DNA of 64,000 nt from Cystobacter fuscus (GTDB taxonomy: Bacteria; Myxococcota; Myxococcia; Myxococcales; Myxococcaceae). Shown here in pieces: positions 1-64,000 of the stretch. Each line of letters begins with the position of its first letter. Positions within the stretch are counted from its first letter, which is position 1. Under the pieces are notes generated by a model that had not been told where the DNA came from, ran no database searches, and saw only the letters and a program-made list of their open reading frames with translations. The stretch lies in NCBI RefSeq assembly GCF_002305875.1, contig NZ_CP022098.1:124001-188000 (forward strand). Direction: 5' to 3'. The position numbers and the translations under genes were made by a program.

Positions 1-265
1 CCGGACGCCGCCGCTCTTTGTCCGATCACGCACTCTGGATTTGTTCGCCTCCGGGCATCCGGTGGGATCTCGTACTTGCGAACACCTGAATATTGTCTTC
101 TTCCCGTTCAAGCCGCCTTCTCGGACCCTGTAAGGATGACGGAAACGTCTCCTTTTGACGCCGTCATTCTTTCAGGCTGCGGTGTATGTCTTCCCCCCTC
201 TCCCTGGCCGGAGAGTCATGAGAAGTGAACGCCCGGGCGTGTGGGGCCCCGCGCCCTGATGCGCG
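1..265. other. left-edge non-coding stretch
   Basis: I see no convincing gene here. The only structure is a pair of 7-bp inverted arms (ATGACGG at 136-142, CCGTCAT at 161-167) with an 18-nt loop. They lie downstream of the minus-strand TPR gene and might be a weak terminator. The stretch is less GC-biased than the coding DNA that follows, which fits intergenic sequence. Confidence 0.4.
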
Positions 266-988
266 TCAGGCCGTCTCCCCGAGTCCGCGGCGCAGTGCTT
301 CCACCAGCTCGGCGGGATCCCCCTCGCGCAGCGCGGCCCGTCCCGCCTCGAAGTCCGCCCGGGCTCCCTCCACGTCCCCCAGGCGCGCGCGCAACTCCCC
401 CCGGTCGCGCAGCAACTCCGCGTCCACCGGGTCTCCCTCGGAGGCCGCGAGCGCGCGGGTGAGGTCTTCCACGGCCTCGCGCGTGCGCCCCAGCCGGGCC
501 CGCGCGAGCGCGCGCCGGTGCAAGAGCCACGGGTTGCCCGCGTCCTCGTCGAGCGCGCGCGTCCAGTCGCGCTCGGCGTCCTCGTCCCGGCCGAGCACCT
601 CCAGGGACTCGGCGCGCCGCATGTACAGCACCAGCGCCTTGCGGAACTCCCCCGCCGCGAGCGCGTCGAAGTCGGCCACGGCCTCGGCGTGGCGGCCGAG
701 CCGCGCCAGGGCGAGCGCGCGGTGCAGGTGCCCCGAGGCGTGGCCCGGGGCCAGCTCCAGCGCGCGCTCGTACCAGGGCAGGGCCTCGGCGGGCCGTCCT
801 CCCCAGATGGCGAGCGTCATCCCCATCTCCAAGAGGACGCGCACCTGTCGCGGATAGCTCTCGGTGAGCGCGCTCATGCGCGCGAGTGCTTCCCCGTACC
901 GGCCGCCGCGCCGCAACCGATCCACCTTGCGCAGCAGCTCGGTGAGCTCCGGGGGCCACGCCTCGCGTCCGTTGCGCTCCTGGGTCAT
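266..988 (-). CDS. tetratricopeptide repeat protein
   Basis: The product is a 240-aa soluble protein built almost entirely of TPR helices. Repeats such as AEALPWYERALELAPGHASGHLHRA and the later DAERDWTRALDED and EAVEDLTRAL units recur about every 34 residues from roughly residue 25 to 215. There is no signal peptide or membrane segment, so it is probably a cytoplasmic protein-protein adaptor. It starts 9 nt after the stop of the upstream Ser/Thr kinase on the same strand. Co-transcription is therefore likely, and it may help assemble or regulate that kinase, which has its own TPR tail. The family assignment is secure; the partner is inferred. Confidence 0.8.
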   Translation of the reverse strand: MTQERNGREAWPPELTELLRKVDRLRRGGRYGEALARMSALTESYPRQVRVLLEMGMTLAIWGGRPAEALPWYERALELAPGHASGHLHRALALARLGRHAEAVADFDALAAGEFRKALVLYMRRAESLEVLGRDEDAERDWTRALDEDAGNPWLLHRRALARARLGRTREAVEDLTRALAASEGDPVDAELLRDRGELRARLGDVEGARADFEAGRAALREGDPAELVEALRRGLGETA

Positions 989-997
989 GCCCTCCCT

Positions 998-3985
998 CTA
1001 CCCGTCGGAGGAGCGCTCGGCCAGCCACGCCTGGACCTGGGCGCGCAGTGCCTCGGTGCCCGAGCGCTCCAGGGTGAGCTCGGCCTCGCGGGCCAGCAGG
1101 CGGGCGCGGGCCGAGTCCGGGTGGGTGTCCCACAGGGCGCGGGCGAGGGCGAAGCGGGTCTCGGCGAGGGCCTCGGGGGGCACGGTGTGGGTGGCGCGCA
1201 GCACGAGGGCGCGCTCGAGGGGCGCGAGGGCCTCGGAGGCGCGGCCGAGCCGCAACAGCGCCTCGCCCTGGCCGGTGAGGGGCGCGGCCAGCTCCGGGTG
1301 CTGGGAGCCCAGAGCGCGCTCGCGCAGACGCAGGGCGCGGGTGAAGAGCGTCAGGGCCTCGCCGGGGCGTCCCTGGTCCACCAGCACCCGCCCCAGCGTG
1401 GTGCAGGGCTGGGCGGTGTCGGGGTGCTCGGGCCCCCGCGCCCGCTCCGACGCCTCCACCGCCCGGCGCAGCACCCGCCGCGCCTCCTCGCCCTGCCCAT
1501 CGCGCCACAGGGCCGCGCCCAGCGCGTCCAGCGCCGTCGCCTGGAAGGGGTGGTGGGGGGGCAGGCTGCGCGCCACGATGTCCACGCCTTGCCTCAGCGC
1601 GGTGATCGCCTCGGTGGGGCGGCCCAGGGCGCTCAGGGAGCCACCGATGCTCACCAGGGCGCTGCCCACGCGCGGGTGCTCCGCGCCGAGCGTCTGGAGG
1701 AAGGCCGCGTGCGCGCGCAGGTTCTCCGCCAGCGCCTCCGCGTGGCGCCCCTGGGCCGAGAGCGCCAGCCCCAGCCGGCGCAGCACGATGGCGCCCTCGG
1801 GGCTCTCCAGGGCGGAGGCCTTCTCCAGCTCGGCGAGGGCCTTGCGCTGGGAGGCCTCGGCGGCGAGCGGATCCCCCTGGGCGGCGTACACGAGCCCGTG
1901 GGCGCTCTCGAGCTCCGCGAGCAGCCGGCCCTGGCGCCGGGTGCGCGCGAGCAGGGCGCGCGCCTGCTGATAGAAGTCATGCCCGTCCTGGGCGCGCGCG
2001 GCGTCATAGGCGACGAGCCGGGTGAGGGTCACCAGGGTCTCGGCGCGCACCTCGTCCAGGCCCACCTCGTCCGCCGTACATGCCGCCTCGCGCAGGGAGT
2101 GCTCGGCCTGGGCATCTCCCGCGACGAGCTGCTGCCGTCCCAGCTCCAGCAGGGCCTCGGCCTTCAAGGGCGCATCCCCCTGGACACGGGCCTCGCTCGC
2201 CAGGGTGGTGGCCGCGGAGAGCCCGGCGGCGTACTGGCCGGCGAGGCGCAGCGCGCGGGCGCGCGCGAGCTGGGCATAGCCACCCTCCAGGTGGGCGGAT
2301 CGGCCCGGGTCCCGGGGGGGCGGCGCGGGCGCGAGGCCGCCGTCCATCGACTCGCAGGGGCCGAGCTCGGACAGGCCGCGCACGGCCTCCACGGCGTGCT
2401 CCACCACGGCGCTGTCCGCCTCGGCGAGCAACCCGGTGAGGGCCTTGAACTCGGAGCGCCGGCGCTCGAGGCAGGCGGTGTGCACGGCGAAGCGCTCCTC
2501 GGACGTCTCGCCGCGCAGGCGCGTGGCCTCACAGGCCCGGCGCTGCTGGTCCACCCAGGCCGAGGCATAGGTGTCCAGCGCGCCCTTCACACCGGTCCAC
2601 GCATCGGCCGCGTAGGGCTGGCCGGTGGCGAGCAGGGCGCGGCGCACGGCCTCCTGGCGCGGCGCGTCCCACACGTCGTGCATCCGGCTGGTGACGTCCC
2701 GGCAGATGCTCTGCTCCTGGTGCCACTGGCCCACGGCTCCGGCCACCACCGCGCCGAGGAAGACCGCGGCCACGGCGGCGAGCACCTGGCGCCAGCGCCG
2801 CACGCGCGGCTCGCCCTGGAGCACCTCGAGCAGCTCCTCCATGGAGGCGTAGCGATCCACGGGCCGCGGGCTCAACCCCCGCAGAATCACCTGCCGCACC
2901 CAGCCCGGCACGTCCGAGTCCCGGGGCACCGGACGCAGGCGGCCCTCCAGCGTGGAGCGCGCGAGCGCGGCGGCGCCGCTGCCCTCGAAGGCGTGCTCCC
3001 CGTACAGGGCGTAGTGGAGCGTGGCGCAGAAGCTGAATTGGTCCGCGTGGCCGGTGAGGGGCTCGTGGCGGTACTGCTCGGGGGCCATGTAGCCCGGGGT
3101 GCCCATGATGAGGCCGGCGCGCGTGACGGGCGTCTCCAGGGGCTCGCGGGTGTTCAGACAGGCGAAGGCGTCCGTGTCGGGCACGGGGGGCTCGGTGCCC
3201 AGCAGCGCGCCGAGGTCCACCGGCACGGGGGCGCGGGAGGAGCCCGTGCCCTGCTCGCACGCGAGCCCGAAGTCATAGACGAGCACGCGTCCGTCGCGGC
3301 CCACCAGCACGTTGTCCGGCTTGAAGTCGCGGTGGACGAGCCCCGCGGCATGGGCGGCGGCGAGCCCCTCGCCGGCCTGGGCGAGCACCCGCAGCACCTC
3401 GCGCCAGGGCCGCCTGGCTTCCTTGAGCCACTGCCGCAGGGTGCTGCCCTCCACGTGCTCCAGGGCGATGAAGACCCGATCTCCGTGCTCGCCGATGTCG
3501 TACACGGGCAGCACGTGGGGGTGGGACAGGCGCGCCATGGACTGCGCCTCGCGCATCAGCCGCAGCCGGGCCTGGCCGGGGTCCTGTCCCTCGCCCCCGG
3601 GCAGGAGCAACTTGAGCGCCACGCGCCGGTTGAGCTGGGGATCGAACGCCGCGTACACCTCGCCCATGCCACCCGTGCCCAGGCGCTCCAGCACCAGGTA
3701 GCGTCCCACGCTGGTGCCCCGGGTGAGCGGCTCGGGCTCGGTGCGCGTCGGGGGCAGGGGCTCGGGAGGGCCGACCACGCGTGTGGGCTCTTCTTCCCCC
3801 AGTCGCATCGCCTTCTGCGCGCGCTCCAGCTCCTGTTCCAGCACGTCCAGCGCGCTGTCGAGATGACCTTTGGCGTCATCCAGGCGCTCGGGGCTCTCGG
3901 CTCCGGACCGGGCCCCCTGCTCTTCTGGCTGTGACGGTTCAAGGCGCTCCACGCGGCTCTCCCTTGGAACGGAAGGTGTCCCCAT
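998..3985 (-). CDS. membrane-anchored serine/threonine protein kinase with C-terminal TPRs
   Basis: This is a 995-aa Hanks-type kinase. After an acidic, probably coiled N-terminus (about 1-90) come the glycine loop GTGGMGEV (103-110), the ATP lysine K125, the catalytic HRD (218-220) and DFG (238-240), and GTPGYMAPEQ (295-304). A single transmembrane helix lies at about 400-419. The remaining ~550 residues are TPR-rich (for example AEALAENLRAHAAF) and would lie outside the cytoplasm if topology is conventional. Between DFG and GTPGYM there are about 54 residues, longer than usual for such kinases, so the activation loop carries an insertion. All catalytic residues are present, so activity is expected. 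It is followed by the TPR gene with a 9-nt gap. There is no clear Shine-Dalgarno at this start, so the N-terminus may be slightly shorter. Confidence 0.9.
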   Translation of the reverse strand: MGTPSVPRESRVERLEPSQPEEQGARSGAESPERLDDAKGHLDSALDVLEQELERAQKAMRLGEEEPTRVVGPPEPLPPTRTEPEPLTRGTSVGRYLVLERLGTGGMGEVYAAFDPQLNRRVALKLLLPGGEGQDPGQARLRLMREAQSMARLSHPHVLPVYDIGEHGDRVFIALEHVEGSTLRQWLKEARRPWREVLRVLAQAGEGLAAAHAAGLVHRDFKPDNVLVGRDGRVLVYDFGLACEQGTGSSRAPVPVDLGALLGTEPPVPDTDAFACLNTREPLETPVTRAGLIMGTPGYMAPEQYRHEPLTGHADQFSFCATLHYALYGEHAFEGSGAAALARSTLEGRLRPVPRDSDVPGWVRQVILRGLSPRPVDRYASMEELLEVLQGEPRVRRWRQVLAAVAAVFLGAVVAGAVGQWHQEQSICRDVTSRMHDVWDAPRQEAVRRALLATGQPYAADAWTGVKGALDTYASAWVDQQRRACEATRLRGETSEERFAVHTACLERRRSEFKALTGLLAEADSAVVEHAVEAVRGLSELGPCESMDGGLAPAPPPRDPGRSAHLEGGYAQLARARALRLAGQYAAGLSAATTLASEARVQGDAPLKAEALLELGRQQLVAGDAQAEHSLREAACTADEVGLDEVRAETLVTLTRLVAYDAARAQDGHDFYQQARALLARTRRQGRLLAELESAHGLVYAAQGDPLAAEASQRKALAELEKASALESPEGAIVLRRLGLALSAQGRHAEALAENLRAHAAFLQTLGAEHPRVGSALVSIGGSLSALGRPTEAITALRQGVDIVARSLPPHHPFQATALDALGAALWRDGQGEEARRVLRRAVEASERARGPEHPDTAQPCTTLGRVLVDQGRPGEALTLFTRALRLRERALGSQHPELAAPLTGQGEALLRLGRASEALAPLERALVLRATHTVPPEALAETRFALARALWDTHPDSARARLLAREAELTLERSGTEALRAQVQAWLAERSSDG

Positions 3986-4321
3986 GAGGACGGCTACATT
4001 GAATTCTTACGAAACTATGGAAGACAAAGGCCTGGGAAGAAGGAACGTTCTACAGCGCGGCACATTCAGAACCCAGGATGTATCCACCGCGTGTGGCCAG
4101 CGTATGGACTCCCAGTGACAGCCCCCCAGCACACCCTACTTTTAATGGGAGGTCGACGGGCCCGCTCGCCAAACCCGTTAGGGGGCGAGATGGCAACCCG
4201 AAGGGCAACTGAGTGTCGGGCGGGCGCGGAGGGTTGGGAGTGAGGTTGTGCGGCCGCTGTTGAGCGCGCGATCTAGTCTGCGCCCCCCTTCCTCCGCGCC
4301 AGACCCTTCCGAGGAGCCGTG
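3986..4321. other. intergenic region between divergent genes
   Basis: This 336-bp spacer separates the leftward kinase and the rightward amidohydrolase and should hold both promoters. An AT-rich patch at 3995-4025 is the only compositional break and could include the kinase promoter, but it lies very close to the ATG. A purine-rich GAGGAG at 4311-4316 is the likely ribosome binding site for the amidohydrolase. I found no convincing inverted repeat or sigma-54 motif. Confidence 0.4.
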
Positions 4322-7300
4322 GTGATTCGAACCCGTCTGTCCTGCCTCGCGCTGCTGCTCACGAGCACGCTGCCCTTGTCCGCCCGCGCGCAAGCGCCGG
4401 CCCCCGTCCCCGTTCCTCTTCCCCTGCCGTTGCCGGGCAAGCCCGACGCGCCCCGCTGGGACGTGAACGCCCCGGGCTTCCCCGCGCACGAGGTGCCGCT
4501 CGACGTCACCGAGGGCACGTGGATGAGCGTGGACGTGAGCCCGAAGGGAGACGAGCTCGTCTTCGACCTGCTGGGCGACCTCTACGCGCTGCCCCTCGCG
4601 GGGGGCGAGGCCCGGGCGCTCACGAGCGGAGCCGCCTGGGACATGCAGCCGCGCTACAGCCCGGACGGGCAGTTCATCGCCTTCACGAGCGACCGGGGCG
4701 GCGGGGACAACCTCGTCGTGATGAAGCGCGACGGGAGCGAGCCCACGGCGGTGACGCAGGAGTCGTTCCGTCTGCTCAACAGCCCCGCGTGGTCGCCGGA
4801 CGGCCAGTTCCTCATCGCGCGCAAGCACTACACGGCGCGGCGCTCGCTGGGCGCGGGAGAGATCTGGATGTACCACCGCTCGGGCGGCGAGGGCGTGCAG
4901 CTCACCGAGCGTCCCAATGATCAGAAGGACGTGGGCGAGCCCGCGTTCTCCCCGGACGGCAAGTCCATCTATTACAGCCAGGACATCACCCCGGGCCCGG
5001 TGTTCGAGTACAACAAGGACCCGAGCGGCGAAATCTATGTCATCCAGCGGCTGAACCTGGACACGCGCAAGACGGAGCGCTTCGTGTCGGGGCCGGGGGG
5101 CTCCATCCGGCCCACGCCGTCGCCGGATGGCAAGTCCCTGGCCTTCATCCGCCGGGTACGGAACAAGAGCGTGCTGTACGTGGCGGACGTGGCGAGCGGC
5201 GCCGAGCGCCCCCTGTTCGACGGGCTCGACCGGGACATGCAGGAGACGTGGGCCATTCACGGCGTCTACCCGGCGATGGCGTGGACGCCGGACAACCGCT
5301 CGCTGGTGTTCTGGGCGGGCGGTGGGCTGCGGCGCATCGACGTGGCGACGAAGAAGGTGACGCCCATTCCCTTCCACGTGAAGGGCACGCGCACCGTCTA
5401 CGAGGCGCTGCGCTTTCCCCAGCAGGTGGCGCCCGACACCTTCCCGGTGAAGATGCTGCGCTGGGTGCAGGTGTCGCCCAGGGGCGACAAGGTGGTGTAC
5501 CAGGCGCTGGGCCACCTGTACGTGAGGGACCTGCCCAATGGCACGCCCCGGCGGCTCACGAAGCAGACGGAGCACGCGGAGCTCTACCCGTCGTTCTCCC
5601 GCGACGGCCGGAGCATCGTCTACACGACGTGGGACGACGAGAAGTTCGGCTCCATCCGGGTGGTTCCGGTGACGGGCGGTGAGGGGCGGGTGGTGCCCTC
5701 GGGACCGGGGCACTACGCGGAGCCCGCGCTGTCGCCGGATGGCAAGTCACTCGTCTACCGCGCGCTGGGCGGAGGCTATCTGCGCAGCGGCCTCTACAGC
5801 CGGGAGCGGGGCTTGTTCGTGATGCCGCTGGCCGGGGGGACGCCGCGCCGGCTGGCGGAGGACGGCGAGCAGCCGCACTTCGGGGCGGGCTCGGAGCGGG
5901 TGTTCTTCCTGGAGGTGTCGCATCGCGAGAAGGACGACGAGCGCGCGCTCAAGAGCATCCGCCTGGATGGCACCGAGCCGCGCACACACCTGACGAGCGA
6001 CGAGGCGACGGAGTACCGCGTGTCCCCGGACGAGAAGTGGGTGGCCTTCCGGGAGAACTTCAACGCGTTCCTCATGCCGTTGCCGCGCGGGCCGAAGGCC
6101 GCGGTGGCGAGCCCCGAGACGAAGGCGCTGCCGGTGAGCCGCGTGTCGCGCGACGCGGGCGAGTGGCTGCACTGGTCCGGAGACGGCAAGCGGCTGCACT
6201 GGGCGCTCGGCCCCGAGCTGTACACGCGCGAGCTCAAGGACAGCTTCCGCTTCATGGCGGGAGCGCCCCAGACGCTGCCGGAGCTCGCGGACAAGGGGCT
6301 CGACATCGCCTTCCAGGCGAAGACGGACGTGCCCCAGGGCACGGTGGCGCTGGTGGGGGGCCGCGTCATCACCCTCGAGGGGGACGAGGTCATCGAGGAT
6401 GGCGTGGTGGTGGTGAAGGGCAACCGGCTGGTGGCGGTGGGTCCCCGGAGCCAGGTGACGGTGCCCGCGGGCGCCCGCGTGGTGGACGTGAAGGGCAAGA
6501 CGATCATCCCGGGCCTGGTGGACGTGCACTGGCACGGCTCCATGGAGGACGACGGCATCCTGCCGGAGCAGAACTGGAAGCTGTTGTCCTCGCTCGCCTT
6601 CGGGGTGACGACGATCCACGATCCGTCCAACGACACGGGCGCCATCTTCGCCACGAGCGAGTTGGTGCGCTCGGGCGGCATGGTGGGGCCGCACGTGTTC
6701 TCCACGGGCACCATCCTCTACGGCGCTTCGGGAGCGTTCCGCGCGCCCATCGACACGCTGGAGGACGCGCGCAGCCACCTGCGGCGCATGAAGGCGGTGG
6801 GGGCCTTCAGCGTGAAGAGCTACAACCAGCCGCGGAGAGATCAGCGGCAGAAGGTGCTCCAGGCGGCGCGCGAGCTGGAGATGATGGTGGTGCCCGAGGG
6901 CGGCTCGCTCTACCACCACAACATGAGCATGGTGGTGGATGGGCACACGGGCGTGGAGCACTCGCTGCCGGTGGCCCAGGCCTACGAGGACGTGCGCCAG
7001 CTCTGGTCGGGCACCCAGGTGGGTTACACCCCCACGCTCATCGTGGCCTACGGCGGCATCATGGGGGAGAACTACTGGTACGCGAAGACGAAGGTGTGGG
7101 AGGACGAGCGGCTGCTCTCGTTCGTGCCCCGGCGCATCGTGGACGCGCGCAGCCGGCGGCGGGTGGACGCGCCCGACGAGGAGTACGGCCACGTCCACAC
7201 GGCCGAGGTGGCCAAGGCGCTCAATGATCGGGGCGTGAGCGTGCAGCTCGGCGCGCACGGCCAGCGCGAGGGCCTGGGCGCGCACTGGGAGATGTGGATG

Positions 7301-7618
7301 TTCGCCCAGGGTGGCATGACGCCCATGCAGGTGCTGCGCGCGGCGACGCTCTCGGGCGCGCGCTACCTCGGACTGGACAAGGACCTCGGCTCGCTGAAGC
7401 CCGGCAAGCTCGCGGACCTGGTGGTGCTGGAGGCCAACCCGCTGGAGGATCTGCACCAGAGCCTGTCCATCCGCTACACCATGGTGGGCGGACGGCTCTA
7501 TGACGCGAAGACGCTCGACGAGGTGGGTGCCTCACGCAAGCGCGAGCCCCTCTACTTCCAGCGCGAGGGGGAGGGCGCCTGGGGTCCGTCCTCGTCCTGG
7601 AGCACCCACCAGGACTGA
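4322..7618 (+). CDS. secreted TolB/WD40-like beta-propeller amidohydrolase
   Basis: The product is about 1,098 aa. A cleavable signal peptide (hydrophobic CLALLLTSTLPLS followed by ARA) and a proline-rich linker lead into a TolB-type propeller. It has repeated blades of the form YSPDGQFIAFTSDRG and SPDGKSLAF (about 65-640). A metal-dependent amidohydrolase domain follows (about 680-1075) with the metal motif DVHWHGS near 733-739, a candidate metal-bridging lysine in SVKSYN and later histidines in VEHSLP and GAHGQ. Family members hydrolyse cyclic amides or Xaa-Pro-type dipeptides, so an envelope peptidase or imidase role is reasonable. The substrate is unknown. Two GTG codons are adjacent. The second (4322) is chosen because GAGGAG at 4311-4316 lies 5 nt before it; the first would be only 2 nt away. 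Confidence 0.88.
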   Translation: MIRTRLSCLALLLTSTLPLSARAQAPAPVPVPLPLPLPGKPDAPRWDVNAPGFPAHEVPLDVTEGTWMSVDVSPKGDELVFDLLGDLYALPLAGGEARALTSGAAWDMQPRYSPDGQFIAFTSDRGGGDNLVVMKRDGSEPTAVTQESFRLLNSPAWSPDGQFLIARKHYTARRSLGAGEIWMYHRSGGEGVQLTERPNDQKDVGEPAFSPDGKSIYYSQDITPGPVFEYNKDPSGEIYVIQRLNLDTRKTERFVSGPGGSIRPTPSPDGKSLAFIRRVRNKSVLYVADVASGAERPLFDGLDRDMQETWAIHGVYPAMAWTPDNRSLVFWAGGGLRRIDVATKKVTPIPFHVKGTRTVYEALRFPQQVAPDTFPVKMLRWVQVSPRGDKVVYQALGHLYVRDLPNGTPRRLTKQTEHAELYPSFSRDGRSIVYTTWDDEKFGSIRVVPVTGGEGRVVPSGPGHYAEPALSPDGKSLVYRALGGGYLRSGLYSRERGLFVMPLAGGTPRRLAEDGEQPHFGAGSERVFFLEVSHREKDDERALKSIRLDGTEPRTHLTSDEATEYRVSPDEKWVAFRENFNAFLMPLPRGPKAAVASPETKALPVSRVSRDAGEWLHWSGDGKRLHWALGPELYTRELKDSFRFMAGAPQTLPELADKGLDIAFQAKTDVPQGTVALVGGRVITLEGDEVIEDGVVVVKGNRLVAVGPRSQVTVPAGARVVDVKGKTIIPGLVDVHWHGSMEDDGILPEQNWKLLSSLAFGVTTIHDPSNDTGAIFATSELVRSGGMVGPHVFSTGTILYGASGAFRAPIDTLEDARSHLRRMKAVGAFSVKSYNQPRRDQRQKVLQAARELEMMVVPEGGSLYHHNMSMVVDGHTGVEHSLPVAQAYEDVRQLWSGTQVGYTPTLIVAYGGIMGENYWYAKTKVWEDERLLSFVPRRIVDARSRRRVDAPDEEYGHVHTAEVAKALNDRGVSVQLGAHGQREGLGAHWEMWMFAQGGMTPMQVLRAATLSGARYLGLDKDLGSLKPGKLADLVVLEANPLEDLHQSLSIRYTMVGGRLYDAKTLDEVGASRKREPLYFQREGEGAWGPSSSWSTHQD

Positions 7619-7637
7619 GCCTGGCGCGAGCGGTGGG

Positions 7638-7661
7638 CGCGCCGGGCTGCTTCCCGGCGCG
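7638..7661. terminator. bidirectional hairpin between convergent genes
   Basis: A perfect 9-bp stem (CGCGCCGGG at 7638-7646, CCCGGCGCG at 7653-7661) encloses a CTGCTT loop. It fills most of the 43-bp gap between the stop codons of two convergent genes. No T-tract follows on either strand, so it is either a weak intrinsic or a structure-assisted terminator. The position makes a role in separating opposing transcripts likely. Confidence 0.6.
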
Positions 7662-8825
7662 TCACCACACGGGGTTGACCTGGGTCTCGATGAAGGTGCC
7701 CAGCTCCTCGGCCAGGCGCTGGTGCTCCTCCGCGGTGGGGTGCCAGTCCTCGCCGTAGGGGTCGCTCTTGATGGGCTGATGGGCCATGTAGAAGACGACG
7801 TCGGGCTCTTCGAGATCCCAGACCATGTCCTCCACGTACTGCTGGATGCGCGTCCAGTATTTGCGGCCCGCGGGGTAGTTGTCATTCATCGTCGGACCGA
7901 CGGTGCAGATGATCTTCGCGGAGGGGTAGGCCTTGCGCAGCTGCTGGACGAAGCCCTTGTAGGCCGCCTTGAAGAGGTCGGGGTCCGGGTCGATGGGTTC
8001 CTTGTTCGCATCGCGCGCGGTGAAGTCGCTGGCGCCCAGGTTGAGGATGATGACGTCGGGGATGTAGTTGCGGGTGTCCCAGACGGTCTCCTCTTTGTCG
8101 TCGTCGGGAAAGATGCGCTTGTAGCGCTTGGGGAAGGTGTCCTCGGTGGTGCCGTCGGGGTTGCGGTACACGCCTCGGTTGGACATGCACGTGGTGACGA
8201 CCTGGGCGTTGAACCGGCGGCCGAGCAGCGCGCCATAGGCCTTGGAGTTGTTCTCGTTCTTGGAGTGGTAGCCGGTGTTGGGCTCGGTGTAGGTGGGTGC
8301 CATGATGCGCACCTCGTTGCCGTAGCCACAGGAGACGGTCTCGCCGATGATCTCGATGCGCCGCTCGGGGAAGGGAGGGGGATCCAACAGGACGCCCTGC
8401 ACGCTGATGCCCCGGAACTGGATGGTGCCCGCGTAGGGCCCGGTGCGCTTGACGAACTCGATGGTGTGCTCGCCCCGTTTCAGTCCGCGGACGCCCTTGA
8501 CCAACGCGCCATCATCCGACCGGGGGAGCTGGAGCACGGCGGTCTGCTTGCCGTCGACGAGGACATTGACGAAGTTGGTGTGCTTGTCGTCGCCCGAGCC
8601 CTCGTCCTTGAAGGCCACGTCCACGCCGGTGCAATCGCAGCGCAAGCGCACGGCCGTGCCGGGGTAGGCATACCGGGGGCCAGTGTCATCGCCATCGACG
8701 AACTGCATGCGCCCGATGAATTGCAGCTTCGGGTCCGTCGCGCCGTAGTCGTCCCACGCCTCGAACGGCTCGCAACTCACCAGGACGAGCGCCGCGAGCA
8801 GCACGGCCCCATGAAAGCGGTTCAT
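7662..8825 (-). CDS. SGNH/CE2-like esterase lipoprotein
   Basis: The 387-aa lipoprotein starts MNRFHGAVLLAALVLVSC, with the lipobox cysteine at about 18 and a good GAGGAAC/GAGGA binding site upstream. A jelly-roll N-terminal half is followed by an SGNH hydrolase domain, the arrangement of carbohydrate esterase family 2. Block V (DWHPTAEEH, carrying the Asp/His pair) and block III-like NLGASDF are intact. Block I reads GETVSCGYG where the family usually has GDS(I/L)TCGYG. Read directly, the nucleophile serine position is threonine and the preceding Asp is Glu. It may therefore be a weak esterase or a non-catalytic carbohydrate binder. Outer-membrane or periplasmic location is expected. The family is confident; activity is uncertain. 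Confidence 0.82.
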   Translation of the reverse strand: MNRFHGAVLLAALVLVSCEPFEAWDDYGATDPKLQFIGRMQFVDGDDTGPRYAYPGTAVRLRCDCTGVDVAFKDEGSGDDKHTNFVNVLVDGKQTAVLQLPRSDDGALVKGVRGLKRGEHTIEFVKRTGPYAGTIQFRGISVQGVLLDPPPFPERRIEIIGETVSCGYGNEVRIMAPTYTEPNTGYHSKNENNSKAYGALLGRRFNAQVVTTCMSNRGVYRNPDGTTEDTFPKRYKRIFPDDDKEETVWDTRNYIPDVIILNLGASDFTARDANKEPIDPDPDLFKAAYKGFVQQLRKAYPSAKIICTVGPTMNDNYPAGRKYWTRIQQYVEDMVWDLEEPDVVFYMAHQPIKSDPYGEDWHPTAEEHQRLAEELGTFIETQVNPVW

Positions 8826-8923
8826 TCCTCGTTCCTCCTCGGACGGTGGGTGGAGTATCGCCCCCAGCCTCTCCTCCTGTCGAAGGACGGGGAGCGGCGA
8901 CAGATTCCCCTGGGGGTGGAGCA

Positions 8924-9005
8924 CTCAATTCTGTCGATAAATGGCCTGAATCCTTGGAGAAGTGGTCTTCAGCGACGTCGGACGCTATAAATCGACAGAA
9001 TTGAG
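8924..9005 (+). promoter_or_regulatory. inverted-repeat operator and promoter of the AbiE-like pair
   Basis: Two perfect 15-bp inverted arms, CTCAATTCTGTCGAT (8924-8938) and ATCGACAGAATTGAG (8991-9005), are separated by 52 bp. They end 16 bp before the start codon of the antitoxin gene. A TATAAA hexamer at 8986-8991 directly abuts the right arm and is a plausible -10 element. AbiEi antitoxins are known to repress their own operon by binding inverted repeats in the promoter. This pair of sites is thus the natural operator; binding itself is inferred. Confidence 0.7.
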
Positions 9006-9020
9006 CGAGGGCTCCCCACC

Positions 9021-10136
9021 GTGAGCTTCCAGGAATCCTTTTGGAAGGACCCCCTTCCGCTGCCTCGCGGGGTGGAGTTGCTCCGCCAGGACTCGCTCGT
9101 GGTGCCGCAGCGGGGACCAGGCGGCCAGGCGATCTATGACCTCGTGCAGGTGAGACTTCCGCAGGGTGGGGTTCCCGTCCTGATGGCGTATCGAGCGCCC
9201 CTGTTTCCGGTGGATGTTCCGCGCCTGCGCGAGCGCCTCCGAGGACTCGATGAGGAACTGAGGAGACGGGGATCAGCGGGGCGGGGGTTGCCACCGCCCC
9301 GCGTGCCGATGATCGCCACCGATGTGGCCAGCTCGGGTCTCATCGAGGCCTGTGAGCGTGAGGACGTCGCGCTCGTGGATCTGCGTGGCACGCTCGTGCT
9401 CAATTCCGGGAGCGCCTTCATCCGTATCCAGGGACGGGGGCGCTTCCAACGGACTCCGCGGGCTCCGGTGTTCCACGGCAAGGGGAGCCGCCTGATTCGA
9501 GTCCTCTTGAGTGAGCCGGGGCGGACCTGGAGCATTCGTCAAATGGAGGAGTTGACCCAGACGGGCTATGGCTATGCACAAGGAGTCATGACCCTCCTGG
9601 AACGGGACGGCTATCTGGAGCGTGCCTCCAGGAAGTCTGGCTTCCGGGTGAGGGATTCCGCGGGTCTGATCCGTGCATGGCTCGACAGGGGCAAGCGCAC
9701 CGCGGCGGTGGTAGACGCCTTCAACGCTCCCTCCACGACCGCCGACTCGCTCCAGCGGGGACATTCCGCGCTGACCTCCCTGGGCATCAGGTCGGTCTTC
9801 ACCCTGGCCAGCGGACTGCGGCCCGAGGAGCGCTTCGCCTCGGGACTGCCGCATGGCGTCTATTCGAGCGGGCCGGTGGACTCCCTCATCCAGGCGTTTG
9901 GTCTGCGCCGCATGACTCCGCACAACTTCTGGGTGATGCGCCCGGACGTCGCGGCCGACACGCAAGCGGGGGGGGTCTACTTCATGCCTCGCGGGCTGCC
10001 GCATGGCCCCGGAGTGGCACTGCCTCAGCTCATCGTCGACTTCCACTTCAGCGCGGGGCGAGGAAAGGAGCAGGCGGAGGTCTTGCAAGAGCGCTACCTC
10101 AAAGCGCTGCCGCTTCTGCCGGAGAGCCCTGCGTGA
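9021..10136 (+). CDS. type IV TA antitoxin, AbiEi-like transcriptional regulator
   Basis: This is a 371-aa protein. Residues 95-140 have the pattern PMIATDVASSGLIEAC followed by VALVDLRGTLVL, typical of AbiEi-family proteins. A winged-helix DNA-binding domain follows at about 158-212 (SRLIRVLLSEPGRTWSIRQM, then LLERDGYLER). The C-terminal half is a mixed alpha/beta domain. AbiEi proteins neutralise the AbiEii toxin without direct binding and autoregulate the operon. The start is a GTG at 9021, shortly after a perfect inverted repeat. It overlaps the next gene by one base (TGATG), so translation is coupled. GC is visibly lower than in neighbouring genes, consistent with acquisition. The alternative is a stand-alone regulator of the downstream gene. 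Confidence 0.72.
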   Translation: MSFQESFWKDPLPLPRGVELLRQDSLVVPQRGPGGQAIYDLVQVRLPQGGVPVLMAYRAPLFPVDVPRLRERLRGLDEELRRRGSAGRGLPPPRVPMIATDVASSGLIEACEREDVALVDLRGTLVLNSGSAFIRIQGRGRFQRTPRAPVFHGKGSRLIRVLLSEPGRTWSIRQMEELTQTGYGYAQGVMTLLERDGYLERASRKSGFRVRDSAGLIRAWLDRGKRTAAVVDAFNAPSTTADSLQRGHSALTSLGIRSVFTLASGLRPEERFASGLPHGVYSSGPVDSLIQAFGLRRMTPHNFWVMRPDVAADTQAGGVYFMPRGLPHGPGVALPQLIVDFHFSAGRGKEQAEVLQERYLKALPLLPESPA

Positions 10137-10906
10137 TGGAAGAAGTGGAGCAGTTCGAGGCGGTCCTTCGGGAACTTGGGGAGTTGATGATCGATCTGGG
10201 AGATCTCGCCTCCTCGGTCGTGCTGATTGGAGGGCAGGTGCTCGCCCTGGAGTCGAGACGGCGAGGCCATTCTGGAGTCATCGCCGTCGAGATTGAGACA
10301 GGAGAAGAGGTCACCCGAGGGTTCACCTTCGAGCCCGATCTGCTCTTCGATCTGGATGGCACGGAGTTCATGGCGGGCCGGTTGCCGGAGATCCTGAAGG
10401 AACGGGGCTATGAACGCGCTCGGCAGTTCCGCTGGTCCAAGAAGCTGCGTGGTTCGTGGGTACAGCTCGATCTCTTTGCTCCCGAAGAGGTCGAACCGGA
10501 CGATCTTCCCACTGCCATGACGCCTCTTCCGGACGCGCGGCTGGTCCTGCGACGGGCGCAGCCCATCACGTTGAACATCCAGGGCACACCTTTGAGGATC
10601 TCGATTCCGGACGCGGTGGGATTCCTCGCCATGAAGACGCGGGCCAAGCTGCAACTGCGTCCCGAGGGGAACAAGGACAGCTTCGACATCTTCGCCTACG
10701 TCAAGCTGGTGGGCGCCGATGCGGTCCTGGATGCATTGAATCAGGCGACCCCCGAGGGCGGGGAGATCCGCCGCAATCTCCTGGCGCTCTTCTATGACCG
10801 CTCGTCGCCTGGGGTTCAGGATGTCCTGTCCTACGCAGACACCCTGGAGCCCGAGCAGCGGGAGTTGTTGGCTCAGTCCGTCGTCGACCTGTTCGCGGCA
10901 TTTTGA
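10136..10906 (+). CDS. AbiEii-like nucleotidyltransferase toxin candidate
   Basis: The product is 256 aa. It opens with a helix and the strand SVVLIGGQVLAL (about 27-38), the nucleotidyltransferase-type GG motif position. FEPDLLFDLDG (66-75) follows, in which D68 and D72 could be metal ligands. Then comes a helical region with KTRAKLQLRPEGNKDSFDIF, like the conserved K..aR..KD.yDi segment of AbiEii/AbiGii proteins. The canonical GS-x-DxD signature is not obvious, so either the catalytic motif is divergent or activity is altered. The start overlaps the AbiEi-like stop by one base. The role suggested by context is a growth-inhibiting toxin, possibly anti-phage. No other toxin candidate is adjacent. 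Confidence 0.65.
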   Translation: MEEVEQFEAVLRELGELMIDLGDLASSVVLIGGQVLALESRRRGHSGVIAVEIETGEEVTRGFTFEPDLLFDLDGTEFMAGRLPEILKERGYERARQFRWSKKLRGSWVQLDLFAPEEVEPDDLPTAMTPLPDARLVLRRAQPITLNIQGTPLRISIPDAVGFLAMKTRAKLQLRPEGNKDSFDIFAYVKLVGADAVLDALNQATPEGGEIRRNLLALFYDRSSPGVQDVLSYADTLEPEQRELLAQSVVDLFAAF

Positions 10907-10939
10907 GGCGTCCGACCCGGGGAGCGGTTCGTCCAGTCG

Positions 10940-11503
10940 TTACCGCCTGCTCGATACATCCGCTTGAAGCGCTGAAGTAATGAGCGCGCGTGCCGACTCG
11001 AGAACGGCGAGCGCGCTCGCGTCGTCCGGCAGTGCTCGAGCCAGTGCCACGGCCCCAAGCGCGGCCGCGAGGACACCAGGCGCTTTGTCGTGGCTCCCGA
11101 GCTTCTCGCCGAGCGCGCGGACGACTTCCGCGAGTCCAGCCTCGAACGCCTGCCGAACCTTCTCGTCGCTGCGCCCCACCTCGGACGTGATCGCGGGAAG
11201 CGCGCAGCCCAACGCGGGGTTGCGTACATGCGCGAGACTGAGGTAGCGCGCGAGCACCTCGTCCAACGTCGCGTTCGCCGAGAGAAAGCGCCGTGCACTC
11301 GCCCCCAGCTCCTCGCGGAGAACGGTGCAAAGGAAGTCCTGCTTCGACTCGAAGTGGGTGTACAGCGCGGCACCGCTGAGCCCGACGCGGCGGGCAATGC
11401 CGTCGACACCAGCCCCTTGTACCCCTCGTTCCTTCACGTGGCGGCCGCCCTCGGCGATGAGGCGCTGCCTGACCTCTCCAGCGTGTTCTTTCGAATACCT
11501 CAC
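10940..11503 (-). CDS. TetR-family transcriptional regulator
   Basis: This 187-aa protein has an N-terminal TetR helix-turn-helix at about 8-55 (GVDGIARRVGLSGAALYTHF followed by ESKQDF) and a helical ligand-binding C-terminal domain. It is transcribed away from the enoyl-CoA hydratase gene. The 96-bp gap holds an inverted repeat at 11538-11562, so it most likely represses that operon and itself. The ligand is unknown. The C-terminal region (NPALGCALPAITSEVGRSDEKVR) resembles regulators of the AcrR/NemR type that respond to small electrophilic or hydrophobic compounds. Confidence 0.88.
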   Translation of the reverse strand: MRYSKEHAGEVRQRLIAEGGRHVKERGVQGAGVDGIARRVGLSGAALYTHFESKQDFLCTVLREELGASARRFLSANATLDEVLARYLSLAHVRNPALGCALPAITSEVGRSDEKVRQAFEAGLAEVVRALGEKLGSHDKAPGVLAAALGAVALARALPDDASALAVLESARALITSALQADVSSRR

Positions 11504-11537
11504 GCGGCCAGCTTGACATCGAGCCCGGCGATTGGCA

Positions 11538-11562
11538 AACGACCTTTAACTTAACGGTCGTT
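11538..11562. promoter_or_regulatory. TetR-type operator
   Basis: Two 7-bp arms, AACGACC (11538-11544) and GGTCGTT (11556-11562), flank an AT-rich 11-bp spacer between divergent start codons. Size, symmetry and position are typical of the box bound by a TetR dimer or pair of dimers. It would cover the promoters of both the regulator and the hydratase operon. Confidence 0.7.
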
Positions 11563-11599
11563 CACCCATTGGCCCACCCACACACGCTGGAGGCTCGTC

Positions 11600-12379
11600 A
11601 TGTCCACGCTCGTCACTGAAGAGACGGATGGATTTGTCCGGAAGATCGGCTTGAACCGCCCCGACAAGCGCAATGCGATGAACATCGCGCTCATCGAGCA
11701 GCTGTCCGCCGCGTTCGCGCGCGCCGAGGCCGACGAAGCGATTCGAGTGATGCTGCTGTTCGCGCACGGGTCGATGTTCACCGCGGGCCTGGACCTCATG
11801 GACGTCTTTCCGCGTCTCGGCGAAGCGGATTCGCTGTTCCGCTCGGCGGGGCTCGACCCCTGGGGAACCCACGGGCCGGTGCGTACCAAGCCGCTCATCG
11901 TCGCGGTGCATGGCAAGTGCCTCACGCTCGGGATCGAGCTGATGCTCGCCGGCGACATCACGATCGCCTCGGAAGACGCCACGTTCGAGCAGATTGAAAT
12001 CGACCGCGGCATCTTCCCGTTCGGCGGAGGCACGGCGCGCTGGGTCCAGACGACGGGCTGGGGAAACGCGATGCAATACCTCCTCACCGGTGATGCGCTG
12101 GATGCACGCGAGGCGCATCGCCTGGGCCTCGTTCAGCGTGTCGTGGCGCGCGACGCGCTCATGGACACGGCGATGGGCATTGCCGCCCGCGTTGCGTCGA
12201 AGGCTCCTCTCGCCATCAAGGCAACGCTCGAGAGCGCACGGACCGCGGTGCTCGACGGGGAGCGCGCCGCCGCCGCGAAGTTGCTGCCCGCCATCATGCA
12301 ACTCGCCGCGACCCAGGATGCGCAGGAGGCCATCATGGCCTTCATGGAGCGACGCCCGGCGACCTTCCACGGTCGTTGA
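11600..12379 (+). CDS. enoyl-CoA hydratase/isomerase (crotonase family)
   Basis: The 259-aa crotonase has the N-terminal NRPDKRNAMN signature, the first oxyanion-hole region (FTAGLDL) and the second one (HGKCLTLGIELMLAGD). Its catalytic region IDRGIFPFGGG follows. The usual GGG of the second oxyanion motif is altered to TLG, but the Glu of IELM is kept. It would act on a CoA thioester, either hydrating a 2-enoyl-CoA or isomerising a double bond. It is the first gene of a three-gene operon behind a TetR box, so expression is probably induced by a substrate-like ligand. The physiological substrate cannot be read from the sequence. Confidence 0.85.
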   Translation: MSTLVTEETDGFVRKIGLNRPDKRNAMNIALIEQLSAAFARAEADEAIRVMLLFAHGSMFTAGLDLMDVFPRLGEADSLFRSAGLDPWGTHGPVRTKPLIVAVHGKCLTLGIELMLAGDITIASEDATFEQIEIDRGIFPFGGGTARWVQTTGWGNAMQYLLTGDALDAREAHRLGLVQRVVARDALMDTAMGIAARVASKAPLAIKATLESARTAVLDGERAAAAKLLPAIMQLAATQDAQEAIMAFMERRPATFHGR

Positions 12380-12432
12380 CCGTTCCCCGTGACGCCGAGC
12401 GCGCCCGGCACCCGAGAAAAAAGAGGACACTC

Positions 12433-12927
12433 ATGACTGTCATCACGGTCACCACCCCGGTAGGGCGCCTGTCCCAGGCGCAACGCCGGGTGCTTGCCGA
12501 GACACTGACGGATGCGGTGCTCGAACCGGAAGTCGGTCAGCTGGCTCCTGCTGCCCGCGTTGGCTTCCAGGTCCATTTCATCGAGCGGAGCCTCGACAAC
12601 ATCGCCATCGGCGGCAAGCTGCTCGCGGACTACTCGCCCGCGCCGGACGTCATGACGGTTGGCATCGTGGTGATGAACGCGGCCTGGCCGCCTGACGTGC
12701 GACGGCAGGTGATCGAGAACGTCCTGCGGTGTCTCGCCGACGCGTGCGGAATGCCGTCTCCTTCGCCGGCCTGGTGGGTTCAGTTCCAGGTCATCGACGA
12801 AGGGAGCTGGGGCTCTCGCGGGCGTGCGATGTCCATCCTCGACCTGCTCGAGACGGGCGTGTTCTCCCCCGAGCGGGCCGCGGAAATCCGGGCGGTGCTC
12901 GCACGAGCAGGAGTCCCCCGGCGATGA
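12433..12927 (+). CDS. tautomerase-superfamily-like protein
   Basis: This is a 164-aa protein with two beta-alpha-beta units resembling fused 4-oxalocrotonate tautomerase/MIF folds. It opens MTVITVTTPVG, then LSQAQRRVLAETLTDAV, and has a second unit from about VMTVGIVVMNAAWPPDVRRQ. The catalytic N-terminal proline of the superfamily is not present after the initiator Met (Thr instead), so tautomerase chemistry is doubtful. The start is set by an AAGAGGA site 6 nt upstream of ATG 12433. The stop overlaps the next start by 4 nt (ATGA). It is probably co-regulated with the upstream hydratase by the TetR repressor. Confidence 0.65.
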   Translation: MTVITVTTPVGRLSQAQRRVLAETLTDAVLEPEVGQLAPAARVGFQVHFIERSLDNIAIGGKLLADYSPAPDVMTVGIVVMNAAWPPDVRRQVIENVLRCLADACGMPSPSPAWWVQFQVIDEGSWGSRGRAMSILDLLETGVFSPERAAEIRAVLARAGVPRR

Positions 12928-13472
12928 GGACGCTGCCCCGTGGCGAACGGACGACGCTCCTCGCATCGGACGGCTATTCGCTGACCGCTACACGATTTGG
13001 AGCGGGTTCTCCGCTCCGTGGCCACATCGTCGTGGCCGGCGCGACCGGTGTTCCGCAGACGTTCTACGCACGCTTCGCCGGGTACGTGGCGAGCCGTGGT
13101 TTCACCACGCTCACGTTCGACTATCGCGGCATCGGGCAGTCGAAGCCCGCGTCTCTCGACGACCCGGCCGTACCGGAGCTGCGAGAGCTGTGCATGCGCG
13201 TGCGTGCTCCGATCGCCGCGGCGAACGCCCTGGATGACGCCTGGGCGCCGCCGCGCTCGCGCGACGCGTTTCTCCTCAACGCCTATCGAAACACCCACGT
13301 CGACCGCATCGACATCGATCCGCACGACCTTGGACCGATCGGGCACATGGGCTACTTCCGGCGAAACGCGAGCCCACTGTGGGATCGCGTGCTCGACTGG
13401 TTCGCGGAGCGCCACATGGAAGGGTCATGGGATGCCCGACCCGTTCGCGGTGTACCAAGGCATCCGACCTGA
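12924..13472 (+). CDS. internally deleted alpha/beta hydrolase (probable decayed gene)
   Basis: The 182-aa product begins like a full alpha/beta hydrolase (HIVVAGATGVPQTFYARFAGY, then TFDYRGIGQSKPASL). It then jumps directly to the C-terminal part of the fold (VRAPIAAANALDDAWAPPRSRDAF, and IGHMGYFRRNASPLWDRVLDW). The central segment with the GxSxG nucleophile elbow, roughly 100 residues in relatives, is absent while the frame is kept. The acid (DD) and histidine (GHMGYF) regions remain. The enzyme should be inactive unless it has another role. Its ATG overlaps the upstream stop (ATGA), so it is still translated as part of the operon. Confidence 0.7.
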   Translation: MRTLPRGERTTLLASDGYSLTATRFGAGSPLRGHIVVAGATGVPQTFYARFAGYVASRGFTTLTFDYRGIGQSKPASLDDPAVPELRELCMRVRAPIAAANALDDAWAPPRSRDAFLLNAYRNTHVDRIDIDPHDLGPIGHMGYFRRNASPLWDRVLDWFAERHMEGSWDARPVRGVPRHPT

Positions 13473-13544
13473 CGAAGCGGGGCTTGCGAGCCGCCGCTCC
13501 GAGGACGAGAGTGCGAGCCCTCCTCTTGCCGTTGGAGTCTCGCC

Positions 13545-14963
13545 GTGCCCGCCGCCCTGCCGCTCTCCGCCGCCCTGCTCTGTCTTCTCTCCGCGCCGCC
13601 CAAGGCCCCCGCCAAGGCGGCCCCCGCGCCTTCGGGCCCCTCCCCCCAGGTGGCCGAGCAGCTCATCGGCGCGGCGCTCACCGACGGCCATGCCTACGCG
13701 CGCCTCGCCGAGCTCACCGACGACATCGGCCAGCGGCTCTCCGGCTCGGAGGGCGCGGACGCCGCGGTGCGTTGGGCCAAACGTGGCTTCGAGGCGGACG
13801 GAGTGAAGGTCTGGCTCGAGCCCGTGAAGGTTCCCCACTGGGTGCGCGGCGAGGGCTCCGCGCGCGTGCTCGCCTCGGACACCCGGCGCGAGCAGAAGCT
13901 CGCCGTGCTGGCGCTGGGCGGCAGCGTGGCCACTCCCCCCGAGGGCCTCACCGCCGAAGTCATCGAGGTGCGCTCGCTCGAGGAGGTGGCCGCGCTCGGG
14001 GACAAGGTGAAGGGAAAGGTGGTCTTCTTCAACCACTCCATGGCGGAGACGAAGGACTATGGCCCCGCGGCCGGACTGCGCACCCGGGGCGCGTCGGTGG
14101 CGGCGAAGGCGGGGGCGGTGGGCATGCTCATCCGCTCGCTGGCCACCGCGTCGCTGCGCACGCCGCACACGGGCGCCCTGCGCTACGACGAGGGCGTGCC
14201 GGCCATTCCCGCCGCGGCGGTGTCGGTGGAGGACGGGGAGCTCCTGCACCGCCTGCTGGCCTCGGGCCCGGTGAAGGTGGAGCTGAAGCTGTCGTGCCAG
14301 ACGCTGCCGGACGCGGACTCCTTCAACGTGGTGGCCGAGGTGAAGGGCCGCGAGAAGCCGCGCGAGGTGGTGCTGCTCGGCGCGCACCTGGACTCGTGGG
14401 ACGTGGGCACGGGCGCGCACGATGACGGGGCCGGCGTGACGATGGTGATGGAGACGGCGCGGCTGCTCGCCCGGCTCAAGCCCGCGCCCCGGCGCACGGT
14501 GCGCGTGGTGCTCTTCATGAACGAGGAGAACGGGCTGCGCGGCGGCCGGGCCTATGCCGAGGCGCACGCGGCGGAGCTGGGCGAGCACGTGGCCGCGCTG
14601 GAGATGGACTCGGGGGGCGGCAGGCCCCTGGGCGTGGTGTTGCGCGCGGGCCCCGGTGGCGACGCGCTGGTGAAGCCCTGGCTGCGTCCGCTCGAGGCGC
14701 TGGGCGCGGGCGTGCTCCTGCCGGGCGAGGCGAGTGGCGCGGACATCTCGCCCCTGCTGCCGGCGCGGGTGCCCTTCGTGGGGGTGCGGGTGGACGCCAG
14801 CCGCTACTTCGACGTGCACCACTCGGAGGCGGACACGCTGGACAAGGTGGACCCGAAGGACCTCGCGCGGAGCACGGCGGCGCTCGCGTGGGTGAGCTAC
14901 GTGCTGGCCGAGGTGCCCGGCGTGCTGCCCCGTCCCGAAGCCCCCGCGGCCCCCCTCCCATGA
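13545..14963 (+). CDS. M28-family zinc metallopeptidase with PA domain
   Basis: This is a 472-aa exported protein. A short signal sequence (LPLSAALLCLLSAP) and an Ala/Pro linker lead into an M28 catalytic fold split by a PA-type insert (about 110-250). Zinc ligands are visible: the His and Asp of GAHLDSWDVGTGAHDDGAG, the Glu pair of MNEENG, and the late His in DVHHSEADT. The layout matches carboxypeptidase Q/plasma glutamate carboxypeptidase-like enzymes, which remove residues from small peptides. It would act in the periplasm or outside the cell and fits a predatory lifestyle. The start is GTG 13545. It overlaps the next gene by 4 nt. Confidence 0.9.
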   Translation: MPAALPLSAALLCLLSAPPKAPAKAAPAPSGPSPQVAEQLIGAALTDGHAYARLAELTDDIGQRLSGSEGADAAVRWAKRGFEADGVKVWLEPVKVPHWVRGEGSARVLASDTRREQKLAVLALGGSVATPPEGLTAEVIEVRSLEEVAALGDKVKGKVVFFNHSMAETKDYGPAAGLRTRGASVAAKAGAVGMLIRSLATASLRTPHTGALRYDEGVPAIPAAAVSVEDGELLHRLLASGPVKVELKLSCQTLPDADSFNVVAEVKGREKPREVVLLGAHLDSWDVGTGAHDDGAGVTMVMETARLLARLKPAPRRTVRVVLFMNEENGLRGGRAYAEAHAAELGEHVAALEMDSGGGRPLGVVLRAGPGGDALVKPWLRPLEALGAGVLLPGEASGADISPLLPARVPFVGVRVDASRYFDVHHSEADTLDKVDPKDLARSTAALAWVSYVLAEVPGVLPRPEAPAAPLP

Positions 14964-15334
14964 GCGATCATCCCGAGGCCGAGAATCAGCGGGGCTCGCG
15001 CCGGGGCCGGATCCACCCGGAGCGGCGCGAGCAGGTGCTGGAGGCGCTCGACGAGGTGCGTGCGCGGGCCCAGTCCGCCTGGCCCGAGGAGAAGAGTCCG
15101 CAGCTCTCGCAGGGCTGGGTGGATCGGCGCCGGCTGCTGTTGTTGGACCTGGTGCTGGGCGTGGGCGAGGAGCTGATGCGGGGCGACACGCTGGGCGCGC
15201 GCGAGCTGGCCGAGCGGCTGCATCCGGTGCTGGTGGCGGCGCAGGAGCTGGCGCCGGGCTATTCGCTGGGCAAGGCGGCGGACCTGGTGCTGGCGGCGCT
15301 GGAGGAGGGCGAGCCGGGACTGGAGGTGGATTGA
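14960..15334 (+). CDS. small conserved hypothetical protein
   Basis: This is a 124-aa, highly charged, helical protein without signal peptide, membrane span or recognisable catalytic motif. It starts at an ATG overlapping the peptidase stop by 4 nt, so it is translationally coupled to it. The sequence (HPERREQVLEALDEVRARAQ, then DLVLGVGEELMRGDTLGARELAERL) suggests a helical bundle. I do not recognise the family. It lies 45 bp before epsA, but that gene has its own strong ribosome binding site. Confidence 0.7.
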   Translation: MSDHPEAENQRGSRRGRIHPERREQVLEALDEVRARAQSAWPEEKSPQLSQGWVDRRRLLLLDLVLGVGEELMRGDTLGARELAERLHPVLVAAQELAPGYSLGKAADLVLAALEEGEPGLEVD

Positions 15335-15379
15335 AGTCCGCCCCGAGTTCACTATCCTCCCCGCTCCTGAGGAGGAAGC

Positions 15380-16141
15380 ATGGCGAGACAGGAGGGTCGT
15401 CGGGCCGCGCGGGCGCGGGACTTCATGGCGCTGATGGATGGGCTGCGCATCATCGAGGACGAGGCGGCGGAACAGGCGTTGCTCGAGGAGCTCACGCGCG
15501 TCGACCGTCCCCTCATCCTCTCCTTCGTCAACGCGCACGCGGTGAACCTGGGGTGGGAGCAGCCGGGCATGTTGGACGGGCTGCTGCGCTCGGACGTGCT
15601 GCTGCGCGATGGCATCGGGGTGAAGCTGGGCCTGCGGGCCTTCCACCGGCGCTACGGGCTGAACATGAATGGCACGGACTTCATCCCGCGCCTCGCCCGG
15701 GCGTACGCGGGGCGGAGCGTGGCGCTGTTCGGCACGCGCTCGCCGTGGTTGGACAACGCGCGGCGCACGCTGGAGGGCTGGGGCCTGAAGGTGGTGGCCT
15801 GTCACGAGGGGTTTGATCCGCCGGAGACCTACTTGCGGCTCGCCGCCGAGTCCAAGCCGGACCTCATCCTCATGGCCATGGGCATGCCCAAGCAGGAGGA
15901 GATCTCCGTGAAGCTGCGCGAGGCCCTGTCGCACCCGGTGCTCATCGTCAACGGGGGCGCGGTGCTGGACTACATCGGGGGCAAGGTGCCGCGGGCGCCG
16001 CTCGTGATGCGTCAGACGGGCATGGAGTGGCTCTTCCGTCTGGCAGTGGAACCCCGGCGGTTGTTCCGCCGTTACGTGGTGGGCATTCCCGTCTATTTCA
16101 CCCACGTGGCCGAGGTTCGCCTGTCATCGCTCCGGAAGTGA
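15380..16141 (+). CDS. epsA: WecG/TagA/CpsF-family glycosyltransferase, EpsA-like
   Basis: This is a 253-aa GT26 enzyme. Family signatures are clear: FVNAHAVNLG, RDGIGVKLG, NGTDFIPRLA, the nucleotide-binding GMPKQEEISVK, and the C-terminal GGAVLDYIGGKVPRAP and GMEWLFRLAVEPRRL blocks. It should add a HexNAc-type sugar to the undecaprenyl-linked EPS intermediate at the inner face of the cytoplasmic membrane. A GAGGAGGAAG site precedes the ATG. The gene is on the opposite strand from the rest of the eps locus and is separated from epsB by three plus-strand genes. The epsA name rests on locus context and on M. xanthus EpsA being a transferase of this family. Confidence 0.85.
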   Translation: MARQEGRRAARARDFMALMDGLRIIEDEAAEQALLEELTRVDRPLILSFVNAHAVNLGWEQPGMLDGLLRSDVLLRDGIGVKLGLRAFHRRYGLNMNGTDFIPRLARAYAGRSVALFGTRSPWLDNARRTLEGWGLKVVACHEGFDPPETYLRLAAESKPDLILMAMGMPKQEEISVKLREALSHPVLIVNGGAVLDYIGGKVPRAPLVMRQTGMEWLFRLAVEPRRLFRRYVVGIPVYFTHVAEVRLSSLRK

Positions 16142-16309
16142 TGAGCCAGACACCGGGGGGAGACCCGCGCGCGAGGTGGGAGTCTTTGACAGACACGGGA
16201 AGGACCCGGGGCGGGACAGCGTGGCGCGGCGGACGGAAGGGATGAACGGGAGGGCGAGCCCGGGCGCGTTGTGAGGGATTGGGAAGTCTGCGTTGTTGGA
16301 ACGCTTCCC

Positions 16310-17485
16310 ATGCCCTCCTCCACCGACACCGCTCGTCAGGCATTCCTGTCCCACCAGGTGTTCCTGCGCACCCGGTCCTTCAAGGCCCTGGATGGATTGA
16401 GAGCACTGGCCATCCTCGCCGTGGTCTTCTACCACGTGTCCGAATGGCGAGAGGGTTTCGTGGGCCGCTTCTATTTGAGCGTCTCGCTCTTCTTCGCCAT
16501 CAGCGGCTTCCTCATCACCACGCTGCTGCTGCGCGAGCGCGACGCCACCGGAGGCATCGCGCTCACGAGGTTCTACGCCCGGCGCTCGCTGCGCATCTTT
16601 CCGCTCTATTACGCCGTGTGCACGCTCTACATCGTGCTCGTGGCCGGACTCGAGCAGGACGTGCGGGTGCGCGCCATGTTCTTCGACAACGTGCGCTACT
16701 ACCTCACGTACACGTCGAACTGGTTCATCCCGCTGGGCGAGGGCCGCATCATCTTCTACTTCGCCTGGAGCATGGCCACCGAGGAGCAGTTCTACCTGCT
16801 GTGGCCGTGCGTGGTGCGCCACTTCAAGCGCCGCGGCGGCCCGGTGGTCTTCATGTCGGGCCTGCTCCTGGTGGGGTTGTTCGCCGACTGGGGCGTGCGC
16901 TCCGGCGTGCTCGACACCCGCTCGCTGTGGGTGCGCATGCTCGACAGCATCTCCATCTCCATCTGCATGGGGTGTCTGGCGGCGTACCTGACGCACTTCC
17001 CGCGCTCCTTCGAGTGGACGTGGAAGGTGCTCGGCCAGTGGTGGAGCGTCCCGGTGCTCGTCGTGCTGGCGGCCGTCGCCGTGCGCTACCGGGAGACGCC
17101 GCTGCTGGTGTCCTCGCTGCTGTTCACCGCCCTGGTGGTGTCCATGTGCATCCGGCCCCGCCACGTGCTGGCGCCACTCGTGGAGCACCCGGCCCTGCGC
17201 TACGTGGGCTCCATCACCTACGGCGTCTATTTGATGCACATGCTCTCGCTCCACCTCGTGCGCCGTCTGGTGCCGCACGACCTGGTGCCGTTCCCGCTGG
17301 TGCTGCACTACGTGCTGACGCTGGCCGTGAGCATCGGCCTGGCCACGTTGAGCTACCGCTATTTCGAGACGCCTTTTTTGAGGCTCAAGAATCGCTTCGA
17401 CTGGCGCGGCGAGGCGTCCCCTTGTCCGGCGGCTCGGGCCCCGGTGGCGCCATCCGGGGTGGGTGCTCCGGTGAGCCCGGGGTAG
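16310..17485 (+). CDS. membrane acyltransferase 3 family protein (OafA/YrhL-like)
   Basis: The product is about 391 aa with around ten transmembrane helices. It begins with the family signature FKALDGLRALAILAVVFYHV, in which the His is the conserved catalytic candidate. It continues with FFAISGFLITTLL, FYARRSLRIFPLYY and a WSMATEEQFYLLWP block. These proteins transfer acetyl or other short acyl groups to extracytoplasmic sugars. Lying just after epsA, it may O-acylate the EPS. ATG 16310 is preferred because the conserved domain begins about 20 residues later; an in-frame GTG at 16271 is possible. Neither has a strong ribosome binding site. Confidence 0.85.
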   Translation: MPSSTDTARQAFLSHQVFLRTRSFKALDGLRALAILAVVFYHVSEWREGFVGRFYLSVSLFFAISGFLITTLLLRERDATGGIALTRFYARRSLRIFPLYYAVCTLYIVLVAGLEQDVRVRAMFFDNVRYYLTYTSNWFIPLGEGRIIFYFAWSMATEEQFYLLWPCVVRHFKRRGGPVVFMSGLLLVGLFADWGVRSGVLDTRSLWVRMLDSISISICMGCLAAYLTHFPRSFEWTWKVLGQWWSVPVLVVLAAVAVRYRETPLLVSSLLFTALVVSMCIRPRHVLAPLVEHPALRYVGSITYGVYLMHMLSLHLVRRLVPHDLVPFPLVLHYVLTLAVSIGLATLSYRYFETPFLRLKNRFDWRGEASPCPAARAPVAPSGVGAPVSPG

Positions 17486-17545
17486 GCGAGTTGGGGTAGG
17501 TTGCTCGCCGGGGGGGACATGGGTCCCTCGACGAGGAGCTCCATC

Positions 17546-18826
17546 ATGACGACACCCGCTCGGCCACCCATCCTGCTGACGATGGCCGACTACTACGGCA
17601 CGCTGGCGGCGGTGCGCAGCCTGGGCCGGCTCGGCATCCCCATCACCATCGCCGAGTCCAAGCTGCTCGCGCCCGCACGCTGGAGCCGCTACGTGACGCG
17701 GCGGGTGAGCTGCCCGAGCGTGGGGGACTCGGACGCCTTCATGGAGTGGCTGGTGCGCTTCGGCGAGCGCGAGCCCGGCCACGTGCTCTACCCCACGAGC
17801 GACGACATGGCGTGGCTGTTCGCCCTGCACCGCGAGGAGCTCGCGCGCCACTTCCTCATGTACCAGCCGGACGTGAGCGCCATCTACGGGCTGCTCAACA
17901 AGCAGCGGCTGCACGACCTGTGCGAGGGCGTGGGGCTGGACGTGCCGGACACCTGGTTCCCCGAGAACGAGGCCGCGGTGGAGCGCGTGGCGGCCCAGGC
18001 GCGCTTCCCGGTGCTGCTCAAGCCGCAGACGCAGATCCTCTTCGAGAGCCACGTGAAGGGCGCGCAGGTGGAGCGCGCGAGCGAGTTGTTGCCGCGCTAC
18101 CGCGAGTTCCTCGAGCGCAACCAGTACGGGCGCAAGCTGCTCGCGTATGACTCGCGGGCCAACCGGCCCATGGTGCAGGCCTTCTACACGGAGGCGGCGC
18201 AGAACATCTTCAGCATGAGCGGCTTCGTGGACCGCACGGGCGAGCTGTTCGTGGCGCGCGGGTCGCTCAAGGTGTTGCAGCGGCCGCGCAAGCTGGGCAT
18301 CGGCCTGTGCTTCGAGGAGGTGCCGGTGGACGAGGAGCTGGCGGAGAAGGTGCGCCGGCTGTGCAAGAAGCTCGGCTACTACGGCACGTTCGAGGTGGAG
18401 TTCATCCGCGTGGGCGGGCGGCAGTTGCTCATCGACTTCAACCCGCGCTTCTTCAGCCAGATGGGCTTCGACGTCGCGCGGGGCATGCCGCTGCCGCTGT
18501 TCGTCTACGAGGCGGCGGGTGGCAACGAGGAGCGGCTGGCCCAGGTGGCGCGCGAGGCGCTCGCGTGGAAGGGCACGGGCCAGTACATCTACTGCCACCG
18601 GGGCATCTTCGAGCTGCTCTTGCGCGCGCAGGGGCTGTCGGGCCGGCTGTCCGAGCAGGAGGTGCGGCAGTGGCGCGAGTGGTACGCGCGTCACAGCGAG
18701 CGCGCGGTGGACGCCGTCATCGACATCGGGGACTGGGTGCCGTGGGTGGTGGACGTGGCCATGCACCTGCGCTTCTACGCGCGCCACCCCAAGAGCTTCA
18801 TCCGCACCATGGTGTTGGACAAGTAG
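17546..18826 (+). CDS. ATP-grasp ligase
   Basis: This is a 426-aa carboxylate-amine/thiol ligase-type ATP-grasp protein. It has a Rossmann-like pre-ATP-grasp domain (MADYYGTLAAVRSLGRLGIP), an ATP-binding lid (FPVLLKPQTQILFESHVKGA) and the metal/phosphate-binding end GTFEVEFIRVGGRQLLIDFN followed by PRFFSQ. It should activate a carboxylate as acyl phosphate and couple it to an amine, as D-Asp ligase-like relatives do. A GAGGAG at 17533-17538 sits 7 nt before the ATG. It sits between a membrane acyltransferase and a membrane desaturase on the same strand. That suggests a small pathway making an amino-acyl or lipid conjugate, perhaps for EPS or envelope modification; this is inference. Confidence 0.82.
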   Translation: MTTPARPPILLTMADYYGTLAAVRSLGRLGIPITIAESKLLAPARWSRYVTRRVSCPSVGDSDAFMEWLVRFGEREPGHVLYPTSDDMAWLFALHREELARHFLMYQPDVSAIYGLLNKQRLHDLCEGVGLDVPDTWFPENEAAVERVAAQARFPVLLKPQTQILFESHVKGAQVERASELLPRYREFLERNQYGRKLLAYDSRANRPMVQAFYTEAAQNIFSMSGFVDRTGELFVARGSLKVLQRPRKLGIGLCFEEVPVDEELAEKVRRLCKKLGYYGTFEVEFIRVGGRQLLIDFNPRFFSQMGFDVARGMPLPLFVYEAAGGNEERLAQVAREALAWKGTGQYIYCHRGIFELLLRAQGLSGRLSEQEVRQWREWYARHSERAVDAVIDIGDWVPWVVDVAMHLRFYARHPKSFIRTMVLDK

Positions 18827-19007
18827 GTCCTCCGGGTCCGCGGCGGTTACCGGGGTGCTTCCCTGGCCGCCGGGCCACCTGGGGAGGATGTTGCTTTGCC
18901 CATCCCGGGAGCGCGGGGCTTTCCTGTATGCTCCGCGTCATTTCCCGCCGCTGCCGCGCCGTCCTCCTCCGGGAGGGGGGCTCGGACGGCTCCTTCACGG
19001 AAAGCGC

Positions 19008-19898
19008 ATGACCCTGTTCCGGTATCGCGAAGATCGCATCCCCGTCCTGCTGTTCCTGTGCGTGTTCGCACTGGACCTGACGGTGTACTTCCTGGCGAGC
19101 AACTGGTGGTTGCCCATCCTGTGGTTCGGCGCGCTCATCATCCCGAAGGGGTGGATCTGCTCGTGGAACCACAACCACCAGCACCTGCCGATGTTCCGCC
19201 ACGCGCTGCCCAACCGTCTCCTGGAGGTGGTGTTCGGCTTCCAGACGGGAATCACCTCGCACGCCTGGTTCCTGCACCACGTGGTGGGCCACCACAAGAA
19301 CTACCTGGACCAGCAGAAGGACGAGTCGCGCTGGAAGCGCGATGACGGGTCGACGATGGGCGAGGTGGAGTACTCGCTCAAGACGGCGCTCACGGCCTAT
19401 CCGCGGGCCTTCCGCGTGGGCCTGGAGCAGCCCCAGCACCGCAAGGCGCTGCGCATCTTCGTGGGCATGGCCGCGCTGCAGGTGGCGCTGTTGGGCGTGC
19501 TCTTCTGGCACAACTGGTACAACGCGCTCTTCGTCTTCCTGCTGCCCATGGCGGTGTCGCTCTACGTGACGGTGTGGGCCACCTACTTCCACCACGTGGG
19601 CCTCGAGACGGACGACCACAACCAGGCCTCGTACAACATCCTCCACCGGGGCTACAACCTGATGACGGGCAACCTGGGCTACCACACCGCGCACCACTCG
19701 CGGCACGGCCTGCACTGGTCGAAGCTGCCCGAGCTGCACGCGCAGCTCGCGCGCGACATCCCCCCCCATCTCTACCGCCAGCCGGGCATCCCGTTCGTGT
19801 GGCGCGAGTCCGAGGCCAAGCTGGTGCTGAGCGACGAGCAGGTGGAAGCGCTCGCGGCCTCCGCCGTGTCGCCCGCGCCCAAGCGCGCCGCGGCCTGA
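19008..19898 (+). CDS. membrane fatty acid desaturase/hydroxylase-like di-iron protein
   Basis: The 296-aa integral membrane protein has the three histidine clusters of the desaturase superfamily: HNHQH (55-59), HHVVGHHKNY (90-99), and HHVG with HTAHHSRHG near 195-232. Two hydrophobic helix pairs separate them. The set of eight or more His ligands is complete, so an O2-dependent di-iron enzyme acting on a membrane-borne acyl chain is expected. It ends 58 bp before the convergent stop of epsB. Its company with an acyltransferase and an ATP-grasp ligase suggests a dedicated lipid or acyl modification rather than bulk fatty acid desaturation. Confidence 0.85.
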   Translation: MTLFRYREDRIPVLLFLCVFALDLTVYFLASNWWLPILWFGALIIPKGWICSWNHNHQHLPMFRHALPNRLLEVVFGFQTGITSHAWFLHHVVGHHKNYLDQQKDESRWKRDDGSTMGEVEYSLKTALTAYPRAFRVGLEQPQHRKALRIFVGMAALQVALLGVLFWHNWYNALFVFLLPMAVSLYVTVWATYFHHVGLETDDHNQASYNILHRGYNLMTGNLGYHTAHHSRHGLHWSKLPELHAQLARDIPPHLYRQPGIPFVWRESEAKLVLSDEQVEALAASAVSPAPKRAAA

Positions 19899-19956
19899 GT
19901 CACCCGGGGAGGGGCCTCGCGAGGGGCCTCTCTCCCGCCGGGCGCGCGGCGGCCGC

Positions 19957-22767
19957 CTACCGCGCGAGCTTCAGGTCCAGCACGGACATGGACCAGGGCG
20001 GCAACACCAGTTGCACGCTGTTGCCCGACGTCAGGAAGGTCTGGTTCTCGGAGAAGCCCGCCGGCCCGCCCCGGTAGCCGAACACCCGCACGCTCTCGAC
20101 GTTGCCGCACCCCTTGAACTCCACCTGGGTGGTGCGCGCCGTGTCCGCGTCCAGGTTGAGCGCGACGGAGACCAGGTGCTCGCCGCTGTCATCGCGCGAG
20201 GCGAACAGGGACGTCGTCCTGGCGTCCGCCGGCTTGTCGAAGCGCGAGGGCACGTAGTTGTCGAGGAAGTGCCCGCCCTGGCCATCGAAGTTGCGGAACG
20301 CGCGGAACGCCCAGAAGGCGGGGCTGTTGCGGGGCGGGTAGGTGAACATGAAGGCCGAGGTGATGCCCTGCTCGGCGAAGCGTCCGAGCGCCTCGGCCTG
20401 CGCGAGCCCGCCGCTCATGTGCGTGGTGGCGCCGAAGTTGTACTCCCCGATGGAGATGCCCCGCTTGGGGTAGTACTCGGAGATCCACCGCTTGAGGCGG
20501 GGGATGAGCTCGACGGTGTCGTCGATCCACGACTCGTCCCGGTAGGTGGGATCCCACAGCGCGCGCACCGAGCGGATGCGCCGCGCGGCGGTGTCGCGAT
20601 CGGTGGCGCCGCGCTCGTCCATGCCCATGCCCTCGCCCTGGGGGTAGAAGTGGACGTCCACCACGTCGAGGATGCGGGTGCCCGACTGCTGCTCGTGCTC
20701 GCGCAGCTTCTTGAGGTACCAGGGCAGGAGCGGCAGGTTGCCGTGGGCCTTGATGTCCTTCTTGCCACCGCCGGGCGCCACGTCCGCCGCCGAGTGGAAG
20801 TAGTTCGTCCAGCCCCACTCGGCCGGGCCGGCGATGACGGCGTCGGGGTCGGCTTTGCGCACGGCGGAGCCGTAGGCGATGGTGCGCTCGAGCAGCTCGT
20901 CATAGGTGACGGGCTCCGGGTGCACGTCGCGGTGCGTGGTGTTCCAGAGCATCGGCTCGTTGTCGAGGATGTACATCTGGACGCTGCGCCCGCGCTTCTT
21001 GTCCTTCTCGCGCAGCGAGCGCACCCACTCGTGGATGAAGGAGGGAGGGGCCTCGACGCTCGTCTGGGTGGGCACGGGCGAGGGCAGGGCCTCGCCCGAG
21101 GACGTGAGCCCATTGCCGGCCTCGGGCACGTCCGGATCCATCTTCTGCTGGGGGCCGAAGAGCGAGCGGGGAAAGCTCGTGGAGGTGGCGTCCTTGGCCA
21201 CCCAGCCGATGAGGGGCACGGTGAGGGCGGACTGGAGCCCGTGCTGGAGGTTGGCCTGGAGGAAGCTGTCGGCGGTGTAGTCGGGGCGGGTGCCGAGGAC
21301 GACGTTGCGGAAGTACCAGTCGTTGGCCGTGTTCCAGACGTTGCCAAGCTTCCAGTTGTAGCGGGAGCTGGCATTGCCTCCCCAGCGGCGCGCGGTGGCG
21401 CCCAGCTCCCACTGGTGGGACTCCTTGAGCTCGCGCAGGTTGCTGAAGGCGATGCCGTAGATGAGCGGGCTGATGCGGTGGCCGGACGCGGTGCAGTCCA
21501 CCACCACGCGCGAGCCCTTGGCGTTGCCGAAGCTCGAGCCCGGGCGGGCTCCGCCCCCCGTGCCGGTGGGAGCGGGCGCGGGAGTGGGAGCGGAATAGGA
21601 AGGAGGCGGACGGGGAGGGCTTGCCGCCTGGGCCACGGCGGGAGGGGCGGGAAGGGGCCGGGAGGGCAGCGGGGTGGCGCGGTCGGCGAGCCGCGCGAGG
21701 CCCAGCTGGCTGATCTCCACCCAGTCCGGTTCCACCGGCTTGTAGGCGCGCAGCACGAGCTGCGTGAAGGCCTCCTTGCGCGGGTTGAGCTCGCTCATGG
21801 GGATGAACACCTGCGTCCAATCCCCGTCGCGGGCGACGACGTGCGCGTCGGTCACGCGCACGCGACGGAAGAGCGTCTCGCCCTCGGAGTCCAGCCGCAC
21901 CTCGAGGAAGTCCCCGAAGCGCTTGGGCGCGCGGTAGCGCAGCGTGAGGCCACCGTAGTCGGTCCCGAGCTCCTTCTTGGACAGGATCCACCCGCCCTGC
22001 TTGTGCAGGCGCAGCTTCGCGGGCGAGGCGCCCTCCAGCTCGTGCTCGGCCCACCCGCGATCCTCCCAGCCCGGGAGCAGGCCGTTGTCGTAGGCCAGGT
22101 CCATGGGCTCGACGACGGCGCCGGACGGGGACTCGCTGACCTGGAGCCCCTGGGAAGCGCTGGGGGTGTCCGCGGCGGGCGTCATGCCGCCGGGTGCGGT
22201 GAGGCCCAGTTGATCGATCTCCACCCAGTCCGAGCCCACCTGCTTGTAGGCGCGCAGCACGACGCCGCTGAACTCGACCCGCTGGGGGTTGAGCTGCTCG
22301 AGCGGGATGAAGAGCTGGACCTGGTCTCCGTCGCGGCGCGCCACGTGGCTCGCGTTCACCTTCACGCGGGGAAAGAGCGTCTCGCCCTCCGTCTCCAGCC
22401 GCACCTCGAGGAAATCGCCGAAGTCCGCGGGGGCACGGTAGCGCAGCGCGAGTCCTCCGAACTCCCCCTGGAGGCCCTTCTTGCGCAGCATCCAGCCGCC
22501 CATCTTGTCCATGCGCAGCCGGGCCGGGCCGGGGGGCTTGAGCTCCCGCTCGGACCAGCCCTCGTCGATCCATCCCTCCATCAGGTACCCCTGGCTCCAG
22601 AGGCTCTCGGTGATGGCGGGGATGTCATAGACGCCCGAGCCGGCACTGGCCTCCTGGGAGGAGGAGCCGCGCTTGCACGAGGCGAGCAGGGGCGCGCCCA
22701 GACAGACTCCGGACAGGAGGACGACGCGGGACCAGCGGCCGCGCCATGACGAGAAGACGGGTCGCAT
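19957..22767 (-). CDS. epsB: GH44-family glycoside hydrolase lipoprotein, EpsB-like
   Basis: This is a 936-aa exported lipoprotein (lipobox LLASC at about 28-32). It contains two copies of a ~140-aa module at about 45-185 and 200-340; both carry GGW-L-KK, LRYRAP and FGDFLEVRL elements and end in WVEI-QLGL. A Pro/Ala linker follows, then a GH44 catalytic domain (about 410-930). The acid/base is the Glu of DNEPMLW (near 604) and the nucleophile the Glu of GEYNFG (near 775). GH44 enzymes cleave beta-1,4 glucans and related polymers. In the eps locus it would trim or release the EPS in the periplasm or at the surface. Its ATG overlaps the upstream stop by one base. Confidence 0.85.
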   Translation of the reverse strand: MRPVFSSWRGRWSRVVLLSGVCLGAPLLASCKRGSSSQEASAGSGVYDIPAITESLWSQGYLMEGWIDEGWSERELKPPGPARLRMDKMGGWMLRKKGLQGEFGGLALRYRAPADFGDFLEVRLETEGETLFPRVKVNASHVARRDGDQVQLFIPLEQLNPQRVEFSGVVLRAYKQVGSDWVEIDQLGLTAPGGMTPAADTPSASQGLQVSESPSGAVVEPMDLAYDNGLLPGWEDRGWAEHELEGASPAKLRLHKQGGWILSKKELGTDYGGLTLRYRAPKRFGDFLEVRLDSEGETLFRRVRVTDAHVVARDGDWTQVFIPMSELNPRKEAFTQLVLRAYKPVEPDWVEISQLGLARLADRATPLPSRPLPAPPAVAQAASPPRPPPSYSAPTPAPAPTGTGGGARPGSSFGNAKGSRVVVDCTASGHRISPLIYGIAFSNLRELKESHQWELGATARRWGGNASSRYNWKLGNVWNTANDWYFRNVVLGTRPDYTADSFLQANLQHGLQSALTVPLIGWVAKDATSTSFPRSLFGPQQKMDPDVPEAGNGLTSSGEALPSPVPTQTSVEAPPSFIHEWVRSLREKDKKRGRSVQMYILDNEPMLWNTTHRDVHPEPVTYDELLERTIAYGSAVRKADPDAVIAGPAEWGWTNYFHSAADVAPGGGKKDIKAHGNLPLLPWYLKKLREHEQQSGTRILDVVDVHFYPQGEGMGMDERGATDRDTAARRIRSVRALWDPTYRDESWIDDTVELIPRLKRWISEYYPKRGISIGEYNFGATTHMSGGLAQAEALGRFAEQGITSAFMFTYPPRNSPAFWAFRAFRNFDGQGGHFLDNYVPSRFDKPADARTTSLFASRDDSGEHLVSVALNLDADTARTTQVEFKGCGNVESVRVFGYRGGPAGFSENQTFLTSGNSVQLVLPPWSMSVLDLKLAR

Positions 22768-24371
22768 CACTCGCTGTCCACGTCCCGGCGCGGGAAGACG
22801 CGGGCGGGGATGCCCACGGCCACGCTGTCGGGCGGCACGTCCTGGAGCACCACCGCGTTGGCGCCGATGCGCGAGCGGGCCCCGATGGTGATGGGGCCGA
22901 GGATGCGCGCGCCGGCGCCCACCCACACATCGTCTTCGATGGTGGGGTAGCCATCATCCTTGGCGGTGCCCACGGTGTTGTTGCCGTAGAAGCGCACGCG
23001 GTTGCCAATCTTCGCGTCGCCGCCGATGACGGTGCCCAGGCTGTGGACGAAGTAGACGCCGGTGCCCAGCTGCACGTCCTTGCCAATCTCCACGCCGAGC
23101 AGCGCCGTCTGGGCCACGCGCAGCGCGTGGTTGCCCATGGGAATGCCCAGGCCCCGCGCCGCCTCGCGCAGCCGCTGCAGCGCGAGCACCCGGTAGCCGT
23201 CCGACGTGAGCACCATGGCGGCCACGGCCTTGGGGCCCGCGTGGCCGTGGTGCTCGGAGCGCGTTGCCTCCAGCGCGTCCTCCTGGAGCGCCTGGACGAG
23301 CCGCCGCACCTGACCGGGCCCGCCCGCGGAGAGGGCGAAGCGCGCCACGTGCCGCGCCGCCTGGCCCAGCGAGCCCGCCTCGGCGCGCGCCCCGCGCAGG
23401 TACTCCATGGCGTACGTCACCGAGGTGCCCATGAAGGCCAGCTTCGGGTAGCCCGCCTCGTCGGCCCGCCGCGCCGCGCCCATCACCGCCTCCGTCAGCG
23501 GACGCGTGGCCTCGGGCGCCACCACCGCGGCGGCGAGCAGCGGCCGGGCCAGTGGGTTCATCTCGAAGAGGAAGCGCCACGGGTCCACCTGCGGCACGTC
23601 CGGGTGCTTGTCCGCCACGCGCGAGTCGAACACCCCATAGCGGTGGGCGCGCTTGAGCCACTTCTCGTAGCTGGTGTGATCCGAGCCGTGCAGCACGTGC
23701 GCGGCGGCGCAGAACTCGAAGCGGCAGCCGGCCTTCTCCAGGCGCACGCCCAGCTCGATGTCCTCGGACTGGCCGAGGCTCTTGTCGAAGCCGCCCGCGG
23801 CCACGTAGTCCGCGCGCCGGAAGGACACGTTGCCGGTGAAGAGCTGCCAGCCGTGGGCGCGCCGCTTGGGGCCGCTCATGCTCGCGGCGATGCGGTTGTT
23901 GAGCCAGGCGTACCAGCGCTCGAACAGCGGCATGTCGGAGATGGCGGGGTCCGGGCGGATGCCGCCCAGCACCACGTTGCGCGAGCCCGGGGGATGGCGC
24001 GCGAGGTGCCGGGCGAGGAAGTCCTCGGCCACCTGCATGTCGTCATCGGTGATGAGGACGATGTCGCCCCGGGCCGCGAGCACACCCCGGTGGCGCGCGG
24101 CCGCCGCGCCGGCGTTGGCCTGTGTCTCCACCCGGAGGGTGTAGGGCAGCGAGAGCTTCTCCAGCACGGGCGCCACCGGCTCGCGCGAGCCATCGTCCAC
24201 CACCACCACCTCGAAGTCCGAGGGCGGCAGCGTCTGGCGGGCGAAATGGTGGAGCAGGCGCTGGATGAGATCCGCGCGGTTGTAGGTGGCAACGACCACA
24301 CTCAGCCGCGGGCGCGAGGCCTCGGGCCGAGGAGGAACAACGGCGCCAGGGGCGCCGGAAGCTGCGTTCAT
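22767..24371 (-). CDS. GT2 glycosyltransferase fused to a serine acetyltransferase-type LbH domain (EpsD-EpsC-like)
   Basis: The 534-aa protein has two enzymes in one chain. Residues about 20-330 form a GT2 domain (LSVVVATYNRADLIQRLL, metal motif ITDDDM, then GGFDKSLGQSEDIELGVRL). Residues about 400-530 form a left-handed beta-helix acetyltransferase of the CysE type (TGVYFVHSLGTVIGG, YPTIEDDVWVGAGARILG, VAVGIPARVF). In M. xanthus the neighbouring epsD and epsC genes encode a glycosyltransferase and a serine acetyltransferase-like protein next to epsB, so this appears to be a fusion of the two. It could add a sugar and acetylate it. The ATG overlaps the previous stop by 4 nt, and the stop overlaps epsB by 1 nt. 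Confidence 0.85.
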   Translation of the reverse strand: MNAASGAPGAVVPPRPEASRPRLSVVVATYNRADLIQRLLHHFARQTLPPSDFEVVVVDDGSREPVAPVLEKLSLPYTLRVETQANAGAAAARHRGVLAARGDIVLITDDDMQVAEDFLARHLARHPPGSRNVVLGGIRPDPAISDMPLFERWYAWLNNRIAASMSGPKRRAHGWQLFTGNVSFRRADYVAAGGFDKSLGQSEDIELGVRLEKAGCRFEFCAAAHVLHGSDHTSYEKWLKRAHRYGVFDSRVADKHPDVPQVDPWRFLFEMNPLARPLLAAAVVAPEATRPLTEAVMGAARRADEAGYPKLAFMGTSVTYAMEYLRGARAEAGSLGQAARHVARFALSAGGPGQVRRLVQALQEDALEATRSEHHGHAGPKAVAAMVLTSDGYRVLALQRLREAARGLGIPMGNHALRVAQTALLGVEIGKDVQLGTGVYFVHSLGTVIGGDAKIGNRVRFYGNNTVGTAKDDGYPTIEDDVWVGAGARILGPITIGARSRIGANAVVLQDVPPDSVAVGIPARVFPRRDVDSE

Positions 24372-25024
24372 TTCTTCAGGGCTCCGGACGGGGGCTGGAG
24401 GGTAACGCTTCCGAGGAAGCGCTCCTTCCCAATCAGGTCCAGCGTCCGGCGGGCGGAGGTGTAATCCGAGGTGCCGAGCGTCACGCTCAAGAGCGCCTTC
24501 TCGGCCGCCAGCGCGATTTCCAGCCCCAGGGGGTTGGCGACGACGGAGTCGATGAGGACGACCACCCGGTCGCCCTGCTCCACGTACGCCCTCATCTCAC
24601 TGACCACGTGCTGCGAGGCGCCCAGCTCCAGGCCCTCGGCGTCCAGGAAGTGCAGGGGCGTGCTGCTCTGCCGGCTGGCGACCTCGAGAATGGCCTGGAC
24701 GGCCTGCAACCCCGAGCCCCCCGCGTGCGAGGGCACCACCACCAGCGAGGACCAGCGGTGACGCTGGTTGAGCATCGCCCAGAGCTGCAACAGCGTGCTC
24801 GACGGCACGCTGGGCGTGGGGGCATACTGCGGCTGCGCCGTCTCCGCCGCGGCCGTGGCCACCGTGCCATCGGCTTCCTGCTCTCGCTCCGGGCTGGGAG
24901 GCGGAGGCTGCGGCCGGCTCCCACGCACGACGGACAGCGGCTGCACCACGCGCCGCGTGTCAGGTGACGTGGGGCCTCCCGTGCGCGAGCCACCCTTCGT
25001 CTTCTTGTCGTGAGGCTCGAACAT
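24368..25024 (-). CDS. BY-kinase-like protein lacking the P-loop
   Basis: The 218-aa protein has a disordered Pro/Gln-rich N-terminal third. The remainder (about 85-215) resembles CpsD/CapB-type tyrosine kinases of polysaccharide systems: a strand SSLVVVPSHAGGSGLQAV where Walker A would be, GDRVVVLIDSVVANPLGLEIA at the Walker B position, then ALLSVTLGTSDYTSARRTLD. The P-loop Gly-Lys-Ser/Thr is missing and there is no C-terminal Tyr cluster, so kinase activity is not expected. It sits between wzy and the GT/acetyltransferase gene and overlaps the latter by 4 nt. A non-catalytic partner of the kinase-less PCP protein EpsV is a reasonable guess. Confidence 0.6.
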   Translation of the reverse strand: MFEPHDKKTKGGSRTGGPTSPDTRRVVQPLSVVRGSRPQPPPPSPEREQEADGTVATAAAETAQPQYAPTPSVPSSTLLQLWAMLNQRHRWSSLVVVPSHAGGSGLQAVQAILEVASRQSSTPLHFLDAEGLELGASQHVVSEMRAYVEQGDRVVVLIDSVVANPLGLEIALAAEKALLSVTLGTSDYTSARRTLDLIGKERFLGSVTLQPPSGALKK

Positions 25025-25131
25025 GGCCGGAACTATACTACCGCGTCCTGGGGCGGTTGGCACCCCCGAAGATGCCGGACCAATGCGCGGAGTGTCATAT
25101 TTCCGTGGCCGCTTGGGCTTTCGGTGCGGTA

Positions 25132-26682
25132 TCATACAAGATTTCCCGTTTGGGTGCGAGTTCCCCCAACTGGAACGAGTTCAGGCGTTTTCGCGGCATG
25201 GGGACTCGGCCAGGCACCCGTCAAGGTGGCCATCTTGCCCACGCAGGTGGCCGCCATGGCGATGAGGAGGGTGCCGAGCCAGCTGATGCTGCCCATGTCG
25301 CCGAAGCACTGGTTGGTATAGGCCACGATGACGGCCATGGCCACCAAAGCGCCGGCGCGCTGCATGGGTTCCCGGGCGCGGTGGTAGGTGCGCACCGTCA
25401 AGAAAACGGCCACGGAAATCCAGCCCCACAGGCCGCTGAAGCCCACCACCCCGCCGAAGGCGAGCATGCCCAGCACCGAGTTGTGCGGGTGGTAGCGGTA
25501 GTCGGCGAAGGCGTGGGAGATGTCCGGCAGGGGAATGATTTCGTCGAACTCGTGGCCCCACCCGCGGCCGAGCACGGGGTTGCTCTGCCAGGTGTGGATG
25601 ACGTCGAGGTTCTCGATGTCGCGGTAGTCCATCTGCCCCTTCTCCAGGTTCTCTCCCTCCAGCACCGAGCGGAAGATGCCCACCGGCCCGAAGATGCCCG
25701 TGGGCGTCTGCCAGCCCACCGCCAGGTAGAAGGGGAAGAAGGGCAGCAGCACCAGCCCTATCCGGAGGAACTTCACCTTGAGCGGGCTGCGGGGCGTGAT
25801 GAGGAAGGCGGCGATGAGCGAGAAGACGAAGCTCACGTAGCCCAGGCGCCGGTCGTTGTAGTGCATGCCCATGAAGATGACGGCGCTCACGATGACCATC
25901 CGCCAGAAGTGCTTGCGCGTGGGCTGCTCGAACCACGACATCATCACCGTCATGAGGCCCGCGACGTACAGCATCGAGTCCGAGTGCGTGGTGGCGTACT
26001 CGAAGTACAGGCCCCGCGGCCGGGCGATGGTCACGACGAAGAAGGCGCCCAGGAAGGCCTTGGTGCAGCAGCCCACCACGAGCATCCGGCCGATGGTGCG
26101 GAAGTCCTCGGGCCCGCGCAGCGCGACGTTGAAGAGCAGCACCAGGAGCGGCAGCGCCGCCATCTGGTGCCACTGCCACGTGGCCACGCGCGAGTTGCCC
26201 CCGTTGATGTAGATGCCGAACACCTGCAGCCAGAGGATGGTGGCGGGCAGCACCAGCAACCCGATGACGAGCGGCTTGGGCAGCGGCGTCGTGTACTCGT
26301 CGATGTTGATGCGGTTGGCGCGCCGGTAGGCATACAGCGCGAGGAAGCCCAGGGTGGCGATGTCCAGCAGGGGAAAGCCCAGGCCGGGCACGCCGATGAC
26401 GTTGCTCAGGTTGATGAAGAGCAGCTTGCCGGGGAAGTACAGCGGGGACTTCCACTCACCGTCGTAGGGCACCTCCGGCACCAGGTCCACCGTGACGGCC
26501 ATGACGAACAGGCCGAGCGTGAGCTTGCGCACCGGCTGCTGGCAGACCCACCACAGCGCGGCGGCGAGCACCATGGGCAGCACCGCCACCTTCGGCGCGA
26601 AGATGACGAGCCCCATCGTGGCCGCCACCAGCAGGGCCAGGAGCGACAGGAAGACGGGCGTGCGCGAGAGGAAGGCCTCCAT
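25132..26682 (-). CDS. wzyX: Wzy-type polysaccharide polymerase
   Basis: The 516-aa protein has about 12-13 transmembrane helices and a Wzy/O-antigen-ligase-type periplasmic loop. The signature WQSNPVLGRGWGHEF, a polar loop and YHPHNSVLGMLAFGGVVG are visible; the arginine in GRGW and the HN of HPHNS are typical of the family. It would polymerise flipped EPS repeat units on the periplasmic side. ATG 26682 is chosen over GTG 26688 because GAGG lies 8 nt before it. It is in the eps operon between a GT2 and the BY-kinase-like gene, as expected for M. xanthus WzyX. Confidence 0.88.
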   Translation of the reverse strand: MEAFLSRTPVFLSLLALLVAATMGLVIFAPKVAVLPMVLAAALWWVCQQPVRKLTLGLFVMAVTVDLVPEVPYDGEWKSPLYFPGKLLFINLSNVIGVPGLGFPLLDIATLGFLALYAYRRANRINIDEYTTPLPKPLVIGLLVLPATILWLQVFGIYINGGNSRVATWQWHQMAALPLLVLLFNVALRGPEDFRTIGRMLVVGCCTKAFLGAFFVVTIARPRGLYFEYATTHSDSMLYVAGLMTVMMSWFEQPTRKHFWRMVIVSAVIFMGMHYNDRRLGYVSFVFSLIAAFLITPRSPLKVKFLRIGLVLLPFFPFYLAVGWQTPTGIFGPVGIFRSVLEGENLEKGQMDYRDIENLDVIHTWQSNPVLGRGWGHEFDEIIPLPDISHAFADYRYHPHNSVLGMLAFGGVVGFSGLWGWISVAVFLTVRTYHRAREPMQRAGALVAMAVIVAYTNQCFGDMGSISWLGTLLIAMAATCVGKMATLTGAWPSPHAAKTPELVPVGGTRTQTGNLV

Positions 26683-26692
26683 CGTCACCGCC

Positions 26693-27883
26693 TCAGGTCT
26701 TGGGCGTCTCGCGCGTGGTGCGCACCCACTCGCCCTTCTTCTCCTCGGGGCGGGTCGTCAGCAGCCACAGCTTCCAGCCCACGTAGAAGGGCGCCCGCGC
26801 GAGCGCCAGCAGGCCGCGCGCGCCCATGCCGGACACCCACCAGCCGCGCATGACGTAGAGCACCAGGCTCACCGCCGCGAAGGCCGCCGCCCACACGGAC
26901 CAGGCCAGGTGCCCCTGCACGAGCGACAGCGCCACCGAGGCCCCCGTGAGCGCGAGCGCCCCCAGCACCACCCACGTGAGCGGCAGCACGAGCAGGTCCA
27001 TCGCCAGGTCCACGAGGACGCGGTCGCGCTTGCCGAGCCCCTCGGCGAGCAGCGGCAGTCCATACTGGCGCATCATCGCCATGCGGCCGCCTTCCCACCG
27101 GCGGCGCTGCGAGCGCGACGCCTTCTCCCCGGACACCATCTCCCCGAGCGCCTCGGCCTCCCATGCGTAGTGCACGCGCTCGCCCGCCTGGCCCAGGCGG
27201 ATGCCGTACTCCAGGTCCTCCACGATGGAGAACGCCTCGTGGGGCACCCGGCGGATGATGGCGTGGGTGAAGCACATGCCGTTGCCGCGCAGGCCGCACG
27301 ACACGCCCAGGCGCTCGCGGCCCAGCGAGCGCACCTTGTGGAAGAGCGCCATGGACACGGCCATGAGCTGCGTGCGCCACGAGGCCTCCGGGTTGAGCAC
27401 GCCGTAGTGCGCCTGCACCGCGTGCGCTCCCGCTTCCAGCCGCAGCGCGAAGGCGTGCAGCAGGTTGGGCGTCACCTCCGTGTCCGCGTCCACCACCACC
27501 ACCGCGTCGGCGAAGCCCTCTTCGAGGCTCTTGTCGAAGGCGAGCTGCAGGGCATAGCCCTTGCCGCGCAGCTCCTGGTTGTGCCGCACGAGCACCGTGG
27601 CGCCGGCCTCCCGCGCGCGCTCGGCCGTGGCGTCCGTGCAGTTGTCCGCCACCACGAGGATGCGCCGGAGCTGCTCCGGCCAGTCCAGCCGCGACAGGTT
27701 GGCCACCGTGCGCGCGATGCCCGCCTCCTCGTTGTGGGCGGGGATGATGATGTCGAACTTGAGCCGCGGGGCCATCCGGGGCGGCGCTGGTTTCTGCCCG
27801 GACAACAGCGTGAGCAGCAACAGGTACCCCGCGGCGGCGAGGACCGGCAGGGCCAGGACGAGGAGCGTCAGATCGAGCAACAT
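26693..27883 (-). CDS. membrane-associated GT2 glycosyltransferase (EpsU-like)
   Basis: This is a 396-aa enzyme with one N-terminal membrane helix and three to four near the C-terminus. The GT-A domain shows FDIIIPAHNEEAGIARTV, ADNCTDATA, the metal-binding VVDADTEV, EDLEYGIRL and an RRRWEGG motif, the Q/RxxRW arrangement of processive-like GT2 enzymes. It should add a sugar to the lipid-linked EPS unit. It lies between epsV and wzy with gaps of 44 and 10 nt. In M. xanthus, epsU is the GT gene next to epsV, which is why that name is suggested; orthology to EpsH cannot be excluded. Confidence 0.85.
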   Translation of the reverse strand: MLLDLTLLVLALPVLAAAGYLLLLTLLSGQKPAPPRMAPRLKFDIIIPAHNEEAGIARTVANLSRLDWPEQLRRILVVADNCTDATAERAREAGATVLVRHNQELRGKGYALQLAFDKSLEEGFADAVVVVDADTEVTPNLLHAFALRLEAGAHAVQAHYGVLNPEASWRTQLMAVSMALFHKVRSLGRERLGVSCGLRGNGMCFTHAIIRRVPHEAFSIVEDLEYGIRLGQAGERVHYAWEAEALGEMVSGEKASRSQRRRWEGGRMAMMRQYGLPLLAEGLGKRDRVLVDLAMDLLVLPLTWVVLGALALTGASVALSLVQGHLAWSVWAAAFAAVSLVLYVMRGWWVSGMGARGLLALARAPFYVGWKLWLLTTRPEEKKGEWVRTTRETPKT

Positions 27884-27927
27884 CACGGGGCGGGGAACTC
27901 CAAAGAGGGCACGGGCGAGGCGCCGCG

Positions 27928-29436
27928 CTAGCGGGACTGACTCTCCAGGGGAAGGGTTTCCATCTCCGCCAGCACGGGCAGACCCAGCCCACGCTTGACC
28001 TGCCAGGACTGCAACAGCCGGCCGCTGAGCACGTCGCGGGCGATCGCCGCGAACACGCCCAGCATGAGCCCCGCGAGGATTCCACCCAGGGCGATCACCT
28101 TGGCGTTGGGCTTGATGGGGCTTCTGGGGAACTCGGCCGGGGTGAGCACGGTGTAGCGGTACTTGAAGTTCGCCCGGGCGATGTCGCGCTCGAGCCGGGC
28201 CGCGTCGATGCGCTTGCGCACCTGCTGCAGCGTGATGGTGCGCGCCTGCACGTCGTCCATCGCCGTGCGCACCTTGGGATTCTCCAGCATGCCCGGCAGG
28301 ATGCCCATGAGCACCCGCTCCAGGCCGTACGGATCCGGCATGGGCTCGTCGGGGAAGGGCACCGAGCCGCCTCCCATGCGCGCGTACTCGCGCGCCATCT
28401 GATCCTCCTCGTTCTGCAGCACGTGCACCTGGGGCGAGCCGTTGGCCGCCAGCGCCGCCACGCTCTGCTCCAGCTCGATGATGGACGGGTGGTTCTCCCC
28501 GTACAGCCGGCTGTTGGCCTTCATCTGCGCGCGCATCTCCTCCAGGCGCCGGTTGTGCTTCTCCTCGGCGTCGGAGATGGCGCGCCGCTTGGCGCGGATG
28601 AGGAAGCGCATCTCCGCCATGCGCTCGTTCGTGTTGAAGCCTCCCACGCGCGGGTCTCCCACCGCGCGCCGGCGTTCGATCATGATCTGCGCGAAGATCT
28701 TGTCGAACTCGAGCACGGAGGTCTTGTAGTTCTCCAGCGCCGTCTTCTCGTAGCCCTCGAGGATCTCCAGCGCCTCGTCGATGGCGGCCATGTCCTCGCG
28801 CTGGCGCGACTCGAGGAAGTTCTTCTGCGCGGCGTCGGCGAGCTCGTAGGCGAGCTGGGGATCCGGCCACGTCACCGACAGGCTCACCCGGCCATCGTCC
28901 GTGTTCACGCTCAGCTGCTTCTCCAGCATGCCCACCATGGCGTCCAGCTTGATGTCCTCGGTGGGACGGCCGGAGAGCAGGTGCACCAGCGTGTCCTTGA
29001 GGCGCAAGAGCGGGGCGCGCGTGGCCTCCCAGCGGTCCAGCAGGTTCACCCGCTTGATGAGCGACACGATGTTCTCGCGCTTCATCACCGCGCGCGCCGT
29101 CGAGCGCGTCACCGAGTCGATTTCCCCCGGCGGTCGCACCGGGCTGGGGGCCTCGGGCTCCAGGGCGGCGATGCGCTCGGGGTTGACCAGCGCGGCGATG
29201 GTGGCGGTGCGCTTGGTCAGGAGGATGGACTCCGAGTAGAACGTTCGCGGCAGGAACTTGGCGAGCGCCAGTCCCAGCGCCGCCGTCACCACGAAGGTTC
29301 CCAGCGCCAGCAGCTTGTGGCGCAGCACGGCGTTCTTCACGTACCCGAAGTAGTCGTGCATCGCCTCCCAGTCGAAGAGCTGCGACTGGGCGCGCTCCTG
29401 CTCGGGGTGCTCTTCGTTCGAGGGCATATCGCTCAT
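27928..29436 (-). CDS. epsV: Wzz/GNVR polysaccharide co-polymerase without kinase domain, EpsV-like
   Basis: The 502-aa inner-membrane protein has transmembrane helices at about 41-59 and 455-475 enclosing a large, mainly coiled-coil periplasmic domain. The proline-rich stretch TPAEFPRSPIKPNAK just before the second helix is the PCP signature. The cytoplasmic tail is only about 25 residues (VKRGLGLPVLAEMETLP) and carries no tyrosine kinase module, unlike Wzc. It would set EPS chain length and link the Wzy polymerase to export. It overlaps the upstream response regulator by 4 nt. Confidence 0.88.
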   Translation of the reverse strand: MSDMPSNEEHPEQERAQSQLFDWEAMHDYFGYVKNAVLRHKLLALGTFVVTAALGLALAKFLPRTFYSESILLTKRTATIAALVNPERIAALEPEAPSPVRPPGEIDSVTRSTARAVMKRENIVSLIKRVNLLDRWEATRAPLLRLKDTLVHLLSGRPTEDIKLDAMVGMLEKQLSVNTDDGRVSLSVTWPDPQLAYELADAAQKNFLESRQREDMAAIDEALEILEGYEKTALENYKTSVLEFDKIFAQIMIERRRAVGDPRVGGFNTNERMAEMRFLIRAKRRAISDAEEKHNRRLEEMRAQMKANSRLYGENHPSIIELEQSVAALAANGSPQVHVLQNEEDQMAREYARMGGGSVPFPDEPMPDPYGLERVLMGILPGMLENPKVRTAMDDVQARTITLQQVRKRIDAARLERDIARANFKYRYTVLTPAEFPRSPIKPNAKVIALGGILAGLMLGVFAAIARDVLSGRLLQSWQVKRGLGLPVLAEMETLPLESQSR

Positions 29437-29831
29437 GCCTCCCTGCGAGGACGGGCCGACAGCACCCGCTCCAACTGGTGACGGAACTCCTCGGGCGTGA
29501 AGGGCTTGATGAGGTAGCCGCTCACCCCCGCCTCCTCCGCCTGGGCCCGATCCATCGTCTGCGTGCGCGCGGAGATCATCAACACCGGGATGTCCTGGAG
29601 CACCGGCGTGGAGCGGATGAACTCGCACACCTCGTAACCCGAGATATCCGGCAGCGTCAGGTCCAGGCACACCAGCATCGGGCGGTGCTCGGCGAGGAAC
29701 TCCAGGGCGGCCTGTCCGCTGCCCGCCTCCAGCACCCGTGAGAAGCCCATCGACTGGAGCAGATCGCTCACCATCCGGCGGAACATGGGTGAGTCCTCGA
29801 CGACGAGAACTGCTCCTTGCTGCTGCTCCAT
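29433..29831 (-). CDS. epsW: single-domain response regulator, EpsW-like
   Basis: This is a 132-aa receiver domain alone. The acidic pair VVEDSPMF, the phospho-acceptor Asp in LVCLDLTLPD (about 57), the Ser/Thr of MISART and the Lys of LIKPFTPEEF are all present. There is no output domain, so it should act through protein contacts. Its place between epsX and epsV, with a 4-nt overlap to epsV, implies that it tunes EPS synthesis or export. No histidine kinase is encoded nearby, so the phosphodonor must be elsewhere. M. xanthus EpsW has the same size and position. Confidence 0.85.
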   Translation of the reverse strand: MEQQQGAVLVVEDSPMFRRMVSDLLQSMGFSRVLEAGSGQAALEFLAEHRPMLVCLDLTLPDISGYEVCEFIRSTPVLQDIPVLMISARTQTMDRAQAEEAGVSGYLIKPFTPEEFRHQLERVLSARPRREA

Positions 29832-29850
29832 ACGCGTCTCTCTGGCCTTT

Positions 29851-30024
29851 TCAGCCTTCCATCGACATCCAGACGACCAGGACGACGAAGATGTAGAAGA
29901 AGTTGTACGCCACGAACATCGCCACCGCGCGTTTTACGCCGCGCGCCGCGTTGGGCTCCCGCGCCGCCAGACTCGGTAGGACGAGCAGTGCGTACAACAC
30001 GGACATCAACAAGAACTTCTTCAT
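29851..30024 (-). CDS. 57-aa membrane protein within the eps operon
   Basis: This small gene reads MKKFLLMSVLYALLVLPSLA, then a short polar segment (AREPNAARGVKRAV). A second hydrophobic segment, MFVAYNFFYIFVVLVVW, leads to MSMEG and a TGA stop. The first segment looks like a signal peptide or signal anchor and the second like a true membrane helix rich in Phe/Tyr. It lies 12 nt after epsX and 19 nt before epsW in the same direction, and its frame is free of stops. M. xanthus has one small gene in the same place between epsX and epsW, which supports reality. I do not know its function; an inner-membrane accessory of EpsV or Wzx is plausible. Confidence 0.72.
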   Translation of the reverse strand: MKKFLLMSVLYALLVLPSLAAREPNAARGVKRAVAMFVAYNFFYIFVVLVVWMSMEG

Positions 30025-30036
30025 GGCCTGATGATC

Positions 30037-31281
30037 TCAAAGCCTACCACGGTCATAGCGCACGACCAATCCAACGCTCGTGAACCACTGGACAACCGGT
30101 GTGAACAACCCGGTATCGGGCTGGAACGACAGGACGGCATGGTGTCGCCAGCTGAATTGTCCCTTCGCTTGGATGAAGAGGTAGCGGGTGAGCGGCAGAG
30201 GCAGCAGCGCCTCCATTTCCGCCCGCACTTCCTGATCGTTCCGGTGCAGCCCAGAGGTAAGTGGATGGGCATAGCGGATGCCACCGGTCACCTTGGCATC
30301 CCGCCGGCCCTCCCATTTCAGATCCACGCCCAGCTCACCCCGCGGTACGAGTTGGGTAGTCAGCGGATCCATATACGGCAGGTACCGGGCGCGCAGCCGG
30401 GCCGCCACGGGCCAGTGATGGCCCAGGGGCACGGGGGCCTCGAGGGTGGTCTCCAGGGTGGGCATGGTCACGTTGTACGGTTCCACCTCCGCCCGACGTG
30501 AGTACACCCGGCCCAGCGCGATGCCCGGCGCGAAGCTCACATCCACCAGCGGGCTGAAGGCGTGTTTGATTCCCGGCGCCACCTGGAGGACGGAGTCCCG
30601 GTTGGCGGTGGAAAAGGACACATCCTGGCCGAGCACCAGCAGGGTGAGGTAGTCGCGGCGGGTGGCGCCGTAGTTGGCCTCCAGGCGCAGCTGGGGCAGG
30701 CGCTGCTGGGGATAGGCGGCCTCGCCGCGCTTGAGCGGACGCACCGGGTAATCCAACAAGCCGTTGACGATCCACCCGAGGGTGCCCGCCACCATCAGGC
30801 GCTTGACGCCGAACGAGCCCTGAAAGCCCGCCAGGGTCTCCGTGTAGACGTAGGAACTGCTCAGGAGGAATCCCGCGGACTCGCCGCGACCGACTGGCAG
30901 ATCGCTGCCCCCGGCGCCCCGGAAGTCGCTGAGCGGGAAGGTGCCGAAGGTGGTGGTGTGGACGGCCACCAGCGAGAAGTCGCGGCGCAGCTTGTATTCC
31001 ACCCACGCATAGGCCGACAGCAGGAACTCGAAGGTGGGGCGCAGGGGCACCTGGCGCAGGAAGAACTGCGGCTCGGCGACGAACTTCACCTCCAGCCGGT
31101 TGGTGTACAGCACGCTGTCCAGGCGCGGGGCGAGCAGCAGGTCCGACACCACCTCGCTGCTGGCCTGTTCGGTCAGCAGCTTCGTGCGGACGACGGAGTT
31201 CAGACTCACCTGGGTCTTGTATTTGACGGCCGGAACGGAGGCCACCAACAGCCAGCCGAGCGCCAGGGCGGGCAGCGCCAT
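30037..31281 (-). CDS. epsX: outer-membrane beta-barrel of EPS export, EpsX-like
   Basis: The 414-aa protein has a signal peptide (LPALALGWLLVASVPA) and then alternating amphipathic strands throughout. Many strands end in aromatic residues, and the C-terminal strand is VGLVVRYDRGRL. The pattern and length allow about 18 strands. In M. xanthus, EpsX is an outer-membrane barrel that works with the short OPX protein EpsY to carry EPS across the outer membrane. The gene directly follows epsY with a 4-nt gap, which supports the same two-part export. Barrel topology is inferred from sequence pattern. Confidence 0.8.
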   Translation of the reverse strand: MALPALALGWLLVASVPAVKYKTQVSLNSVVRTKLLTEQASSEVVSDLLLAPRLDSVLYTNRLEVKFVAEPQFFLRQVPLRPTFEFLLSAYAWVEYKLRRDFSLVAVHTTTFGTFPLSDFRGAGGSDLPVGRGESAGFLLSSSYVYTETLAGFQGSFGVKRLMVAGTLGWIVNGLLDYPVRPLKRGEAAYPQQRLPQLRLEANYGATRRDYLTLLVLGQDVSFSTANRDSVLQVAPGIKHAFSPLVDVSFAPGIALGRVYSRRAEVEPYNVTMPTLETTLEAPVPLGHHWPVAARLRARYLPYMDPLTTQLVPRGELGVDLKWEGRRDAKVTGGIRYAHPLTSGLHRNDQEVRAEMEALLPLPLTRYLFIQAKGQFSWRHHAVLSFQPDTGLFTPVVQWFTSVGLVVRYDRGRL

Positions 31282-31285
31282 GCGT

Positions 31286-31921
31286 CTACTCCACCACCAC
31301 CACGTCGCCCGTCTTCAGGCGGAAGGTGGCGGCACCGCCCTCGTTGCGGCTGAGGTTCTCCCAGGTGAAGCGGATGCGCACCGGCTCCTGGTAGCCGGAC
31401 TCGCGGCGCAGCACGTAGATGGCGTCCTCGCGCGCGTAGTCGGTGAAGCCGCCAGCCTCGGAGATGGCCTGCAAGAGCCCCGCGCCCCACTCGAGCTTCT
31501 TCTGGCCCGCGTTGCGCACCTCGCCCAGCACCGACACCCGGATGAGCTGCGCCTCCTGCACCATGACGGTGACGACGGGGTTGGCCACCAGCTCCTTGAG
31601 CTTCTGCTCCACCGCGCGCGCGAGCGCCGCGGGCGTCTGCCCGGCGGCATCCACGTCGTTGATGAGCGGCAGGCTGATGCGGCCGTCGTCGCGCACGCGC
31701 GGCCGGCTGGAGATGCGATCCTGGTTCCACACGTTGACGTCGAGCAGGTCCCCGTTGCGGATGAGGTAGCTGTCGTCCTGCTGCGACGGCGGGGGCTCGC
31801 GGTAGTCATCCACCCAGACGAAGCGGCCGGGGTGGTAGCAGGCCGAGACGAACAGCAGCGCGGCCAGGGCGGCCAGACGCGGGAGGCGGGAACGGGCGGG
31901 ACTGGGCGGAAGGGTCTTCAT
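31286..31921 (-). CDS. epsY: short polysaccharide export (OPX/Wza-like) lipoprotein, EpsY-like
   Basis: This 211-aa lipoprotein has its lipobox Cys at 28 (LLFVSAC). It has a PES domain (about 50-130: YLIRNGDLLDVNVWNQDRIS, then RISLPLINDVDAAGQTP) and one SLBB domain (about 135-208: IRVSVLGEVRNAGQKKLEWG). It ends right after the SLBB, so it lacks the C-terminal amphipathic helix with which Wza forms its own outer-membrane pore. It should be a periplasmic part of the export channel that needs a separate barrel, here the next gene. Its start overlaps the wzx stop by 4 nt. Confidence 0.9.
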   Translation of the reverse strand: MKTLPPSPARSRLPRLAALAALLFVSACYHPGRFVWVDDYREPPPSQQDDSYLIRNGDLLDVNVWNQDRISSRPRVRDDGRISLPLINDVDAAGQTPAALARAVEQKLKELVANPVVTVMVQEAQLIRVSVLGEVRNAGQKKLEWGAGLLQAISEAGGFTDYAREDAIYVLRRESGYQEPVRIRFTWENLSRNEGGAATFRLKTGDVVVVE

Positions 31922-33489
31922 GCGACGCGCTCCTCCGGGAGGGGGGACTGCGCGGTGGGGGCGGACTCGCGGTGAGCCTTCACCCGGCGCACCAGCGCGA
32001 GCACCTCGTCCCGGCGCACCGCGCCGGTGACGAGGACGAGGGACACATAGATGGCGCCATCCACCACCAGCCGGGCGAGCCCGCGCGCCAGGTCGCGCGC
32101 GTCCAGCCCCACGCGGCCCAGCAGCAGATGGACGGCGGTGACGGCGGCGCACACCCCGAGCGTCTTGCCCAGCACGCCAAGCCCCCGGGCGTCGAAGGCG
32201 CGCGAGCCGATGGCGCTCACGAGGATGATCGTGACGACGACCTCGCAGAAGGCGAGCGACAGGGCGGTGGCGCTCGCGCCGCCCGCGGGCCCGAGCCGCT
32301 CGAGCAGCAGGGGGACGAGCAGCAGGTTGAGGGCGGGGTTCATCAGCGCGGCGAGGATGGAGGTGCGGGTGACCGTCCAGGTGCGGCCCGCGGCCATGAG
32401 CCAGCTTCCACACACCGTGGCCACGTAGGTGAGCACGAAGATGGGCGCGAGCAGCCGCAGCACCGGCGCGGCCGGCAGGTAGGCCTCGCCAATCATCAAC
32501 CGCACCCACGTCTCCGCGCCCAGCGCGAGCGCCAGCGTCACCGGCACGGACACCACGACGATGCCCTCCAGGCCCCGGCGCAGGATGCGGGTGGACTCCT
32601 CGGGCGAGCTCGCCGCCGCGCGCGACATCATCGGCAGGAGCACCCAGCCGAGGATGGGCGAGAGCAGCATCGTCATGCCGGCGATGCCCCACACGGCGCC
32701 GTAGTAGCCCACCTCCGTCTTGTTGGCCACGAGGCCCAGCAGGCTCACGTCCACGCGGCCATTGGTGGCCAGCGCCGCGTCGTTGAGGAAGAAGGGCAGG
32801 GCGGCCAGCAGCGCCGCCAGGGTGGAGCGCACGTCCAGCCGCAGCTTCAGCCCCGCGTGCGCGCGCGTGAGCTGGAAGAGGTAGACGGCCTTGAAGATTT
32901 CCGCGCCGATGAAGGGCGCGGCGAGCCAGGGCAGGGGCAGCCTCAAGAGCAGCACCAGCACCAGCCCGCCTCCCCAGATGCACTTCATGGCGACGTGCGC
33001 CACCGACAGCCCGTCCACCCGCTCGCGCGCGTGCAACACCGCGGCGAGGATGGCGTTGAGCCGGTAGAAGAACTGGTAGCCGCCGAGCAGCAGGGCCAGG
33101 CGCTGCACCTCGGGCGGCTCGCCGCTCGCGCGCATCACCCACCACATGGCCCCCGTCAGCCCCAGCGCGATCCCCACCTGCAAGAGCAGCGTGCCGCCGA
33201 AGAACTCACTGGCGTGCTCGGGCCGGACGGACACCTCCTTGCGGATGTAGACATCCAGCCCCAACGCGCTGAGCACGAAGAACGCCCCGGAGAAGCCGTC
33301 CGCCCAGTTGTAACGGCCAAAACCCTCGGGCCCCAGGTAGCGCGGCAACACCATGCGCATCACCAGCGCGATGCCATACGTCACCAGCAGCGAGCCGCCC
33401 AGCTTCAGGGCGTTGCGCAGGGAGGTATGGGCATCCACCTGGGGAGGGACGGGCTCGGCCCCGGTGGGTGCCGCGCTCGTGGGAGGCAT
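31918..33489 (-). CDS. wzxX: Wzx-type polysaccharide flippase
   Basis: The 523-aa MOP/MATE-superfamily protein has about 14 transmembrane helices. The N-terminal KLGGSLLVTYGIALVMRMVL followed by RYLGPEGFGRYNWADGF is typical of Wzx/RfbX proteins. It would flip the undecaprenyl-pyrophosphate-linked EPS repeat unit to the periplasmic face. It is the first gene of the tightly packed eps operon and overlaps epsY by 4 nt. A 220-bp gap separates it from epsZ upstream, so it may have its own promoter. Confidence 0.88.
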   Translation of the reverse strand: MPPTSAAPTGAEPVPPQVDAHTSLRNALKLGGSLLVTYGIALVMRMVLPRYLGPEGFGRYNWADGFSGAFFVLSALGLDVYIRKEVSVRPEHASEFFGGTLLLQVGIALGLTGAMWWVMRASGEPPEVQRLALLLGGYQFFYRLNAILAAVLHARERVDGLSVAHVAMKCIWGGGLVLVLLLRLPLPWLAAPFIGAEIFKAVYLFQLTRAHAGLKLRLDVRSTLAALLAALPFFLNDAALATNGRVDVSLLGLVANKTEVGYYGAVWGIAGMTMLLSPILGWVLLPMMSRAAASSPEESTRILRRGLEGIVVVSVPVTLALALGAETWVRLMIGEAYLPAAPVLRLLAPIFVLTYVATVCGSWLMAAGRTWTVTRTSILAALMNPALNLLLVPLLLERLGPAGGASATALSLAFCEVVVTIILVSAIGSRAFDARGLGVLGKTLGVCAAVTAVHLLLGRVGLDARDLARGLARLVVDGAIYVSLVLVTGAVRRDEVLALVRRVKAHRESAPTAQSPLPEERVA

Positions 33490-33709
33490 GTCGATGACGG
33501 ATTCCTCGATGAGAAAGTCCGTGCAGTGAACGACAGCAGTGCCCCCTCGTCAAACTAACGGCTACAGGTCTGTAGGGCCGGCGGGCGGGCCCGGGCTCGC
33601 TTCGACCGGGGCGGGTGGGCGGACTCGCCGCGCCCTGTTTCCCTCGGGAGCGCGCCTCTTTCCGGGCCGGGGGAGCGCGTGTCGAGGCTCCCTCGCGGCC
33701 TGGCGGACG

Positions 33710-35293
33710 CTAGCTCGCGCCGCTGCCGGTGATGACCACCGGCACCGTCTTGAGGATGAGGTTGATGTCGTTCTTGAGGCTCCAATGATCGATGTACTGC
33801 ATGTCCAGGTACATCCAGTTCTCGAAGGAGATCTGGTTGCGGCCGGACACCTGCCAGATGCAGGTGAGGCCCGGGCGCACCGACAGACGGCGGCGCTGCC
33901 AGGCGGCGTACTTGGCCACTTCCTTGGGGATGGGCGGACGCGGTCCCACCACGCTCATCTCGCCGCGCAGCACGTTGATGAGCTGTGGCAGCTCGTCGAT
34001 GGAGTACTTGCGGATGAAGCGGCCCACCGGGGTGATGCGCGGGTCGTTCTTCATCTTGAAGACGGGGCCCGTCTGCTCGTTGAGCGCCTCCAGCTTGGCC
34101 TTGAGCTCCTCGGCGTTGACCACCATGGAGCGGAACTTGAGCATCCCGAAGCTCCTGCCGTGCAGCCCCACGCGCTCCTGCTTGAAGAAGATGGGGCCGC
34201 GGCTGGTGAGCTTCACCGCCAGCGCCACCAGGATGAGCAGCGGCGAGAGCACCAGCAGCGCCGCCGCGGAGCTCACGATGTCGAACAGCCGCTTGAGCGC
34301 CATCTGGTGCGGCAGGAAGGCGTGGGTGACGAAGTGCAGGTAGCCGTCGGAGATGGCGTTGTCATCCACCGGCCGCGCCCGGTCGAAGCGCATCTGGTAG
34401 GCCGGCAGCGCGAACGGGATGCCGAACTTCTCACACACCTTCACCGCCGCCTGCATCTCCGTGTGGTTCTTCACGATGTTGCCGGAGATGTAGACCTCGT
34501 TCACCGGCACCGTGCTCAGCACGCCCTCCAGGTCCTTCGTCGTGCCCAGCACGGGCGCCGGAGTCTCCACCGACGACTCGCCGCTGAACTTCAGGTAGCC
34601 GACCACCTTGCGGCGGTGCTTGTGGCGGAGATCCTCTCCGGTGAGCCGACCCATGGCGCCCACGCCCAGGATGAGCACCTCGTCCAACGGATCCTCGCGC
34701 ACCGACAGCCGCCGGAAGACCAACAGGCGCAGCAGCGCCACCGAGGGCCACAAGAGCGGCGGAAACAGGCTGAGCGCGACGATCCACGACTCGGTGCCCA
34801 TCAGCAGCCGGGTGAGGAAGAGCACCACCGTGACGGCCAGCACCTGGATGGAGATGAGCGCGAGATCGTCCAGGCGCTCGCGTTCCGCGAAGCGCGCGTC
34901 ATACAGGCACAGCGCCGTGCCCACCACCAACCAGGAGACGACGCCCACGCCAATCAGTACCCACACGTCCGTGCGCTCCAGGCGCAGGTCATGCCCCATG
35001 AGCGTCGTGGCGGTGAGCAGCGCCGTCACCACGAGCACCACGTCCGTCACCATGTTCAGCTTGGCGGCGAAACCGGGGGCGAGGCGCGAGGGGGCAACGG
35101 TGGCCGGAGGCGGGGGCACCACCGAGAGCGGCACCGGAGCGTTGGGCGCGCTGCCCGACCCGGGCGCGAACGGATCCACCGCGGAAGCCATCACATTGGA
35201 ACGAGCGTCCGCTCCCGCGGGCTCGCCGGTGGTGTGTGGCTCGCTGGAGGGGGCTCCGACTGGTGAGGCGGGTCGCATTGCTGAGCCTGTCAT
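33710..35293 (-). CDS. epsZ: polyprenyl-phosphate hexose-1-phosphate transferase, EpsZ-like
   Basis: The product is about 527 aa. A disordered Pro-rich N-terminus (about 1-80) is followed by four transmembrane helices and a CoA-binding-like Rossmann segment (EVLILGVGAMGRLTGEDL). A fifth membrane segment precedes the catalytic bacterial sugar transferase domain (FKQERVGLHGRSFGMLKFRSMV, DELPQLINVLRGEMSVVGPRPP, RPGLTCIWQVSGRN). This is the WbaP/WcaJ-type layout. It transfers a hexose-1-phosphate to undecaprenyl phosphate and so starts EPS synthesis. ATG 35293 and ATG 35278 are both possible; neither has a strong ribosome binding site. Confidence 0.88.
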   Translation of the reverse strand: MTGSAMRPASPVGAPSSEPHTTGEPAGADARSNVMASAVDPFAPGSGSAPNAPVPLSVVPPPPATVAPSRLAPGFAAKLNMVTDVVLVVTALLTATTLMGHDLRLERTDVWVLIGVGVVSWLVVGTALCLYDARFAERERLDDLALISIQVLAVTVVLFLTRLLMGTESWIVALSLFPPLLWPSVALLRLLVFRRLSVREDPLDEVLILGVGAMGRLTGEDLRHKHRRKVVGYLKFSGESSVETPAPVLGTTKDLEGVLSTVPVNEVYISGNIVKNHTEMQAAVKVCEKFGIPFALPAYQMRFDRARPVDDNAISDGYLHFVTHAFLPHQMALKRLFDIVSSAAALLVLSPLLILVALAVKLTSRGPIFFKQERVGLHGRSFGMLKFRSMVVNAEELKAKLEALNEQTGPVFKMKNDPRITPVGRFIRKYSIDELPQLINVLRGEMSVVGPRPPIPKEVAKYAAWQRRRLSVRPGLTCIWQVSGRNQISFENWMYLDMQYIDHWSLKNDINLILKTVPVVITGSGAS

Positions 35294-35362
35294 GAATTGG
35301 GATCGAGGCGGCCTGATGATAGAGGATCGCACCGTCCGCCAGAAGCGGGGATCACCCCGTCT

Positions 35363-35442
35363 GTTCAGATACGGCGGGCTCCAAGATTTCTTCTGTCGAC
35401 AGGGTAAGAGGTCGGGCGGAAAGTCGTCAACTCTATCTGAAC
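35363..35442 (-). promoter_or_regulatory. candidate epsZ promoter flanked by a 9-bp inverted repeat
   Basis: Read on the minus strand, TTGACG (35430-35425) is followed after 17 nt by TTACCC (35407-35402), a good -35 with a weak -10. A start near 35395 would leave a leader of about 100 nt. Perfect inverted arms GTTCAGATA (35363-35371) and TATCTGAAC (35434-35442) flank this element, with centres about 71 bp apart. The arrangement would suit a repressor or a looping regulator. No binding protein is known from the sequence. Confidence 0.35.
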
Positions 35443-35590
35443 TCATCCGCTCCCACTGAAGTCGGCACCGGGGCAGGCGAGCATTCGAGCCCATTCCACC
35501 CCTCTGGAGGAACCGCTGGGGCGGCTCCGACGGATGGGACGTGATGGGTTCCAAGCATGTCCATGGGCGAGGCCCGCGCCCGCGCACGTA

Positions 35591-35608
35591 CATGCGCATG
35601 CACATGCG
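35591..35608. repeat. short palindromic CATG cluster
   Basis: The 18-bp run CATGCGCATGCACATGCG contains a perfect 10-bp palindrome (35591-35600) overlapping an interrupted inverted repeat (CGCATG-CA-CATGCG, 35595-35608). It lies about 155 bp upstream of the oxidoreductase start. It could be a binding site, but it is short and unsupported by a regulator gene nearby. Confidence 0.35.
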
Positions 35609-35763
35609 GGGGAGGTGGTCATCCGTCGGGGGAAGTCGTCAGGGGGAGGTGCGGCCGGGAATCACTGGCATTTCCGAGGTTCCTTGTCAGCGATTGGAAT
35701 CGTGTAGCCTCGCCGGCCCACACCCACGCGGTCCGCGCGGCGCGCGGGCCGGGGAGAAACACC

Positions 35764-36738
35764 ATGCGCGCGTTGCAGCTCGAGCGGTTGGAGGGTCCCG
35801 AGGGATTGAAGCTGGTGGAGCTGCCCGAGCCCGAGGCGGGAGATCAGGTGCTCATCGACGTGGTGGCGGCGGGGGTGAGCTTTCCGGATCTGCTGCTGTC
35901 GCGAGGCCAATACCAGATGAAGCCCGCGCTGCCCTTCGTGCCCGGGGTGGAGGTGGCGGGGGTGGTGCGCAGCGCTCCGCCGGGGGCGTCGGTGAAGGTG
36001 GGAGAGCGGGTGATGGCCTTCACGATGCTGGGGGGCTGGGCGGACGTGGCGGCGGCGGCCCCCTCGCTGACGTTTCCGATTCCCGAGGGGTGGAGCTTCG
36101 AGGCGGCGGCGGGGACGGTGATGAACTACCACACGGCGCACTTCGCGCTGCACCGCCGGGGCCGGCTCGAGGAGGGAGAGACGGTGCTGGTGCTCGGCGC
36201 GGCGGGCGGGGTGGGCACGGCGAGCCTCCAGGTGGCGCGGGGCGCGGGAGCGCGGGTGCTCGCGGTGGTGAGCAGCGAGGAGAAGGCGGAAGTGGCGCGC
36301 AGCGCGGGCGCGGACCGGGCCTTCCTCTCCACCCAGGATTGGGTGGCCCAGGTGAAGGAGGCGACAGGGGGGCGGGGCGTGGACGTGGTGGTGGACCCCG
36401 TGGGCGGGGACATGTTCGACCTGAGCCTCAAGTGCCTGGCGCCCGAGGGCCGGCTCCTGGTGGTGGGCTTCGCGGGCGGGCGCATCCCCGAGGTGAAGGT
36501 GAACCGGCTGCTGCTCAAGAACGTGGACGTGGTGGGCGTGGCCTGGGGCGGCTTCCTCGTGCAGGAGCCCGGCATCTCGGCGGACATCGCCAAGGCGCTG
36601 GCGGTGCTCGCGGAGAAGGGCTTCGTGGAGCCCGTGGTGGGCCAGGTGCTCCCCCTGGAGCAGGCGGCCCAGGGCCTGCGCGAGCTGGAAGCGCGCAAGG
36701 CCACGGGCAAGGTGGTGCTGCGGCTGCGCGAGGCGTGA
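35764..36738 (+). CDS. NADPH:quinone oxidoreductase family protein (zinc-independent MDR)
   Basis: The 324-aa medium-chain dehydrogenase/reductase has an N-terminal GroES-like domain (PALPFVPGVEVAGVV) and a Rossmann domain with the NADPH motif VLGAAGGVGTASLQVARGAG. The zinc-binding cysteines of alcohol dehydrogenases are missing, which places it with QOR/crotonyl-CoA reductase-like enzymes reducing quinones or enoyl substrates. The C-terminal KATGKVVL element is typical. It is followed after 117 bp by an acyl-CoA synthetase in the same direction, so a joint role in acyl metabolism is possible. Confidence 0.88.
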   Translation: MRALQLERLEGPEGLKLVELPEPEAGDQVLIDVVAAGVSFPDLLLSRGQYQMKPALPFVPGVEVAGVVRSAPPGASVKVGERVMAFTMLGGWADVAAAAPSLTFPIPEGWSFEAAAGTVMNYHTAHFALHRRGRLEEGETVLVLGAAGGVGTASLQVARGAGARVLAVVSSEEKAEVARSAGADRAFLSTQDWVAQVKEATGGRGVDVVVDPVGGDMFDLSLKCLAPEGRLLVVGFAGGRIPEVKVNRLLLKNVDVVGVAWGGFLVQEPGISADIAKALAVLAEKGFVEPVVGQVLPLEQAAQGLRELEARKATGKVVLRLREA

Positions 36739-36855
36739 GGCCCTCCGCGCCCGTGTGACTTCGTGCGTTATCTCCCACGGCACCTTCTCGTGGGTACTCC
36801 GGGGCTCGGGGGCGCGGGTAGCATGAGGGCCCTCCTTCCGCAGCGAGGTGCACCG

Positions 36856-38493
36856 ATGCTCACCGGACGCATGATGGACTTCCCGCTCACGCTGACCCAC
36901 TTCCTCGAGCGGGCCCGGACCTACTTCGGCTCCTCGGAGATCGTCAGCCGGCGGCCCGACAAGTCGCTCCAGCGCTCCACCTACGCCGACTTCTGCCGGC
37001 GCGCGGCCCGGCTCGCCCATGCCCTCACCCGGCTGGGCGTGAAGCCGGGGGACCGGGTGGCCTCGCTGTGCTGGAACCACCAGCAGCACCTGGAGCTCTA
37101 CTTCGCCGTCCCCTCCATGGGCGCGGTCCTCCACACCCTCAACCTGCGTCTGCACCCCAACGACCTGGCCTATATCGCCCGGCACGCCGAGGATCGCGTG
37201 CTCGTCGTGGACCGCTCGCTCCTGCCACTGCTCGAGAAGTTCATCGCCACGGTGCCCAGTGTCCAGCACGTCGTCGTCATCGCGGACGATGGTCCCGTGC
37301 CCGAGGGTCGGCTCGACTACGAGGCGCTGCTCGCGGCCGAGCCGGACTCCTTCGCCTTCCCTCCGCTCGAGGAGCGCTCCGCGGCGATGCTCTGTTACAC
37401 CTCGGGCACCACCGGCCACCCCAAGGGCGTGCTCTACTCGCACCGCTCCATCGTGCTGCACTCGCTCGCCGAGTGCATGAGCGACACCATCGGCGTGGGC
37501 GAGGCGGACACCCTGCTCCCCGTGGTGCCCATGTTCCACGCCGCCGCCTGGGGCCTGCCCTTCAGCTCCTTCTTCACGGGCGCGAAGCTCGTCTTCCCGG
37601 GTCCGCACCTGGATCCCACGTCCCTGTTGGACCTCATGGCCCAGGAGCGCGTCACGCTCGCCGCGGGCGTGCCCACCATCTGGCTGGGCATCCTCGCGCT
37701 GTTGGATCAGGAGCCCAAGCGCTGGGACTTGCGCTCCATCCGCTCGATGCTGATTGGCGGCGCGGCGGCGCCCCCGGCGATGATCGAGGGCTTCCTCCAC
37801 CGCCATGGCCTCGTCGTCACGCATGCCTGGGGCATGACGGAGCTCAATCCCGTGGGGACGCTTGCCCGGCCGCGCCGCCAGCACGAGCAGCGTCCCCAGG
37901 CCGAGCGGCTCGCCCTGCGCGCCACCCAGGGTTACGCGGTGCCCTTCGTGGAGCTGCGCCATGTGAGTGATTCGGGGCAGGTGCTGCCCTGGGATGGCAC
38001 CACCATGGGCGAGCTGGAGGCGCGCGGTCCCTGGGTGGCCTCCTCGTACTACGGCGACGAGGGCGCGGACCGGTTCACCGCGGATGGCTGGTTCAAGACG
38101 GGCGATGTCGTCACCATCGACGCCGAGGGCTACGTGCGCATCACGGATCGCTCCAAGGACGTCATCAAGTCCGGTGGCGAGTGGATCAGCTCGGTGGCGT
38201 TGGAGAACGCCCTCATGGCGCACCCGGCGGTGCTCGAGGCGGCGGTGTTCGCCGCGCGCCACCCCAAGTGGGACGAGCGGCCGCTCGCCGCGGTGGTGCT
38301 CAAGCCCGGCCAGTCGGCCACGAGGGAGCAGCTCATCGCCCACCTGGAGCCGCACTTCGCCAGATGGTGGCTGCCGGAGGACTACGTCTTCCTGCCGCAG
38401 ATTCCCCGCACCTCCACCGGCAAGTTCCTCAAGACGAAGCTGCGCGAGGACCTGGGCGACTACCTGCTCAAGGCGTCACAGGGAGGGAGTTGA
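36856..38493 (+). CDS. long-chain fatty-acid-CoA ligase
   Basis: This is a 545-aa ANL-superfamily adenylating enzyme. Motifs in order: P-loop LCYTSGTTGHPKGVLYSH (near 180), the A5-like HAWGMTELNPVG, the GWFKTGDVV Asp, the hinge ITDRSKDVIKSGGEWIS, and the catalytic lysine in PRTSTGKFLKTKLRE. It makes acyl-CoA from fatty acid, ATP and CoA. The start is set by GAGG 7 nt before ATG 36856 and by the conserved N-terminal PLTLTHFLERA. It converges with the cysteine desulfurase gene with only 22 bp between stops. Confidence 0.92.
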   Translation: MLTGRMMDFPLTLTHFLERARTYFGSSEIVSRRPDKSLQRSTYADFCRRAARLAHALTRLGVKPGDRVASLCWNHQQHLELYFAVPSMGAVLHTLNLRLHPNDLAYIARHAEDRVLVVDRSLLPLLEKFIATVPSVQHVVVIADDGPVPEGRLDYEALLAAEPDSFAFPPLEERSAAMLCYTSGTTGHPKGVLYSHRSIVLHSLAECMSDTIGVGEADTLLPVVPMFHAAAWGLPFSSFFTGAKLVFPGPHLDPTSLLDLMAQERVTLAAGVPTIWLGILALLDQEPKRWDLRSIRSMLIGGAAAPPAMIEGFLHRHGLVVTHAWGMTELNPVGTLARPRRQHEQRPQAERLALRATQGYAVPFVELRHVSDSGQVLPWDGTTMGELEARGPWVASSYYGDEGADRFTADGWFKTGDVVTIDAEGYVRITDRSKDVIKSGGEWISSVALENALMAHPAVLEAAVFAARHPKWDERPLAAVVLKPGQSATREQLIAHLEPHFARWWLPEDYVFLPQIPRTSTGKFLKTKLREDLGDYLLKASQGGS

Positions 38494-38515
38494 AGCGGCG
38501 GACCTGGAGGGCGCC

Positions 38516-40261
38516 TCAGTCCTTCGTGGCCTCCATCCACTTGTCCGCGCACCGGCCGGCGAACTCGGCGCTCACCACGTCTCCCTTCACCTGGTAGCGC
38601 CCGCGCCACTGCCGGTCCCTCACCTTCCGCACGTACTCCAACAGCCGGTCCACGTCGCTCTCGTCGTTGTACAGGCCCACGCTCGCGCGCACCGCGCCCG
38701 TGGGCACCTCCCCGCCCGCCGCCTTCGCCCGCGCCGCGAGCAGCTTGTCCATGTACAGGTGCGAGCAGAAGCGTCCGTTGCGCACCGCGATCGCTCCCTC
38801 CTCGGACAGCACCGCCGCCGCCAGCAGGTCCGACACCCCGTCCACGTTGAAGGTCGCCACCCCCAGGCGCTTGTGCGCGTCCGGCGGCCCGTAGAGCGTG
38901 ATGCCCTCCAGCTCTCGCAACCCCCGGAGCATGCGCTCCATCAATCGCACCTCGTGCTCCCGCACCTCCTCCATCCCAATGGCTTGCAGGAACGCGAGCG
39001 CCCGCGCCATCCCCACCACCCCCGCGATGTTGGGCGTTCCTCCATGATGCCGGTCCGGCGCGGGAAGGTACTCGGCGCCGCTCGCCGTCACCCGCGAGGC
39101 CGTGCCTCCCCCCGGAATGTACGGCGGTACCTCGCTCATCAGCGCGCGCGGTCCATACAGGAAGCCCGCCCCGAATGGCGCATAGGCCTTGTGCCCCGCC
39201 CCCGCCAGGAAGTCGATGTGCTCGGGGTGGTCCAGGTCCTTCACGTCGATGGGCATGCGCGCGAGCGCCTGGGCCGCGTCCACCAGCACCAGCGCCCCGT
39301 GCTCGTGCGCCAGGCGCGCCACCCGGCGCAGGTCCGGCATCACCCCGGTGACGTTCGAGCCCGCCGTCACCGCCACCAGCTTCACCCGGTTGCCGCGCAG
39401 CAGCTCCTCCAGGTGCCCCAGGTCCAGCTCGCCCTCGTCCGTCACCCGCGCGCGCAGCGTGGGGCCCCGCCGGCGATGGGGCAGCTCGTTGGAGTGGTGC
39501 TCCATCTCCGTGGTGATGACCTGGCCCGGCCGCTCCGCCAGCACGTGCGCGCACAGGTCGATCGCCTGCGTGGTGTTGCCCGTGAAGCAGATGGTGCCCC
39601 GCTGCAACTCGGCGCCCACGTGGCGCGCGATGATGCCGTAGCACTCCTCGAAGCGCTCGGTGGCCTTGCGCGACAGGTGGTGCGTGCCCCGGTGGATGTT
39701 GGCGTACTCGCGCGCCACGAACTCGGTATACGCCCCGAGCACCGACGAGGGCGCGTGGGTGCTCGCCGCGTGATCCATGTACACCAGCGGCCTCTCCCCC
39801 TCGCCCAGCACCGGCACGCAGCGCGCCACGATGGCGAACTCGCGCCGCACCTCGTCCCAGCCGAGCTTCTTCCCCGGCGGGGGACGCACCCCAGGGCCCC
39901 TGGTGATGGGCAGGCCCAGCCGCCGCCAGCGCTCGAAGCCACCCGCCAGGCTGCGCACCCGCGTGTAGCCCATCTTCAGCAGCACGTCCGCCGCCAGCGC
40001 CGAGCGGTTGCCCCCACCGCAGTAGACGACCACCGGCGTGTCGCGCCGCGCCACGTGCTCCTGCACCCGCAGCTCCAGCAGGCCCCGCGGCAGGTGCACC
40101 GCGCCCTCCAGCGCTCCCCCCGCCGTCTCCTCCGCTTCGCGCACGTCCAGCAGGACCATCTCCTGGCGGGACGTGCCGTGGTGCAGTTCCTCGGCGGCGA
40201 TCTCCGGCACGCGGCCGAGCGCGTCCTTGACGAGATCTTCGAGTGTCCAGGGCTGTGTCAT
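38516..40261 (-). CDS. rhodanese-cysteine desulfurase (SufS/CsdA-type) fusion
   Basis: The product is 581 aa. Residues about 1-125 are a rhodanese domain with the active-site Cys81 in YCGGGNRS. Residues about 155-570 are a class-V PLP enzyme with YMDHAASTHAP, the substrate-binding TEMEHHSNELP, the Schiff-base Lys358 in AGAGHKAYAPFG and the persulfide Cys497 in NGRFCSHLY. The fusion could pass sulfane sulfur from the desulfurase cysteine to the rhodanese cysteine or the reverse. The order (rhodanese first) is less common than separate proteins. All key residues are present, so both domains should be active. No other Suf or Isc gene is nearby. Confidence 0.9.
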   Translation of the reverse strand: MTQPWTLEDLVKDALGRVPEIAAEELHHGTSRQEMVLLDVREAEETAGGALEGAVHLPRGLLELRVQEHVARRDTPVVVYCGGGNRSALAADVLLKMGYTRVRSLAGGFERWRRLGLPITRGPGVRPPPGKKLGWDEVRREFAIVARCVPVLGEGERPLVYMDHAASTHAPSSVLGAYTEFVAREYANIHRGTHHLSRKATERFEECYGIIARHVGAELQRGTICFTGNTTQAIDLCAHVLAERPGQVITTEMEHHSNELPHRRRGPTLRARVTDEGELDLGHLEELLRGNRVKLVAVTAGSNVTGVMPDLRRVARLAHEHGALVLVDAAQALARMPIDVKDLDHPEHIDFLAGAGHKAYAPFGAGFLYGPRALMSEVPPYIPGGGTASRVTASGAEYLPAPDRHHGGTPNIAGVVGMARALAFLQAIGMEEVREHEVRLMERMLRGLRELEGITLYGPPDAHKRLGVATFNVDGVSDLLAAAVLSEEGAIAVRNGRFCSHLYMDKLLAARAKAAGGEVPTGAVRASVGLYNDESDVDRLLEYVRKVRDRQWRGRYQVKGDVVSAEFAGRCADKWMEATKD

Positions 40262-40365
40262 CGGTGTCTCCCAGTGGGGCCCTCGAGGGTGGTCCGCTCC
40301 CGCGGAAGAGGGCGTCGGGGTGGGTTCCTGATACCACGTGGGAGGCGCGGCGCGAGGCCGATGGC

Positions 40366-41223
40366 TCAGAAGCTCAGGCCCACGCCGGCGAACGGACCGC
40401 CCATTCCATCCCTGTGGACGACGCGGTCCACCAGCCCGCGATCATCCAGGTACAGCCCCCGCCAGCCCCCTCGCACGGTGAGCGCGCCCAGGTGCAGCGC
40501 GAGGCCCATTTGTCCGTCCACCTGCAGGTGCGGCAGGGGCACCCATTGGATCCGCCCCTCCAGATCCAGGGCGCCCAGGAGGCAGCGCTCGAAGGACAGC
40601 GCCAGGCTCGGCCCCACGAAGGTGGCGTCCGGCGCGCGCACCGCCGCCAGGCCCGTTTCGATGCGCAGCCGGCCCCGGTGGCTCACGGCCGCGGCGTACG
40701 TCACGTGGGCGTCCGCCAGATACAGCCGGTCCCTTCCGTCCGAGCCGCCCTCCGCCTTCAATGACAGCCCTCCCAGCCGCGTGGCGATGCCCCAGCGCTC
40801 CTCCTCCAGCCCGAAGTTCAGGCCCAGCGCGTGGCCCTGCTTCGCGGACTGGGCCTCCACTCCCATCCGCACCAGGTGGGTGGAGGACTCCTCCCCGGGT
40901 TGCTCCGGGCGGTGCGCCGGGTAGTCGCGGTGCTGACGATAGGCGGCGATGAACGTGGCCCCGGGCACCCACCCGGCCCTCGGGACGAGCAGCCCCCGCC
41001 GGGGACGGGTCGCCGGGGGCTCGGCCCGGGGCGCTGGTGCCGGCCTCTCCGGCTCCGTCCGCACGGGCGAGGCGTCATGGGTGCGCGGGCTCCGGGTCTC
41101 CGAGGCGCGGGCGTCCTCCGGGGTGGAGGCGCTCGCCCCGCCGAAGCGCGCCTCGGCGAGCGGGGCGGTGAAGAAGCATCCCGCCGCGAGCGCGGCGCAC
41201 CACGTGGGTCTGGACGACGGCAT
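40366..41223 (-). CDS. exported protein, probable outer-membrane beta-barrel
   Basis: The 285-aa protein has a signal peptide (WCAALAAGCFFTAPLAEA) and a Ser/Pro/Arg-rich linker. The last ~180 residues alternate polar and hydrophobic positions (HALGLNFGLEEERWGIATRL, then GGLSLKAEGG) and end in PFAGVGLSF. The final aromatic residue and strand pattern are typical of outer-membrane barrels. No enzymatic motif is seen and I do not recognise the family. Its neighbours do not suggest a role. Confidence 0.7.
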   Translation of the reverse strand: MPSSRPTWCAALAAGCFFTAPLAEARFGGASASTPEDARASETRSPRTHDASPVRTEPERPAPAPRAEPPATRPRRGLLVPRAGWVPGATFIAAYRQHRDYPAHRPEQPGEESSTHLVRMGVEAQSAKQGHALGLNFGLEEERWGIATRLGGLSLKAEGGSDGRDRLYLADAHVTYAAAVSHRGRLRIETGLAAVRAPDATFVGPSLALSFERCLLGALDLEGRIQWVPLPHLQVDGQMGLALHLGALTVRGGWRGLYLDDRGLVDRVVHRDGMGGPFAGVGLSF

Positions 41224-41368
41224 GGGCGGACCTCCGAGCCCGCGCATCTCACCACGCCCCCGGTGCCCCTCGTTGCCTCCGGATGACGCGATGTCCCACT
41301 CATGAACACCGCGCCGCGGACAACGTTCGCGGGGAGGCACATGAGATGCTCCGCGGTGAGGTGACCCG

Positions 41369-42022
41369 ATGTTGTTCTTCGACCTGGAGGCCTATGCCCC
41401 TCCGGACGACCGCACCGCGAGTCGTAGCTCGCTCATCGTGAACCCCGCGCGGCCGGGGCATGTGTTGTTGGGGGGTGCTTTCTACAGCAAGCGTTTCGCG
41501 GACCCCATCCCCGAGGCGCCGCGCATCGACGGGTTGTGGCTGTGGCACTTCGGCTCCGAGGCGGCGCTGCTCGGCGCCATCCAGCGGCGCTTCGAGGAGG
41601 AGTGGGAGCGGCAGCGCGCGGAGAACGCGCGCATCCTGGGCAAGCCCGCGGTGGACCTGGTCGTCTGTGGCGCGGGCATCACCAAGTTCGACCTGCCCGC
41701 CCTCTACTGCCGCTCGCTCCTGCACGACACCGCCCGCGCGGCCGACTGGTTCGAGCTCTTCTTCAAGGCGCGGCCCATCGACCTCGCCCACGAGGCGAGC
41801 TTCCTGTTTCCCGAGGAGCCCGTGCTCTATCCCAAGACGACGCGGGAGATGGCCGGGCGCCTGGGTCTGCGCGAGCGCAAGGGTTCGAGCAAGGGCGTGT
41901 GGGAGAGCTACGAGCGTGGTGACCATGGCGCCATCGAGCAGCGCACCGTGGAGGAGCTGCGGCTGGTGCTGGAGTTGTACGCGCGCCTGCAGAGGCGGGT
42001 GGTCGGCGCCGCTCGTCCATGA
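41369..42022 (+). CDS. predicted DEDD-type 3'-5' exonuclease-like protein
   Basis: The 217-aa protein has an RNase H-like fold pattern. LFFDLEAY at the N-terminus supplies the DxE pair (D5, E7), VDLVVCGAGITKFDLPALYC the second Asp, and YERGDHGAI the final Tyr/Asp. This resembles the predicted PolB-related 3'-5' exonuclease family. It has no signal peptide, so nucleic acid trimming in the cytoplasm is the likely role. A GAGGTGA site 5 nt before the ATG supports the start. The assignment rests on motif order and is moderately sure. Confidence 0.62.
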   Translation: MLFFDLEAYAPPDDRTASRSSLIVNPARPGHVLLGGAFYSKRFADPIPEAPRIDGLWLWHFGSEAALLGAIQRRFEEEWERQRAENARILGKPAVDLVVCGAGITKFDLPALYCRSLLHDTARAADWFELFFKARPIDLAHEASFLFPEEPVLYPKTTREMAGRLGLRERKGSSKGVWESYERGDHGAIEQRTVEELRLVLELYARLQRRVVGAARP

Positions 42023-42114
42023 GCGCGCCCGGGGTGAGCGGGGAGCCCCCCTCGCCTGCCGGTGGTGCTCCGTGAGAGCATGGGGGGCGTGCGGGGGCTC
42101 TCCGAGGAGTGGCC

Positions 42115-43842
42115 ATGACGATTCGCGCCAGGATCCTGCTGGTCGCGGGGGTGGCGGTCACGCTGGTGTGCCTCATGGCCCTGCTCCTGTATTCCGGGGC
42201 GCGCCGGGGCCAGCGGTTGCGGCAGCAGTTGGTGTCCATCCAGAAGCAGATCGACAGCCTCGAGCGGCTGCATTCGTTCGCCTGGCCCTTTCTCAACCAG
42301 CTCGCCCAGGCGCGGCAGGGCCAGGAGGACACCGGGCCGGTGCTCCGGGACATGACGGCCCTGGTGGAGGCGGCATCGGCGCGGCTCCTGGAAGGTCAGA
42401 CCCTGGAGCTCAAGGGGCGCGTGCTGGCCGGCGTGGACTGGTCGGAGGTGGTGGCGGAGCAGCAGGAGCAGCAGGCTCAGCAGGAGATCCGACAGCTGTT
42501 GCTGGACTGGGCGGCCCTGGCGGAGCGGCGCGTGCGTGAGTTGCCCGCCTCCGTGCCCCTGGAGCCCCAGGTGGAGTGGTTGCTGTACTCGGAGTTCGAG
42601 CAGACGGTGGGCCGGCGCATCGTGGAGGCACAGAACAAGGAGCGCACCGAGGCGGCGTCTCTCGGGGCGCTGCTGGACGACCACGTGTGGCAGGCCCGGT
42701 GGGTGGCGGTGTTCGTGCCCACCTTCGGCCTGCTGCTCATGGGGCTCGTCACCGCCGCCATCCTGGCTCCCTTTCGCCGCGCGCTGCGCGAGCTCACCGA
42801 CGTGGCGCGGCGCATCGGCCAGGGGGACTTCGACATCGACGTGACCCCCGCCGCCGTGCCCCCGGACGAGCTGGGCATGCTCTCGCACGCCATCGGCCGC
42901 ATGGCCCGCGAGTTGCGTGAGTCCCTGGAGGAGAAGCAGCGGATGATCCGCGCCGAGGCCGAGTCCTCCGAGCGCGAGGCCCTGCGCTACCAGGCCCTGT
43001 TGGAGGACACCGTGCGCGCGCGCACCGCGGAGCTCGCCGAGGCCAACACCCGCCTGCGCGAGAGCCTCCAGGAGCTGCAAGCCACCCAGGAGCAGCTCCT
43101 GTCCGCCGACCGGCTCGCCTCCGTGGGCCGGCTCGCCGCGGGCGTGGGCCATGAAATCAACAACCCGCTCGCCTTCATCCTCAGCAACCTGCGCTATGCG
43201 CACCAGGAGCTGACCGAGCTGAGCGGCGCGCCGAGCGAGGAGCTGCGCCAGGAGCTGGTCTCCGCGCTCGCCGAGGCGAGCGAGGGCGCCGAGCGCGTGC
43301 GCCTCATCGTGCAGGACCTGAAGACGCTCGCGCGGCCGGACGACGTGGCACTCGGGCCGGTGAACGTGGCGGAGGTGGTGCGCAGCGCGGTGAAGATGGC
43401 GCGGCACGAGACGCGCGACCGGGCGCTCCTGGTGGAGGAGTGCGATGGGGTCCCCCCGGTGCACGCCAACGCCGCGCGCCTGGGCCAGGTATTCCTCAAC
43501 CTGCTCATCAACGCGGCGCACGCCATCGCGCCGGGGCGGGTGCGGGAGAATGAAATCCGCGTGGTGGCGCGCGTGTCCGGTCCCGGCCACGTCACCGTGG
43601 AGGTGCGCGACACGGGGGTCGGCATTCCCCCCGAGCACCTGCGGCGCATCTTCGATCCGTTCTTCACCACCAAGCCGGTGGGCGTGGGCACGGGGCTGGG
43701 CCTGTCGGTGTGCCACCGCATCATCACCGCGCTGGGCGGAGGCATCCGCGTGGAGAGCGAGCCCGGGCGGGGCACGTGCTTCTTCGTCACGCTGCCCGTG
43801 TCCGCGGACTCCCAGGAGCGCGTCTCCCCGCCCGCGGCCTGA
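42115..43842 (+). CDS. transmembrane sensor histidine kinase with HAMP domain
   Basis: The 575-aa kinase has transmembrane helices at about 7-28 and 195-218 around a helical periplasmic sensor. A HAMP domain (PFRRALRELTDVARRIGQGDF) and a coiled coil follow. The HisKA box is ASVGRLAAGVGHEINNPLAFI with the phospho-acceptor His near 345. The HATPase has NLLINAAHA (N box), [20 protein letters not shown] and GTGLGLS. No response regulator gene is adjacent, so it is an orphan kinase. ATG 42115 is preferred over GTG 42109 because GAGGAG lies 5 nt upstream. It converges on a glycosyltransferase with 7 bp between stops. Confidence 0.92.
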   Translation: MTIRARILLVAGVAVTLVCLMALLLYSGARRGQRLRQQLVSIQKQIDSLERLHSFAWPFLNQLAQARQGQEDTGPVLRDMTALVEAASARLLEGQTLELKGRVLAGVDWSEVVAEQQEQQAQQEIRQLLLDWAALAERRVRELPASVPLEPQVEWLLYSEFEQTVGRRIVEAQNKERTEAASLGALLDDHVWQARWVAVFVPTFGLLLMGLVTAAILAPFRRALRELTDVARRIGQGDFDIDVTPAAVPPDELGMLSHAIGRMARELRESLEEKQRMIRAEAESSEREALRYQALLEDTVRARTAELAEANTRLRESLQELQATQEQLLSADRLASVGRLAAGVGHEINNPLAFILSNLRYAHQELTELSGAPSEELRQELVSALAEASEGAERVRLIVQDLKTLARPDDVALGPVNVAEVVRSAVKMARHETRDRALLVEECDGVPPVHANAARLGQVFLNLLINAAHAIAPGRVRENEIRVVARVSGPGHVTVEVRDTGVGIPPEHLRRIFDPFFTTKPVGVGTGLGLSVCHRIITALGGGIRVESEPGRGTCFFVTLPVSADSQERVSPPAA

Positions 43843-43849
43843 GTGGGCC

Positions 43850-44866
43850 TCAGCGCTCCAGGGCTTCCTGGTACACGCCCCAGAGCGCCTGGGCCTCGTG
43901 CGCCACGCCGAAGCGCGCGCGGGCCTCCTCGGCGGCGGCACGGCCCACGGCCCGAGCGCGCTCGGGCTCGCGCAGGAGCAGGCGCAGGTGCTCGCGCAGC
44001 GTCGTTACGTCCCCGGGGTCGAAGAGAAAGCCCGTGCGCCCGTGCTCGACGATGCCGGGCACGTGGGGCAGCCGCGTCGCCACCAGGCAGCACCCGCTGG
44101 CCATGGCCTCCAGCAGCACCATGCCGAAGGACTCGGCGTGCGAGGGTTGCACGATGATGTCCATGCCCTGGTACCAGGGCACCACGTCCGCGTGCTCGCC
44201 CGCCAGCACCAGGCCGTCCGCGGTGGATGCGCGCAGTTGGTGCGCCCACGCCTTGTCCCCGCGGCCCCGCGCCTGGCCCACCAGCACGGCCCGCCACTGG
44301 GGGAACTCGGAGAGCAGGGGGCGCACCGCCTCCACGAAGTCACCCTGGCCCTTGGGGGGACGGATGCGCCCCACGACGCCCACGCCGTGACGGCCGCCCA
44401 GTCCCAGTGCCTTCCAGGCGGCATCGCGGTCCGCCGGGGGCACGAAGCGCGCGAGGTCCACCCCGTGGCCGATGAGCGCCGAGGGCATGCCCATCCACTC
44501 GGCGCCCTGGGCGTTGAGGGTGATGAGGCGCTCGGCCTGGCGGGCCAGCAGCCGCGTGAGGCGCCCCGGCCTGGTGCCGCCATGGCGCGTGTAGACGAGC
44601 CGCACCTGGCGGCTCAGCAGCCGCAACAGCAGGCCGACGAGCATCTCGTTGTTGCGGTGCGCGTGCCAGACGACGGGCTCCTGGCGGAGGCGCCGCCACA
44701 GCTCGCCCCAGGCGATGCGCGGCACGTGCGCCGCCAGGTGCCGGCCCAGCGCCCGCGTCTCCGAGGTGCGTGCGAGCTCCGACACGACGACTTCGGTATG
44801 GGCCGTCACGCCGGTGCGGCGCCGGTGGAAGTGGGGGTGCACGACGAGCGACATGGCGGCCGCCAT
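43850..44866 (-). CDS. GT4-family glycosyltransferase
   Basis: The 338-aa GT-B enzyme has an N-terminal acceptor domain starting VVHPHFHRRRTGVTAHTE. Its C-terminal nucleotide-sugar domain has VVGRIRPPKGQGDFVEA and the family EX7E-like motif HAESFGMVLLEAMASGCCLV (about 255-275). It should make a glycosidic bond on a lipid or polysaccharide at the membrane face; the donor is unknown. It is about 9 kb from the eps genes, so a role in LPS or another glycan is as likely as one in EPS. ATG 44866 and ATG 44854 are both possible; neither has a good ribosome binding site. Confidence 0.87.
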   Translation of the reverse strand: MAAAMSLVVHPHFHRRRTGVTAHTEVVVSELARTSETRALGRHLAAHVPRIAWGELWRRLRQEPVVWHAHRNNEMLVGLLLRLLSRQVRLVYTRHGGTRPGRLTRLLARQAERLITLNAQGAEWMGMPSALIGHGVDLARFVPPADRDAAWKALGLGGRHGVGVVGRIRPPKGQGDFVEAVRPLLSEFPQWRAVLVGQARGRGDKAWAHQLRASTADGLVLAGEHADVVPWYQGMDIIVQPSHAESFGMVLLEAMASGCCLVATRLPHVPGIVEHGRTGFLFDPGDVTTLREHLRLLLREPERARAVGRAAAEEARARFGVAHEAQALWGVYQEALER

Positions 44867-45025
44867 CTCTAACACAGGCGGCCGGGGGGCTGTCCGGGGG
44901 GCGGCCGGCCCAGGGGCGGGTGGTGGCCTGCGGAGAACAAGGACCCGAGGCACGAGGTTGACTCCAGTATGTGACTTTTGGAGTTCTCTTGGACGTCTCC
45001 TCGGACGTCTGCCTGGGAGTGGCCC

Positions 45026-46357
45026 ATGGCGCGCACCGGTAGCGCGGACCTCCCGCTGCACTCGGGCCGGGTGCCGGACTGGCTCGCCGAGCGCATGGCG
45101 CGCATGAGCCGCGTGCTCGTGGAGGCGCTCGTGCTGCACCATGGCCGTCACGAGGTGCTGCGCCGGCTCGCGCACCCCTTCTGGTTCCAGTCGCTCGGGG
45201 CCGTCATGGGCATGGACTGGCACTCCTCGGGCGTCACCACCACGGTGCTCGGCGCGCTCAAGCGGGGGCTCACCCCGGGCGGGCGCCAGCTCGGGTTGTA
45301 CGTCGTGGGTGGCAAGGGCGTGCAGGCGCGCCGCGTGCCCGAGGAGCTGAGCTTCATCGGCGACCGGGTGGGCATCGATGCCCCCACGCTCCTGCGCGCC
45401 AGCCGTCTCACCGCCCGCGTGGACAGCGCCGCGGTGCAGGATGGGTTCGAGCTGTACTCCCACAGCCTCATCCTCGCGGACGACAACGCGTGGGCGGTGG
45501 TGCAGCAGGGGATGAACCCGGAGGCCCGGCAGGCCCGGCGCTACCACTGGTTGTCCGAGGGCCTCACCAGCTTCGTGGAGGAGCCCCATGCCGCCATCGA
45601 CGGGCCGTCCCAGGGCGTCATCGTCAACCTCACGGACAAGCGCGCCTCGCGCACGCGCGCCGCGCTGGTGGAGCTGGTGTCCCAGGGGCCGGACGTGGTG
45701 ACGGGGGCGTTGCGGCAACGGCTTCCCCAGCCCGCGCCCCGGCCCGCCACCCCGGTGCTGCCCCACCTGCAACTGCCCGCCCACGAAGAGGTGACGCACG
45801 AGGATGTGCTCCTGCGCCGCCTGCATGGCACGCTCGCCGCCGCGGCCGAGCAGGGCCCGCGCGACTTCGCCGAGCTGTTGCTCTCCCCCGGCGTGGGCCC
45901 CCGCACGGTGGCGGCGCTCGCCAGCGCCGCGGAAGTCCTCCACGGCACGCCCTCGCGCTTCACGGATCCCGCGCGCTTCTCGCTCGCCCAGGGAGGCAAG
46001 GATCGGCACCCCTTCCCGGTGCGGCTGGACGTCTATGACGAGACGCTGCGGGTGATGCGCGCGGCGGTGGACGCGGCCCGGCTCGGCAACGACGAGCGGC
46101 TCCAGGCGATCCGCGAGCTGGACAGGCAGGCGCGCCGCCTCGAGGCCGTGGCCACCGGGCCCTCCTTCGACGAGCTCGTCCAGGCCGGCTGGGCGGATGC
46201 CGGGGAGCTGCTGCCCACCGACGCGCCGCCCCGCCGCTTCTCGCGCTCCTCCAGCACGCGCCGGGCGCGGGTGCCCCAGCGCTCGTCCCGGAGCCAGTTG
46301 GAGCTGCCGGGCCTGTCGGAGGAGGGCTCCGGTGAGCCGTCCCCCCACTCGGGATAG
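45026..46357 (+). CDS. DUF763 family protein
   Basis: The 443-aa protein begins with the diagnostic MARTGSADLPLHSGRVPDWL and continues RMARMSRVL, HPFWFQSLGAVMGMDWHSSG and DDNAWAVVQQGMN, all hallmarks of DUF763. A helix-hairpin-helix-like element (LLLSPGVGPRTVAALASAAE) lies near 290-310, followed by FSLAQGGKDRHPFPV. No signal or membrane segment is present. The HhH suggests contact with DNA or RNA, and archaeal relatives are uncharacterised to my knowledge. GGGAGTGG 5-6 nt before the ATG supports the start. The C-terminal ~40 residues are basic and disordered. Confidence 0.85.
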   Translation: MARTGSADLPLHSGRVPDWLAERMARMSRVLVEALVLHHGRHEVLRRLAHPFWFQSLGAVMGMDWHSSGVTTTVLGALKRGLTPGGRQLGLYVVGGKGVQARRVPEELSFIGDRVGIDAPTLLRASRLTARVDSAAVQDGFELYSHSLILADDNAWAVVQQGMNPEARQARRYHWLSEGLTSFVEEPHAAIDGPSQGVIVNLTDKRASRTRAALVELVSQGPDVVTGALRQRLPQPAPRPATPVLPHLQLPAHEEVTHEDVLLRRLHGTLAAAAEQGPRDFAELLLSPGVGPRTVAALASAAEVLHGTPSRFTDPARFSLAQGGKDRHPFPVRLDVYDETLRVMRAAVDAARLGNDERLQAIRELDRQARRLEAVATGPSFDELVQAGWADAGELLPTDAPPRRFSRSSSTRRARVPQRSSRSQLELPGLSEEGSGEPSPHSG

Positions 46358-46472
46358 GGTTCACGGGATGTCGGAGGAGGTGTGCATCCGAGCCCGGAGC
46401 AGGGGATGTTCCGTCCGGCCGCCGTACGAGCGGGAGACGGGTGCTCCCAGTGCAAGCGGACAAGGGCGACTT

Positions 46473-46489
46473 CCCACCATGGAGGTGGG
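46473..46489 (+). promoter_or_regulatory. short hairpin in the leader of a DUF2378 gene
   Basis: CCCACC (46473-46478) and GGTGGG (46484-46489) can form a 6-bp GC stem with an ATGGA loop, ending 19 nt before the start codon. The start has no clear Shine-Dalgarno. The hairpin might affect translation or be the tail of a terminator for the upstream gene. It is short and could be chance. Confidence 0.3.
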
Positions 46490-46508
46490 CGCGATATAGC
46501 GATGTGTC

Positions 46509-47102
46509 ATGTTGGATACCCCCCTCGTCTTCAACCACACCGTCCAGGGACTGTTCTCTCGTGCCTTCCCCCAGGGTGTGCCCGCGTCACTCAAGGAGAA
46601 GCTGCGCGCGGCGGGGGTGGACCTGGACAAGCCCCTGTTGCCCGCCTACTCCGTGGAGACGTGGAGCCAGTGCATCACGCTGAGCGCCCCCGTGGTCTTC
46701 CCGAACGAGCTGCCGTCGGTGGCGTGGCACAAGCTCGGCGAGCGGATGATCGACGGCTACCAGGAGACGATGATCGGCCGCGCCATGTTCGCCTCGCTGC
46801 GGCTGCTCGGGCCCCGGCGCATGTTGCAGCGTGCCAAGCGCAGCTTCCGCTCGGGCAACAACTACACCGAGGTCCAGTTCACCGACGTCTCCGAGACGGA
46901 GATGGACCTGTGGTTCAACGAGACGCACGAGGTGCTGCGCCACTTCACCGCGGGCCTGGTGATGGCGGGCATGCGCATGGGCGGCGCCGAGCTGCCCCAG
47001 GTGGGCATCCTCCACACGGACGCCCGGGGCGTGACGTTCCGGGCCACGTGGGCGCAGAAGGGGGCCGCCCCCCGAGCCCACGCGGGCGGCCCTCCCGCCT
47101 GA
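46509..47102 (+). CDS. DUF2378 (TIGR02265) myxobacterial protein
   Basis: This 197-aa protein belongs to a family largely confined to myxobacteria. Diagnostic segments are VFNHTVQGLFSRAF, LDKPLLPAYSVETW, LGERMIDGYQETMIGRAMF and the beta-rich middle SGNNYTEVQFTDV. It is soluble with no known catalytic motif. The fold resembles heme-NO-binding-like helical/beta domains only loosely, so I make no functional claim. A paralogue lies at 51029. The start is supported by alignment of both paralogues from VF(E/N)HTV. A 15-bp hairpin spans its stop codon. Confidence 0.85.
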   Translation: MLDTPLVFNHTVQGLFSRAFPQGVPASLKEKLRAAGVDLDKPLLPAYSVETWSQCITLSAPVVFPNELPSVAWHKLGERMIDGYQETMIGRAMFASLRLLGPRRMLQRAKRSFRSGNNYTEVQFTDVSETEMDLWFNETHEVLRHFTAGLVMAGMRMGGAELPQVGILHTDARGVTFRATWAQKGAAPRAHAGGPPA

Positions 47103-47108
47103 GGCGGG
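47094..47108. terminator. hairpin spanning a stop codon between convergent genes
   Basis: CCCGCC (47094-47099) and GGCGGG (47103-47108) form a 6-bp stem around the TGA stop of the DUF2378 gene. It is 9 bp before the convergent stop of the FKBP gene. No T-run follows. A terminator role is suggested by position only. Confidence 0.35.
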
Positions 47109-47117
47109 CCGGAGTGC

Positions 47118-47573
47118 TCAGCGCGCCGAGAGCAGCTCCACGTCGAAGATGAGCACGGAGTAGGGCGGGATGGCGTAGTTGCCCTGCTCGCCGTAGGCCA
47201 GGTCGGAGGGGATGATGAGCCGGCGCTTGCCGCCCACCTTCATGCCCACGAGGCCCTCGTCCCACCCCCGGATGACCCGGCCCTGGCCGAGCGTGAAGGA
47301 GAAGGGGGTGCGGCCCTGGCTGGTGTCGAAGAGCGTGCCGTCGGGCAGCCAGCCGGAGTAGTTCACCTGCAGGAGGCGGCCGTTGGTGGCCTCGATGCCG
47401 GTGCCCACCACCTGGTCCTGCGTGTAGAGGCCGGACTCGCTGCGGTTCATGGCGGTCAGGTCCACGCCCAGCGCGGGCGCGTAGGTGACCTTGGTGGGGT
47501 CTCCCGATTCCGAGCCGCACGCGGCCACGGTGAGCAGGAGACAGAGGGAGAGCAGGGGGGACGGACGCGTCAT
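47118..47573 (-). CDS. FKBP-type peptidyl-prolyl isomerase lipoprotein
   Basis: The 151-aa lipoprotein has its lipobox Cys at 19 (LLTVAAC). One FKBP domain (about 65-150) shows VNYSGWLPDGTLFDTS, the FSFTLGQGRVIRGWDEGL block, MKVGGKRRLIIPSDLAYG and a C-terminal IFDVELL. Conserved drug/substrate-pocket residues (Tyr, Phe, Asp, Val-Ile, Trp) are present. It should speed proline isomerisation in periplasmic or surface protein folding. The gene is single, between convergent and same-strand neighbours of unrelated function. Confidence 0.92.
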   Translation of the reverse strand: MTRPSPLLSLCLLLTVAACGSESGDPTKVTYAPALGVDLTAMNRSESGLYTQDQVVGTGIEATNGRLLQVNYSGWLPDGTLFDTSQGRTPFSFTLGQGRVIRGWDEGLVGMKVGGKRRLIIPSDLAYGEQGNYAIPPYSVLIFDVELLSAR

Positions 47574-47617
47574 GGACGGGGACCTTCCTGGGCGGAGCAG
47601 AAGCGGGCGCCACCCTA

Positions 47618-48346
47618 TCAGCGGCGCCGGGCGCGCGGGCCCCCCGCGGCCCATTGGTAGCCCACGGTGGCGCCCGAGCCGATGAAGCCCAGCGCGATGG
47701 CCTTTCGGAAGGACCCGAGCGCGTCGCGGTTGCCCACCACTTCCTCCATCACGCCATGCAGGGCCACGCCGAGCAGCGTGCCCACGGCCGCGCCGCCCAG
47801 GGCGCCGAGGAAGGCCCGGCCCTGACCGCCCCCGCCGGCGAGCTCGCCCACGCCCCAGGTGCCCAGGGCCGCCAGGGGAGGGGTGAGCACCAGCCCCGCG
47901 CCGAACGCCGCCACGTCCGCTTCCGCCCACCGGCCGCCGGCCTCCGGGGGCTGGAGGAAGAGCAGTGAGCCGGGCAGTGTCCCCACCGCGCTCCCCGCCG
48001 CCGTCTGCGCCGCCGTCACCCAGAGGCGCTCGCCGCCCAGCCGGCTCGCTCCATAGAGGCCCCCGAGCGGCACCAGCGTGAAGGCGCCGTACACCGCCCA
48101 GGCGCCAGCGGGCACCGGGGCATCCAGGGCCATCTGGGGCGAGGCGTTCACCGGCCTGCGACCCAGGGGCCGCTGGGCGGGCAGTGGCGGCTCGATGTTC
48201 CGCGGCGCGTCTCCTTCCTCCGGCATCAGCGCCAGCCGCGTGGGCGCGTCCTCGAGGTCGAGGGCGGGCTCCCGCGCCGCGGACGAGACGAGTGGGCACA
48301 GCATGAGGAGCAGCGAGGCGAGAGGTGTGAAGACAGGGCGGCTCAT
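47618..48346 (-). CDS. exported/membrane protein of unknown function
   Basis: The 242-aa protein has a signal peptide (LASLLLMLCPLVSSA), a short Pro-rich segment, and then several Gly/Ala-rich hydrophobic stretches (TAAGSAVGTLPGSLLFL, GALGGAAVGTLLGVALHG, AIALGFIGSGATVGY). These could be membrane helices or glycine-zipper-like barrel strands. I do not recognise a family. It may share a transcript with the FKBP gene 44 bp downstream, as both are exported proteins on the same strand. Confidence 0.65.
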   Translation of the reverse strand: MSRPVFTPLASLLLMLCPLVSSAAREPALDLEDAPTRLALMPEEGDAPRNIEPPLPAQRPLGRRPVNASPQMALDAPVPAGAWAVYGAFTLVPLGGLYGASRLGGERLWVTAAQTAAGSAVGTLPGSLLFLQPPEAGGRWAEADVAAFGAGLVLTPPLAALGTWGVGELAGGGGQGRAFLGALGGAAVGTLLGVALHGVMEEVVGNRDALGSFRKAIALGFIGSGATVGYQWAAGGPRARRR

Positions 48347-48570
48347 GGTGTCCAGACGAGGGTGTGAAGGCGCTCCCCGGCCCGGCCTCCCGGAGCGCGG
48401 GGGACGCGGGTGGCCCCCAGGGCAGGGATGGGACCGGGTGGGCGCACCGTCCACCCGGAGCCCGCGGCGCGGCGCTCGTCAGCGGACAGAAGGGAGGCCC
48501 AGGTGTCGACGGGTGGACGCACCGGGGTGTCCCGGGGTCCAGGGGCCGGGGCCGTGACTAGCTTTCGCGG

Positions 48571-49827
48571 GTGAAAACCTGTTGGCCGCTGCTCGTCCTC
48601 GCCGTGTTCCTCGCGGGTTGTCCACTGCCCGGTCACCGGCTCGCCCTGCGCATCCGCGACGACATCCCCGTCACGCCCGAAGGGCGCTCCCTGGCCTGGT
48701 ACCAGACGGTGGGCGTGGAGCTGGAGCCCGGCAACGAGGTGGAGCTCATCAACAACGGCCACGTGTTCGACGTGCTCGAGCAGGAGATCCGCGCGGCGCG
48801 CTCGAGCATCCACATCCTCGTCTACATCTGGCGCGCGGGAGACCCCTCGGACCGCATCATCCAGGCGCTGCGCGAGCGCCAGCCCGGGGTGGCGTGCCGC
48901 ATCCTGGTGGATCCCCTGGGCAGCATGCGCTTCGAGAACACCGTGGGGCCGCACCTGGTGGCGGCCGGGTGCGAGGTGCGCATCTTCCGGCCCCTGCAGG
49001 GCACCCTGTCGGCGTTGGACCTCAAGCGCTTCCAGTCGCGGCTGCACCGCAAGGTGGCCGTCTTCGACGGGGTGAGCGGGGTGACGGGAGGCTGGGGCAT
49101 CTGGAAGTCGTGGCTCGGCGAGGGACGGCAGCCCGAGCACTGGCGCGACGCGAGCCTCCTGGTGAAGGGCCCGGCGGTGCGCGGCATGCAACTGGCCTTC
49201 GCGCAGAACTGGCAGGAGGCCGGGGGAAGCATGCTGCCGGCCGAGGCCTTTCCCGACTCCATCCCCTCCGCCGGGCAGGCGCGCGCGGGCTTCGTCACCC
49301 ACACCGGCGCCCCCGTGCTCACCAACGCCGAGCGCATGACGCTGCTCGCCATCGCCTCGGCGAAGCGGCGGCTGTGGATCTCCAACTCCTACTTCATCCC
49401 CACCGGCGCCATGCAGGACATGCTCATCGCCAAGGCGAAGGCGGGGGTGGACGTGCGGGTGCTCACGCCGGCCAGCCGCCACCACGACGTGGGCCCGGTG
49501 CTCGCGGGGCAGCTCGCCATCTATGACCGGCTGCTCGAGCAGGGGGTGCGCATCTTCGAGTACGAGATGTCGATGATGCATTCCAAGACACTGCTCGTGG
49601 ACGACGAGCTGTCCATGGTGGGCTCGACGAACCTGGATCCGCTGGCGCTGAGCGCCGAGGAGGGCTCGCTGGTGGTGGATGACGCGCGGATGGCCGGGCA
49701 GCTCGCCCAGGCGTTCGAGGAGGATTTGAAGCACTCCGTCGAGGTCCGCTGGGATTCCTGGCGCCGCCGCGGTCTGCTCAAACGTCTGTCCGAGCGGGTG
49801 ACGATCCTCTTCGGCGAGTACCTGTGA
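48571..49827 (+). CDS. phospholipase D/cardiolipin synthase-like lipoprotein
   Basis: The 418-aa protein has its lipobox Cys at 17 (VFLAGC) and two PLD domains. The first HKD reads HRKVAVFDG followed by GGWGIW; the second reads HSKTLLVDDELSMVGSTNLD. The N-terminal signature NGHVFDVLEQEI is typical of cardiolipin synthase-like enzymes. Both His-Lys-Asp sets are complete. As a lipoprotein it should act on phospholipids in the periplasm or at the outer membrane. That points to membrane remodelling or attack on prey lipids rather than the standard inner-membrane ClsA role. The start is a GTG with no obvious ribosome binding site. Confidence 0.85.
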   Translation: MKTCWPLLVLAVFLAGCPLPGHRLALRIRDDIPVTPEGRSLAWYQTVGVELEPGNEVELINNGHVFDVLEQEIRAARSSIHILVYIWRAGDPSDRIIQALRERQPGVACRILVDPLGSMRFENTVGPHLVAAGCEVRIFRPLQGTLSALDLKRFQSRLHRKVAVFDGVSGVTGGWGIWKSWLGEGRQPEHWRDASLLVKGPAVRGMQLAFAQNWQEAGGSMLPAEAFPDSIPSAGQARAGFVTHTGAPVLTNAERMTLLAIASAKRRLWISNSYFIPTGAMQDMLIAKAKAGVDVRVLTPASRHHDVGPVLAGQLAIYDRLLEQGVRIFEYEMSMMHSKTLLVDDELSMVGSTNLDPLALSAEEGSLVVDDARMAGQLAQAFEEDLKHSVEVRWDSWRRRGLLKRLSERVTILFGEYL

Positions 49828-49924
49828 CGCCCTGAAGCCGCCCAGGAGCCGAGCGGCCGGGGGCCTTCTGGCCTCGCGTGTCATCGGACGGGCCGGCTCG
49901 TCACCGGCTCGCTCGCGGCCGGTT

Positions 49925-49954
49925 CCCCGGTTAAGCTGGGTCAATCAACCGGGG
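49925..49954. repeat. 8-bp inverted repeat between PLD and hydroxylase genes
   Basis: CCCCGGTT (49925-49932) and AACCGGGG (49947-49954) are perfect inverted arms with a 14-nt loop. They lie 98 bp after the PLD stop and 63 bp before the hydroxylase start. There is no T-tract, so an operator at the hydroxylase promoter is as likely as a terminator. Confidence 0.45.
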
Positions 49955-50016
49955 GGCGAGATGGCGAGGCGGTGGATTCACGCCTTCCATACACGCTTCA
50001 CCGCGGGAGGGCGGAC

Positions 50017-50859
50017 ATGGAAGGCGCCATGGGTTTTCTCAAGAGCTTCTTGGCGGTGTACCAAGACGAGCGCTTCTTCCTCGTTGGCGTCTGTTCGACG
50101 CTCTTGAGTGTGGGTGCTTTCCTCGCCTTCGCGCTGCCCTGGACGTGGGTGGCCTACAAGAACCCCGAGTCCCTGCGGCGCTACCGGGTGCAGGGGCGCG
50201 ACTTCCCCATCAAGCACTGGCTCTGGCCCTCGCTGGGCCGCCTGGCCATCAACAGCCTGCTGTCCTTCCTTGGGCTGGTGCTCGCCTGGCCCTTCGCGCG
50301 CCACGTGTCGGGCATCCACATGGGGGCCCTGCCTCCCTGGTACGTGATGGTGGCGCAGATCGCCTTCTTCATCGTCCTGGATGACTTCCTCTATTACTGG
50401 ATGCACCGGACGCTCCACACCCCGTGGCTGTACAAGCACGTCCACTCCGTGCACCACCGCATCACCATCCCCTTCGCGCTCACCGGCAATTACATGCACG
50501 CCGTCGAGTTCGTGGCGACCTCGACGCTGGTGCTCATCGGGCCCTCGCTCGTGGGGGCGCACGTGGTGACGCTGTGGGCGTGGATCATCTTCCGGCAGTT
50601 CGAGGCGGCCGATGGTCACTGCGGCTACGACGTGCCGTGGAACCCGGGACTGCTCGTGCCCTTCTACAAGGGCTCGGCCTACCACGACTTCCACCACCGG
50701 CGGTTCTTCGGCAACTACGCTGGCTTCTTCGCCTACCTGGACAAGCTCTTCGGCGGCACCTACTCCAAGGGTTATGAGGAGTACCGCCGGGCCCACCAGC
50801 ATGGCGCCCCGCCGGAGCCCCAGCCCCAGCCCCAGCCCCAACCCCAGCCGGAGCCCTGA
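50017..50859 (+). CDS. sterol desaturase/fatty acid hydroxylase family membrane protein
   Basis: The 280-aa protein has about four membrane helices and the full eight-His di-iron set: HRTLH (in YYWMHRTLHTP), HSVHH and a final HDFHH, with an additional His in GNYMH. It should hydroxylate or desaturate a hydrophobic substrate such as a sterol or fatty acid; some myxobacteria make sterols. A GGGAGG site 6 nt upstream fixes ATG 50017. The last ~15 residues are a Pro-Gln repeat encoded by a 6-bp tandem repeat and probably dispensable. Confidence 0.87.
   Translation: MEGAMGFLKSFLAVYQDERFFLVGVCSTLLSVGAFLAFALPWTWVAYKNPESLRRYRVQGRDFPIKHWLWPSLGRLAINSLLSFLGLVLAWPFARHVSGIHMGALPPWYVMVAQIAFFIVLDDFLYYWMHRTLHTPWLYKHVHSVHHRITIPFALTGNYMHAVEFVATSTLVLIGPSLVGAHVVTLWAWIIFRQFEAADGHCGYDVPWNPGLLVPFYKGSAYHDFHHRRFFGNYAGFFAYLDKLFGGTYSKGYEEYRRAHQHGAPPEPQPQPQPQPQPEP
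50821..50850 (+). repeat. 6-bp tandem repeat (CAGCCC)5 at a gene's 3' end
   Basis: Five hexamers (CAGCCC three times, then CAACCC and CAGCCG) encode an alternating Pro-Gln tail at the C-terminus of the fatty acid hydroxylase. The unit keeps the reading frame, so copy number change would only alter tail length. Confidence 0.75.
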
Positions 50860-51028
50860 GCGCGCTCGGCCGCCCTCGCCATCCGCGAGTGAACGTGGGG
50901 TGGACTCCGGGTCCTGCTCCCTGTTGAGCAGTCATCAGCCCCTGGCCCCACCGTGGGGGGCCTCCCTGGAGCCCCAACGGAGCGTTCCTAGCTTCCCCGG
51001 GAATCCAGCCGAGGGAAGAGGGTGGGGC

Positions 51029-51631
51029 ATGCAGGGGCTCGAGAGGTCGCGGGATGAGGCAAGCCTCCCGGTGGCACGGGAGCGGTGGGTGTTCGAGCAC
51101 ACGGTGGATGGACTCTTCCGGAGCGCGTTGGGGGGCCGGTTGTCGGCCCCGGCGCTCCAGGCGCTGAGCCAGGTGGGCATCGATCTGTCCCGGCCGCTGC
51201 TGCCCGCCTATTCCAGTGAGACGTGGGCGCGCGCCCTGCGCATCGCCGCCGCGGACCTGTTCCCGGGTCAGCCGCCCGAGGCGTCCTGGCGCCGGCTCGG
51301 CCAGGAGGTCATCAACGGCCTGGTGCACACGCTGGTGGGCAACGCCATGGTGAACGTGGCCACCCTGCTCGGACCGCTGCGCTTCCTGCGCCGGCTCAAT
51401 CCCACCCTGCGCAACGCGGACAACTACGTGGAGTCTCGCGTCGAGGAGCTCGGCCCCACCTCGTGCGAGGTGTGGATCAACGAGGTCATGGAGCAGCCGG
51501 CCTATCACCAGGGCATGCTCGAGGCCCTCGTCGCGCTCGCCGGAGGCCGCGAGGCGCGCGCCCGCTTCCTGTCTTCCGAGGGCCCGGGCGCGCGCTTCCT
51601 CGTGGAGTGGGAGCTGCCCGAGGCGAGGTGA
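51029..51631 (+). CDS. DUF2378 (TIGR02265) myxobacterial protein, second copy
   Basis: The 200-aa protein is a clear paralogue of the product of the gene at 46509. Shared segments include VFEHTVDGLFRSAL, IDLSRPLLPAYSSETW, WRRLGQEVINGLVHTLVGNAM and the beta-rich ADNYVESRVEEL. Divergence is high outside these, so the duplication is old. It has no signal peptide or catalytic motif. The family is known almost only from myxobacteria and its role is unknown. A GAGGGAAGAGGG tract precedes the ATG. Confidence 0.85.
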   Translation: MQGLERSRDEASLPVARERWVFEHTVDGLFRSALGGRLSAPALQALSQVGIDLSRPLLPAYSSETWARALRIAAADLFPGQPPEASWRRLGQEVINGLVHTLVGNAMVNVATLLGPLRFLRRLNPTLRNADNYVESRVEELGPTSCEVWINEVMEQPAYHQGMLEALVALAGGREARARFLSSEGPGARFLVEWELPEAR

Positions 51632-51762
51632 TGTCCACCCACATGGGTGAGCGAGGACTCAGCGGGTCTCGGCTTCGGCGATGGAGTCTGGTTGATCCGG
51701 TCTGCGAGGTCTGACGGGTTTGGGGCATACTCCGGCGGCGGGCGCCGGGGCAGCCCGAATCC

Positions 51763-53664
51763 ATGCCGAGCATGTCCACGAGGATGTTGGGAGCACAGGG
51801 AGCCGGAACGTCGCGGCCGCGGGAGGGCGCGCGCGTGGGCTTCGTGGTCCGGCTGCTGGCGGTGCTGGACGCGATGCTGTCCGAGCGGCTGCGCGGCGGT
51901 GCGAGCGAGGAGTTGGATCGGGGCCGGCTGCTGGTGGCGACCCTCTGGGTGCTGCTGCTGTGCGACGTGTTTTTCCTGCTCTTCTACGTGCCCTTCGTGC
52001 CGTACCCCGGGATGGTGTCCATGGGGGTGGTGTGCGGCCTGGGGTACGGGGCCTCGTTGCTGACGCTGCGCTGGGGCGTCGCCACGCGTCCCGCGGCGCT
52101 GATGCTGTGCACCATGCTCACTGGCGGCATCATGGCCACCTCGTTGAGCGTGGAGGGTGGGCCCGAGGGGGCGCATCCCATCTGCATGCTCATTCCCCTG
52201 CTGGCGGTCTACCTGCTGGGACCGCGCCCGGGCCTGCTCTTCACGCTGGTGGGGGGAATGAATGTGGCCGTGGTGGTGCCGCTGGTGCACGCGCGGGTGC
52301 CGGGGCTCGGGATGCGCAACTTCTTCACCGCCTTCTTCATGTTCGGGGCGTGGGCGCTGTGCTGCCTGCTCATCGTGGCGCGCGATCACGCCAGCCGCGC
52401 GCTCGAGCAGGCCCTGCGGGCGCAGCGCGACCACGAGCGCAAGCTGACGAGCCTGCTGGAGAACACCGAGGACGTCGTGTGCTCGGTGGATGTGCAGGGG
52501 CGGCTCATCGCGGCCAACCCGGCGCTCGTGGAGGTGTACCGGGAGCTGCTCGGGGAAGAGCCGGAGCCGGGCAGGCCCCTGCTGCCGCCCGGCGCGCCCG
52601 AGTCGCTGCGCAAGCGCTGGGAGACGTGCTGCGCGAAGGTGTTCTCCGGCAAGCGCGTGCGCTTCGAGGCCTCGCCCTCCTCGCTCAAGCACCCGCGCGT
52701 GTTGGACCTGTCGCTCACCCCGGTGCTCGACGGCGCGGGCCGCGTGGTGGGGATGACCTTGTTCGGCCGCGACATCTCCGACCGCAAGGAGGCCGAGGCG
52801 CGCCTGGGGGAGATGCACCGCAACCTGCTGGACGTGTCCCGGCGGGCGGGCATGGCGGAGATCGCCACCGGGGTGCTGCACAACGTGGGCAACGCGCTCA
52901 ACAGCGTCAACGTGTCGGTGAACCTGCTGGCCGAGCGGCTCCTCCAGTCGCGCGTGCCCGGTGGCCTCACCCGCGCCACGGGCCTCTTGCGCGAGCACGA
53001 GGAGGACCTGTGCGCCTTCTTCCTGGATGCGCGCGGGCGGCAGCTGCCCGGCTATCTTGGGGCGCTCGCTGGTCAGCTCGCCGAGGAACGCGAGGAGTTC
53101 CTGGACGAGGTGCGCACCCTGCAGAAGAGCGTGGAGCACATCAAGTCGGTGGTGAGCATGCAACAGGAGCACGCCCACTTCTCGGGCGTGGTGGAGCGCC
53201 TGGACGTGACGGAGTTGCTGGATGACGCGCTGCGGCTGCACGCCGTGTCCCTGGAGCGCCAGGGCATCGGGGTGCGGCGCGAGTACACCGAGGCGATGAT
53301 GGTCCGGTTGGATCGACACAAGCTCTTGCAAATCCTCCTCAACCTGCTGACCAACGCGGGCCATGCCCTGATGGAGAGCGGGCGGCCGGACAAGCTGCTC
53401 ACCATCCGGGTGGAACGGGTGCCCCCCGAGCGGGTCCGTATCGCGGTGGCGGATAATGGGATAGGCATTGCGCCGGAGGATACGCCGCGCTTGTTCACCC
53501 AGGGGTTCACGACGAAGAAGGATGGCCACGGGTTTGGCCTCCACATCAGCGCGCTGGCGGCCCGGGAGATGGACGCGTTCCTCTCCTGCTCGAGCGAGGG
53601 CCGGGGCCAGGGCGCCACCTTCACCATTGATCTGCCCATGTCGGGAGAGGAGAGCAGGGCATGA
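51763..53664 (+). CDS. multi-pass membrane sensor histidine kinase with PAS domain
   Basis: The 633-aa kinase has five to six transmembrane helices (about 55-210), a coiled coil, and a PAS domain (ENTEDVVCSVDVQGRLIAANPA, ending LFGRDISDRKEAEARL). The dimerisation helix has a non-standard H box, EIATGVLHNVGNALNSVNVS, instead of the usual HEIxNPL. The HATPase has NLLTNAGHAL, ADNGIGIAPEDTPRLFTQGF and GHGFGLH. The GVLHNVGN variant recurs in myxobacterial and related kinases and keeps the His. The stop overlaps the next gene (a receiver-kinase) by 4 nt, so the two probably work in one phosphorelay. Confidence 0.88.
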   Translation: MPSMSTRMLGAQGAGTSRPREGARVGFVVRLLAVLDAMLSERLRGGASEELDRGRLLVATLWVLLLCDVFFLLFYVPFVPYPGMVSMGVVCGLGYGASLLTLRWGVATRPAALMLCTMLTGGIMATSLSVEGGPEGAHPICMLIPLLAVYLLGPRPGLLFTLVGGMNVAVVVPLVHARVPGLGMRNFFTAFFMFGAWALCCLLIVARDHASRALEQALRAQRDHERKLTSLLENTEDVVCSVDVQGRLIAANPALVEVYRELLGEEPEPGRPLLPPGAPESLRKRWETCCAKVFSGKRVRFEASPSSLKHPRVLDLSLTPVLDGAGRVVGMTLFGRDISDRKEAEARLGEMHRNLLDVSRRAGMAEIATGVLHNVGNALNSVNVSVNLLAERLLQSRVPGGLTRATGLLREHEEDLCAFFLDARGRQLPGYLGALAGQLAEEREEFLDEVRTLQKSVEHIKSVVSMQQEHAHFSGVVERLDVTELLDDALRLHAVSLERQGIGVRREYTEAMMVRLDRHKLLQILLNLLTNAGHALMESGRPDKLLTIRVERVPPERVRIAVADNGIGIAPEDTPRLFTQGFTTKKDGHGFGLHISALAAREMDAFLSCSSEGRGQGATFTIDLPMSGEESRA

Positions 53665-55001
53665 GCGCCCCCATCACCCCCAATCGCCGTATCCTCGTGG
53701 TGGACGACAACCAGGCCATCCACCAGGACTTCCGCAAGATACTCTGCCCCCCGCCGGCCACCGCCGCGCTGGACGCCATGGAGGCCGCGCTCTTCGGGGA
53801 CGTGGCGGCGGCGCCCGTGGACGCGGGCTTCGTGGTGGACTCGGCCTACCAGGGCGAGGAGGGCGTGGGGCTGGTGAAGGCCGCCCTGGCCCAGGGCAAG
53901 CCGTACGCGCTGGCCTTCGTGGACATCCGCATGCCCCCGGGCATCGACGGCGTGGAGACGGCGCTGCGCCTGTGGAAGGAGGACGAGGACCTGCAGGTGG
54001 TGCTCTGCTCGGCCTACTCCGACTACTCCTGGGAGGAGATGACGCAGCGGTTGGGCATCAGCCAGCGCCTGCTGATCCTCCGCAAGCCCTTCGACAACAT
54101 CGAGGTGCGTCAGCTCGCGCACGCGCTCAGCGAGAAGTGGAGCCTCCTGCGCCAGAGCCACAAGCGCATGGAGGACCTCAAGCAGGAGGTGCAGGAGTGG
54201 ACGCGCGAGCTGGCGGTGGCCAATGATCGGCTGCGCAAGGAGATGGAAGACCGCGCCCGGCTCGAGGCCCGGCTGGTACAGGCCCAGCGCCTGGAGGCCC
54301 TCGGGCGGCTGACGGCGGGGCTGGCGCATGAAATCAACAACCCCTTGAGCGTCATCATGGCGAGCGTGGGCTTCCTGCGCTCGGAGCTGGACGAGTCCAC
54401 CAAGGGGGGACGGCCGGTGGACGCGGGCGAGTTGAGCGACGTGTGCGCCGACGCGCTCATCGGCGCCGAGCGCATCCTGCGCATCGTCAATGACTTCCGG
54501 CTCTTCTCCCGGCTGGACGGCGAGCCGCAGAAGCAGGTGGACCTGCGCGACGTGCTCGACCACGCGCTCTCCGGGGCGAGCTACAACCTGGGGCCCCGGG
54601 CGCGGGTGATTCGCGACTTCCAGGACATCCCCCCGGTGTGGGGCAGCGAGCAGGGTCTGGAGCAGGTCTTCCTCGGGCTGCTCAACAACGCCGGCTACGC
54701 CATCAAGGAGGGCGCCGAGCCCCAGGTGAGCATCAGCGCGCACCAGCGCGAGGACTGGGTGCTGGTGGAGGTGCGCGACAACGGGGTGGGCATTCCGCCG
54801 GAGCACCTGGGCCGCATCTTCGATCCCTTCTTCACGACGAAGCCGCCGGGCACGGGCACGGGCCTGGGCCTGTCCATCTGCTACGGCATCGTCTCGGGAC
54901 TGGGCGGCGCCATCGAGGTGGACAGCGCGCCGGGCAAGGGCTCCACCTTCCGGGTGAAGCTGCCCCGGGCGCCCGCCGAGTCGTCCTCGGCCTCGGTGTA
55001 G
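53661..55001 (+). CDS. hybrid receiver-histidine kinase
   Basis: This is a 446-aa soluble protein with the receiver first (about 10-150: [18 protein letters not shown], phospho-acceptor Asp in [12 protein letters not shown], Lys in LRKPFDN). A coiled coil and a HisKA/HATPase kinase follow ([60 protein letters not shown]). A ~30-residue insertion in the receiver holds the segment [13 protein letters not shown]. It has no membrane segment. It is translationally coupled to the membrane kinase upstream, which may phosphorylate its receiver. No DNA-binding output gene is adjacent. Confidence 0.9.
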
Positions 55002-55005
55002 CGCG

Positions 55006-55515
55006 GTGTCTGGCGCGGCGTCCGAGGTGCTCATCCGTCCCGCCCGGGCCGGGGATGCCCCGGCCCTCGGGCGCATGGGGGGCCGGCTCGTGCGGATGCA
55101 CCACGCCCTGGACACCCGGCGCTTCATGTTGCCGGGAGAGGACGTGGAGTCCGGTTATCAGTGGTGGCTGAACCGGGAGCTCGCGCGCTCGCGCGCGGTG
55201 GTGCTCGTGGCCGAGCGGGAGGGCGAGCTCGTGGGCTACGCGTATGGCACCGCGGAGTCGCGGGATTGGAACGCCCTGCGGGACGCGCATGGCGAGCTGC
55301 ACGACCTGTGGGTGGAGGAAGCCGCGCGGGGCGCGGGGGTGGGGGCGCGGCTGGCCGAGGAGCTGGTGCGGCGGCTGCGAGCCCTGGGCGTGCCGCGGGT
55401 GATGCTGATGGCCGCGGTGGGCAACGAGTCCGCGCGGCGGCTCTTCGCCCGGCTTGGCTGGCGTCCCACCATGGTGGAGATGACGCGCGAGGTGGAGCCG
55501 CCGGACGGGACGTGA
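55006..55515 (+). CDS. GNAT-family N-acetyltransferase
   Basis: The 169-aa GNAT domain has the acetyl-CoA motif LWVEEAARGAGVGARLAEELVRR (motif A, R/QxxGxG/A) and the motif B-like AVGNESARRLFARLGWRP. Its start GTG is 4 nt after the hybrid kinase stop, so it belongs to the same operon. The acceptor could be an antibiotic, a polyamine or a protein N-terminus. The sequence does not decide. Confidence 0.88.
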   Translation: MSGAASEVLIRPARAGDAPALGRMGGRLVRMHHALDTRRFMLPGEDVESGYQWWLNRELARSRAVVLVAEREGELVGYAYGTAESRDWNALRDAHGELHDLWVEEAARGAGVGARLAEELVRRLRALGVPRVMLMAAVGNESARRLFARLGWRPTMVEMTREVEPPDGT

Positions 55516-55672
55516 GCCCGGCGCCTTCCGCCGGGAAGTGGATGCTTCGCGGTGGGCGGCTGGCGGGTGGTGGACAGGCTGCCCCGCGGTCGTAGAGGGA
55601 CATGTGGATGCGGTGCGTACCGTCGTTCTCCTCCCCGGGTCTTCCAGGCCCTGCCGAGAAGCGGAGGTCGCC

Positions 55673-56521
55673 GTGCCCGTGTTTCCGTCCCACTCGAGTG
55701 TCCTGACCCTCGTCGCTCCGGCGGAAGGCCGCCTCCGGGCGCCTGGCGCGCCGAGCGCCGTGGAGGACGGGAGTGCGTACTTTCCCCAGTCGGTGGCGTC
55801 GGGAGAGCCCGGCGCGGATGGCGTGGTGTTGTGGACGCGCGCGGTGGACCCCTCGCAGCCGGGCGCCCCGCTCGTGCTCACCCTCCAGGTGGCCTGGGAC
55901 GAGCACTTCGCGCACCGGGTGTTGGAGGTACCGGGGTTGTGCACCACGCCCGCGCGCGACCACACCCTGAAGGTGCGGGTGACGAACCTGGCGCCGAGCA
56001 CGCGCTACCACTACCGCTTCGTCCTGGAGAAGGACGGCCGCTGCCTGGGCTCTCCCCACGGTCGAACCCGCACGGGCCCGGCCCTCGCCTCGGACAGACC
56101 CTTGCACTTCGTGGTGGCCGGCTATCGGGAGCTGTTGGGCCTTGGCGACGACACCTGTCGACACCTGTCGCGGCACGAGGAGGATCTCGACTTCGTCCTC
56201 CTGTTGGGGGACTCGTTCCTCGAGGACTGCTCCTTCCCTGGCCTGTCGGCACGGGCGCGCCGGGACTGGTGCCGTGCCTGGCGCGCCCACCCGGTGATGC
56301 GGCAGGTGTACGCGCACTACCCGGTCCTCGTCCTCTGGGAGGGGGCCGTGCCGGGCTCCGGGTGGGAGCGCAACTCGCGGCGCCTCCTGTGCGACTATCT
56401 GCCCATCCGCCCGTCCTGGACGGTGTTCGCCGGACCGCCTCGTCCGGCGGCGCGGCCCGTCGTCTCCGCGGCGCGGCTCTCACGCCGCGAACGTTCCTGG
56501 TGCCTGCCGTTCGCGGCCTGA
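55673..56521 (+). CDS. degenerate, truncated PhoD-like phosphodiesterase/phosphatase
   Basis: The 282-aa protein begins like alkaline phosphatase D (FPQSVASGEPGADGVVLWTRAVDP, then a fibronectin-like domain with NLAPSTRYHYRFVLE). It enters the metallophosphatase domain at HFVVAGYRELLGLGD and EDLDFVLLLGDSFLEDC. Family members carry SCQ where this has AGY and continue for another 200 or more residues with the metal-binding WDDHE motif. Here the equivalent reads LVLWEGAVPGSG and the protein soon ends. The active site is therefore incomplete. GGAGG 5 nt before GTG 55673 sets the start, preferred over an upstream GTG at 55538. The convergent neighbour is 17 bp away. Confidence 0.65.
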   Translation: MPVFPSHSSVLTLVAPAEGRLRAPGAPSAVEDGSAYFPQSVASGEPGADGVVLWTRAVDPSQPGAPLVLTLQVAWDEHFAHRVLEVPGLCTTPARDHTLKVRVTNLAPSTRYHYRFVLEKDGRCLGSPHGRTRTGPALASDRPLHFVVAGYRELLGLGDDTCRHLSRHEEDLDFVLLLGDSFLEDCSFPGLSARARRDWCRAWRAHPVMRQVYAHYPVLVLWEGAVPGSGWERNSRRLLCDYLPIRPSWTVFAGPPRPAARPVVSAARLSRRERSWCLPFAA

Positions 56522-56538
56522 GCCGGGGGGCCAGGGCT

Positions 56539-57765
56539 TCAGGCGACCCGGCGGGTGGAGTCCGTCGAGGTCCGCCGCCTCGGAGGCGGGGGCGGCACGA
56601 AGCCCACCGGCTTGAGGTTCCAGCGGTCCTGCAGTTGCTGCGGAATGTGGAAGTGGGTGCGCTGGCCCCGGGCTTCCGCGCGCAGCATCGCCTCGACGAT
56701 GTCCTTGCTGAGCAGCCGCAGCAGCCGGGCCGGCAGGAAGGTGTGATCTCCCACCCAGTCGGTCAGCCCCTCGGTGAGCCCCTCCATGGAGGGGATGGCC
56801 TGGGCGATGCTGGCGGTCCAGTCGGGCCGGGGCACGTGCAGCATGTCCGCCACGTTGAGGCCCCCCCATTGGTCCTGATCCAGGAAGAAGTGGATCATGC
56901 TCGCGGGCAGTCCCTCGAGGAAGTCGGGCACCAGCTCCTTCATGCCCTCGATGAGGGCGGCCGTCATGGCGATGCCCTCGGGGGAGGGTTGGATCTGCCG
57001 CTCGCGCACGAGCCGGGTGAGCTGGCGCGCCTCGTCCACGTCCTCGGGCAGCAGCCGCTCGTCCACGCCGAGGATGCGTCCCACGGCGCTCCAGGCGTAG
57101 ATCCACGCCTCCTGCTGGGCGGAGTCCAGTTCGATGCGCAACGCGCGCAGGCCCTCGAGCACCACCTGGGCGAACGTCATCAACGTGCCGGCCATGTCCT
57201 CCTGGTTGAGGGGCTCGCCCAGCTCCCCCGTGTCCCAGGGGTTGCGCCGGTCATGGCGGATCATGTGGCGGATGGCCGCGTGCACCAGCCGTACCTTCTG
57301 CGTGGTGCGCACCCCGCGGCCGTCGGGCTCCAGGCCTCCCTGGCTCATCACATCCACCACCATCTGCGCGGTCTCGAAGACGCGGCGCACGGGACGGTGA
57401 CGCAGCGAGCCCGTGCGGTGGAGCACCTGCACGCCCTTGCGCGCCGCGTACGCCGCCGGCAGGGAGTAGAAGCCGAGGATCATCATCACCTCGGGGCCAT
57501 AGCGCTCGAAGACTTCCTGGCCCCGGCGCAGCTTGTGGGTGTCCAGTTGTGGCACGCACGCCTTCGTGCGCAGCAGGTATTCCATCACATACACAGGCAA
57601 CCGGTTCGAGGGGAGGTCGCCGTTGCTCACCAGCGTGCTCATCAAGTGATTGACCGCGCCGACCTTTCCATCCGCGAACAGCGTCTCGATGACTCCGTCG
57701 GCGAGCGGATCCGTCCTCGTGCGCATCGCGTCCAGGAAGTCGTGAGTCCAGAGGCTCGACGGCAT
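56539..57765 (-). CDS. oxygenase MpaB family protein (DUF2236)
   Basis: The 408-aa helical protein has the family pattern TQKVRLVHAAIRHMIR, WDTGELGEPLNQEDMAGTL, and YAWSAVGRILGVDERLLPED. These resemble the latex-clearing-protein/MpaB superfamily, which binds heme b through a His and a conserved Arg/Lys near these blocks. It lacks a signal peptide and ends with a proline/arginine-rich tail. An O2-dependent oxidation of a hydrophobic substrate is plausible, but the substrate is unknown. ATG 57765 fits GAGGAG 8 nt upstream better than the in-frame GTG at 57774. Confidence 0.75.
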   Translation of the reverse strand: MPSSLWTHDFLDAMRTRTDPLADGVIETLFADGKVGAVNHLMSTLVSNGDLPSNRLPVYVMEYLLRTKACVPQLDTHKLRRGQEVFERYGPEVMMILGFYSLPAAYAARKGVQVLHRTGSLRHRPVRRVFETAQMVVDVMSQGGLEPDGRGVRTTQKVRLVHAAIRHMIRHDRRNPWDTGELGEPLNQEDMAGTLMTFAQVVLEGLRALRIELDSAQQEAWIYAWSAVGRILGVDERLLPEDVDEARQLTRLVRERQIQPSPEGIAMTAALIEGMKELVPDFLEGLPASMIHFFLDQDQWGGLNVADMLHVPRPDWTASIAQAIPSMEGLTEGLTDWVGDHTFLPARLLRLLSKDIVEAMLRAEARGQRTHFHIPQQLQDRWNLKPVGFVPPPPPRRRTSTDSTRRVA

Positions 57766-58208
57766 GTAGATCACTCCTCGCGGGCGCTCTGCTGAACGGC
57801 ACCCCCCCCGCGGCAGGACAGCTTAACGCAGGTGCTACCGCCCGTGCCGTGAGCCCATGCCGGCTCGTGGGGGATTCCGCGTGGCCGCCGCGGGAAGTGT
57901 CGATGGGTGTCTCATCCGTCGAGGGTTTGTATCAACCCGTGAGCACCCAGAGCGACGAGGAGCCCCACTCTCGGGACCTCCAGGCACGCGGCGCGGCCAG
58001 GGGGGGCTGCCTGGCGGGTGCGTTCCCACGATTTCGAACAGAGCTGGGTCAGGACGCCGAGCGAGATGACCCCGCTCCTCATCGGGGAGCGCTGGCGCGG
58101 CATGTCTGCATCCTTGAATGGCTTTATCAAATATTCAGCGACTTCCCGCCCGGCGAAGTGCCATGGAATGGGAGTCTTCAGGGCGGACCGCCGTGCTCCC
58201 GTGCCGCC
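57766..58208. other. intergenic region without recognisable gene
   Basis: This 443-bp stretch precedes the MpaB-like gene and follows the stop of another minus-strand gene. It is less GC-biased than its neighbours, with an AT-rich patch at about 58115-58140. I found no protein with recognisable motifs, no tRNA and no strong hairpin. Promoter elements for the MpaB-like gene should lie in its left part, but none is clear. Confidence 0.4.
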
Positions 58209-58979
58209 TCAATTCGAGGTGGACACGAGCGCCGTCGTCCCACTGGGCAGCACCAGCTGGGAGTAGCGCGCGGTGATGCGCAGGCGCTTCTTGTAGAAGA
58301 GGAAGCCGCCCTCGGCCTCCACGTGCAGCGTGTCGAGCACCTGGCCCACGCCCGGCTGCGGTCGGAACTCCATGCGCACGTCCACGCGCTCGGCCATGTC
58401 CGGGAGGATGGACGGGCTGTAGTCCAGCCGCACGAGCTGGCCGGTGCTCGGGTTCACCAGCGCCTCGCCCTTGTGCACCCAGGGTGCCTTGTCGTTCCGG
58501 GGCTCGAAGCGCAGGCGCACCCGCTGGGGATCCTTCGGATCCGGCCCCGCGAGCGAGAAGCGGTGCAGGGCCAGCGACGCGGAGGCGAAGGGCAGGTTCA
58601 CCGAGCTGAACTCCGCGCGCCCCTGTCCCTTGCGCTGGCGCTCCTCCAGGTCCTTGCGCAGCGCCGCGGTGGCGTCCTCGCCGTCCTTGCGCGCCTGGAG
58701 GATTTCCCGGTGCTGCTGGCCATCCTTCAACCGGAAGCGGTCCACCCGCTCCTGGACGTGCTTCACCTGGCCATCCCCGTCCAGCTCCTCCACGCGCAGG
58801 GTGACCACCACCTGCTCCACCTTGCCGGCGAGCAGCTCCTCCATCCCCCACGTGGTCTCTCCCAGGCGCCGCGCCAGGGCCTCGGCGTCCTTGGGCACGA
58901 GGGGGCTCTCCATCGCCCACAGGGGCGCGGGGGCCAGCAGCAGAGTCACCACAGTCACCAGGGTGGAGAGACGAATCAT
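58209..58979 (-). CDS. exported LolA/outer-membrane lipoprotein-sorting-like protein
   Basis: The 256-aa protein has a signal peptide (LVTVVTLLLAPAPLWA). A domain of long antiparallel strands follows (KVEQVVVTLRVEEL, RFRLKDGQQHREIL, ARYSQLVLPSG). VNPSTGQLVRLDYSPSILPD is like the LolA/LppX fold, in which a half-open barrel carries a lipid. There is no lipobox. A periplasmic carrier for a hydrophobic group is possible, but the similarity is by pattern only. The gene appears monocistronic. Confidence 0.6.
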   Translation of the reverse strand: MIRLSTLVTVVTLLLAPAPLWAMESPLVPKDAEALARRLGETTWGMEELLAGKVEQVVVTLRVEELDGDGQVKHVQERVDRFRLKDGQQHREILQARKDGEDATAALRKDLEERQRKGQGRAEFSSVNLPFASASLALHRFSLAGPDPKDPQRVRLRFEPRNDKAPWVHKGEALVNPSTGQLVRLDYSPSILPDMAERVDVRMEFRPQPGVGQVLDTLHVEAEGGFLFYKKRLRITARYSQLVLPSGTTALVSTSN

Positions 58980-59302
58980 GGAGCGGTCCTGGATGGGGAG
59001 GCCCGTACCGGGCGGCGCGGTGGATCAGAATGCACCATGCGGCGGTGGTGTGGAAGTGAGTAATCCAGGGAAGCCGCCCGTCTCCTCGCGACACGAACGA
59101 CTGAGGGGCACAGGGGCGCATCTGGTGCGGAAAATGCTGATTTCACGACGTTTTTCGAGACAGTCGCTTGCTTGCTGGCGCTTGCTGGAACGAGGCAGCG
59201 CCGGGCGAGCGCTGACGGGGGCGGGCCCCATCGGAGAACGGGCGGCTCGGGGCATACTGGGCCCGCGTGGGCGAGGGGCCCGCGCTGCGAGGAATCGACG
59301 AG
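58980..59302. other. divergent intergenic region
   Basis: This 323-bp spacer between a leftward exported-protein gene and the rightward SDR gene has no convincing coding potential. A directly repeated CGCTTGCT motif occurs near 59164-59185. GAGGAA at 59289-59294 is the ribosome binding site for the SDR. No clear promoter could be assigned. Confidence 0.4.
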
Positions 59303-60147
59303 ATGCGCCTTCCCGAACGACCCCGAGCGGTCATCACCGGAGCGGGCAGTGGACTGGGCCGGGCGCTGAGCCTGGCGCTGGCGCAGCGCCAGGGCCGGGT
59401 GCTGGTGTCGGACGTGAACGAGGCCGAGGCGCGGGAGACGGCGCGGCGCGTGGGGCAGGCGGGGGGGAGGCGTGGGGGGTGGCCTGCGACGTGACGAAGC
59501 CCGAGCAGGTGGACGCGCTCGCGCGCGAGTGTGAGCGCGTGCTGGGCGGGGTGGACCTGGTGGTGAACAACGCGGGCGTGGCGGTGGCGGGAGAGGTGGG
59601 CCGGTTGTCGCTGGCGGAGTGGAAGCGGGTGCTGGACGTGAACCTGTGGGGCGTCATCCATGGCTGCCACAGCTTCGTGCCGCTGTTGCGCCGGCAGGGC
59701 TCGGGGCACGTGCTGAACGTGGCCTCGGCGGCGGGGCTGTTGTCGGCGCCCTTCCTGGCGCCCTACAACGTGTCCAAGGCGGCGGTGGTGGCGCTGTCGG
59801 AGACGTTGCTGGCGGAGCTGAAGCCGGCGGGCATTGGCGTGTCGGTGGTGTGTCCCACGTTCTTCCGCACGAACATCGCGACGGCCTGGAATGTCGAGCC
59901 GGACGGGGAGGGCCATCGGCTGCGAGAGCTGGCGACGATGCTGGTGGACAAGTCCCCGGTGGGGCCGGACGAGATCGCCCGGGCGTGCGTGCGCGGGGTG
60001 GAGGAGGACGAGTTCTACGTGGTGCCGATGCGGCTGGGCCGGTGGCTGTGGCGGCTCAAGCGGCTGTCTCCCGAGCGCATTGCCCAGGGAGGGCGCCTGC
60101 TGGAGAAGCTGGTGCGCTCGCGCATGGGGAGCGGCCACGCGCGGTGA
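59303..60147 (+). pseudogene. short-chain dehydrogenase/reductase, frameshifted in a G-tract
   Basis: The start ATG 59303 (GAGGAA 8 nt upstream) opens an SDR: the cofactor motif TGAGSGLG, then SDVNEAEARETARRVGQ. After GQAGG the frame runs into a stop at 59492-59494. The other frame continues without gap as GVACDVTKPEQVDALA, NNAG, the catalytic Ser in NVASAAG, and YNVSK, to the stop at 60145-60147. The shift point is the run of seven Gs at 59461-59467; eight Gs would restore one 281-aa protein. It could be a real mutation, a phase-variable tract or a sequencing error. If intact, the enzyme would be an NAD(P)-dependent oxidoreductase of about the normal length. Confidence 0.8.
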
Positions 60148-60253
60148 GGGGCGCACGGCGGCTCGCTAGGGGGAGGTGCGGGTTCTTTCCCTCGACGTGT
60201 GGAGGCCTGATGTAAGAAGGGTGGGCATCCCTCAGCCCCGTGTGTGAACATCC

Positions 60254-61501
60254 ATGACCTCTGTCGCGGCCTCTCCCCCTGCGGATTCGAGCGCGCTCCG
60301 TATCCCTGGGTACCGGACCTTCCTCATCACGTTCATGTTGGCGATGATGGCCGACAACATCGAGCACGTGATCAGCTACTGGGTGGCGTTCCAGAAGTTC
60401 CACTCGGCGGCGCTGGGCGGGTTCGCGGTGGTGTCCCACTGGCTGCCCTTCCTGCTGTTCTCGGTGCCGGTGGGGGCGCTCAATGACCGGTTCGACTCCC
60501 GGCGCCTCATCCAGGCCGGGATGGTGCTCTTCATCACCGCCTCCGTGGGATGGGGATACTTCTTCGTCACGGACTCCTTGCAGCTATGGCACGCGATGGT
60601 GCTCCTCACGATTCACGGCTGCGCGGGGGTGCTCTGGAGCACCTCCAGCCAGATGTTGCTCTACGACATCGTGGGCTCGGGCTCACTGACCAGCGCGGTC
60701 CGTCTGAACGCGACGGCTCGTTATCTCGGGGTCCTGGTGGGTCCCGGCGTGGGCAGCCTCATCATGAAGACGCTCGGGCCCACCCAGGGCATCTTCGTCA
60801 ATGTCTTGTTCTATCTGCCCCTGCTGCTCTGGCTCATGAGCGCACCCTATGGCCGGCACTTTCGCGGGGTGACGGCGGGCCCCAAGCGGGCCGTCCGGGG
60901 CCTCGCCGACATCGTCCAGACGATCCGCGACGTGCGTGAGCTGCCCATGGTCGCGGCCATGATCCTGCTGGCGGGGGCGGCCTCCTTCTTCATCGGCAAC
61001 AGCTACCATGCGCAGATGCCGGGCTTCGCCCATGATCTGGGCCATGGAGACCCCGGCACGGCCTATACGCTCCTGCTGGCGGCGGATGCGGCCGGTGCCC
61101 TGCTCGCGGGCATCCTGCTCGAGACACGTGGGACATGGCTGCCGACAGAGGCCGCTTCCGCGATGAAGCTTGCATTGCTCTGGGGCTGCTCGCTCTTCAC
61201 GTTCGCGTTCATGCGCTCGTATCCGGCGGCGATCACCGTGCTGTTCCTGGCCGGGTTCTTCGAGCTGTCCTTCAGCAGCATGACCCAGGCGCTCGTGCAA
61301 CTGAATGCGCCGGACGCCATTCGAGGTCGCGTGCTGGGGCTCTTCAGCATGTCGGCCTCCGGCCTGCGGGCGTTCAGCGGCGTGACGGTGGGGCTGCTGG
61401 GGAGCGTGACCAACACCCATGCGTCGCTCGCCGTGTCCGCCCTGGCCTTCGTGGCGGTGGCCGGCCTGCTGTTCTTCCGCGGACGCCCGCGGGGCGCATA
61501 G
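60254..61501 (+). CDS. MFS transporter
   Basis: The 415-aa protein has about 12 transmembrane helices and the MFS loop 2-3 signature GALNDRFDSRRLIQAGM. It resembles the MFS_3/EntS-like exporter group. A large cytoplasmic loop (HFRGVTAGPKRAVRGLADI) separates the two halves. RGRVLGLFSMSASGLRAFSG in the C-terminal half is the repeated motif. Export of a small molecule such as a siderophore is typical of this group; the substrate is unknown. It stands alone, with small-ORF-free gaps of about 100 bp on each side. Confidence 0.88.
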   Translation: MTSVAASPPADSSALRIPGYRTFLITFMLAMMADNIEHVISYWVAFQKFHSAALGGFAVVSHWLPFLLFSVPVGALNDRFDSRRLIQAGMVLFITASVGWGYFFVTDSLQLWHAMVLLTIHGCAGVLWSTSSQMLLYDIVGSGSLTSAVRLNATARYLGVLVGPGVGSLIMKTLGPTQGIFVNVLFYLPLLLWLMSAPYGRHFRGVTAGPKRAVRGLADIVQTIRDVRELPMVAAMILLAGAASFFIGNSYHAQMPGFAHDLGHGDPGTAYTLLLAADAAGALLAGILLETRGTWLPTEAASAMKLALLWGCSLFTFAFMRSYPAAITVLFLAGFFELSFSSMTQALVQLNAPDAIRGRVLGLFSMSASGLRAFSGVTVGLLGSVTNTHASLAVSALAFVAVAGLLFFRGRPRGA

Positions 61502-61588
61502 GAGGGGGAGCGGCAGGACAACATGCCGGCATACTCCCCAATGGGTCCGACTTGAGCCTGCCCCCTCGCTTGATGAAAGGACGTGACG

Positions 61589-62593
61589 ATGCGCTTGCGA
61601 GCCTGGAGCGCGCTCCTGGTGCTGCTCACCGCCTGCGCGAGCGCGCCCGCCCCGCAGTTGATGCCACGGCCCCACGCCTTCGCGTCGACTCCCACCTCGG
61701 GCCCGCGCATCCGGCTCGTTTCCGCGCCGATGGAGCCGACACCGGAACGGTCGTGGATTGGAAAGGCGGACCTGGACAAGGCCAGGGCCCTGCTGTCTCG
61801 GGCACATAAAGACATCGAGCCGCGTCAGTGGGAACAGTTGGATCTCAGGCTCACCGCAGCGGAGCGGGCCTTCGAGCGCTTCGCGCGCGCCGCGAGGACG
61901 AGCGGGCAAGTCGCAGAGGTGGCGAGGGGAGCCGAGGGCCTCACGTGGGCTGGACGCACCGGGACGTTGGCTGAAGCGCTCCCCCGAGTGGGCCAGGTGC
62001 TCGCGGTCCTCGGCCTGCTCTATCCTTCCAGCACCGCCGGGCCGGAGATCGACCGTCGCCCGCCTTGGGTCGACGCTCAACGGGAGTTCGAGGCACGGTT
62101 GCGGGACGTCTCGGAGTCCTCGCGGCAACTCATGGTGGAGCTTGCGGCCCAGCCTCGTGCGGCGAAAGCACCGGTTCGGGAGCCCTCGCAGCAGAAGCAG
62201 CTCACGTCCGCTGTCGTGGATGAAGACGACCCGAGATGCAAGCCCGTCCCGGTGCCACACTTGGGCGGTAATGACCCGCACAACAAATGCGCCGACCTGA
62301 TGCCGAACAACAGCTTCCCCGGCTGGGATGTGTTTGTGAATGGGAAGAACTTCGACGCGCTGCAACTGGCCACGCGTACGCTGTGGGACGTCAAAACGGA
62401 TGACTTCGACAAGCACTCGTCTCGATCCCAGGACTTTCTTGCCAGAGTGAAGTTGCCGGAATTACAACGCGAGGACAGGCTCGCCAGACCGTGTGGGTAT
62501 AACTTCATCGTTGGCGTCAAAAGCGCCGCGCACAAAGCCGTGTTGTTTAAACTAGACCGTACCCTCAAGGTTGTCGTCATGGATTGGTGCTGA
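61589..62593 (+). CDS. lipoprotein with a nuclease-like C-terminal domain (DUF6310-like), candidate toxin
   Basis: The 334-aa protein has a lipoprotein signal (WSALLVLLTAC). A helical middle (about 60-195) leads to a distinct C-terminal domain (about 215-334) starting CKPVPVPHLGGNDPHNKCAD. In that domain, NFDAL (D256) and LWDVKTDDF (D267-V268-K269) match a PD-(D/E)XK nuclease pattern, and CGYNFIVGVKS follows as a core strand. It resembles the uncharacterised myxobacterial family I know as DUF6310. GC falls toward the 3' end (GTTTAAACTAGACC), a sign of recent acquisition. AAAGG before ATG 61589 sets the start. The toxin role is inferred from domain layout and the 1-nt-spaced downstream partner. 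Confidence 0.65.
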   Translation: MRLRAWSALLVLLTACASAPAPQLMPRPHAFASTPTSGPRIRLVSAPMEPTPERSWIGKADLDKARALLSRAHKDIEPRQWEQLDLRLTAAERAFERFARAARTSGQVAEVARGAEGLTWAGRTGTLAEALPRVGQVLAVLGLLYPSSTAGPEIDRRPPWVDAQREFEARLRDVSESSRQLMVELAAQPRAAKAPVREPSQQKQLTSAVVDEDDPRCKPVPVPHLGGNDPHNKCADLMPNNSFPGWDVFVNGKNFDALQLATRTLWDVKTDDFDKHSSRSQDFLARVKLPELQREDRLARPCGYNFIVGVKSAAHKAVLFKLDRTLKVVVMDWC

Positions 62594-62594
62594 G

Positions 62595-63353
62595 ATGGCA
62601 GCCACACAAAAATCTTTACACCTTACCGTCTACGCACCTGCGCTTGTGGGCGACGATGGGCGCCCTCTTGTCATCGTCCATGGAATGGAGCGCGCGGTTC
62701 CCGGCTTGCGGCTGGGGTGGACGACTTCTGAAAGGGACGACCTCATTGCATTGCCGCACCGTGATGAGTGGGTCGCGACAGATAGGACAGACAACGGGTT
62801 TCCGTTCCTCTGCAATGACGACGAGAATCGCGTCGTGACGCTTACCGGATGGGAGAACGCGAGAGGTCTTGCCGCGGACATGACGCCACACTTTGAAGTC
62901 CACGCGAGGCTTCCACACGATGAAGCAGGTATTGCGGCGGCAGCGGATGCGCTGGAGGCCGTAGCGGAGGGCGCTCGCGCGATCTGGGGACACATGGATC
63001 CGGATGGGGTGGCCGAGACAGTGGCGCAGCAGTTTCGCCACCCGGGGGATGAGCCGCACGTCCCGCCTGAAGGGCTGCCCTCGCTCAAACTCCCATGGGA
63101 CATCCCCGTGCCTGAGATTCCGCACTTCCTCGGGTGGCTCAACTACTGGTCGGATGCTGCCGCGCGGGCCATCGGCTTTCCGGACTCCACCCGCGACGCG
63201 GATTTGCTCTCACGGGCGCGGCGCACCGCAACGGGTGGGTGGGTTGTCAGGCTCACCGATGCGCCACTCGACCTGGATGACCCCATGCACCTGGACGCGC
63301 TCAAACGGGCCTACGAGCGCTTCCCGGCGATTGGCGGGCGCGCCACCTCTTGA
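62595..63353 (+). CDS. DUF5953-like protein, candidate immunity partner
   Basis: This is a 252-aa soluble acidic protein. Visible pattern: LTVYAPALVGDDGRPLVIVHGMERAVPGLRLGW, then VVTLTGWENARGLAADM, and a C-terminal half with WLNYWSDAAARAIGFPD and TGGWVVRLTDAPLDLDDPMHLDAL. It matches what I recall as DUF5953, a family seen beside DUF6310-type genes in myxobacteria. It has no signal peptide, as expected of a cytoplasmic immunity protein. Its ATG is one base after the lipoprotein stop (TGAGATG), so the two are translated together. Function is inferred from pairing only. Confidence 0.65.
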   Translation: MAATQKSLHLTVYAPALVGDDGRPLVIVHGMERAVPGLRLGWTTSERDDLIALPHRDEWVATDRTDNGFPFLCNDDENRVVTLTGWENARGLAADMTPHFEVHARLPHDEAGIAAAADALEAVAEGARAIWGHMDPDGVAETVAQQFRHPGDEPHVPPEGLPSLKLPWDIPVPEIPHFLGWLNYWSDAAARAIGFPDSTRDADLLSRARRTATGGWVVRLTDAPLDLDDPMHLDALKRAYERFPAIGGRATS

Positions 63354-63371
63354 GGGCTCGGCACCTTGTCC

Positions 63372-63506
63372 AGCTTCTTCCCGCATGGCCTTCTCGGGCC
63401 GCGTCACCGGCACCTTGAGGGACACGGTGGGGTCCTCCGCCTGGGACAGCGCGCCTTGCTCCCTCAACCAGGAGGCAAACGACTTGAGCGCTGTGATTCG
63501 GTTGTT
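63372..63506 (-). pseudogene. tyrosine-recombinase N-terminal fragment
   Basis: On the minus strand the DNA directly after a stop codon reads NNRITALKSFASWLREQGAL, then SQAEDPTVSLKVPVTRPEK. This is the core-binding (SAM-like) domain pattern of phage-type integrases. Nothing upstream or downstream supplies the start codon or the catalytic R-H-R-Y domain, so only about 45 residues remain. It is a remnant of a mobile element lying 18 bp from the candidate toxin/immunity pair. Confidence 0.6.
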
Positions 63507-64000
63507 TCACTGGGGTCCACGGGAAGAGGGAGGGCGCCGGGCACACCGGATCAGCTCGAGCAAGCGGTCGCAGTCCGAGGCGAGGCGACGTTCGACCGGA
63601 TTGGTGACGCCCAGCACCCGGCCCTCCGGCTCGAACGACGCCAGGGCGGGGGCGGCGCGGCCTTCGAGCTGCAACTCGCCGAGGTAGTCGTCCTCGATGA
63701 TCCACGCATCGGTCGCTCGCGCCCAGTCCAGCAGGGCCAGACGGCGTGCCAGGAACAATGTCATTCCGAGCGGAGCCTGTTGACCCGGCGTGACGACCGC
63801 CAGCCGGGCGTGCGGCGCGCGGCGGATGCCCTCGGCGACGACCATCCCTTCCTCGTCGACGGGGACCGGGACCACCGTCAGGCCGGTGAACTCCAGCGCC
63901 CTGCGCGTGATGGGAAAGCCGGGCTCCTCCATCCAGACCTCGCCGTGCGGCCGCAAGACCTGCAGCGTGAGACCCAGGGCGCCGGAGAAGCCAGCCGTCA
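63507..64000 (-). pseudogene. MocR/GntR-type PLP-dependent regulator, truncated, running off the window
   Basis: The visible part is the aminotransferase-like domain of a MocR regulator: GEVWMEEPGFPITRRALE, VVPVPVDEEGM, ARLAVVTPGQQAPLGMTLF, and WIIEDDYLGELQLEG. It enters at position 64000 from an unseen 5' part that should hold the GntR helix-turn-helix. After EPEGRVLG the sequence loses the family pattern and stops within about 35 residues. The expected FSK segment with the PLP lysine is therefore missing. A recombinase fragment begins immediately after the stop, which suggests truncation by insertion or deletion. Confidence 0.65.

Follow-up and report, generated by a model that had tools for sequence, protein, structure and literature searches.

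What does a gene of only 57 codons do in the middle of an EPS locus? The window analyzed here, a stretch of 64,000 nucleotides from Cystobacter fuscus (contig NZ_CP022098.1, positions 124,001 to 188,000), carries such a gene between epsX and epsW, and an earlier note had suggested that its product could be an overlooked subunit of the export machine. The EPS pathway of Myxococcus xanthus is a model Wzx/Wzy system and is described as consisting of EpsZ, Wzx, Wzy, EpsV, EcpK, EpsY, and EpsX. The presumed locus tag of the small gene is absent from the main texts of the EPS papers searched, although the gene co-occurs with core parts almost without exception. Considering that EpsX of M. xanthus is MXAN_7418 (PMC9601211) and EpsV is MXAN_7421 (PMC7484181), the small gene of this species is presumably MXAN_7419, a designation that our search of main texts in the literature did not find.

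The Small Gene and Its Neighbors

The genes that matter for the argument all lie on the minus strand of the window:

25132-26688, minus strand: wzy-EPS-like polymerase gene, from the subfamily found together with the small gene (profile match 3.6e-201; Pfam Wzy_C on related members)
27928-29436, minus strand: epsV, a PCP (polysaccharide co-polymerase) without a kinase domain (NCBIfam NF041864, 2.8e-109, below the curated cut-off)
29433-29831, minus strand: epsW, a single-domain response regulator directly downstream of the small gene (Pfam Response_reg, 1e-26; NCBIfam NF041866, 1.1e-50, below the curated cut-off)
29851-30024, minus strand: the 57-codon small gene, encoding a predicted two-TM hairpin protein of a phylum-wide uncharacterized family (ORF reading, homologues, dN/dS, AlphaFold2 hairpin)
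30037-31281, minus strand: epsX-like outer-membrane beta-barrel gene directly upstream of the small gene (NCBIfam NF041842, 3.3e-6, far under the cut-off; iterative profile; synteny)
31286-31921, minus strand: epsY, a D1D2 OPX export protein (NCBIfam NF041843, 4.9e-107, above the cut-off; Pfam Poly_export)

When the coordinates were re-read, the ORF proved to be as first described: 57 intact codons in the epsX-epsW interval, in the same direction as both neighbors, running from an ATG start to a TGA stop and separated by 12 nt from epsX (end at 30037) and by 19 nt from epsW (start at 29831). The product of 57 aa is MKKFLLMSVLYALLVLPSLAAREPNAARGVKRAVAMFVAYNFFYIFVVLVVWMSMEG. GC content at codon positions 1, 2, and 3 is 0.54, 0.33, and 0.89, which fits a coding gene of a high-GC genome. 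The earlier description of the gene as below usual gene-calling size is questionable, since 57 codons are not under the minimum of common gene callers, and its annotation is probably that of a hypothetical protein. The neighboring epsX-like gene scores 26 bits against the NCBIfam EpsX model, for which the cut-off is 550, with synteny intact; by this measure, the beta-barrel in this genus has diverged strongly from the model.

Conservation and Selection

A tblastn search with the single protein (E <= 1) found matches in 39 of 59 related genomes, the solid ones reaching down to approximately 40% identity, and none with an internal stop. A family profile built from 24 members was then searched in 195 genomes of the phylum Myxococcota and gave a raw count of 105, or 104 once one borderline match (G061) was left out, with about one copy per genome. 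The family spans approximately 40 genera, deep lineages of the phylum included, and an alignment-based scan placed it in M. xanthus AM003, Pyxidicoccus, Corallococcus, and Citreicoccus. That a small gene occupies the same place in M. xanthus, as had been stated from the outset, is borne out by strain AM003, whose locus (L126) reads EpsY, an epsX-sized gap, the small gene, EpsW, and EpsV.

The family motif is MxKLLLLSVL..I.LP..AAR..P.RGLKRA......FN..Y. Across 63 distinct sequences the best conserved positions are K3, L6, S8, P17, A20-A21, R22, P26, R28-G29, K/R31-32, F/Y40, and Y44, with N41 kept in 60%. Where the two sequences of a pair had changed sufficiently, dN/dS is 0.07-0.39. Values of 0.32 and 0.52 come from two pairs that show at most five differences, and pairs in which the ratio is zero or undefined carry no information. 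In a simple binomial test, most of the informative pairs depart significantly from neutrality, and in a six-frame control the annotated frame was stop-free and had the lowest pN/pS in all nine pairs tested. The earlier note had staked its reading on a frame kept in relatives and a dN/dS below 1; frame and residues are kept throughout the phylum, and the ratio in informative pairs lies below 1. Judged from these sequence comparisons, the small gene is a real, conserved protein-coding gene under purifying selection. A chance ORF is ruled out by the phylum-wide tblastn and profile relatives, the stop-free frame, and dN/dS.

Against Pfam-A and NCBIfam the small protein has no match above a curated cut-off, and membership of a known family in these collections is ruled out, as all matches are weak and scattered. 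One public record titled Comamonas sp. KCTC 72670 (L129) carries a Myxococcus-type eps locus with a small protein that is 93% identical; this record is probably mislabelled or misclassified.

Predicted Structure and Topology

AlphaFold2, run with an alignment of 25 sequences, places helices at residues 2-21 and 26-56 (mean pLDDT 91, pTM 0.70), and the small protein is thus predicted to be a two-helix membrane hairpin. Over 63 sequences the mean net charge of the central loop is +3.3, and in 61 of these both tails are less basic than the loop. Following the positive-inside rule, we infer that the basic loop lies in the cytoplasm and that both termini are periplasmic. Sequence and fold searches of the PDB gave no significant or informative match for the hairpin. 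The small gene as a detached piece of Wzy is ruled out, since its profile has no similarity to that of Wzy (hhalign probability 0.3%).

Co-Occurrence With a Wzy Subfamily

A profile of the Wzy subfamily matched 112 of the 195 Myxococcota genomes. Both genes are found in 104 genomes, Wzy alone in eight, the small gene alone in none, and neither in 83 (Fisher's p = 3e-46, a descriptive value given that genomes are not independent and phylogeny is ignored). The small gene co-occurs with Wzy/PCP across genomes, phylogeny uncorrected. Six of the eight Wzy-only genomes end at contig breaks: in five drafts of one genus, one contig end falls within epsX and the opposite one immediately ahead of epsV, and in G029 the contig runs out at the 5' side of Wzy, the place that the small gene occupies in the sister genome G009. 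Loss of the gene from these six drafts is ruled out, the apparent absence having been traced to contig ends. Of the remaining two, G100 has a Wzy fragment only and G102, a complete genome, has a clean deletion of approximately 5 kb in which EpsY, EpsX, the small gene, EpsW, and EpsV are gone and Wzy is kept. The EpsV model NF041864 matches 119 genomes, several more distant PCPs among them coming from genomes that have neither the Wzy subfamily nor the small gene.

Two further observations concern these assemblies. The deletion in G102 is a natural deletion of the export module and maps to L145 around 12467-12476, compared with 5934-10965 in L080. Draft assemblies of one genus, apparently Corallococcus (L106-L114, from genomes G111, G113, G115, G117, G119, G120, and G124), break repeatedly in the interval from the epsX 3' end to epsV, which suggests that sequence there is hard to assemble.

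Genomic Neighborhood Across the Phylum

The surroundings of approximately 60 family members were annotated with iterated profiles. The commonest order is EpsY-EpsX-small-EpsW-EpsV, and in loci without EpsW (e.g., L055, L057, L089, and L090) the small gene stands immediately before EpsV. Elsewhere it immediately precedes a fusion of PCP and Wzy, in one large clade (L032, L033, L034, L045, L051, L052, L053, L077, L078, and L079) and in one occurrence outside it (L061); in the fusion clade EpsY-EpsX (and EpsW-EpsV) follow approximately 4-6 kb further on where the contig is long enough. The automatic "fusion" label is unreliable for L041, L063, and L076, which have overlapping stop-to-stop ORFs, and misses L033, L034, L052, and L079, which are fusions by other scans. 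In seven loci (L040, L044, L046, L054, L059, L060, and L068) the small gene immediately precedes a stand-alone Wzy; all four such Wzy ORFs scanned match Pfam Wzy_C, three of them above the cut-off, and in three of the seven loci a PCP gene adjoins the small gene on the opposite strand. Several of the loci with the small gene before Wzy have EpsX/EpsY elsewhere.

Overall, in 60 of 62 judgeable loci the small gene is followed on its own strand by a PCP (directly or past EpsW), by a PCP-Wzy fusion, or by a Wzy; loci with EpsW next are counted here, the PCP following EpsW wherever the contig continues. In L043 the PCP is the next recognized gene, approximately 0.5 kb on, and L062 (G097) is the one real exception, in which the small gene lies apart from PCP and Wzy, yet in the same cluster. 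The neighbor arrangements need at least nine changes on the Wzy tree and the link to PCP/Wzy survives all of them, whereas linkage to EpsX/EpsY is not kept through these rearrangements, EpsX lying directly upstream in 32 of 64 loci. The near-invariant association of the small gene is with the inner-membrane polymerization module and not with the outer-membrane barrel EpsX. As adjacency to PCP/Wzy is kept in nearly all loci and that to EpsX is lost in half, the polymerization module is the likely partner, although all candidate partners share one cluster in many genomes and the linkage is therefore partly hitch-hiking.

The natural fusions, in which an EpsV-like PCP is joined to a Wzy polymerase, are single ORFs of approximately 800-1020 aa from stop to stop (for example, L034 5336-7804, minus strand). 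This fusion arose at least once on the Wzy tree and probably twice, and such fusions are genetic support for a PCP-Wzy complex.

Proposed Role and Alternative Explanations

The small gene probably encodes an unrecognized small component of a known type of machine. We consider it moderately likely that the protein is an accessory subunit, so far unrecognized, of the PCP/Wzy polymerase complex in EPS-type Wzx/Wzy pathways, a role suggested by gene association and predicted fold. The small inner-membrane hairpin would work with the PCP/Wzy polymerization complex of the myxobacterial pathways, packed within the membrane between the transmembrane helices of the PCP, against Wzy, or both, with contacts made through the semi-conserved intramembrane residues S8, P17, N41, and Y44. 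It could thereby stabilize or gate the polymerase-PCP cage, stabilizing Wzy or coupling it to the PCP. The direct partner may be PCP or Wzy, both being compatible with the data, and the job is presumably not simply to tether the two, as the small gene is kept beside PCP-Wzy encoded as one polypeptide. In the enterobacterial common antigen system the PCP is an octamer with loosely packed TM helices that encloses Wzy in its membrane cavity (PMC10030265), a ring that would leave room for a small membrane subunit. Accessory factors are also usual in the EPS pathway, since EpsV works with the cytoplasmic pseudokinase EcpK in M. xanthus (PMC12004946) and EpsW acts on EpsZ (PMC12802240). A stricter version is possible but doubtful: in myxobacterial EPS-type machines the hairpin would be an obligatory third component of the inner membrane and would fill or gate the gap left between Wzy and the PCP TM ring, making the polymerase complex a three-part one. 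A three-part complex of this PCP/Wzy/hairpin type is described for no Wzx/Wzy system in the literature searched, and a protein of this sort is not a universal part, since other Wzx/Wzy systems do without it.

The same genomic record bears on whether the protein instead serves the export side. As a subunit of an envelope-spanning export machine and partner of EpsX/EpsY, it would form an inner-membrane base linking the PCP to the OPX/beta-barrel translocon. EpsX and EpsY are indeed present in the same clusters, the small gene directly follows EpsX in 32 of 64 loci, and the clean deletion in one complete genome takes the whole stretch from EpsY to EpsV, the small gene included, and spares Wzy. 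However, EpsX is not adjacent in the other half of the loci, EpsY/EpsX lie approximately 4-6 kb away in the PCP-Wzy fusion clade, and in several loci Wzy directly follows the small gene and EpsX/EpsY are found elsewhere, leaving this explanation quite unlikely. The earlier suggestion of an export-machine subunit consequently survives in part: a conserved membrane micro-protein under purifying selection and tied to a polysaccharide machine was found, whereas its connection to the outer-membrane beta-barrel side was not upheld. A small membrane regulator or an assembly or quality-control factor, acting on the stability of Wzy, PCP, Wzx, or EpsZ or on EpsW signaling and not as a stoichiometric subunit, is also unlikely. 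Its size and topology would match those of known small membrane regulators and the gene adjoins that of the regulator EpsW in many genomes, but it is kept in lineages without an adjacent EpsW (L055, L057, L089, L090, and others), and a fixed component would account at least equally well for its strong sequence conservation and its near one-to-one co-occurrence with Wzy.

Two other explanations concern the nature of the product. If the first hydrophobic segment were a cleaved signal peptide, a mature peptide of 35-37 residues would be left, single-pass or secreted, and the basic start, hydrophobic core, and A-rich end (P..AAR) do resemble such a signal. We regard this as very unlikely, because the strongly basic region right after the putative site (the loop with its mean charge of +3.3) disfavors translocation, AlphaFold2 gives a confident two-helix hairpin, and position 18, the putative -3 site, is often L or I. 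An untranslated spacer or leader, with the frame kept for translational coupling or RNA reasons, could accommodate the weak Shine-Dalgarno match ahead of the ATG and the short gaps on both sides, yet it is extremely improbable, given that amino acids are conserved throughout the phylum, that the annotated frame is under purifying selection, and that the gene persists in different gene orders.

If the small protein is a subunit of the PCP/Wzy complex, in vitro or heterologous reconstitution of the EPS pathway without it would be incomplete, and it would offer a small, easily manipulated handle on the cooperation between PCP and Wzy.

Comparison With Known Systems

Small membrane partners are familiar from other polysaccharide machines. 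PgaD has two TM helices and works with the PNAG synthase PgaC, and BcsF is a small TM protein of the cellulose synthase complex. Like these, the small protein is a predicted small inner-membrane protein whose gene lies beside that of a polysaccharide-polymerizing membrane enzyme, an enzyme with which PgaD and BcsF work. However, PgaD and BcsF belong to synthase-dependent pathways, whereas the small protein goes with a Wzx/Wzy pathway and has only approximately 57 aa, and the Pfam/NCBIfam family scans found no sequence relationship between them. The Wzz/Wzy pair of enterobacterial common antigen has the same kind of core partners, with approximately eight WzzE to one WzyE and the polymerase within the PCP ring, but a small third membrane subunit is not described for that complex (PMC10030265) or in a 2025 review of Wzy in which we looked for one (PMC12004945). 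Within the EPS pathway itself, a parallel is EcpK, the BY pseudokinase partner of EpsV in M. xanthus (PMC12004946), an accessory protein of the EpsV PCP whose recognition is itself only recent. EcpK is cytoplasmic, Rossmann-like, and encoded elsewhere in the eps locus, whereas the small protein, still a candidate for such a role, is a predicted membrane hairpin encoded beside epsV.
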